A stretch of 32,388 bases of DNA. It comes from Planctomycetota bacterium (lineage in GTDB: Bacteria; Planctomycetota; MHYJ01; JACQXL01). Position numbers and translations under genes: made by a program. The stretch is taken from NCBI GenBank assembly GCA_016208805.1, contig JACQXL010000097.1, positions 2,780 through 35,167 of the forward strand. The letters are read 5' to 3'. The notes beneath the pieces are model-generated. The model saw only the letters and a program-made list of their open reading frames with translations. It was not told where the DNA came from and did not search any database. This document shows positions 1-32,388 of this stretch, one piece after another. Each line of letters starts with the position of its first letter. Position 1 is the stretch's first letter.

Positions 1-1001
1 ATAACGGCGGATAGTGCCAGCAGATGGAAGGGTAAAATCGCCCCGATAAACTCTTTCCCGAATAATAAGGGGACAAGCCACGGTGATAAAACCATTAACA
101 CCATTGCGCTCAAAATGGTTAAATAAAGACATATTCTACAGGACTTAGCCGCCAAACGGGCACTTTCCTCTAAATTCTTAAGTGATGCAACAGTCGGAAA
201 AAGGACTGTTACTACAGAAAGGTTAATATAGCCCAATACCCCTTGAAGAGTAGTAGCAATAGCATAAATGCCTACGGCAACCGGTCCGCTCAGATAGTTT
301 AATAATAGAATGGTTAATTGGCCAGCCGAGACCTGCATAATGTTTCCCAGATGCCCCTTCAATCCAAAAGAGAAACTTCTATACAATGCTTCTATTTTGT
401 ATGTAGCATTTAAAAGCGATATTCTTAACTTCCAGATAAAATACCCTAAGTGAATGACCAATCCCAGAAGACCTGTGGCAAGCGCTACTATAAGGGCTGT
501 TTTCACTTCAGGATATAAAAGCAGAAAAATGATATTCCCGCCTGCCATAAAGATACGGATTACGATAGTAAGCATATTAAAGGCGCCGAATCTTTGCATC
601 CCCCGCAACAGATTATTCAGGTGGCCACTGCTAAGCGAAAAGGGAATAGATAATACCCCCAGTAATATTAAATACCCGCTTATCCCCTGTAATAAAGAGG
701 GAATAAATAAATATAACACGCCGCTGATAGCAACAAGAAGAATGCTTGCCCCAAACCCCATTATTAAAGAGTTCCATATTAAGGTTGAGATATGGTAAAG
801 TTTTTGACCGGCAAAATAGACATTAGACATACCGATGCCCATTTCACCAATCAGGGAAAGCAACCCGACCAATGACATAACTACCGCCAGAATACCTCTT
901 TTTTCAGGTCCTAATAACCGCGCCAGGACAATAGCGCTTGCCATTGATAGCACAAACAGAATAATGTTAGAAACAAAAGTTATAATTGTGGCGCGAACCA
1001 T
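1..1001 (-). CDS. Wzx-like polysaccharide/oligosaccharide flippase, 3' end beyond window start
   Basis: Reverse-strand reading from ATG at 1001 stays open to base 1: MVRATIITFVSNIILFVLSMASAIVLARLLGPEKRGILAVVMSLVGLLSLIGEMGIGMSNVYFAGQ...; multi-TM with the N-terminal 'ARLLGPEKRG' flippase motif. Absent from the ORF track because it runs off the edge. Confidence 0.85.
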   Translation of the reverse strand, partial: MVRATIITFVSNIILFVLSMASAIVLARLLGPEKRGILAVVMSLVGLLSLIGEMGIGMSNVYFAGQKLYHISTLIWNSLIMGFGASILLVAISGVLYLFIPSLLQGISGYLILLGVLSIPFSLSSGHLNNLLRGMQRFGAFNMLTIVIRIFMAGGNIIFLLLYPEVKTALIVALATGLLGLVIHLGYFIWKLRISLLNATYKIEALYRSFSFGLKGHLGNIMQVSAGQLTILLLNYLSGPVAVGIYAIATTLQGVLGYINLSVVTVLFPTVASLKNLEESARLAAKSCRICLYLTILSAMVLMVLSPWLVPLLFGKEFIGAILPFHLLALSAV

Positions 1002-1003
1002 TT

Positions 1004-2164
1004 TTATCTTTTGACCTCTCTATATATTTTATCTAATTGCTTTCCGATAACTTCACAACTAAATCGTTCCCGGACATAGCGGGACATTTCTTGCGGTTTA
1101 TATTCCTGATAATGGTCAAGCATATAGTCAATGGCTTGGGCTAAAGCCGTAACATCCTTAGGCGGGACAAAAAGAGCCATCTCGTCAGTTAAGTGTTCTC
1201 TAAAGGCGTCTAAGTCGCTGACAATAACCGGTTTGCCAGTTGCCAATGCCTCATAAGGCACTATCCCAAATGTCTCATACAAACTGGGTTGCACCAGGAA
1301 GTCGCATTCCTGCATAAAGTTAGCCACTTCTGGTTTTGTCTTAAAGCCGTGAAATTTTACTATTTGCGAAAGGTTAAGTTGGCGGGTTAATTGTTCATAT
1401 TCAGAACGATTTGGCCCATCACCAACGATATCCAGAACAAAGTCCTTTCGCCTCTGGTAGAGCACAGACAACGCATCTAAAAGATAAGGGATTCCTTTTA
1501 TCGCTACTAATAATGCAACTAATAGTATCTTTTTCGTAGTCCTGTCAGTTTTTGAGTAACAAGAAGGTGGCCGGAATGTGGCGATATCCACAATATTCGG
1601 AATAATTCTGAATTGGGAACGGACTCCGAGTGCTCTAATGTCTTTGGCAAGGACATTACTGACCGGTAAGATGAATTTAGAGTGATTCATTACCAGGCGG
1701 GCTTTTTGCCTTTCAATATATGACATTGGCGGATAACCCGCAAAGGTAGACCACTGTTCGGTAATTATCACCGGAATCCTGTAAAACTTCCCTAAAAGCA
1801 CAGCAGGTAATCCGGAAGAATAAATATGAATATGAATGATATCCGGTTTGCCTGCATTTTTGATTAGATAGCGGAATGCCCTGAAAATACTCCAGTAATA
1901 AATAAGAAAGTTGGTCTTGGGAATAGGCGAGCGAGGAAAATGCACCCTGATAACTCTTATGCCGTCCTCTATCGTGTCCGAACATTCATAAAACCCTTCA
2001 ATGGATGTTTTAATCCCGGCGACATATATAACCATCACATCGTTATAAGGGGAAACGGCTTTAGCGTGTTCTTTAACAAAAACACCTGCCGCAGGATTTT
2101 TCTCGTTCGGATACAGATCAGTAACGAATAAAACCTTCAAACGGGAATTAATTTGTTTAGACAT
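1004..2164 (-). CDS. Glycosyltransferase family 4 (GT-B fold)
   Basis: N-terminal 'VLFVTDLYPNEKNPAAGVFVKEHAKAV' and C-terminal 'QPSLYETFGIVPYEALATGKPVIVSD' GT4 signatures. Confidence 0.9.
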   Translation of the reverse strand: MSKQINSRLKVLFVTDLYPNEKNPAAGVFVKEHAKAVSPYNDVMVIYVAGIKTSIEGFYECSDTIEDGIRVIRVHFPRSPIPKTNFLIYYWSIFRAFRYLIKNAGKPDIIHIHIYSSGLPAVLLGKFYRIPVIITEQWSTFAGYPPMSYIERQKARLVMNHSKFILPVSNVLAKDIRALGVRSQFRIIPNIVDIATFRPPSCYSKTDRTTKKILLVALLVAIKGIPYLLDALSVLYQRRKDFVLDIVGDGPNRSEYEQLTRQLNLSQIVKFHGFKTKPEVANFMQECDFLVQPSLYETFGIVPYEALATGKPVIVSDLDAFREHLTDEMALFVPPKDVTALAQAIDYMLDHYQEYKPQEMSRYVRERFSCEVIGKQLDKIYREVKR

Positions 2165-2167
2165 CGT

Positions 2168-3259
2168 TTAATCCTTTACCAACTGATATGACTTACAATG
2201 CCGGTCATAGTGGGACCTGATTTTCCCTGTCTGTTTAGAAGAAGGAATAAACTCGGTTCGCCACACATTACATTTAGAACAAAGTATTTCAGGCCCAAAG
2301 GTATTAGTCAGTGCCGCGTATCTCAAGGAAGTAAAAGGTTTGCTTTGCCAAACTTCAATTATCTTCTGTTTGGTTATATTACCCAAAACATTAATGCCTG
2401 CAATATCATAACAGCAGGTCGTGACATCACCATTCCAGAGTATTGCAAGATAAAAAAAAGGGAAATTACAATATTTTTTCTGGTTGGTCGGCTGGTCAAA
2501 AAAAGTCATTCTGTTTATAACCTCTAAGTTTTCATTCTGGCAGGGTTCAATTACCACACAATCTACAATATTAACCCAGCGGTTTATGAATTCTGTTATC
2601 TCCACTGGTGTATGTTCTGAAACGGTTAAGTTAGTAATAATCTGTGGCTTGGTGTAAGCACCACGTTTTCTTATCAGGTTAATGATATTTCGTGCAACAA
2701 TATTATAATTAGAACCGACCCGGATTGACTGGTGTCTCTCTCGTAACCCGTCAAGACTAATCGTAATTCTATCAATTCTGTTATTCACGATTGCTTGTGC
2801 CACATCATCAGTAAGTAACATACCATTAGTATTAAAACCGATTTGGAATACTTTTTTAGATGCGGCATACTCCAGCATCTTGGCGAATTTATTGTGAAGC
2901 ATACTTTCTCCACCGAAATTCAACCCTAATTCTATCACATAATTCAGTTGGGAAAGTTCATCAATGATTTTTTTGTACAAAGCCCATTCCATAACGCCTT
3001 TCTGACGAGGTTGATATAATAATGGTCTTTGGGCATAGCAAGTTTTACAATGTAAATTGCAGAAATTGGTTGGCTCAATAGCCACAGCGAATAATCTGGG
3101 AGTGAAGATGTTCGCGATTTTAGGAACATATTCCATTGATTTTCTCATAATGCGCCGGTAGGCGCCGGATGCAAGATGAGAGAAACTCCTTCCTTTATAA
3201 GTTCTATAAATGCTCCCTATTTTACTGAAGATGTCTTTCATTATTATACTTTCTGGCAA
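2168..3259 (-). CDS. Radical SAM protein with SPASM-like C-terminal Cys cluster
   Basis: CxxxCxxC-type 'CNLHCKTCYAQRP', 'ISLDGLRERHQSIR', C-terminal 'CCYDIAGINVLGNI...CSKCNVW'. Confidence 0.85.
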   Translation of the reverse strand: MPESIIMKDIFSKIGSIYRTYKGRSFSHLASGAYRRIMRKSMEYVPKIANIFTPRLFAVAIEPTNFCNLHCKTCYAQRPLLYQPRQKGVMEWALYKKIIDELSQLNYVIELGLNFGGESMLHNKFAKMLEYAASKKVFQIGFNTNGMLLTDDVAQAIVNNRIDRITISLDGLRERHQSIRVGSNYNIVARNIINLIRKRGAYTKPQIITNLTVSEHTPVEITEFINRWVNIVDCVVIEPCQNENLEVINRMTFFDQPTNQKKYCNFPFFYLAILWNGDVTTCCYDIAGINVLGNITKQKIIEVWQSKPFTSLRYAALTNTFGPEILCSKCNVWRTEFIPSSKQTGKIRSHYDRHCKSYQLVKD

Positions 3260-4044
3260 ATTACCAATTGTGTTGATGGCTTTTTTGTCAGCATCCGGGT
3301 AAACAAAACCTCAAGGGGATAAAGAATTAGTCCTATAATATAACCGGCTAATTCATTTCGTTGTATAATATTTTCAAATCTATACCAGAGCGCTATTCTC
3401 CACCTGTGCGGTGAATTAAAGGGAATAGCCATCAGGATAAAAATGGGGGACTGACGCAGAACCCGAAACCCCATTTGCGAAAGGATGTCTTTAACCCAGC
3501 CCTCAGGACGCCAGACCTCTTGATAGGTTCGGAAAATATTCCTCTGCATAAGAGCATCCGAAAAAATAAAATAGCCGTCTGGTTTAAGTAGCCGGCTAAT
3601 ATTTTTCAGGGCGCTTTGGTAATGCTGGTCGTCCACGATATGTCCTAATACATCAAAAGCCGTTACCACATCAATGGATGCTGATTTTATGACAGAATCT
3701 GGCAGGGGAGTCCCGATATCCAGGTTATGGAAGGCAAATTCTGGATATTTTGCGGCAAGCATTTTTACTGATGTCGGTGCAATATCTATTCCACTCATTG
3801 ACTTAACGCCTAATCGTTGCCATAAATCAATATAGAAACCCGTGCCGCAACCGATGTCTAATACGCGAAGGTTGTGGTAATCTAACTTAAGGGCTTGAAT
3901 TGACCTCAGGAAAACAGTTTTTCTTAGCCGATATAACCACCTGTTATAGCATTGTCCCAGTTTCGTATGTCCGACACCCTTTAGCCCCGGATAGGTCTGT
4001 AGCCGTTTATCCCAGTATTCCCTGGAGTTAAGATGTTCCTGCAT
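3244..4044 (-). CDS. Class I SAM-dependent methyltransferase
   Basis: 'LRVLDIGCGTGFYIDLWQRLGVKSMSGIDIAP' motif I and 'SIDVVTAFDVLGHI'. Confidence 0.85.
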   Translation of the reverse strand: MQEHLNSREYWDKRLQTYPGLKGVGHTKLGQCYNRWLYRLRKTVFLRSIQALKLDYHNLRVLDIGCGTGFYIDLWQRLGVKSMSGIDIAPTSVKMLAAKYPEFAFHNLDIGTPLPDSVIKSASIDVVTAFDVLGHIVDDQHYQSALKNISRLLKPDGYFIFSDALMQRNIFRTYQEVWRPEGWVKDILSQMGFRVLRQSPIFILMAIPFNSPHRWRIALWYRFENIIQRNELAGYIIGLILYPLEVLFTRMLTKKPSTQLVICQKV

Positions 4045-4087
4045 TAAACAGTTTCTCCTTATAGTTCACTATCTGAACAGATAATAC

Positions 4088-4215
4088 AAGTGGTTTCATA
4101 AGGTTCGGACACCCCCCTTAATCCCCCCTTATACCCCCCTTTCTCCCCCCTTATTAAGGGGGGAATTAGGGGGGTGTTGGGGTGTTTTCCCTCTGAAGGA
4201 CTTATGAAACCACTT
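4088..4215. repeat. Inverted-repeat-bounded G/C-run hairpin element
   Basis: Perfect 15-bp inverted repeat AAGTGGTTTCATAAG (4088-4102) / CTTATGAAACCACTT (4201-4215) around C6/G6 runs that pair with each other (CACCCCCCTTAATCCCCCCTTA / TTAAGGGGGGAATTAGGGGGGTG). Confidence 0.75.
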
Positions 4216-4267
4216 CTACTATCTACTGCATAATCCCTCTTAGCGGAATGGGTTGCGACCTTATGGA

Positions 4268-4999
4268 TTATTTTTTTACGCGGACGATATAAATTAAGCA
4301 CCAACCATGTTTGTCGCCCTTCATAAATAAATAAAAGAAAGGTAGCATTATGTTACGCCAAAGAGTAAATTTTGATATAATTCGCCAGTTCGGAAAATGT
4401 ACCAGAGGCAGTGTGCCACCCGAACCTTTATAAATTATCTCTAACTCATTTTTCTGAAATATTATCTCTAATTCCTTACCGGTCAAGGGATTAATATGAC
4501 CGTATTTTAGCGACTCATCATCCAAAAAGTGCTCAAAAACACCGCTTCTTAAAAAGACATAACGTGATAGAAATGATGTAACATTAGGCGTTGTCAGAAC
4601 TATGATACCCCCCGGTTTCACTAAGGTTACACACTGCTGTATAAATTGCCAGGGATTGTAAAGATGTTCTATAACTTCCAAAGCGATTAACCCGTCATAC
4701 TTCTTTTGGAAATTATTAGTGAAGTTTTGATGTAGGTCTATAAAGGTTATGGCTATATTCTTGGTTTTGAATTGTTTTGTATCTACATCGCAGGCATCAA
4801 CATTGTAGCCGTGGTCAATGAGTCGTAAAGAAAAAGCCCCTTCACCCGCCCCCATATCTAATACAGAAGCAGGTGGCGGTAAATATTTCTTGATTAATTC
4901 CATAACCTGTCCATGCAAACCCTCACGGTCATGAATGAGAATACCCTTATAATACTCAAGAGGAATTGTACCAAATTGAATCAATTTTAAGTTTTTCAT
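4268..4999 (-). CDS. Class I SAM-dependent methyltransferase (UbiG/Methyltransf_11-like)
   Basis: 'ASVLDMGAGEGAFSLRLIDHGYNVDACDVD', 'YDGLIALEVIEHLYNPWQFI', 'VKPGGIIVLTTPNV'. Confidence 0.85.
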   Translation of the reverse strand: MKNLKLIQFGTIPLEYYKGILIHDREGLHGQVMELIKKYLPPPASVLDMGAGEGAFSLRLIDHGYNVDACDVDTKQFKTKNIAITFIDLHQNFTNNFQKKYDGLIALEVIEHLYNPWQFIQQCVTLVKPGGIIVLTTPNVTSFLSRYVFLRSGVFEHFLDDESLKYGHINPLTGKELEIIFQKNELEIIYKGSGGTLPLVHFPNWRIISKFTLWRNIMLPFFYLFMKGDKHGWCLIYIVRVKK

Positions 5000-6144
5000 A
5001 AATGGACCACTATACTTTGATAGATATTATTAAATTGTGTTCCGATTATCTCATAACTAAATTTATTCCGAACATATTGAGCAAGTTGCTCCGGATTGTA
5101 TTCCTGATAATGGTCAAGCATATAGTCAATGGCTTGGGCTAAAGCCGTAACATCCTTTGGTGGAACAAAAAGAGCCATCTCGTTAGTTAAGTGTTCTCTA
5201 AAGGCGTCTAAGTCGCTGACAATAACCGGTTTGCCAGTTGCCAATGCCTCATAAGGCGCTATCCCAAATGTTTCATACAAACTGGGCTGAACTAAAAAAT
5301 CACACTTTCTTATGAACTCCGCCACCTCGTTTTTTGGCCGTATGCCTTGGAACCGCACCATATCACCTAAACCAAGTTTGGCAGTTAACCGCTCATATTC
5401 CGCACGATAATTTCCATCTCCAACGATATCTAAAAAGAAATCATCCCTTTTATTAGCCAAGCGGTCTAATGCCCTTAAAAGATAAGGAATACCCTTAACG
5501 GCTTCTAATAGTCCCACAAATAGAATCTTTTTTGCACCCTGCATTTGTGTTGGAGTATGTGCCGGATAGAACAGTTCAGTATCTACAACATTGGGAATAA
5601 CACACTGCCGGCGAGGTTTCATTGAGCCGGCAATATATCTGCCAAGATATTCGCTGACAGGCAGGACGACTTTAGCATTTTTCATAACAAAACGTGCCGC
5701 CTGGCTATTAACACCTTTCAATGACGGGTATCCTACAAATCCCGAATAATGTTCTGTGATAACCAGTGGTATCCGATATATTTTACTTAAGATGACAGCG
5801 GGAACACCCGCAAAACATACATTTAGATGGATAATATCCGGTCTAAAGCCATCTTTGATTAACCTGCGGAATATTTTTAGCATACCCCAGCAATGGAATA
5901 TGAAATCGGTCATGGGAACCGGTGACCGGCGATAATTGAGACGAATGGTCCGGATACCATCTTCTATCCGGTCCGAATATTCGTAAAGGCATTTGATTGG
6001 TTTCTTAGCCCTTTCGGGATAAATAACCACTACATCATTATAAAGGGAAACGGCTTTAACGTGCCTCCGGATAAAGATACCGGCCGCAAGATTCTCATCG
6101 GTCGGATACCATCCGGCGATAAATAGTATTTTTAAGCGGTTCAT
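4996..6144 (-). CDS. Glycosyltransferase family 4, paralogue of 1004..2164
   Basis: 'ILFIAGWYPTDENLAAGIFIRRHVKAV', 'QPSLYETFGIAPYEALATGKPVIVSDLDAFREHL'; shares a near-identical DNA segment with the first GT4. Confidence 0.9.
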   Translation of the reverse strand: MNRLKILFIAGWYPTDENLAAGIFIRRHVKAVSLYNDVVVIYPERAKKPIKCLYEYSDRIEDGIRTIRLNYRRSPVPMTDFIFHCWGMLKIFRRLIKDGFRPDIIHLNVCFAGVPAVILSKIYRIPLVITEHYSGFVGYPSLKGVNSQAARFVMKNAKVVLPVSEYLGRYIAGSMKPRRQCVIPNVVDTELFYPAHTPTQMQGAKKILFVGLLEAVKGIPYLLRALDRLANKRDDFFLDIVGDGNYRAEYERLTAKLGLGDMVRFQGIRPKNEVAEFIRKCDFLVQPSLYETFGIAPYEALATGKPVIVSDLDAFREHLTNEMALFVPPKDVTALAQAIDYMLDHYQEYNPEQLAQYVRNKFSYEIIGTQFNNIYQSIVVHL

Positions 6145-6145
6145 C

Positions 6146-6535
6146 TCATTTCCCCCAGAAGACCCTTAGCCACAGTTCAAGGTTTATCCATTTCCAGAGA
6201 TTGGTGATGCGCGGTAAATCGTCCGATAAGGTCGACTCTATCATATCAATAACTGATTTTGGGTTAACAAAATCATTGCTGAGAGAAGTATTGTTAAAGA
6301 GGTCGGTAATTGTCTTCTTGTTTTCTTTCAACCAGTTTACCTCCGGGGTGCCGAATCCGATTTTATCACGTCTGTTTCTGACCGCATCGGGCAGGATACC
6401 CTTCATCGCCTGTCGCAGAACCCATTTTGTTAAACCATCACTTATTTTGTAGTTTGCCGGCAGGGAGAATATAAATTCAACCAGCCGGTGGTCCAGGAAC
6501 GGAACGCGCAACAGGCCGGAGGACAGATACTGCAC
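6146..6535 (-). CDS. Asparagine synthase (glutamine-hydrolysing), C-terminal fragment in shifted frame
   Basis: 'VPFLDHRLVEFIFSLPANYKISDGLTKWVLRQAMKGILPDAVRNRRDKIGFGTPE' is the conserved AsnB C-terminus; one-base frame offset from the upstream ORF. Confidence 0.75.
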   Translation of the reverse strand: MQYLSSGLLRVPFLDHRLVEFIFSLPANYKISDGLTKWVLRQAMKGILPDAVRNRRDKIGFGTPEVNWLKENKKTITDLFNNTSLSNDFVNPKSVIDMIESTLSDDLPRITNLWKWINLELWLRVFWGK

Positions 6536-7904
6536 GGTTAAACGGCGACTTTGAAGGTAACAGTTTATTTATAAACTGCCGGCTAATTGATTTTATAAAG
6601 GAAGGACAAGTTTTATAAATGGTATGCAGTAAAACCCATTTCTTATTAAAACTACTATTCTTAATTTCCCGATATGCCTGTGTAATTCTAAATGCATTGA
6701 TTAATTGAGCAATGAATGTTCCCTGATATGACCCATAACCTGCCATCAATTCATCACCGCCCTGCCCGTCAAGTAAGACCTTGACTCCATTGTTGGCGGT
6801 TAGTTTCATAACCGACCACTGGGCATAGATTGAGGTTGAGCCGAACGGCTCATCCTGATGCCAGATAAGACGCTCCAGGTCGGTCCAGAGACCCTGTCCG
6901 TTTGGGAAGGTCAGGTGACTTTCCGCGCCGGTCTGGTTTAACACCTCTTTGATGAACCGTCGTTCATCAACCCGTGGGTCGTCATAACAGGCAGAGAATG
7001 TCTTCTGGTGCCGGCCGATTAATTCCGGCTTGATTATCTTGTTATCGCGGATAAGGTTATTCGCCAGGCAAACAATAGAGGAAGAATCCAGCCCGCCGCT
7101 CAGGCAGGTGCCAACCGGCACATCACTCCTGAGACGGAGCCGAACAGAATCTTCTAAAAGGTTCTTGAAGCGGTCAGTGATATCTTTTCCATTCAATGAG
7201 TTATCGTTGAATCGATGATTAACAGCAATATCCCACCACTTATTAACTTCTAAACATCTGTCGGGATTGATGGTCAAGTAATGTGCCGGTCGTAATTGCT
7301 TAATCTGATGGAAAAATGTTTCTTCACTATGGTCAATCAGACCGGTGGTCAAATAATCGTAGATGATTGTTTCATCAGGTTTCCTGGGGACGGCCGGGTG
7401 AGTCAGGATTGATTTAATCTCGGAAGCGAAGACAAAGGTTTTGCCGTCCCAGAAGTAATAGAACGGTTTGATGCCGAAATGGTCCCGGGCGCAGAATAAT
7501 CGTCTCCGTTTTGAATTCCAGATGGCAAACGCCCACATTCCGTTAAAGTGCCGCAGGCAGTCTTCGCCCCATTCTTCATAGGCGTGAATAATGACCTCGG
7601 TATCCGTATCGGAACGGAAGCGGTGGCCAAGTTTCTGGAGTTCGGAGCGAAGTTCTATATAGTTATATATCTCACCGTTATAGGTAATCCAGATGGTCTG
7701 GTTCTCATTGGACATTGGCTGATGGCCAGCAGGAGAAAGGTCAATGATAGAAAGCCGTCTGTTGGCCAGGCCGACGAAAGGTGATTGCTGATTTAAGTAG
7801 ATGCCTTCGTCATCCGGGCCGCGGTGGGCCAGGGCATCGTTCATCCGTTTGACGACGTCCTTGTCAACAGGTTCGTTAGAATATATTCCACAGATTCCAC
7901 ACAT
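6477..7904 (-). CDS. asnB: Asparagine synthase (glutamine-hydrolysing), N-terminal and central part
   Basis: MCGICGIYS (class II amidotransferase Cys2), 'LAHRGPDDEG', 'YNGEIYNY', ATP pyrophosphatase 'SGGLDSSSIV'. Frameshifted tail 'VLRPVARSVPGPPAG'. Confidence 0.9.
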   Translation of the reverse strand: MCGICGIYSNEPVDKDVVKRMNDALAHRGPDDEGIYLNQQSPFVGLANRRLSIIDLSPAGHQPMSNENQTIWITYNGEIYNYIELRSELQKLGHRFRSDTDTEVIIHAYEEWGEDCLRHFNGMWAFAIWNSKRRRLFCARDHFGIKPFYYFWDGKTFVFASEIKSILTHPAVPRKPDETIIYDYLTTGLIDHSEETFFHQIKQLRPAHYLTINPDRCLEVNKWWDIAVNHRFNDNSLNGKDITDRFKNLLEDSVRLRLRSDVPVGTCLSGGLDSSSIVCLANNLIRDNKIIKPELIGRHQKTFSACYDDPRVDERRFIKEVLNQTGAESHLTFPNGQGLWTDLERLIWHQDEPFGSTSIYAQWSVMKLTANNGVKVLLDGQGGDELMAGYGSYQGTFIAQLINAFRITQAYREIKNSSFNKKWVLLHTIYKTCPSFIKSISRQFINKLLPSKSPFNRAVSVLRPVARSVPGPPAG

Positions 7905-7910
7905 AATTAG

Positions 7911-8858
7911 TCATAAGGTTGGCGAATTATTTCTGGACGATAACGCAACGCAGTTTTTGCCCTTCCGTTTTGCCTCGTAAAGGGCGGTATCAGCATAACG
8001 GATTAGTTCCGTACCGTCTTTGACCTCAGGAGAATAATAACATACGCCAAGACTGACTGTGAGATGAAATGGCTCTTTGGCGTTACAGCCGCGGAACGGG
8101 TAACTCTGAATCGCCTTGCGGATATTTTCAGCCATTTGATGCGATTCCCGGCTGTTGGTCTCCGGCAGGATAATCAGGAATTCCTCGCCGCCGTAACGGG
8201 CCGGAACGTCAACCGGGCGGATGTGATTCATAATCAGCCGGGCAATCTGCTGGAGACCTTCATCGCCGGATAAATGACCGCAGGTATCGTTGTAGTTCTT
8301 GAAGTCGTCAATATCCATCATAATTACAGACAACTGATGGTTGAACTGCCGGGCCCGGCTGATTTCCTGTTCAATGCGTTCCTTGATATACGCCTGGTTA
8401 TACAGGTCGGTTAGCCCGTCCTTCATCGCCAGCCGGACAAGTTTCTTATTGGCCTCGGCCAATTCCCGGGCATATTTATCCGCCTCTTCCATCTTGTGCT
8501 GGAGTTCCTGGAAGACGCCCGTAAAATAATGGCTGAGTTTTTCCACTTCGTTGCCGGTGACCAGTTTTATGTCATCGCGCACCACCCGGCTGTATGATTG
8601 TTCCGTCTGTTCGGCCAGTTGCACGATGGAAGAAACCGAACGGTAGAGCAACATCAGCCCGGCCAGCGACATCACAATCAGGCCGCCGCCGCCCAAGAGC
8701 AGGGTTATCCGTCCGGCAAATGACTGGTTTAATCTGGGGAGCAACGATGATAGGGAGTCATTGCTGGCCAGATAAACCATGAATAACAGCGGAATAACCG
8801 ATAATAATGTATAGGCAATCCAGATTTTGGATTTGAGGCGCTTCTGGTAGATGCTCAT
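7911..8858 (-). CDS. GGDEF domain diguanylate cyclase, N-terminal TM anchored
   Basis: Two hydrophobic helices, HAMP-like linker, 'DGLTDLYNQAYIKERIEQE', 'VIMMDIDDFKNYNDTCGHLSGDEGL', 'PARYGGEEFLIILPET'. Confidence 0.9.
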   Translation of the reverse strand: MSIYQKRLKSKIWIAYTLLSVIPLLFMVYLASNDSLSSLLPRLNQSFAGRITLLLGGGGLIVMSLAGLMLLYRSVSSIVQLAEQTEQSYSRVVRDDIKLVTGNEVEKLSHYFTGVFQELQHKMEEADKYARELAEANKKLVRLAMKDGLTDLYNQAYIKERIEQEISRARQFNHQLSVIMMDIDDFKNYNDTCGHLSGDEGLQQIARLIMNHIRPVDVPARYGGEEFLIILPETNSRESHQMAENIRKAIQSYPFRGCNAKEPFHLTVSLGVCYYSPEVKDGTELIRYADTALYEAKRKGKNCVALSSRNNSPTL

Positions 8859-8931
8859 TAGGATTTCTTAACAGGTTTTGGGCGTCCTGTAAATATTTTT
8901 AGTCCTTTTTTGTATTGACAGGTAGACAGAT

Positions 8932-9099
8932 ATGAGATATGAAATACAGGATATGCATCGCAAATTGATAAGCATTATGGTAATTCCGGGATTGTTCTTT
9001 GCCTTGAGCACCTGCCGGAGCAAGGAGTTGATACCTACCCTGGAGAGCGGCAAGGTGCCCGGCGATAAGATAGCGCCGATTGAAACCTACAGCGAATGA
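8932..9099 (+). CDS. Short lipoprotein signal ORF, probable N-terminus of the downstream HEAT protein
   Basis: 56 codons: MRYEIQDMHRKLISIMVIPGLFFALSTCRSKELIPTLESGKVPGDKIAPIETYSE*, signal peptide with lipobox-like LSTC; overlaps the HEAT ORF start in a frame one base off. Confidence 0.55.
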   Translation: MRYEIQDMHRKLISIMVIPGLFFALSTCRSKELIPTLESGKVPGDKIAPIETYSE

Positions 9100-11131
9100 T
9101 GCGGTTATCCAGGCCGTGCTTAAGGCATTGTCCGACCCTTCGGCAGTGAGCCCGATATTTGCCTCAGGGCGAACCTGTAACAAACCCGGCGCATTAAAGC
9201 CAGACCAGTTCCTGGAACAGATTATTATTGTCCTGGCCGAGCGTAATGAGTCGTTCCAGCCATACATCTTCAAGATATTCCAGCAGGCGGACAACGAGAA
9301 ACTGACCAAATTGCTGCTGGTCCAACTAAATCAGCCGGAAAAACCCGAACCGGTCCGGCAGAAACTGGTCAAAGGATTGGCCTATGCGCCCAGTAAAAAG
9401 AGCATTCCGTTTCTGATAGGGTTGCTGACCAACCGCAAGAGCGACCTTAATACCGAGATTGGCCGGACGCTTTATGCCATCGCTTACCAGAGTTTTGCCA
9501 CACGGGAAGAATGGGTAAAATGGTGGGAGAGCAACCGCAACCAGCCGCGGGAGAAATGGCTTGATGATGTCCTGGTGAGTTATCTGGAGACTATCCGGAA
9601 AAAAGACAGCAGAATCAAGCAACTTGAAGAAACAATCGCCTCGCTCAAGATAGACCTGCTGAAAATGCGGCTGGCCGAGGCCAGGCGTGTGCTGGATGCC
9701 AATGCCGAAACCGGCCTGCTTACCCAGGCGCTTGACGACGAAGCCGTCGCCATAAAGAAATATGCCCTTGAACAGATAAAACAAATGGATAAAGAACAGG
9801 CCAGGAAGTTAATGCCCAAACTGATTGAAATCACAAGCCGTTTCTATAACGGTGCATCAAGCGTCGAGGCGCCAAACCCGACGCTCGGCTTCCGAACCGG
9901 CCCGGCCGCCGAAGAAATCCAGTTAATGATTATTACACTTATTTCAGAACTGGGCGGAGAAAAAGAGGTACCAGTCCTGATAACTATATTTAATAATTCT
10001 AACTCGGCCGCCGTGCGTAACCGGATTATTCAAGCATTAGGGCGGATAGCCAGCCCGCTGGCCGTACCGCATCTGTTGACGCTTCTTAATTGGGAGACGC
10101 CCCAGGAAACAGTCCTGCTGGTGATAGAGGCACTGGGAAAAATTAAGTCCGGGGATGCGCTTCCGAAACTGCATGAATATCTCAACGCGCCGGAAACGCA
10201 GAAGAACGAGACTGTCTGCCGGGCTATCATTGACGTGCTGGGAGATTTCAAGGATATTTCCAGCAACGAAGTTATCGTGAAATTCCTTGATGACCGGCGC
10301 CAGAAATGCCGCTGGTCCGCGGCCAACTCACTCGGTAAAATCGGTACGCCGGAAACCGCGCCTCATCTGGTTAAACTGCTGCAGGATGAGTTTGCCGATA
10401 TCCGGCAGGTGGCCGTGGAGGCGCTGGGTAACCTGGGCAATAAAGCAGTTATAGCGGATTTGGCGAGAGTGCTGACGGCCGACAAAGACAGCCGCACCCG
10501 CCAACTGGCCGCCGTGGCCATCGGTAAATTCAAGGATAAGGAAACTTTAAATGCGTTGTTGCCGGCTTTGAGCGACTCTGACGAAAGTGTTGTCATTGCG
10601 GTCTGGTCAGCCATTAACGGTATCCTGGAGGCCAGCCCGGATTCGTTGCCTGAGACCGCCCAAAAACTGGAAGGGATGGGCCAGATTGCCCGCGCCGCAG
10701 AGGTCTATCAGAAGATTGTTAACCATCCTAATTTCAAGGATAAAGAGATGGAAAACCGCGGTAAATTGGGCCGCCTGTTGATTCATCTGAAGCAATATAA
10801 GGAAGCGTTGGAACACTTACAGAAAGCGGCCAATCATTTAGCCGACAAACTTGACTTCACTCTCTTATTAATTGAGTGCTATAAAAACCTGGGAATGTAT
10901 GACCAGGCCTTGCATTCCTGCGACGAACTTCTAAAGGACACCAAGGCAGAAACGCCGCTCTGGTGGAACCTAACCATAGAGCAAGTTTCCTTGCTTAGTC
11001 TGAAGAAAGATTATAATACCGCTCTGGAGAAGATAAACAAACTCCTTACGGCCAATTCACTGCCGGCAGATAAAAAAACCAGGTTGGAAGGATTAAAGAA
11101 AGATTGCGAGAAGGCATTGGCTCCGCAATAA
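9080..11131 (+). CDS. HEAT-repeat protein with C-terminal TPR-like repeats
   Basis: Repeated 'IIQALGRIASPLAVPHLLTLL', 'AANSLGKIGTPETAPHLVKLLQD', 'VAVEALGNLGNKAVIADLARVL' units, then TPR-like 'RGKLGRLLIHLKQYKEALEHLQKA'. Confidence 0.85.
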   Translation: MKPTANDAVIQAVLKALSDPSAVSPIFASGRTCNKPGALKPDQFLEQIIIVLAERNESFQPYIFKIFQQADNEKLTKLLLVQLNQPEKPEPVRQKLVKGLAYAPSKKSIPFLIGLLTNRKSDLNTEIGRTLYAIAYQSFATREEWVKWWESNRNQPREKWLDDVLVSYLETIRKKDSRIKQLEETIASLKIDLLKMRLAEARRVLDANAETGLLTQALDDEAVAIKKYALEQIKQMDKEQARKLMPKLIEITSRFYNGASSVEAPNPTLGFRTGPAAEEIQLMIITLISELGGEKEVPVLITIFNNSNSAAVRNRIIQALGRIASPLAVPHLLTLLNWETPQETVLLVIEALGKIKSGDALPKLHEYLNAPETQKNETVCRAIIDVLGDFKDISSNEVIVKFLDDRRQKCRWSAANSLGKIGTPETAPHLVKLLQDEFADIRQVAVEALGNLGNKAVIADLARVLTADKDSRTRQLAAVAIGKFKDKETLNALLPALSDSDESVVIAVWSAINGILEASPDSLPETAQKLEGMGQIARAAEVYQKIVNHPNFKDKEMENRGKLGRLLIHLKQYKEALEHLQKAANHLADKLDFTLLLIECYKNLGMYDQALHSCDELLKDTKAETPLWWNLTIEQVSLLSLKKDYNTALEKINKLLTANSLPADKKTRLEGLKKDCEKALAPQ

Positions 11132-11134
11132 GTT

Positions 11135-12331
11135 ATGAGTTTATCATACCTAACTACCGGCGAATCACACGGTCAGGCGATTATCACGGTGGTCTCCGGC
11201 CTGCCCTGCGGCCTGGAAATAAATGCCAACCTGATAAATGCCGAGTTAAACCGCAGGCGGCTGGCGGCCGGGCGCGGACCCCGGATGAAAACCGAGACAG
11301 ATAAAATAGAAATCCTGACCGGCCTGCGGAAAGGCAAGACCATCGGTACACCGGTAACGCTGGTTATCTATAACAATAAATACAAAATAGACACGTTAAG
11401 GCCGCTGACTAAATTAAGGCCGGGTCATATTGATATGGCCGGTGCGATGAAATTATTGAGTTACGATGCCCGCCAGGCGGCTGAGCGGGCCAGCGCCCGC
11501 GAGACGGCCGGGCGCGTGGCCGCCGGCGCACTCACTAAAATATTGCTTAACCGATTTAATATCGCGGTATTGGGCTATACTACCGAGATTGCCGGCTACC
11601 CGGCCGCCTGCGCAGCCGGTTCTTATAACTTAATCAGGAAACAACGCGATTCAGCGCCGTTTTATTCCACGGATAAAACCGCTGTGGCTCAATGGATAAG
11701 ATTAATAACCAAAGCACGGGAACAGGGCGATACATTGGGTGGCGTAGTTGAAGTCGCCGCCTTTGGCGTGCCGGTCGGGCTGGGTGACCATACCCAGTGG
11801 GATAACCGGCTGGACGGCAGGATTGCCCGGGCGCTTATGGCTATCCCGGCAGTCAAGGGCGTGGAAATCGGACTGGGGTTCGGCTATAGCAGTCTTAACG
11901 GTTCACGGAGTAACGATTTATTCCGGCTAAAAGGCAGTTTGTCCTTAATGGAAGGTAATTGGCCAAACTACCTTAAGGGCAACCGACCTGTAAAAAATAC
12001 TGGTTATGGATGGCTGCACCAGACCAATTATGCCGGCGGCATAGAAGGCGGGCTGGCCAACGGCGAGACCATCGTGGCTCGCGCCGTGGTCAAGGCCATC
12101 CCGACGTTAAGCAAGCCCCTGAATAGTATTGATTTAGTTACCCGAAAGTCCTGCCGGGCGCAGGTGGAATCGGCCGACGTCTGCGCGGCGCCGGCCGCCT
12201 CGGTGATTGCCGAGAATGTGGTTGCCTTTGAATTGGCCCGGGCATTTACGGATAAATTCGGCGCTGATACGCTCCAGGAAGCACAATATAACTTTGCAAA
12301 CTACCGCAGATTATTAAGGAAACTGTATTAA
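11135..12331 (+). CDS. aroC: Chorismate synthase
   Basis: 'LSYLTTGESHGQAIITVVSGLPCGLEI', 'RPGHIDMAGAMKLLSYDARQAAERASARETAGRVAAGALTKILL' and 'GGIEGGLANGETIVARAVVKAIPTL' are AroC signatures. Confidence 0.97.
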   Translation: MSLSYLTTGESHGQAIITVVSGLPCGLEINANLINAELNRRRLAAGRGPRMKTETDKIEILTGLRKGKTIGTPVTLVIYNNKYKIDTLRPLTKLRPGHIDMAGAMKLLSYDARQAAERASARETAGRVAAGALTKILLNRFNIAVLGYTTEIAGYPAACAAGSYNLIRKQRDSAPFYSTDKTAVAQWIRLITKAREQGDTLGGVVEVAAFGVPVGLGDHTQWDNRLDGRIARALMAIPAVKGVEIGLGFGYSSLNGSRSNDLFRLKGSLSLMEGNWPNYLKGNRPVKNTGYGWLHQTNYAGGIEGGLANGETIVARAVVKAIPTLSKPLNSIDLVTRKSCRAQVESADVCAAPAASVIAENVVAFELARAFTDKFGADTLQEAQYNFANYRRLLRKLY

Positions 12332-12340
12332 ACTGCCACT

Positions 12341-14293
12341 ATGAACCGCTCTATTAAATTATTGAATTATTTATACGGCTTCGCCCGGCACTACTGGTTC
12401 CTGATTATTGTTGCGATTATTTCCATATTCCTGTATAGCGCGATTTCATCGGGCCGGGCGTTGTTGCTTAAACCATTCTCCGATGCCTTGGGGATTACCT
12501 TTTCGGATAAAGGAATAGGCGCGTCTTCTGCTAATCAGCCATCTCAAATCACGGTACCTTTTGAATCCTTGATTAAAGGCGATACGTCGGAGCAAACCCT
12601 TCTACGCATTGCCGTAATCTTCTTCGCAATGACTTTGTTGGTGGTTATTCTCGGATACATCAAGGAGTTTCTCCAGGAATATATCACGGCCAAAATAGTG
12701 ATTGATATCAGGAACAAGGTTTGCAGCCATCTGATGAACCTTTCTATCAGGTTTTTCCAGGATAAGAAATCCGGCGACCTGCTTTCCCGGCTGACCAACG
12801 ATATCTCTATTACCCAGGGCGCTATCCAGTTCCTTTTCGGCGATATGATTCAGCAACCGCTGATGATTCTGATGGCCTTCGGCTATATGCTGATGATTGA
12901 CTGGAAGATAACCCTGCTCATCATCGTTATTACGCCGCTTTTGGCGATGCCGATGATAATCTTCGGCAAGAAGATTAAGAAATACCGCCACAAGAGTCTG
13001 GTAAAATTAGGCGATGTGACCGAATCTATGCACCAGATATTCACCGGCATTAAGGTGGTCAAAACCTTCCAGATGGAAGATAAGGAAAAGGAAGACCTGG
13101 ACAAAGAGCACCGGGCATTCTTCCGCAAGTTCCTCGGCGTGGTTCGCGCTATTGCCCTGATAGTCAGCACCATAGAACTGGTCGGCGGTATTCTGGTGTT
13201 GGTGTTCGCCGTTGGGGCGGTGTATCTTATCAAAAACGGCCGGATAGATATGCCGACTGCGGTGACGCTTATGGGATTCTTATTCGTCGTTTCCAAACCT
13301 TTACGGATTATCGGCAAGACCTACGGCTCGCTCCAGGCATCCTTGAGCGGCGCCGACCGCGTCTTTGAACTGCTGGAATTAAAACCTGAACTGGTTGATG
13401 CGCCGGATGCCGGTGAGATGCCGGCCGGCTATAGTTCGGCTGTTAGTGAGTTACAGCCGACTATAGCCGGCAGTAATTCGCCCGCTCAAACTGCCGGCTA
13501 TAAAGAAATCATGTTTGATAAGGTCTGGTTTGCCTATGACCGGGAGCCGGTGTTGAAGAATATCAACCTTTCGGTCAAGCGGGGCGAGATTATTGCCGTG
13601 GTCGGACCGACCGGCTCGGGCAAATCAACCCTGCTTGACCTGATTGCCCGTTTCTACGACCCGACCCAGGGCGCTATCAGGATTGACGGTATTGACATAA
13701 GGAAAATCAGACTGGCATCACTGCTCAATCATATTGCCATTGTCGGGCAGGAGCCGTTTCTGTTCAATGCCAGCATCCGGGAAAATATCGGCTACGGCAG
13801 GCGTGACGCTACCGATGAAGAGATTCGGGCCGCGGCTAAAACGGCTTATATTGCGGATTTTATAGAGTCACTGCCGGAAAAATACCAGACCGTTATCGGC
13901 GAGCGGGGCGTAAAACTATCCGGTGGCGAGCGCCAGCGCATCGCCATCGCCCGGGCCATCCTCAAAAATCCGTCTATCTTGTTGCTGGACGAGGCCACCT
14001 CCGCGCTTGATACCGAGTCGGAAAAAATAGTCCAGTCCGCGCTCAATGAACTGATGATAGGTGGCAGTTTGAAGAATGAATTACTGTCACCTATAGTCGG
14101 CTGCAACTTCACAGGCAGCCGAACTAAAAGCCGGACCACCTTTGTCATCGCCCACCGGCTTTCTACGATTCAGCACGCCGACCGGATTATCGTGTTGGAT
14201 AAGGGCGAGATAGTGGAAGAAGGCAATCACCAGGCATTAGTCCAGAATAGCGGCTTGTATGCCCGGTTGCATCATCCTGACAGCACTTCGTGA
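12341..14293 (+). CDS. ABC transporter, fused permease/ATPase (MsbA/lipid exporter type)
   Basis: ABC TM domain, Walker A 'GPTGSGKSTL', signature 'LSGGERQRIAIARAIL', Walker B 'ILLLDEATSALD', H-loop 'TTFVIAHRLST'. Two extra inserts described in findings. Confidence 0.93.
   Translation: MNRSIKLLNYLYGFARHYWFLIIVAIISIFLYSAISSGRALLLKPFSDALGITFSDKGIGASSANQPSQITVPFESLIKGDTSEQTLLRIAVIFFAMTLLVVILGYIKEFLQEYITAKIVIDIRNKVCSHLMNLSIRFFQDKKSGDLLSRLTNDISITQGAIQFLFGDMIQQPLMILMAFGYMLMIDWKITLLIIVITPLLAMPMIIFGKKIKKYRHKSLVKLGDVTESMHQIFTGIKVVKTFQMEDKEKEDLDKEHRAFFRKFLGVVRAIALIVSTIELVGGILVLVFAVGAVYLIKNGRIDMPTAVTLMGFLFVVSKPLRIIGKTYGSLQASLSGADRVFELLELKPELVDAPDAGEMPAGYSSAVSELQPTIAGSNSPAQTAGYKEIMFDKVWFAYDREPVLKNINLSVKRGEIIAVVGPTGSGKSTLLDLIARFYDPTQGAIRIDGIDIRKIRLASLLNHIAIVGQEPFLFNASIRENIGYGRRDATDEEIRAAAKTAYIADFIESLPEKYQTVIGERGVKLSGGERQRIAIARAILKNPSILLLDEATSALDTESEKIVQSALNELMIGGSLKNELLSPIVGCNFTGSRTKSRTTFVIAHRLSTIQHADRIIVLDKGEIVEEGNHQALVQNSGLYARLHHPDSTS
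13425..13501 (-). repeat. Two-hairpin palindromic element, copy A, inside the ABC transporter CDS
   Basis: Reverse complement ATAGCCGGCAGTTTGAGCGGGCGAATTACTGCCGGCTATAGTCGGCTGTAACTCACTAACAGCCGAACTATAGCCGG aligns end to end with copy B at 14057..14134. Confidence 0.85.
14057..14134 (+). repeat. Two-hairpin palindromic element, copy B, inside the ABC transporter CDS
   Basis: ATAGGTGGCAGTTTGAAGAATGAATTACTGTCACCTATAGTCGGCTGCAACTTCACAGGCAGCCGAACTAAAAGCCGG; lies between 'ALNELM' and 'TTFVIAHRLST' of the ATPase. Confidence 0.85.
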
Positions 14294-14306
14294 TGGCGGG
14301 ATAAAA

Positions 14307-14807
14307 TCACCTGAACCCGTCCCGCCTTGGCGGGAACGGGATTCTAACAGCCGCACTATAATCGTGTCCGATATCGGCCCGGCAGATGGACAAGAATACC
14401 AATTTTTTCCTGGAGTTATTAACGACCCGGTGTGCCTGGCCCGGGCGGGAATAAATAATTGCTCGCGGCTTTAATTGATGCGATTCAAATCGCTTGTTTC
14501 TGTCCTGAAGCAGCACCAGTCCGGTTCCCTCTATACCGACAATTACTTCTGCGGCATCAGGATTATAATGGAAGTGGCCCTTGGTGAAATAGCGTTCTTT
14601 GCCGATTTTGCCCGGATGGATAATTGTCGTGGCAAAGATGAGGTGTTCTCCTTTCTTTGGAACTTCGTATTCATAAACTTCGTAGAGAACCGGGTCGGAC
14701 TTAGATAGAATCTGCTTGACTGCTTTCCGGTCGGTGAAATAGTCCTTGAGGTCGCTCAGCCGGCGGGCGATATGTTTGCCGTAGGGCTTTCGCAAATCGG
14801 TTATCAT
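14307..14807 (-). CDS. Cupin-type glucose-6-phosphate isomerase
   Basis: 'ERYFTKGHFHYNPDAAEVIVGIEGTGLVLLQ...PGQAHRVVNNS' matches cupin phosphoglucose isomerases (archaeal-type PGI fold). Confidence 0.8.
   Translation of the reverse strand: MITDLRKPYGKHIARRLSDLKDYFTDRKAVKQILSKSDPVLYEVYEYEVPKKGEHLIFATTIIHPGKIGKERYFTKGHFHYNPDAAEVIVGIEGTGLVLLQDRNKRFESHQLKPRAIIYSRPGQAHRVVNNSRKKLVFLSICRADIGHDYSAAVRIPFPPRRDGFR
14317..14340. repeat. Short palindrome at the PGI C-terminus
   Basis: CCGTCCCGCCTTGGCGGGAACGGG, complementary arms; encodes the last residues of the PGI ORF. Confidence 0.6.
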
Positions 14808-14820
14808 ATTGTTATTATTA

Positions 14821-15037
14821 CTGAACTCTTGCCCTTACAGGATAAACGAAATGGGAAATAAACCACCCAAAAAGTGTCATTCTGAGCCCGTAGGGCGAAG
14901 AATCTCGTCCCAAACCCGCATAAAACGGAGATTCTTCACGGAGTTTACCCTGAGCGTAAGTAGATTCTTCGCTTCGCTCATAATGACAGTAAGCGAAGGG
15001 TTCAGAATGACAAAAGGGGCATTTCGCAAGAGTTCAG
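14821..15037 (+). repeat. MITE-like dispersed repeat, copy 1
   Basis: Bounded by 12-bp inverted repeat CTGAACTCTTGC (14821-14832) / GCAAGAGTTCAG (15026-15037); internal GTCATTCTGA...TCAGAATGAC; long near-identity with the reverse complement of 23258..23405. Confidence 0.8.
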
Positions 15038-15087
15038 TTATTAATGTCATATCGCAGTAGTGGTGTCAAATTTAATTTTAATTCGGC

Positions 15088-15418
15088 TTTTACCGGTGCG
15101 GGAACCATCCTGAGCCGTTGGGGGAATTACGCCGAGCCGTTGCGGGTACTACCCTGAACCGTTCCCGGACAGCCCCTGAGCCGTTCCCGGATAGCCCCTG
15201 AACCGTTGCCGGGTTATCTCGGAGCCGTTGCCGGATAACCCCTGAGCCGTTGCGGGATATTACCGCAACCATTGCTGGGGTATCCCTGAGCCGTTGGTAG
15301 ATAGCCCCGTAACCGTTGACAGGATACCCCTGAGCCGTTCAGCCCTACAGCCGCAACGGTGGACGGATAACTCCTGAACCGTTCCCGGAACTACCCCCGA
15401 CGGCTCACGGAACTATGG
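15088..15418. repeat. 22-bp tandem repeat array 1 (about 13 units plus degenerate edge units)
   Basis: From 15110 every unit is exactly 22 bp, e.g. CTGAGCCGTTCCCGGATAGCCC, CTGAACCGTTGCCGGGTTATCT, CGGAGCCGTTGCCGGATAACCC; the unit start at 15374 = 15110 + 12x22. Confidence 0.9.
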
Positions 15419-15507
15419 ATGGGGGTATAGGGGAGGTAGGGATAGGGTATGGCCACCCCCTTTCCGGTTAAAAACCGCTTCCAGGGGGACGATTTGTGCG
15501 TAATTGC

Positions 15508-15546
15508 AGTATGTCCTAAAGGAAAATAGGCCATACTACCTTTAGG
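15508..15546. repeat. 39-nt interleaved inverted-repeat (A-B-A'-B') element, copy 1
   Basis: AGTATG-T-CCTAAAGG-AAAATAGGC-CATACT-A-CCTTTAGG. Confidence 0.7.
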
Positions 15547-15667
15547 GAGGTGGAATTAAACTGGGATTTTGACGCTAAAAACTTGACTTTTGGGTGGCAA
15601 AGTTAAAATTACGGTTGACAGTCAAGCCCAAATTTAACATTGGACACAAAGGAGAGATGGTTTTTAT

Positions 15668-16126
15668 ATGGGTAGACGAGCGGCGCTTTTTATCCGGTTG
15701 ACCACCCAGCAGTCGGTTGAGTTAGAGGTCTTTATGCGCGAGATGGCGCGTCGGGGAAATCGCCGCGCCCGCCTCAGGGGCAATGCCATATTCTTATCTT
15801 TTCAATACGGCTGGACCGCCCAAAAGATTGCCGGCCACCTGAACTGCTCAACGCCGTCCGTGGTAAGTTGGCTAAAGCATTATCAGGAAAAAGGCATTGC
15901 CGGCCTATACGACATCCCGACACCAGCGCGGCGGCTGACGCCTTTTCAGGTTGAACAGATTACCGGGGCGATGTATGATATCACCCAGGCCAAATCCAAA
16001 CGACGTTACCGCAAACGACTGAGTTACCGCGAGACCGCCAGATTAGTCAAGGAAAAATACGGCATAAATATCTCGTACGAACGCGTCCGCCAGATTGTCC
16101 GGCAAAATCTTCTGGGTGCAAGATAA
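15668..16126 (+). CDS. HTH-only DNA-binding protein related to IS630/Tc1-type transposase N-terminal domains
   Basis: Two HTH segments, 'WTAQKIAGHLNCSTPSVVSWLKHYQEKGIAGLYD' and 'SYRETARLVKEKYGINISYERVRQIVRQNL'; no DDE domain follows because the ORF ends and the converging aminotransferase begins. Confidence 0.8.
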   Translation: MGRRAALFIRLTTQQSVELEVFMREMARRGNRRARLRGNAIFLSFQYGWTAQKIAGHLNCSTPSVVSWLKHYQEKGIAGLYDIPTPARRLTPFQVEQITGAMYDITQAKSKRRYRKRLSYRETARLVKEKYGINISYERVRQIVRQNLLGAR

Positions 16127-16131
16127 TGCGG

Positions 16132-17202
16132 CTACGGCTGGATGCACTTCTGAACGTTCTCAATGATATAATCTGTCTGTTTGCCGGTCAGTGACGGATA
16201 AATCGGGAGCGAGAAAGCGGTGCGGTAGGTCTTTTCGGTGACCGGGAAATCCTTCGCAGACAGGCCCAGATAGTGGTGCAAGGGCTTATAGACCGGCCGT
16301 TTTGTCTCTATGCCCTTGCTGTTCATGTATTTGATTATCCGGTTGGCTTGAGGATGCCTGAGCACATAACGATAAAATATGCCGGTATCTATAGGTAATC
16401 TAACCCCCTCACCCTCCCCTCTCCCACTAGGGGAGAGGGTGAGAGAAGATAACGCCTGATTGTATCTATGAGCGGTTTGCTGTCTTTTTCTGATAAAACC
16501 CGGTAGTTTCTTTAACTGAACCAGTCCGACCGCGGCCTCAAGGTCGGTCATCTGGTAGTTATATCTTATTTTATAATCATCACATTCGTCAAAGTCCCTT
16601 AAATTCCTGATACGCAGAATAAACTTGGTATCGTTTGAGGCGACGGCGCCGCCGTGGCCGGCCGTGGTGAGCATCTTGGTGGCGTAGAAGGAAAATATAG
16701 CGGCGTGACCGAATGTGCCGACTTTCTTACCATTGTAAGTAGCGCCAATACTCTGGGCGCAGTCTTCAATGACCGGCACGCCCAACTTCATAAATTTATC
16801 TATCTGCGCCGGGATGCCAAATAGGTGCGGGACGATAATCGCTTTAGTGCGCCCGGTTATTTTACGCTGGGTTGAATCAGGGCAGAGGTTAAAACTTTCG
16901 TCAATATCAGCCAGCACGGCTTTGGCGCCGGTATAATTGACCGCATTCAAGACGGCCGGGCAGACATAAGAAGGGATGATAGCCTCATCGCCGGGTTTAA
17001 TTCCCATTCCTAAAAGGCAGAGATGGAGCGCAGATGTGCCGGAATTGGTCGCAACCGCACCAGATAGGTGATGATAGCAGGCGATGGCCTTCTCAAATGC
17101 CCTGACCCGCTCGCCCTGGGCCAGGTAGTTGGAGTGGAGTGTCCCGGCCAATGCTTTTTGTTCTTCCTGGCCTAATGTAGGCATTGAATGGGGAATAATC
17201 AT
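16132..17202 (-). CDS. DegT/DnrJ/EryC1/StrS family PLP aminotransferase
   Basis: 'GTSALHLCLLGMGIKPGDEAIIPSYVCPAVLNAV', 'IEDCAQSIGATYNGKKVGTFGHAAIFSFYATKMLTTAGHGG'. ATG at 17202 (MIIPHSMPTLG) is preferred; the 17331 extension is translated from a palindromic repeat. Confidence 0.9.
   Translation of the reverse strand: MIIPHSMPTLGQEEQKALAGTLHSNYLAQGERVRAFEKAIACYHHLSGAVATNSGTSALHLCLLGMGIKPGDEAIIPSYVCPAVLNAVNYTGAKAVLADIDESFNLCPDSTQRKITGRTKAIIVPHLFGIPAQIDKFMKLGVPVIEDCAQSIGATYNGKKVGTFGHAAIFSFYATKMLTTAGHGGAVASNDTKFILRIRNLRDFDECDDYKIRYNYQMTDLEAAVGLVQLKKLPGFIRKRQQTAHRYNQALSSLTLSPSGRGEGEGVRLPIDTGIFYRYVLRHPQANRIIKYMNSKGIETKRPVYKPLHHYLGLSAKDFPVTEKTYRTAFSLPIYPSLTGKQTDYIIENVQKCIQP
16402..16446. repeat. 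Palindromic element inside the DegT aminotransferase CDS
   Basis: CCCTCACCCTCCCCTCTCCC-ACTA-GGGGAGAGGGTGAG; encodes 'SSLTLSPSGRGEGEG'. Confidence 0.75.
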
Positions 17203-17253
17203 AACTATTGGTCTGTCACACCTCAAGTGATGAATAATACCCTCTCTCTGTTT

Positions 17254-17311
17254 GTCACTCCTGCGAAAGCAGGAGTCCATCCTTCTGGATTCCCGCTTTC
17301 GCGGGAATGAC
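17254..17311. repeat. GTCATTCCTGC-type palindromic repeat (double hairpin)
   Basis: GTCACTCCTGCGAAAGCAGGAGTCCA...TGGATTCCCGCTTTCGCGGGAATGAC with complementary halves; related copies at 23201 and 31951. Confidence 0.75.
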
Positions 17312-17411
17312 AGGCGAGGGAAGGCATTCATTAAATTACATGTGACGAACCACTATTCCCTATTATCAAATGCCGTAACTTATATCAAGAATTTCTAACC
17401 CGGATTATTCA

Positions 17412-17432
17412 TCCCGACACATCGTGTCGGGA
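17412..17432. repeat. 21-bp palindrome TCCCGACACATCGTGTCGGGA
   Basis: Complementary arms; the same family at 23227-23247 and 27916-27936. Confidence 0.75.
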
Positions 17433-17457
17433 TAACGGCGGGATAAAGGACCCTCCA

Positions 17458-17765
17458 TTGTCGCTATAGGTGGTATCCCTTGTGGCAATAGGAGGTGTCC
17501 CTTGTGGCAATAGGGGGTGTCCCTTGTGGCAATAGGGGGTATCCCGTGTGGCAATAGAAGGTATCCCTTGTGGCAATAGGAGGTATCCCTTGTGGCAATA
17601 GGGGGTGTCCCGTGTGGCAATAGGGGGTATCCTTTGTGGCAATAGGGGGTACCTCTTGTGGCTATAGATGGTATCCCTTGTGGCAATAAGGGGTATCCCT
17701 TGTGGCAATAGGGGGTGTCCCTTGTGGCAATAGGGGGTATCCCGTGTGGCAATAGGAGGTATCCC
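17458..17765. repeat. 22-bp tandem repeat array 2 (14 units, 308 bp)
   Basis: Consensus TTGTGGCAATAGGGGGTATCCC; all 14 units are exactly 22 bp; first unit 17458, last unit starts 17744 = 17458 + 13x22. Confidence 0.97.
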
Positions 17766-18000
17766 GCTACCATACTCCTACCCCTCCTATACCCTACCCC
17801 CCCACTCCTTTTTATCCTTAAAATCGGTTCAAAACAGCCCAAATAGGGCAGATGTATGCTATAACAACTGATTTGGCAATAGGTTATTAAGAGTGCCAGA
17901 CGAATTTTATTTGCAGGGATTTAGCCGTATTTTCTTGACTTTTAGGGCTTAATATGAAAAAATGGTTTGCGTCGTAAGGTAAATCTCATCTTTCAGAAGG

Positions 18001-18492
18001 GTGTTTTTGATGTCCAGAAGGCATATCTTTATAAAACTAAACGAGTCAGAGTTAAAAGAACTCCAGGAGTTTGCCTCTGAGATGGCCCGCGAAAAGAAGT
18101 TAAATACCAGGCGGAGAGCCAACGCCTTGGCGTGGTCATTCCAGCAGGGTTGGTCGGTTCAACAGATTGCCCGGGATTTAAACCGCACCCCACGCACCAT
18201 CTATAACTGGTTCAAACGGTATAAACAAAAAGGTATTGCCGGATTATATGATAAGCCCAGACCTGCTAAACTCACCAACGTACAAATCATAGAGATGATG
18301 CGGACGAACCACTGGATATATACGGATGACAAGACCTATCAGATGAGATGGAGTTTTCAGAAGATGGCTAAATGGGTGAAAGAGAAATGGGGTATTGAAC
18401 TTTCCGCCGAGCGCATCAGACAGATTATCCGCCGGAAGAATGACGCCCCGTTCTTTTATTTAGAAATAATCAATAACCCGAACCCGCCTTAG
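18001..18492 (+). CDS. HTH-only DNA-binding protein, paralogue of 15668..16126
   Basis: 'WSVQQIARDLNRTPRTIYNWFKRYKQKGIAGLYDKPRPAKLT' and 'FQKMAKWVKEKWGIELSAERIRQIIRRK' align along the length of the first HTH protein; no DDE domain downstream. Confidence 0.8.
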   Translation: MFLMSRRHIFIKLNESELKELQEFASEMAREKKLNTRRRANALAWSFQQGWSVQQIARDLNRTPRTIYNWFKRYKQKGIAGLYDKPRPAKLTNVQIIEMMRTNHWIYTDDKTYQMRWSFQKMAKWVKEKWGIELSAERIRQIIRRKNDAPFFYLEIINNPNPP

Positions 18493-18665
18493 CCCGCATT
18501 ATTCATAAAGTTAGGTCAACGACTACTCTACGAACCCTCCCCGCCCCGCTCTTTGCCCCTACGGGATAAACGAGACAAAGAGCGGGGTCGGGGTGTGGGG
18601 AATTCAGTTGCTACTTCTCCGCCAGAGGCGGATCTGCCTCATGCATGACATTGGAAAGTATCTAA

Positions 18666-21600
18666 CTACGGGCTGTATTGTATCATGTCCACCCAGCCGC
18701 AGTCGGAGCCGCTACCGCCGGCGCCGTCCTTTACATATTTCCATTTAAGCGTCTTAGCGCCGCTAATAGAGAAAGGTCCGGCCTGTTGCCAACCAACCTC
18801 GCCACTTATGAAAGTCTGCTCGGTATTGCCTATCCAGAATTCTAAATAGTCAGTAGATGCTGACGAGACCTTCCACCAGAAGGTAACCGAGCCGCCGCTA
18901 ACGTCGGTGGTCATCTCAGAGAACTGACTATCAGCAATAGCACCGCTCTGGGCCGCATCGCCACCTGAATAGGAAGTAGTGGTCTGACCAAACCACACCG
19001 CATCACCGGAGGTATTCCAGGTCAGCGATGTGTTGTCAACGGCCTCGCCCAAAGATAAACTGGTTGGCGTGAATTCCACCTTATCCACCCAGCCGCAGTC
19101 GGAGCCGGTGCTTACAGAACCATCTTTGTCGTATTCCCATTTAACCGTATGACTGCCTGCGGTGATAGAGTAAGTCTTTTGCGCCCAGGATGTTGAGCCG
19201 CTTATTTTGCCGGATTGTTCTACACTATCTATGTAGAATTTCAGATAATCAAAACTGGATTCTGATGATACTTTCCACCAGAATGAAAGGTTACCGGGTC
19301 CGGTAACGGTAGTCTGGAGGTAGGTGGATTGGCTGTCAGCAATATCGCCGCTCTGGGCGGCATCGCCGCCAAAATAAGAAGTCCCTGTTTGTCCGAACCA
19401 GTTGGCATTACCGCCGGTTGACCAGGTCAGCGATGTATTATCCACGGCTTCATCCAGGGCCACAATCTGGAGCGGCGCGTATTCTATCAAATCCACCCAA
19501 CCGCAGTCATCATAACTGACGCCTGATGAGTTTTTAGTATATGTCCATCTGACCGTGTGACTGCCGGAGGCGATGTTATAAGTCTTCTGCGCCCAGGCCG
19601 AACTGCCGGAGATACTGTTTTGAGAGACGCCATCTATGTAAAAATAGAGATAGTCGCTGGACGATGACGATACCTTCCACCAGAAGGTCAGGGTGCCCGG
19701 CCCGGTAAAGGTGGTCTCAAAATAAGAGGACTGTGAGTGGTTGATATAGCCGCTCCGGGCGGCATCGCCGCCGGAGTAAGAAGTCAGGGCCTGGCCAAAC
19801 CAGTTGGCGCTGCCGCCGCTGGTCCAGGTCGGGGTGATATTATCCACGGCCTCGGCGATGGTTATATCCGCCACCGGCGTAAATTCCACCTTGTCCACCC
19901 AGCCGCAGTCAGAACCGGTGGTGGATGATGAATCCTTTGCGTATTCCCATTTAACCGTATGACTGCCGGCCGGGATGGGATAGATTTTCTGGACCCAGCC
20001 ACCGCCGGTGCCGTATATCTGTGCGACTTGCCCGCCATCTACATAAAAACTTAAATAATCACCAGACAGCGATGATACTTGCCAATAGTAAGAGAGCGTG
20101 CCCGGACCGGTAACGGTGGTCTGGAGATAGGTGCTCTGGCTATCAAGAATACCGCCGCTCCGGGCCGCATCGTTATCATAAGCGCCAGCGGTGCCCGTCT
20201 CCTTGAACCAGTTAGCACTGCCGCCGGTGGAGAAAGTTAAATTGAAGTTGTCCACCGCTTCCTGTAGAGGGCTTGATTGCGGCACGGCTGAAACCTCGTT
20301 AGAATAGTCGCTATTCCCCAAGACGCTATCATAAGCCCTGACACGCCAGGAATAGGTTGTGCCGCTGATCAGGTCGTAATTAGTAAAAGAGATGGTATCT
20401 GGAGTAGGGATATCCGCTATTTCAGAATAAGTTCCAGTGGTCTTGCGTTCTATCTTATAGCCGTCTTCAACACCGGAGTTATCGGTCCAGTTTAACGTTA
20501 CGGCCGTAGACGAAATAACATTGGCGATTAAAGAGGTCGGTGTTTTGGGGAATGTAATAGTTGATTCCGCATTGGAATACAAGGAATAAGAAGTGCCGTC
20601 ATATGCCCGGACTCTGTAATAATATGTGGTCTCGCCTGTCAGGCCGGTATTGGCATAGGTCGCGGTGGGGGTGATGACCGTGGCAATCTCGGCATAGCTG
20701 CCGGTGGTCTTGCGTTCTATCTTAACACTGGTCGCATTAGTAGAAATATTGGTCCAGGTTAGGGTCGCCTGTGATGAGGCAATCGCCGTAGCCGTCAACG
20801 AAGTCGGCGCATTTAGTATTACGGCTGATACCTCGTTGGAATAAAGCGAGTTAGCCGTGCCTTTATACGCCCTGACCCGGTAAGAATAAGGCGTCTCGGC
20901 GGCGACATCGGTATCGGTATAAACGGTAATCCCGGCCAGGGTTGTCCCGAGTTCTCCACCATTACGTTCTACCCGGAAGCCGTCTTCCGTAGATGATTTA
21001 TCAGCCCAGTTGATGGTGATATAGGTGGTAGAGATAACGCTGACGGCTAAAGAAACCGGTGCGCCGGGTAATGTGGTATCCGACGCCTCGGTTGACCAGG
21101 GGCTTTGAACCGTGGCGTTGTACGCCAGGACCCGGTAATAATAAACCGTTCCCTCGTTTAATCCGTACGTGTCTGCATATGATTGGCTATTGGCTGAAAG
21201 TATCGCAATCATCCCATAGGCGCCTGTGTCTTTGCGTTCTAACCGGAAATAGGTCTCGTAATTAGTATTGTCAACCCAGGTCAGATTAACCGTGCTGGAC
21301 GAAACCGCCGTGGCGCTTAATGAAGACGGGGCGCCAAGTAACGTTATCGTTGAAACCTCATCGGAATAAGCCGAGTTATTATTGGTATTATAGGCGCAGA
21401 CGCGATAGTAATAAGTGGTGTATTCTAACAGCCCTGAGGTGTTGGAATATGAGACGCTGTTGCCGTCCGCCAGGTCAACAATCTGGCTCCATACCCCAGC
21501 CGTCCCTTGTTTCCGTTCTATTCTATAGCCGGTTGCAACAGGGGAATTATCAAGCCAGGTCAGGTTAACCTGCGTTGGGGATATTGCCGTGGCGCTTAAA

Positions 21601-23141
21601 GAGGATGGCGTATTGATAGTTGTGACCGTAATCGGCGCGGAATAATTACTATTACCCCAGACGCTATTATAAGCCATCATACGATAGGAATAAGTTGCCT
21701 CTGCTGTTAAACCGCTATCATTGTATACGACCGTATTAGCCGGGACCGTATTAGTCAGCACACCATCACGTTCTATCTTGAATAACTCTTCTGCGCCGGA
21801 GGTATCTACCCAGCCAAGGTTAATCTGGGTGGGCGAAACTACCGTGGCGGTCAACGATGCCGGCGCATTAAGCGGTGTGGTAATTACGGTTGATTCCGGC
21901 GAATACGAACTGTTGCCGCTGGCATTAGACGCCCTGACCCGATAATAATATGCAGTTCCGTCAGTAACACCGGTATTAGAAGTAGTTGTAATATTAGCGC
22001 CAATTAGTAGAACCTGCGCATAACTACCACCTGCTCCTGCTTTACGTTCTATCTTGAAACCAGTCTCAAGATTGGAATTATCATCCCATTCAAGGTCTAT
22101 CTGGGATGACGAGATAACCGTGGTCGTGATGGCCGTGGGCGGATTGAGCGTGGTGACTGGAACCTCATTAGAATAGGTGCTGTCGCCTAACCCGGCATTA
22201 TACGCCCTGACCTGATAATAATAAGTGGTTTCCGTGGTTAATCCTGTATTGGCATACGAAGTAATATCAGCGCCGGTCGTATCAATCTGGGCGTAGGCGC
22301 CGCTGTCTTTGCGCTCTATCTTGAATCCGGCCTCGTTGGATGAGTTATCCGTCCAGGCCAGATTGGTCTGGGTGGATGAGACCGTGCTGGCTATCAGGCC
22401 GGTCGGCGCATTGACCGCGATTGACAGCGATGCCTCGTTGGAATAATTGCTGTCACCGGTAGCATTATACGCCCGCACCTGATAGTAATAGGTCATACCG
22501 TCTATGACCGTGGTATCGGAATAGGTGACGGTATTGTCGGTGGAGATCCCGCCACTTATGGCGGGAGTCGGGACAATGGTAATCTGGGCGTAAGCAGGGT
22601 TCTCATTGGACTTGCGTTCTATCTTATAACCGTCTTCTGAATTAGAGTTATCGGTCCAGCCCAGGTCAAGCCGGAAGGATGAAACCGGCAAGATATTCAG
22701 CGCGGACGGCGCATTAAATACTGTGGTAGCCGATGCCTCGCCTGAATAGACGACCTTATTAGTGTCATTATAGGCGTATATCCGGTAATAATAAACCGTG
22801 CCGTCGGTCAGGCCGGTATCGGAATAATAGGCGGTATCAGACGGAACCGTGGCCAGATACTGGTAACTGCCGGTGCCGGTTTTACGTTCTATATTAAACC
22901 CTTTTTCCACCCGGGAATTATCGGTCCAGGACAGGTCAACCTGTGATGCAGAAACCGTAGTGGCGCTCAGACCGGTCGGCGCAATCGGCACACCGCTGCT
23001 ACCGCTGGTAGATTTCGAGGTCAGCCCGTAATCAGCGCAGAGCCCGCCATAACCAAGCGCAATCATACCCGCAAACAGAATGAAGACGCTGAGTTTTATC
23101 CATCTTGCAGTGAGCGAAGCGAACCTGTTATAACGGCGCAT
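18666..23141 (-). CDS. Large secreted multi-domain fibronectin type III protein with four C-terminal repeats
   Basis: N-terminal signal-like segment; many FN3 units ('APTGLSATTVSASQVDLSWTDNSRVEKGFNIERKTG...YYYRIYAYN'); four C-terminal 'EAVDNTSLTWSTGGNANWFGQT...GGDAAQSG...LSFWWKVSS...GSDCGWVDKVEFTP' repeats. Confidence 0.92.
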   Translation of the reverse strand: MRRYNRFASLTARWIKLSVFILFAGMIALGYGGLCADYGLTSKSTSGSSGVPIAPTGLSATTVSASQVDLSWTDNSRVEKGFNIERKTGTGSYQYLATVPSDTAYYSDTGLTDGTVYYYRIYAYNDTNKVVYSGEASATTVFNAPSALNILPVSSFRLDLGWTDNSNSEDGYKIERKSNENPAYAQITIVPTPAISGGISTDNTVTYSDTTVIDGMTYYYQVRAYNATGDSNYSNEASLSIAVNAPTGLIASTVSSTQTNLAWTDNSSNEAGFKIERKDSGAYAQIDTTGADITSYANTGLTTETTYYYQVRAYNAGLGDSTYSNEVPVTTLNPPTAITTTVISSSQIDLEWDDNSNLETGFKIERKAGAGGSYAQVLLIGANITTTSNTGVTDGTAYYYRVRASNASGNSSYSPESTVITTPLNAPASLTATVVSPTQINLGWVDTSGAEELFKIERDGVLTNTVPANTVVYNDSGLTAEATYSYRMMAYNSVWGNSNYSAPITVTTINTPSSLSATAISPTQVNLTWLDNSPVATGYRIERKQGTAGVWSQIVDLADGNSVSYSNTSGLLEYTTYYYRVCAYNTNNNSAYSDEVSTITLLGAPSSLSATAVSSSTVNLTWVDNTNYETYFRLERKDTGAYGMIAILSANSQSYADTYGLNEGTVYYYRVLAYNATVQSPWSTEASDTTLPGAPVSLAVSVISTTYITINWADKSSTEDGFRVERNGGELGTTLAGITVYTDTDVAAETPYSYRVRAYKGTANSLYSNEVSAVILNAPTSLTATAIASSQATLTWTNISTNATSVKIERKTTGSYAEIATVITPTATYANTGLTGETTYYYRVRAYDGTSYSLYSNAESTITFPKTPTSLIANVISSTAVTLNWTDNSGVEDGYKIERKTTGTYSEIADIPTPDTISFTNYDLISGTTYSWRVRAYDSVLGNSDYSNEVSAVPQSSPLQEAVDNFNLTFSTGGSANWFKETGTAGAYDNDAARSGGILDSQSTYLQTTVTGPGTLSYYWQVSSLSGDYLSFYVDGGQVAQIYGTGGGWVQKIYPIPAGSHTVKWEYAKDSSSTTGSDCGWVDKVEFTPVADITIAEAVDNITPTWTSGGSANWFGQALTSYSGGDAARSGYINHSQSSYFETTFTGPGTLTFWWKVSSSSSDYLYFYIDGVSQNSISGSSAWAQKTYNIASGSHTVRWTYTKNSSGVSYDDCGWVDLIEYAPLQIVALDEAVDNTSLTWSTGGNANWFGQTGTSYFGGDAAQSGDIADSQSTYLQTTVTGPGNLSFWWKVSSESSFDYLKFYIDSVEQSGKISGSTSWAQKTYSITAGSHTVKWEYDKDGSVSTGSDCGWVDKVEFTPTSLSLGEAVDNTSLTWNTSGDAVWFGQTTTSYSGGDAAQSGAIADSQFSEMTTDVSGGSVTFWWKVSSASTDYLEFWIGNTEQTFISGEVGWQQAGPFSISGAKTLKWKYVKDGAGGSGSDCGWVDMIQYSP

Positions 23142-23200
23142 AATAATTCCTCCCTTTACACTCCCTCATATTAATTATAGTTACGAGTTACGCACTCCCT

Positions 23201-23226
23201 GTCATTCCTGCGTAAGCAGGAATCCA
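23201..23226. repeat. GTCATTCCTGC-type palindromic repeat
   Basis: GTCATTCCTGCGTAAGCAGGAATCCA. Confidence 0.7.
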
Positions 23227-23247
23227 TCCCGACACTTCGTGTCGGGG
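23227..23247. repeat. 21-bp palindrome TCCCGACACTTCGTGTCGGGG
   Basis: Same family as 17412-17432 and 27916-27936. Confidence 0.75.
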
Positions 23248-23257
23248 TTCGTAATTG

Positions 23258-23405
23258 CTGAACTCTTGCGAAATGCCCCTTTTGTCATTCTGAACGAAGT
23301 CCGCCATAGGCGGACGGAGTGAAGAATCTCCGTTTTATGCGGATTTGGGACGAGATTCTTCGCCCTACGGGCTCAGAATGACACTTTTTGGGTGGTTTTA
23401 TTCTA
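23258..23405 (-). repeat. MITE-like dispersed repeat, copy 2 (inverted relative to copy 1)
   Basis: Reverse complement carries ATAAA(A)CCACCCAAAAAGTGTCATTCTGAGCCCGTAGGGCGAAGAATCTCGTCCCAAAYCCGCATAAAACGGAGATTCTTCAC and GTTCAGAATGACAAAAGGGGCATTTCGCAAGAGTTCAG as in 14821..15037. Confidence 0.8.
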
Positions 23406-23429
23406 CTTGTCAAGTCAAAAGTCCAAAAT

Positions 23430-26381
23430 TTATTTGGTCAGGTAAATCTCGTTCGGTGTTTTAATCTTGATGACCGGTGTCTGTTCTTTCTCCATTTCGG
23501 CCGCCTTTTCGGGCACTCTTTTCTCTATATATTTGGCGATTTCTGATGCGCTGACCTTACCGTTCAAATCTGTATCGGCCTGTCCCTGGAGTCCATCAAG
23601 AAGGAAGGTAGTAAACAGGTCGTATTGCGATTCCGGGATTTCCACGACCGGCTGGCCTTTGGCGGATGCCAGAATGACCACACTCCCGTCATCCAGCCCT
23701 TCTTCAAGCCCTGCCGTCATTTCGTCTTTCAATTCCGTCAATTCGGCTGAGTGGCAACAGTCAACCATAAATACTTTATATTTAGAATTAATCCGTTTCC
23801 AGAGCACCCGGAAATCCTGGCATCCGATGGCCGTGCCGGGCAAATTATCCTTGGCTGTATCATACGGGATTAGATAGTAAGCGGTCTTCCCTGTAGGGGT
23901 CTCCGCTGATTTGTCCTGCTCTTCGCCAGACACACCCACATCGCAGTGGCCGGCATAATAACAGATAACAATATCGTGTTCCTTGGCCTTCTCGGCCAGT
24001 TGGTTGACGGCATCTTCTACGCGTTTGCCGGTTGCATCTTTGCCCAACAGCAGAGTAACATTCTCCGGCCTGGCCGGCGTATCCGGGTTACCCGTATAGA
24101 ATTTATAAATCCCCTCTGCATCGGCCTCGGCCCGGGTTAATTCTTTGATATTGATATCCTGGTATTTGCCGATGCCGATTATCAGGACATAAACCTCCTG
24201 TTTTAATCTGGTGACGATTAGCGCCCTGGTCGCCACCAGCCCTTCGTTATCCGTGGCGCTGATTTTTATCTCGTTGTCGCCTGTCTCAAGTGAAATCAGG
24301 CAGGAAAACCTGGCCGCGCCCGTCCGGGCGGTCATTTTAACCTCTATCGGTTTATTGTTAACCAGCACCTGAATATCCTTTATTTCGCCGTCATCCGCGA
24401 CCAGTCCGCTCAGGGTAATCATTTCTTCAGTAGTTTGTTCCATCGTGGTCGTCGGCTGGAGGATGGCGATATCAGGCGGTGCCTTGTGGAAAATCTTTAG
24501 AGTTGATGCGGTTGCAGACGTGCCGGCGGATGATACATCATCCTTCACTGCCGTTGTCTCAATCCAGCCGGATTCATCTTCGGAAATCTTAACTTTATAC
24601 CAAGCACCCTGCCCGACTGCGCCGTTCAGGCGGGCCGCCTGACCGACGGCCTTCAATACTGCGCCTTCCGGTGATTGCGCCAGGGTGGGCATATCGTTTC
24701 CGCACCCGGTCTTGATTGTCGCAGTTTGTCCGGTGATAACAATATCCTTGGACGCCGCGGTTACCTGAAAGTCGGCGCTTGAGTCTATCGGCCATTTTTC
24801 CTGCCAGCCCAGTTTTGCCTTGCCTGCACCGTCTGTTATATTAACGGATAGCTCTAATTCCTGGATTAAAGCATCATCTTTAACCTTGATGGTAAATCTG
24901 GCCGGTTTGGTTGAATCCGGCGCAATATCGCCTACCTCAACCGATTTGCCTGCCTGTGCCCCGTACGGGGCAGACAGGGTCTGCAATTCTATCCCGGCCG
25001 ATGGGTTAACTGAAGTCGTTATTGAGACTTTAGATGCATCTTCATTACCGATGTTCTTTACCGTTACCAGTAAATCAACCGTCTCGCCCTTCTGGATACG
25101 GCCATCGCCGTTACCGGCAGATTTGTCCCGCATAAGTACGGGACTGTCTGCGGACTTGCCTGTGCCGTCGTCAATCATCTGGCAAGAATAGGCAAAGGCC
25201 GGGCCGCCGGTTCCTTTCATCCATAATCGTGCCTCTACGGTGTCGGGTGGATTGTTGTTAAGTTCATCAAAGCCGATAGTTATCGGTATTAACCGGTTAA
25301 GACTGGTTCTGGAAATCGCAAATGATTCCTGGAAGGCGGTCTCTTCGCCGCTCTTGAGTTTCCCGATAAGCACGCGTCTGTTAAATGTCGGTTCATCGCT
25401 TTTGATATTGGCCATCAACCGATAACAATCGCCTTTGCCCCACTTGTTGGAGATGCTCAGTTTCAGTATGGCCGGTTTGTCTTCCTCAGAAGCCCTGCCC
25501 GCCCCGACGGCCGTCGGGACGTAGGCGGGGCCGCTAATCTCCGCCCGGGCCTGCGGGTAGGGCATCAGCCGCGAGATGCCCTTTGACCAATCAACCTTGC
25601 CGTGGGTGATTAAGGCAATGGTTTCTTCCAGGGTCCATTGCGTGGTATACTTTTCGCCGGTGGTTAATTTTATATCCAGGGCAACATTATCGGGGAATTT
25701 CTCCAATCCCAGAATATTACGCGATAGCGCCGCATCTACAGGGATAACACCTTCGGCCTTATCGTTGGTGGCGTCCGGCATCACGGATTTTGGGTCGTCA
25801 TTGACGGTGACGGTAAAGTTGGTTTTACCGACCTTGGGTTCCTGCGGGATTTTGTCCTCCCATATTCCGGCCGGCCGCTCGCCGATAATGGTTTGCGGTT
25901 GGGTAACTGTTCCGGTCACGCCGGCCGCTCCGCCGCCCATCATCAGCGTGAACCCCAGCAGCCGTCCCTGGAGTTTTTTATCGCTCACGGAGGCATATTC
26001 GGTCTCGCCATAGGCGGCGGGGTCCGGCGCCGGGTTGCTCAGGAAATACAGAAGCCCGATGGCGCCGGTTATCCAGCCGCTGTTAGCCAGTGGTTTATAA
26101 CTCTTCACCTGCGAAGTCTTTTCCAGTTTCTCGTATTCACGGATAATATAGGTTATGTTGGGGTCGCGGACCTTAAATTTCAACTGGGGCGTTTCCGGCG
26201 TGGGCTTGAGAGTCGTCTCAATGACAAATGGCTTCTTATCAGACGGCTTCATCGTCCATTGACGGACAAATCCGCCTTTGGTGTAGTCATTCAGCCCCTG
26301 GGGCGGCGAGACGCACGAGGCCAGGCATAACACCGATAAAATCAGGGTCAGCCCTATTGCGGTGGTTCTGGTTCCCATCAT
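23430..26381 (-). CDS. Caspase-like (peptidase C14/p20) lipoprotein with CARDB-like, SH3-like and EF-hand-like segments
   Basis: Lipobox 'LILSVLCLASC'; C-terminal 'VYVLIIGIGKYQD', His motif 'IVICYYAGHCDVG', Cys motif 'KVFMVDCCHSAEL'; SH3b-like 'GAWYKVKISEDESGWIETTAV'; EF-hand-like 'DTDLNGKVSASE'. Confidence 0.88.
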   Translation of the reverse strand: MMGTRTTAIGLTLILSVLCLASCVSPPQGLNDYTKGGFVRQWTMKPSDKKPFVIETTLKPTPETPQLKFKVRDPNITYIIREYEKLEKTSQVKSYKPLANSGWITGAIGLLYFLSNPAPDPAAYGETEYASVSDKKLQGRLLGFTLMMGGGAAGVTGTVTQPQTIIGERPAGIWEDKIPQEPKVGKTNFTVTVNDDPKSVMPDATNDKAEGVIPVDAALSRNILGLEKFPDNVALDIKLTTGEKYTTQWTLEETIALITHGKVDWSKGISRLMPYPQARAEISGPAYVPTAVGAGRASEEDKPAILKLSISNKWGKGDCYRLMANIKSDEPTFNRRVLIGKLKSGEETAFQESFAISRTSLNRLIPITIGFDELNNNPPDTVEARLWMKGTGGPAFAYSCQMIDDGTGKSADSPVLMRDKSAGNGDGRIQKGETVDLLVTVKNIGNEDASKVSITTSVNPSAGIELQTLSAPYGAQAGKSVEVGDIAPDSTKPARFTIKVKDDALIQELELSVNITDGAGKAKLGWQEKWPIDSSADFQVTAASKDIVITGQTATIKTGCGNDMPTLAQSPEGAVLKAVGQAARLNGAVGQGAWYKVKISEDESGWIETTAVKDDVSSAGTSATASTLKIFHKAPPDIAILQPTTTMEQTTEEMITLSGLVADDGEIKDIQVLVNNKPIEVKMTARTGAARFSCLISLETGDNEIKISATDNEGLVATRALIVTRLKQEVYVLIIGIGKYQDINIKELTRAEADAEGIYKFYTGNPDTPARPENVTLLLGKDATGKRVEDAVNQLAEKAKEHDIVICYYAGHCDVGVSGEEQDKSAETPTGKTAYYLIPYDTAKDNLPGTAIGCQDFRVLWKRINSKYKVFMVDCCHSAELTELKDEMTAGLEEGLDDGSVVILASAKGQPVVEIPESQYDLFTTFLLDGLQGQADTDLNGKVSASEIAKYIEKRVPEKAAEMEKEQTPVIKIKTPNEIYLTK
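25122..25160 (-). repeat. 33-39-nt in-frame palindromic element in the caspase-like gene
   Basis: Gene strand GGCAAGTCCGCAGACAGTCCCGTACTTATGCGGGACAAA matches 35/39 positions at 31668..31706. Confidence 0.85.
25494..25531. repeat. Nested palindrome in the caspase-like CDS
   Basis: CCTGCCCGCCCCGACGGCCGTCGGGACGTAGGCGGGG with CCCCGACGGCCGTCGGGA core; encodes 'AYVPTAVGAGRA'. Confidence 0.6.
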
Positions 26382-26407
26382 AATATCATCTCATTCCGCC
26401 TCGGTGG

Positions 26408-26616
26408 GATAACTTGTGTACGCTCGTCCATAACCCGTGGTCTCAAGACCATAACTCGTGGTCTCAAGACCATAACTCGTGGTCTCAAGACCATAACTCG
26501 TGGTCTCAAGACCATAATCCGTGGTCTCAAGACCACAACCCGTGGTATCAAGACCGTAACCCGTAGTCGCAAGACCATAACCCGTAGTCTCAAGACCAGA
26601 ACTCGTGGGCAAGTCC
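26408..26616. repeat. 21-bp tandem repeat array 3 (8 full units plus degenerate ends)
   Basis: Consensus CATAACTCGTGGTCTCAAGAC, exact 21-bp period from 26429; each unit plus its junction holds the palindrome GGTCT-CA-AGACC. Confidence 0.95.
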
Positions 26617-26621
26617 CTATA

Positions 26622-28958
26622 TCATTTAATCCGCGCCTTCCATTCCTGGACCAATTCCGCCATCATCTGGTCGTCCGGCGCCAACTTAAGACACATCTCG
26701 CCGTCGGACACGGCGGCCTGGTAATCGCCCTTTTTCTTATAGGCGATGCCGCGGTTGTAGTATAAACGTCCGTCTTTCGGATTTAATTTAACGGCCTCGT
26801 TGAAATCGGCAATGGCATCATCCAACTTATTGGCGGACTGCAAATAAATATTACCCCGGCTGAAATATGCCTCAACCATCTTCGGGTTAATTTTGATTGC
26901 CTCGGTGTAATCGGCCAGGGCCGGTTCCAGGGCGAACTGGTCGTAATATATGTCGCCCCGGCTCAAATATGCCCTGCTATTCTGGGCATCAAGATTGATG
27001 GCTTCGGTGTAATCGGCGATGGCTTTATCGGGTTTGCCGGTTTCCTTATAAAGCATACCGCGGTTAAAATAGCCGTCAGCCAGTTTGGGGTTCAGTTTGA
27101 GCGCCTCGCTGTAATCCGCAATGGCGCGTTCCGGGTCGCCTTTATCTTTATAGGCCAGCCCGCGGGCATTATAGTAGGCCCCGCCCCGATGGGCATCGGG
27201 GGGGGTTAACCTGATGGCCTCGCCGTAATCCGCAATGGCCCAGCCGTAATCCTTTTTGGTGTGGTAAGTCAGCCCCCGGTTATAATAAGTTTCCGCATCC
27301 TGCGGGTTCAGCCGGATGGCCTCGTGATAGTCCCTGAGCGCCTGCTCCAGATCGCCCTTGTAATAATATATCTTGCCGCGGTTGGAATATACACCGTAAT
27401 GTTTGGGATTAAGTTTAAGCGCCTCGGTAAAGTCAGCCAGCGCTGAGTCCAAATCATTCCTGTCGCCATAAGCCCGGCCCCGGGCGTTATACGTATCGGC
27501 TATGCCCTCAAGCCGCGGGGCAAGCCGGATGGCCTCGGAATAATCCGCAATGGCCTTATCCACATCCTTCTGGGCATAATAGACCAGCCCCCGCGAGCCG
27601 TAGGCCGTCGCATCCTTGGGGTTTAACCGAATGGCCTCGTTGAAGTCTCGCAGCGCCTTATCAAAATCTTCTTTCTTGTAGTATGTAATGCCGCGGTTGG
27701 TATAGGCCTCGCTGAATTCAGGGTTCAACCGGAGCGCTTCGGTGTAATCCTCTATGGCCCGTTTCAGGTCGCCTTTGTTGTAATTGACAATCCCGCGGGC
27801 ATTATAGGGCTCGGCCAGTTTGGGATTCAGTTTGATGGCCTCGGAAAAATCTGCCAGTGCGCGCTCCAAATCGCCTTTTTTATGGTAGGCCAGCCCGCGG
27901 GCCGTGTAGGCCAGTTCCCGACACTTCGTGTCGGGATTCAAGTTAAGCGCCCGGCTAAAATCGGTAATGGCCTTGTCAAAATCGTTCTTCCCGGAATATG
28001 CAATGCCGCGGTTGCGGTATGCCTCGGTGAACGCCGGGTTCAACTTGAGCACCTCGGAATAATCCGCAATGGCCTGCTCAAGTTCGCCCCGGGCCGCATA
28101 AAGCATTGCCCGGTTATTGTATGCCTCCAGATATTTAGGATTAAGTTTGACGGCCTCGGTGTAATCCGGGAGCGCCTTGTCAACCGCGCCCTTTTTGTCG
28201 TAAGCCAGCCCGCGTTTATAGTAGGCCCGGGTGAGTTTATCTTTGCTTAACGACGGGATGGCCGCAGTATATGACTCTATCGCCTTATCCCAGTCACCTT
28301 TCTTGCTGTGCGCATCGCCGGTGTTGAACAATACATCCGCCTCGGACAGCGAACTGGACTTGATTACTTTCGGTTTGGGCCGCCACTTGGGGATTTTACC
28401 GCCTGATTTCTCCAGCAACAACTTGGCCTCTTTGTTAGCCGAATCCACATCCAGAATATAGCCGACTACATAACAGGCAAACTTGGGGTATTTCTTGCGG
28501 GCGCAGTCATTGGCCAGTGCCATCAAATCTGTAACGTGCTTGCCCTTTATCTTGGCCAGTTGCTTGGTATTAAGGTCCACCCGTTCCAGGGCCCGGCCGA
28601 CCTGTGTAAGCATCTCCTTTTCATCATTGGATAGTTTCAACCGCTTGCGCAGGATGGCCTGACAGCGCCGGTAGTAAATGACGGCCTGGTCGTTATCCTT
28701 TAACTTTTCCCAACACTCGCCTAACTTGAACAAGACATCGGCAAAATCCGGATAATAAGTTAGCGCCTTCTTAAACTTCTCAACCGCCTCCTGATAATTA
28801 TTCTGCTTGAGTTGTTTCAGCCCGCTCTGGTAATAAACGTCTGCTAATTCCCGGTCTTCAACGGCTCCCGAAAGCATTCGGGACTGGCTCGTTAATAACA
28901 GCAGAATTGCGACCAATAGAATCTTATTACCCATTGTAACCGCCACTCCCTTAACCAA
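26622..28958 (-). CDS. Secreted multi-TPR protein
   Basis: N-terminal signal-like segment then many tandem TPRs ('AYNNRAMLYAARGELEQAIADYSEVLKLNPAFTEAYRNRGIAY'). Confidence 0.93.
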   Translation of the reverse strand: MVKGVAVTMGNKILLVAILLLLTSQSRMLSGAVEDRELADVYYQSGLKQLKQNNYQEAVEKFKKALTYYPDFADVLFKLGECWEKLKDNDQAVIYYRRCQAILRKRLKLSNDEKEMLTQVGRALERVDLNTKQLAKIKGKHVTDLMALANDCARKKYPKFACYVVGYILDVDSANKEAKLLLEKSGGKIPKWRPKPKVIKSSSLSEADVLFNTGDAHSKKGDWDKAIESYTAAIPSLSKDKLTRAYYKRGLAYDKKGAVDKALPDYTEAVKLNPKYLEAYNNRAMLYAARGELEQAIADYSEVLKLNPAFTEAYRNRGIAYSGKNDFDKAITDFSRALNLNPDTKCRELAYTARGLAYHKKGDLERALADFSEAIKLNPKLAEPYNARGIVNYNKGDLKRAIEDYTEALRLNPEFSEAYTNRGITYYKKEDFDKALRDFNEAIRLNPKDATAYGSRGLVYYAQKDVDKAIADYSEAIRLAPRLEGIADTYNARGRAYGDRNDLDSALADFTEALKLNPKHYGVYSNRGKIYYYKGDLEQALRDYHEAIRLNPQDAETYYNRGLTYHTKKDYGWAIADYGEAIRLTPPDAHRGGAYYNARGLAYKDKGDPERAIADYSEALKLNPKLADGYFNRGMLYKETGKPDKAIADYTEAINLDAQNSRAYLSRGDIYYDQFALEPALADYTEAIKINPKMVEAYFSRGNIYLQSANKLDDAIADFNEAVKLNPKDGRLYYNRGIAYKKKGDYQAAVSDGEMCLKLAPDDQMMAELVQEWKARIK
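27184..27201. repeat. Palindrome inside the TPR CDS
   Basis: CCCCGATGGGCATCGGGG; encodes the irregular 'LTPPDAHRGGAYYNARG' inter-TPR loop. Confidence 0.6.
27916..27936. repeat. 21-bp palindrome TCCCGACACTTCGTGTCGGGA inside the TPR CDS
   Basis: Same family as the intergenic copies at 17412 and 23227; encodes irregular 'NPDTKCREL'. Confidence 0.8.
28866..28883. repeat. Palindrome near the signal peptide region of the TPR CDS
   Basis: TCCCGAAAGCATTCGGGA; encodes 'SRMLSG'. Confidence 0.6.
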
Positions 28959-29022
28959 TCAGTTGTGAATATTTATACAAACATATAATCATAACAAGTC
29001 AAGATTAATTATCAAGTATTAA

Positions 29023-29847
29023 TTACCAGACGAATCGGTAGCACATATACGCCTCGGCGACTTCAACCGAGATTTCCTTGCCCCGTAGACGCACCAGCGT
29101 TTCCAGCGTCTCCATACTGCAATGGTGCAGCCGGTCCTTCAGTTGCGATTTATGGAATGACAGGGCTTTCAGTTTGACATTAACATAATCCGAGATATCC
29201 ACATAGAAATTCGGATGAAACTTGTCATTATGGACATTCCAGAATAAAGTCGGGTTGTCGTAGGTCAGGACAATCGGCGGGAAATGTTTGATATGATGCA
29301 GATGCGGCCGGCAGGCCGTGAAGCCGGCGTTGAACACCGCGCAGTGGTCCTGGTTATAGGATATGGCCGGCAGCGCCACAATCGTCGGTTTGACCCGGTC
29401 AATCGCCACCTTGCTCTCGCGTTCAATTACGGCAATCAGGTCCCGTTGCGGTATCGCATCAAGCCGGAGATGTTTGGCCGGCTCGGTAAAAACAACATCA
29501 TAGCCGTCCACCTTGAGGAACTCTGCCGTTCTGGTGAACTCATCCTGTCGGGTCTTGCCCTTGACAATGGCATTCCTGCCGTCGTAATGTTTCAGGTCGC
29601 CCACCGACATAATCATTATGTATGCCTTGCCGCCCAGCGCCTTAATCTTGGCAATCGTGCCGGCGCAACCGAACGCCTCGTCATCCGCATGCGGCGAGAT
29701 TACCAGCATCGTCTGCTTGCTCAGGAACTCGTCACCGGCTGTCAAGACCGCAGTTAGTCCCGTCACACCATGTCCCACGCGATGCCGCATGGCTGTCGGG
29801 TATGACGTGGCGCTTATGCGGGGAATGTAAGGGTTCAATTTCTTCAT
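29023..29847 (-). CDS. PIG-L family deacetylase (LmbE-like)
   Basis: 'TMLVISPHADDEAFGCAGTIAKIKALGGKAYIMIMSVGD' and 'YNQDHCAVFNAGF'. ATG at 29847 preceded by GGAGGATAAT preferred over the longer ORF to 29922. Confidence 0.88.
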   Translation of the reverse strand: MKKLNPYIPRISATSYPTAMRHRVGHGVTGLTAVLTAGDEFLSKQTMLVISPHADDEAFGCAGTIAKIKALGGKAYIMIMSVGDLKHYDGRNAIVKGKTRQDEFTRTAEFLKVDGYDVVFTEPAKHLRLDAIPQRDLIAVIERESKVAIDRVKPTIVALPAISYNQDHCAVFNAGFTACRPHLHHIKHFPPIVLTYDNPTLFWNVHNDKFHPNFYVDISDYVNVKLKALSFHKSQLKDRLHHCSMETLETLVRLRGKEISVEVAEAYMCYRFVW

Positions 29848-29935
29848 ATTATCCTCCCTGCCTTTACCACGAAGGCACGAAATAACGGAAACACGAATAG
29901 CACGAATAAACGAATTGCACAAATAATATTCGTGT

Positions 29936-31147
29936 TCATCTGTTACTTTCGGCTTCCTCCTTGGTAATCTTCAGATACAAATCATTATACGGATAATAAT
30001 TATACCCGCCGGTTAAATCGGCCGGGTGCTTGGCCGGCGTGGTAAAACTGCTGGCCACCGGCTCAATCTGGGTATCCTCATACCACTCGTTCCAGGAGGT
30101 GATAATGGCCATATTGAGCGCCGGGTCAAGGAGTTTCTTGGCGGTTCTGAAATATAAGCGGTAGGTCGTGCCCTGGTTTTCCATATCCAGCGCCGCATCG
30201 CGCGGCAATATCGGGTGCTTGACATCCGGCCTGAAACCACGGTCGTTGAACCCGGGCATTATATTCGGGATAAACCCTACATTCATACCGCTGGCCGCGG
30301 TTTTGTACTCGTTGAATTTAGATTCAAGGTCAATGAAGAAATTGGTCAATATCGGCAGCCCGTCGTATTTATACGTGCCCTGCATATCGTGCGTGGTGAT
30401 GGCGTCAAACAGTCCGATGCGTTTGGGCTCCGGCGCGGTCCAGTAAACCTCGTCGCCCACCAGGAACAGGTTCAGCCCGGTGCGCTGGTTGATGATGGCC
30501 CGCACGCGGGTGAGCGCCGTATAATCGCCGCTGAACAGCCGCGAGAGCGCCATAATCACCACTGGCTTATCGTTGACCTTCAGATAATTAGGGTGCTTAA
30601 AATACTTATCCGCTAAATAACTGAAATCGTTCAAGAGCGTTTCGGCGCTTTCCCGGTTCAGCAATACCCGTTCGTCCTTGAGCGGCAGGATATAGATAGA
30701 TTGGTAAACGATACAGAATTTTAACGGTTGTCCCGACATTACGGCGGGATGTTCCCGATTGGGTCGGGACTCCGCTGTCGCTGCGCGCTGCGGCTCCACC
30801 AGCGCTGGGAGCAAGGAATCTCGCACCGTCACGTCCGTCCAGGAAGATGCCCCGAACCAGTTGACCGCAAAGAAATCTATGCCGCAATCCTTGGCCCATT
30901 CAATATGTTTCTTGACCAGCGCATTCTGGCGGCAACTGTATTCGCCCACCGGCGGCGTCTGGGGGATGGCCAGTTTCTTGCGCAGGTAGTTCTTCCAGCC
31001 CAGGATGGTCGCATCATCGCCGAACCAGGGATGATAATACGCGCCCAGGATTAATTCCGGCTTAGATTCCTCCGGTTTGCCCCGGCAGGAAAATAAAATC
31101 ACCGCAGAGACACAGAGGGCACAGAGAAGCGAATATGATTTACTCAT
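29936..31147 (-). CDS. Glycoside hydrolase family 99-like / WbsX-like lipoprotein
   Basis: Lipoprotein N-terminus 'MSKSYSLLCALCVSAVILFSC', 'LGAYYHPWFG', 'WAKDCGIDFFAVNWFG', 'IITSWNEWYEDTQIEP'. The ORF extends to 31189; 31147 gives the better signal peptide. Confidence 0.75.
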   Translation of the reverse strand: MSKSYSLLCALCVSAVILFSCRGKPEESKPELILGAYYHPWFGDDATILGWKNYLRKKLAIPQTPPVGEYSCRQNALVKKHIEWAKDCGIDFFAVNWFGASSWTDVTVRDSLLPALVEPQRAATAESRPNREHPAVMSGQPLKFCIVYQSIYILPLKDERVLLNRESAETLLNDFSYLADKYFKHPNYLKVNDKPVVIMALSRLFSGDYTALTRVRAIINQRTGLNLFLVGDEVYWTAPEPKRIGLFDAITTHDMQGTYKYDGLPILTNFFIDLESKFNEYKTAASGMNVGFIPNIMPGFNDRGFRPDVKHPILPRDAALDMENQGTTYRLYFRTAKKLLDPALNMAIITSWNEWYEDTQIEPVASSFTTPAKHPADLTGGYNYYPYNDLYLKITKEEAESNR

Positions 31148-31216
31148 ACTTGATTTTATTATATCTAAAACTTCCTTTCTGTCTATCAAAATGTTATTAT
31201 TTCACCGCAGAGGCGT

Positions 31217-31255
31217 GGTACATCCTAAAGGAGAATCGGCTGTACCACCTTTAGG
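31217..31255. repeat. 39-nt interleaved inverted-repeat (A-B-A'-B') element, copy 2
   Basis: GGTACA-T-CCTAAAGG-AGAATCGGC-TGTACC-A-CCTTTAGG, same layout as 15508..15546, sited inside a GCAGAG-rich repeat. Confidence 0.7.
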
Positions 31256-31286
31256 GCAGAGAACGCAGAGGAATCTGTGATAATCA

Positions 31287-32291
31287 GTGAAATCTGTGGT
31301 TGAATACGCATTAGGCATAGACATCGGCGGCACTAATATCTCGGCCGGGCTGATAGACCTCCAGGGTCGGATACACCTAAAGAAATCAATCCCGTCTTAT
31401 GCCCAAAAAGGCGGACCTGCCGTCCTGCGTAAGGCCAACCAATTAGCCCAAACTATATTGGCACGTTCCGATAATGTGCTCGGAGTCGGGGTTGGCGTGC
31501 CCGGCCAGATAGACCCGGGCCGCGGGATGCCCCTGTCGCCTACGCCCAATATCCCCAAATGGTCGCACCTGCCGGTAAAGTCCGTTATTGCCCGGTCAAC
31601 CGGGTTACCGGTCTTTATAGAGAACGATGCCAATGTCGCCGCCCTGGGCGAGATGTATTTCGGCGCGGGCAAGACCGCAGTCAGTCCCGCACTTATGCGG
31701 GATAAAGGCGTTAAAAATCTCGTCTGCCTGACCCTGGGCACGGGCATCGGCGGTGGGATTATCATTGACGGCAAAATCTATTCCGGCAGTTTCTATTATG
31801 CGGGCGAAATCGGGCATATCACCATCCTGCCTACGCCGAGGCTTCGGCAGACAAGTGACCCGAATGTCGTCAGATGCAAATGCGGCAACTACGGCTGTCT
31901 GGAGACCATTGCCTCGGCCAGCGGAGTGGTCAGACGTTTCCTCTCCGCCTGTCATTCCCGCGCAGGCGGGAATCCAGTTACCGCCAAGCAGATATTTGAT
32001 AATGCCAAAAAGGGTATCCAGCCCTATAAAGATATCGCACTTGAAACCGGCTTTTATTTAGGTATTGCCTGTGCCTCTATTATCAACATCCTTGACCTGG
32101 ATCTGGTGGTCATCGGCGGCAAGATGTCCGAGGCCGGGCCGATACTATTCAACCAAATCCGCAAGACATTCCGGAAGCGGATAATGCAATCCGCGGCCAA
32201 ACAACCTAATGTGGTGCCGGCCAAACTTGGGGGCGATGCCGGGCTAATCGGCGCCGGCGTATTGGTCTTCCAGAAACTGGGGTACCTCTAA
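31287..32291 (+). CDS. ROK family sugar kinase (glucokinase-like)
   Basis: 'ALGIDIGGTNISAGLID', 'ENDANVAALGE', 'LTLGTGIGGGIIIDGKIYSG', ROK zinc motif 'CKCGNYGCLE'. Confidence 0.93.
   Translation: MKSVVEYALGIDIGGTNISAGLIDLQGRIHLKKSIPSYAQKGGPAVLRKANQLAQTILARSDNVLGVGVGVPGQIDPGRGMPLSPTPNIPKWSHLPVKSVIARSTGLPVFIENDANVAALGEMYFGAGKTAVSPALMRDKGVKNLVCLTLGTGIGGGIIIDGKIYSGSFYYAGEIGHITILPTPRLRQTSDPNVVRCKCGNYGCLETIASASGVVRRFLSACHSRAGGNPVTAKQIFDNAKKGIQPYKDIALETGFYLGIACASIINILDLDLVVIGGKMSEAGPILFNQIRKTFRKRIMQSAAKQPNVVPAKLGGDAGLIGAGVLVFQKLGYL
31668..31706 (+). repeat. 33-39-nt in-frame palindromic element in the ROK gene
   Basis: GGCAAGACCGCAGTCAGTCCCGCACTTATGCGGGATAAA; 35/39 identical to the caspase-like gene element. 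Confidence 0.85.
31951..31976. repeat. GTCATTCCCGC-type palindromic repeat inside the ROK CDS
   Basis: GTCATTCCCGCGCAGGCGGGAATCCA, same family as 17254 and 23201; encodes 'CHSRAGGNP'. Confidence 0.8.
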
Positions 32292-32342
32292 CCACAAAGA
32301 CACTAAGAGCTTATCCTAAAACCCCTTCTGAGCCGATAAAAG

Positions 32343-32362
32343 ATATGGCAATAATGCCATAT
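32343..32362 (+). promoter_or_regulatory. Leader hairpin upstream of a CDS start cut by the window end
   Basis: Perfect stem ATATGGCA-ATAA-TGCCATAT immediately before AGGAGGAACTCAG-ATG (ATG at 32376). Confidence 0.4.
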
Positions 32363-32388
32363 AGGAGGAACTCAGATGGGGAAAATAT

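What the first reader, a model, noticed from the sequence alone, without database searches (positions are those of the whole stretch)
15088..18492. Duplicated 'tandem 22-bp array + HTH-only protein' modules: candidate undescribed array-binding system
Seen directly: two loci ~2.4 kb apart share the same order on the plus strand: a strictly 22-bp-periodic array (15088-15418; 17458-17765), then a G/C-run block, then ~200 bp of leader, then a ~155-aa HTH protein (15668-16126; 18001-18492). The two proteins are paralogues along their length and both stop after the second HTH. The array units differ but share GGATAnCCCCT: array 1 rotated is GGATAACCCCTGAGCCGTTGCC; the complement of array 2 rotated is GGATACCCCCTATTGCCACAAG. 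Both leaders contain CTTGACTTTTnGGG. Established: these HTH folds resemble IS630/Tc1-type transposase DNA-binding domains. Inference: these are domesticated DNA-binding proteins that bind their own array. A 22-bp period is about two helical turns, so sites would sit on one DNA face and allow cooperative filament-like or autoregulatory binding.
Basis: partly seen in the sequence, partly recalled or inferred. Interest (0 to 1): 0.78.

Follow-up and report, generated by a model that had tools for sequence, protein, structure and literature searches.

The report
Dispersed 22-bp repeat arrays with DNA-binding genes
These bacteria carry on the order of a hundred small DNA elements between their genes, each built around a tandem repeat of exactly 22 letters but with unrelated repeat sequences, and a minority carry a small DNA-binding protein gene; this fixed length and the link to the protein are unexplained and testable.

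Summary
Two 22-bp arrays, each followed by a G/C-run block, a leader and an HTH-only gene, are at the stated places. Two details fail: the claimed shared unit motif is not above chance, and ORF 2 probably starts at ATG 18010. Homologues occur only in a few related genomes, and most have a 22-bp array within 600 bp (9 of 11 in one relative against 8% of ordinary ORFs). The "dedicated array plus its own protein" reading is only partly supported. In 1.2 Mb of that relative I found 43 other 22-bp arrays without any HTH gene. Array families recur at several loci with sharp edges and unrelated flanks, so they behave as dispersed MITE-like elements. Some copies are solo, some carry the leader, and a few carry the gene. 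Arrays and genes are partly decoupled: an 89%-identical protein pair has unlike arrays, a 44%-identical pair shares an array type, and one locus joins a foreign array to a known leader-gene cassette exactly at the G-block. The nearest known kind is the BrickBuilt minisatellite MITE of Porphyromonas gingivalis. Best reading: a new variant, with many unrelated units of one fixed length and an IS630-type DNA-binding domain kept under purifying selection. What the protein binds and what moves the elements are untested.

The parts
15088..15418 (+). Tandem array 1, 22-bp units (about 15), unit GCCGTTGCCGGATAACCCCTGA
   Evidence: related arrays in the same genome at G000:C5:1644-2112 (67%), C203:1-359 and C242:4856-5105 (90%)
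15421..15460 (.). G/C-run block 1 (GGGGGTATAGGGGAGGTAGGGATAGGGTATGGCCACCCCC)
   Evidence: read from sequence; such blocks (run of 6 or more G or C) lie within 100 bp of 49/72 22-bp arrays against 4.4% of control gaps
15461..15667 (+). Leader 1 with TTGAC at 15569, 15583 and 15615; repeated-unit homology ends at 15642/15643
   Evidence: two solo copies stop at the same point, 25 bp before the ATG
15508..15546 (+). 39-bp core of a short dispersed repeat inside leader 1 (interleaved inverted repeats AGTATG/CATACT and CCTAAAGG/CCTTTAGG)
   Evidence: about 12 further partial copies at 79-100% identity in the same genome; absent from the otherwise matching solo copy in L080
15668..16126 (+). HTH-only protein 1 (152 aa, HTH_23 + HTH_32)
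17454..17771 (+). Tandem array 2, 22-bp units (14.2 copies, 87%), unit TCCCTTGTGGCAATAGGGGGTA
   Evidence: only one other weak match in the own genome (C183:23-250, 66%)
17770..17809 (.). G/C-run block 2 (C-rich on the plus strand)
   Evidence: class statistics
17810..18009 (+). Leader 2 with TTGACT at 17935 (promoter-like, 17-nt spacer)
   Evidence: consensus match only
18010..18492 (+). HTH-only protein 2 (160 aa from ATG 18010; bipartite HTH with a wing)
   Evidence: AlphaFold2 model of the family, pLDDT 84

Best explanation
The two modules belong to a lineage-specific class of dispersed intergenic elements. Each element is a tandem array of 5-20 copies of a unit exactly 22 bp long, bounded on at least one side by a G/C-run block. 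Longer forms add a leader, and the longest carry a small HTH-only gene. Shown: the elements recur at unrelated loci with sharp edges, unit families are unrelated to one another apart from length, and array and leader-gene parts can be exchanged at the G-block. Inferred: the elements are copied or moved by a transposase or recombinase supplied in trans. The HTH protein is the kept DNA-binding half of an IS630/Tc1-type transposase, now an element-encoded DNA-binding protein that acts on the elements' shared parts (G-block or leader), on the array, or on both, most likely as a repressor or accessory factor. The constant 22-bp length suggests protein contact at fixed helical phase, but this is not shown.
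For: Genome-wide arrays: 43 of period 22, 18 of period 21 and only 3 of any other period from 9 to 33 in 1.196 Mb of G002 outside HTH loci. None of period 22 in 347 kb of eight genomes of the same phylum (family to phylum level), 12.5 expected. Unit families recur at several loci with sharp borders and unrelated flanks. L072/L073 share about 870 bp from array through gene stop at 92%. Solo copies of window module 1 lack the gene and stop at one point. G-blocks in 49/72 against 4.4%. L154 carries a different array joined at the G-block to the L073-type leader and truncated gene. IS630 model matched only at positions 4-108 of 299. dN/dS 0.07-0.30. HTH-array linkage p=7e-9.
Against: No consistent terminal inverted repeats or target-site duplications were found, no empty site was available (the relatives are other genera), and no partner transposase was identified, so mobility is inferred from dispersal. 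Recombination could also spread the arrays. Solo arrays carry no HTH relics except L154, so they need not derive from gene-bearing forms.
Confidence: 0.6

Rival explanations
1. One reading: each HTH protein binds its own array cooperatively, one protein per 22-bp unit, for autoregulation or filament formation, so the protein sets the 22-bp period.
For: Strong linkage of gene and array. Two-part HTH of a kind that could span about 20 bp (Tc3/mariner domains among the weak fold matches). In HTH 1, positions aligned by the W motif with homeodomain base-contact positions (69, 73, 76) are among the most variable (the homeodomain comparison is from memory).
Against: Array type does not follow the protein beyond recent duplicates. 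L088/L089 proteins are 89% identical with unlike arrays; L079/L084 are 44% identical with the same array type. Single-HTH proteins have arrays of the same 22-bp period, often on the 3' side. Most arrays have no HTH gene.
Confidence: 0.25
2. The HTH proteins recognise the conserved G-block or leader that all modules share, and the array is a passenger minisatellite.
For: The G-block is the shared DNA feature across modules with unrelated arrays. Homology between L154 and L073 starts exactly there. The second recognition helix (ERxRQI) is well conserved.
Against: G-blocks also flank arrays without HTH genes, so another factor could use them; G-rich, G4-type sequence (23/72 against 0.8%) may act without a protein.
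Confidence: 0.3
3. No function: arrays are minisatellites grown by slippage and homogenised locally, and the HTH genes are decaying pieces of an IS630-type element.
For: Several HTH copies carry stops or are truncated; solo arrays are common.
Against: Purifying selection on intact copies. Dozens of unrelated units all of 22 bp with almost no other non-coding period is not expected from slippage alone.
Confidence: 0.15
4. Plasmid-like iterons or a partition centromere, bound by the neighbouring protein to support replication or segregation.
For: Period of about two helical turns and a small HTH protein next to the array resemble iteron and centromere arrays (established knowledge; no tool result).
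Against: On the order of 100 arrays per genome on large contigs between ordinary genes, with no replication or partition gene linked.
Confidence: 0.03

Closest known systems
BrickBuilt MITE of Porphyromonas gingivalis (PMC4596501)
   Same: Dispersed, strictly intergenic element with an internal array of 23-nt tandem repeats without spacers, flanked by leader and tail, many copies partial; no transposase inside.
   Different: BrickBuilt is one repeat family of 19 copies with IS5-type inverted ends; here there are dozens of unrelated unit families of one fixed length, G/C-run blocks instead of clear inverted ends, and some elements carry an HTH gene.
IS630/Tc1/mariner transposases
   Same: Two-part HTH DNA-binding region (NCBIfam IS630 model positions 4-108 of 299, below cut-off).
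   Different: The proteins end where the DDE domain would begin; no catalytic domain, no matching transposon ends found.
REPIN-RAYT systems (PMC3116915)
   Same: Many short extragenic copies spread within a genome, with a linked gene at only some of them.
   Different: REPINs are palindrome doublets moved by a tyrosine transposase; here arrays of direct repeats and an HTH-only protein.
CENP-B, and Cbp1/Cbp2 CRISPR-repeat-binding proteins
   Same: HTH proteins that bind repeated DNA (works-like analogy); Cbp2 structure 2lvs is the only PDB sequence match (E=0.0018); CENP-B comes from a transposase (established knowledge).
   Different: All matches weak (fold E 0.85-2.4; Cbp1 model 16 of 140 bits); no spacers in the arrays, no centromere.

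Membership tests
MITE with internal minisatellite (BrickBuilt type) | Multiple intergenic copies at unrelated loci with sharp borders | tested here: met
MITE with internal minisatellite (BrickBuilt type) | Internal tandem repeat without spacers | tested here: met
MITE with internal minisatellite (BrickBuilt type) | Terminal inverted repeats and target-site duplications | tested here: inconclusive
   Borders lie at G- or C-runs, with no consistent inverted repeat or duplication
MITE with internal minisatellite (BrickBuilt type) | Ends match a resident autonomous transposon | not tested
   No candidate autonomous element was identified; transposase ends were not searched systematically
IS630 family transposase | N-terminal bipartite HTH | tested here: met
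IS630 family transposase | DDE catalytic domain | tested here: not met
   ORFs stop after the second HTH; model positions beyond 108 unmatched; no such domain in Pfam
CRISPR array with Cbp-type repeat-binding protein | Repeats separated by unique spacers | tested here: not met
   Units are contiguous, unit to unit
REPIN-RAYT | Linked HUH/Y1 tyrosine transposase | tested here: not met
   Linked proteins are HTH-only
Iteron or partition locus | Linked replication or partition gene | tested here: not met
   No recurrent Rep/Par-like neighbour among ORFs clustered around arrays, judged by sequence; the unknown families there were not resolved

The most novel reading that the evidence does not exclude
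A genome-wide network in which HTH-only proteins of transposase origin bind 22-bp arrays, and the fixed protein spacing on DNA imposes the 22-bp unit length on dozens of otherwise unrelated repeat families, forming a satellite-like binding landscape in a bacterium.
Probability: 0.2. Interest if true: 0.85.

Novelty: new variant of a known kind. Interest (0 to 1): 0.62.

Why it matters
Bacterial genomes rarely hold satellite-like DNA. Here one lineage has an estimated hundred intergenic arrays that share nothing but an exact 22-bp unit length, with a small DNA-binding protein linked to a subset. This offers a tractable case for asking how a repeat length is kept while its sequence is replaced, how minisatellite-bearing elements spread, and whether a transposase DNA-binding domain has been reused as an array-associated protein.

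Tried and rejected
Coding arrays: example units (e.g. the L068 type) contain stops on both strands, seen by inspection. RNA structure: mean z of -0.64 against unit-preserving shuffles, 15% below -2, no common fold; no Rfam match in the window. Universal dyad symmetry: 12/74 units with z>2, mild only. Common ancestry of all units: pair similarity near the reversed-unit null (6.5% above its 95% level). Phage or plasmid origin: no relatives in viral contigs and none in named genomes (patterns cover only part of the family). Insertion sequence aimed at arrays: its end lies in 2 modules but also at 9 other sites, so it is not specific. Defence link: only weak HTH matches in PADLOC.

Full report
What is in the window. 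The two arrays are real and far beyond chance: lag-22 autocorrelation 0.61 (array 1) and 0.86 (array 2) against shuffle maxima of 0.36 and 0.39 (TRF). Each is followed by a G/C-run block, a leader with a TTGACTTTT motif and an HTH-only gene. Both proteins match HTH_23 and HTH_32 and other HTH models only. The claimed common unit motif is not above chance (8.8 of 22 matches, null 95% 9.4). ORF 2 most likely begins at ATG 18010.

Homologues. Searches of the own genome, of 59 relatives and of 392 genomes of the phylum place the family in five genomes of one small order (G000, G002, G003, G005, G007); the few other hits are longer, transposase-like proteins or weak HTH matches. Scans of viral and named genome contigs found none. 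There are long proteins of about 150 aa with two HTHs and short ones of 80-95 aa with one. TRF finds a 22-bp array upstream of 11 of 13 long genes; of the other two, one is cut off by an insertion-sequence end at a contig end and one has a degenerate array by eye. Short genes have the array on either side, more often 3'. In G002, 9 of 11 homologues lie within 600 bp of a 22-bp array against 82 of 1012 ordinary ORFs (p=7e-9).

The key revision. An 800-kb sample of G002, taken outside the HTH loci, held about 35 22-bp arrays and no HTH gene. Extended to 1.196 Mb it holds 43 arrays of period 22, 18 of period 21 and 3 of all other periods from 9 to 33. Scaled to 2.7 Mb this is on the order of 100 22-bp arrays per genome. 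Eight genomes in which the long family was not found had none of period 22 in 347 kb, 12.5 expected; the caveat is that their contigs are mostly short and could break at arrays. The arrays lie between ordinary genes. A run of six or more G or C lies within 100 bp of 49/72 22-bp arrays, 2/22 21-bp arrays and 4.4% of control gaps, so 21-bp arrays are a separate class.

Elements, not isolated arrays. Clustering of unit profiles gives families that recur at different loci, for example L068/L069 (with HTH) with L138/L139 (solo), L072/L073 (HTH) with L117/L183 (solo), L076 with L153, L078 with L134, and several all-solo families. Members share array, G-block and sometimes leader, with unrelated DNA outside. 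L072/L073 share about 870 bp from array through the gene stop at 92%. In the own genome, the non-coding part of window module 1 has a copy at 90% (C203 and C242, probably two halves of one element broken by assembly) and one at 67% (C5). The C203 and C5 copies stop at window position 15642/15643, 25 bp before the ATG; at C5 the gene is seen to be absent. No consistent inverted ends or target duplications were found, so mobility is inferred.

Array and protein are partly decoupled. Protein and unit similarity correlate only because of recent duplicates (r=0.33, p=4e-4; without three of them r=0.11, p=0.10). L088/L089 are 89% identical (L089 has one stop) with unlike arrays. L079/L084 are 44% identical with one array type. 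In L154 the L073-type G-block, leader and truncated gene start is joined to another array, with homology beginning exactly at the G-block. This argues against a strict one-protein-one-array code but does not exclude binding.

The protein. The NCBIfam IS630 model is matched only over its HTH part, below cut-off. AlphaFold2 gives two HTH units with a wing (pLDDT 84, pTM 0.58). Fold matches to mariner, Tc3, TnsB, CENP-B and Cbp2 are all weak. dN/dS of 0.07-0.30 shows selection on intact copies. Recognition helices are relatively conserved, while some possible contact positions are variable, so the target cannot be read from sequence.

Mechanism and novelty. Most likely these are minisatellite-bearing, MITE-like elements of the BrickBuilt type (PMC4596501), some with a retained transposase DNA-binding domain acting on element DNA. 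New here are the many unrelated units of one exact length, the G-block junctions and the HTH cassette. Repression or an accessory role for the protein is inference.

Noticed in passing
window 26428-26608: 21-bp tandem array (8.6 copies, 90%) between two minus-strand genes; part of a separate class of 21-bp arrays without G-blocks, several next to 22-bp arrays or to a 220-aa protein family of unknown function (L130, L144, L145, L149).
   Followed up: partly
window 15508-15546: Short repeat with interleaved inverted repeats, about 12 more partial copies dispersed in the same genome.
   Followed up: partly
L137:4491-5351 and homologues: Family of about 280-aa proteins with 15-33 copies in each of G000, G002 and G005, no Pfam, NCBIfam, PHROG, PDB or fold match; 5 of the members in the sampled G002 stretches lie within 800 bp of a 22-bp array.
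   Followed up: partly
L137:3556-3939, L117:377-832, L150:15964-16455: Second small unknown family (MSYKAFKGKW...) next to 22-bp arrays, nearly restricted to G002.
   Followed up: no
L068, L069, L148, L150: HTH_17 (excisionase-like) proteins of about 260-350 aa next to arrays; directly downstream of the HTH-only gene in L068/L069.
   Followed up: partly
L106-L116 (contig ends of G005 and G007): Identical end of a multi-copy insertion sequence (...ATTATTCAACAGAGCAG) at 11 sites, abutting GG in all but one (L091, where it abuts CGG inside the array); a second site lies at an HTH module's G-block.
   Followed up: partly
L082:10653-10839 and L154:12132-12344: Unlike 22-bp arrays after the same ftsQ-like gene in two genera, either repeated insertion at one site or an old array whose units were replaced.
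   Followed up: no
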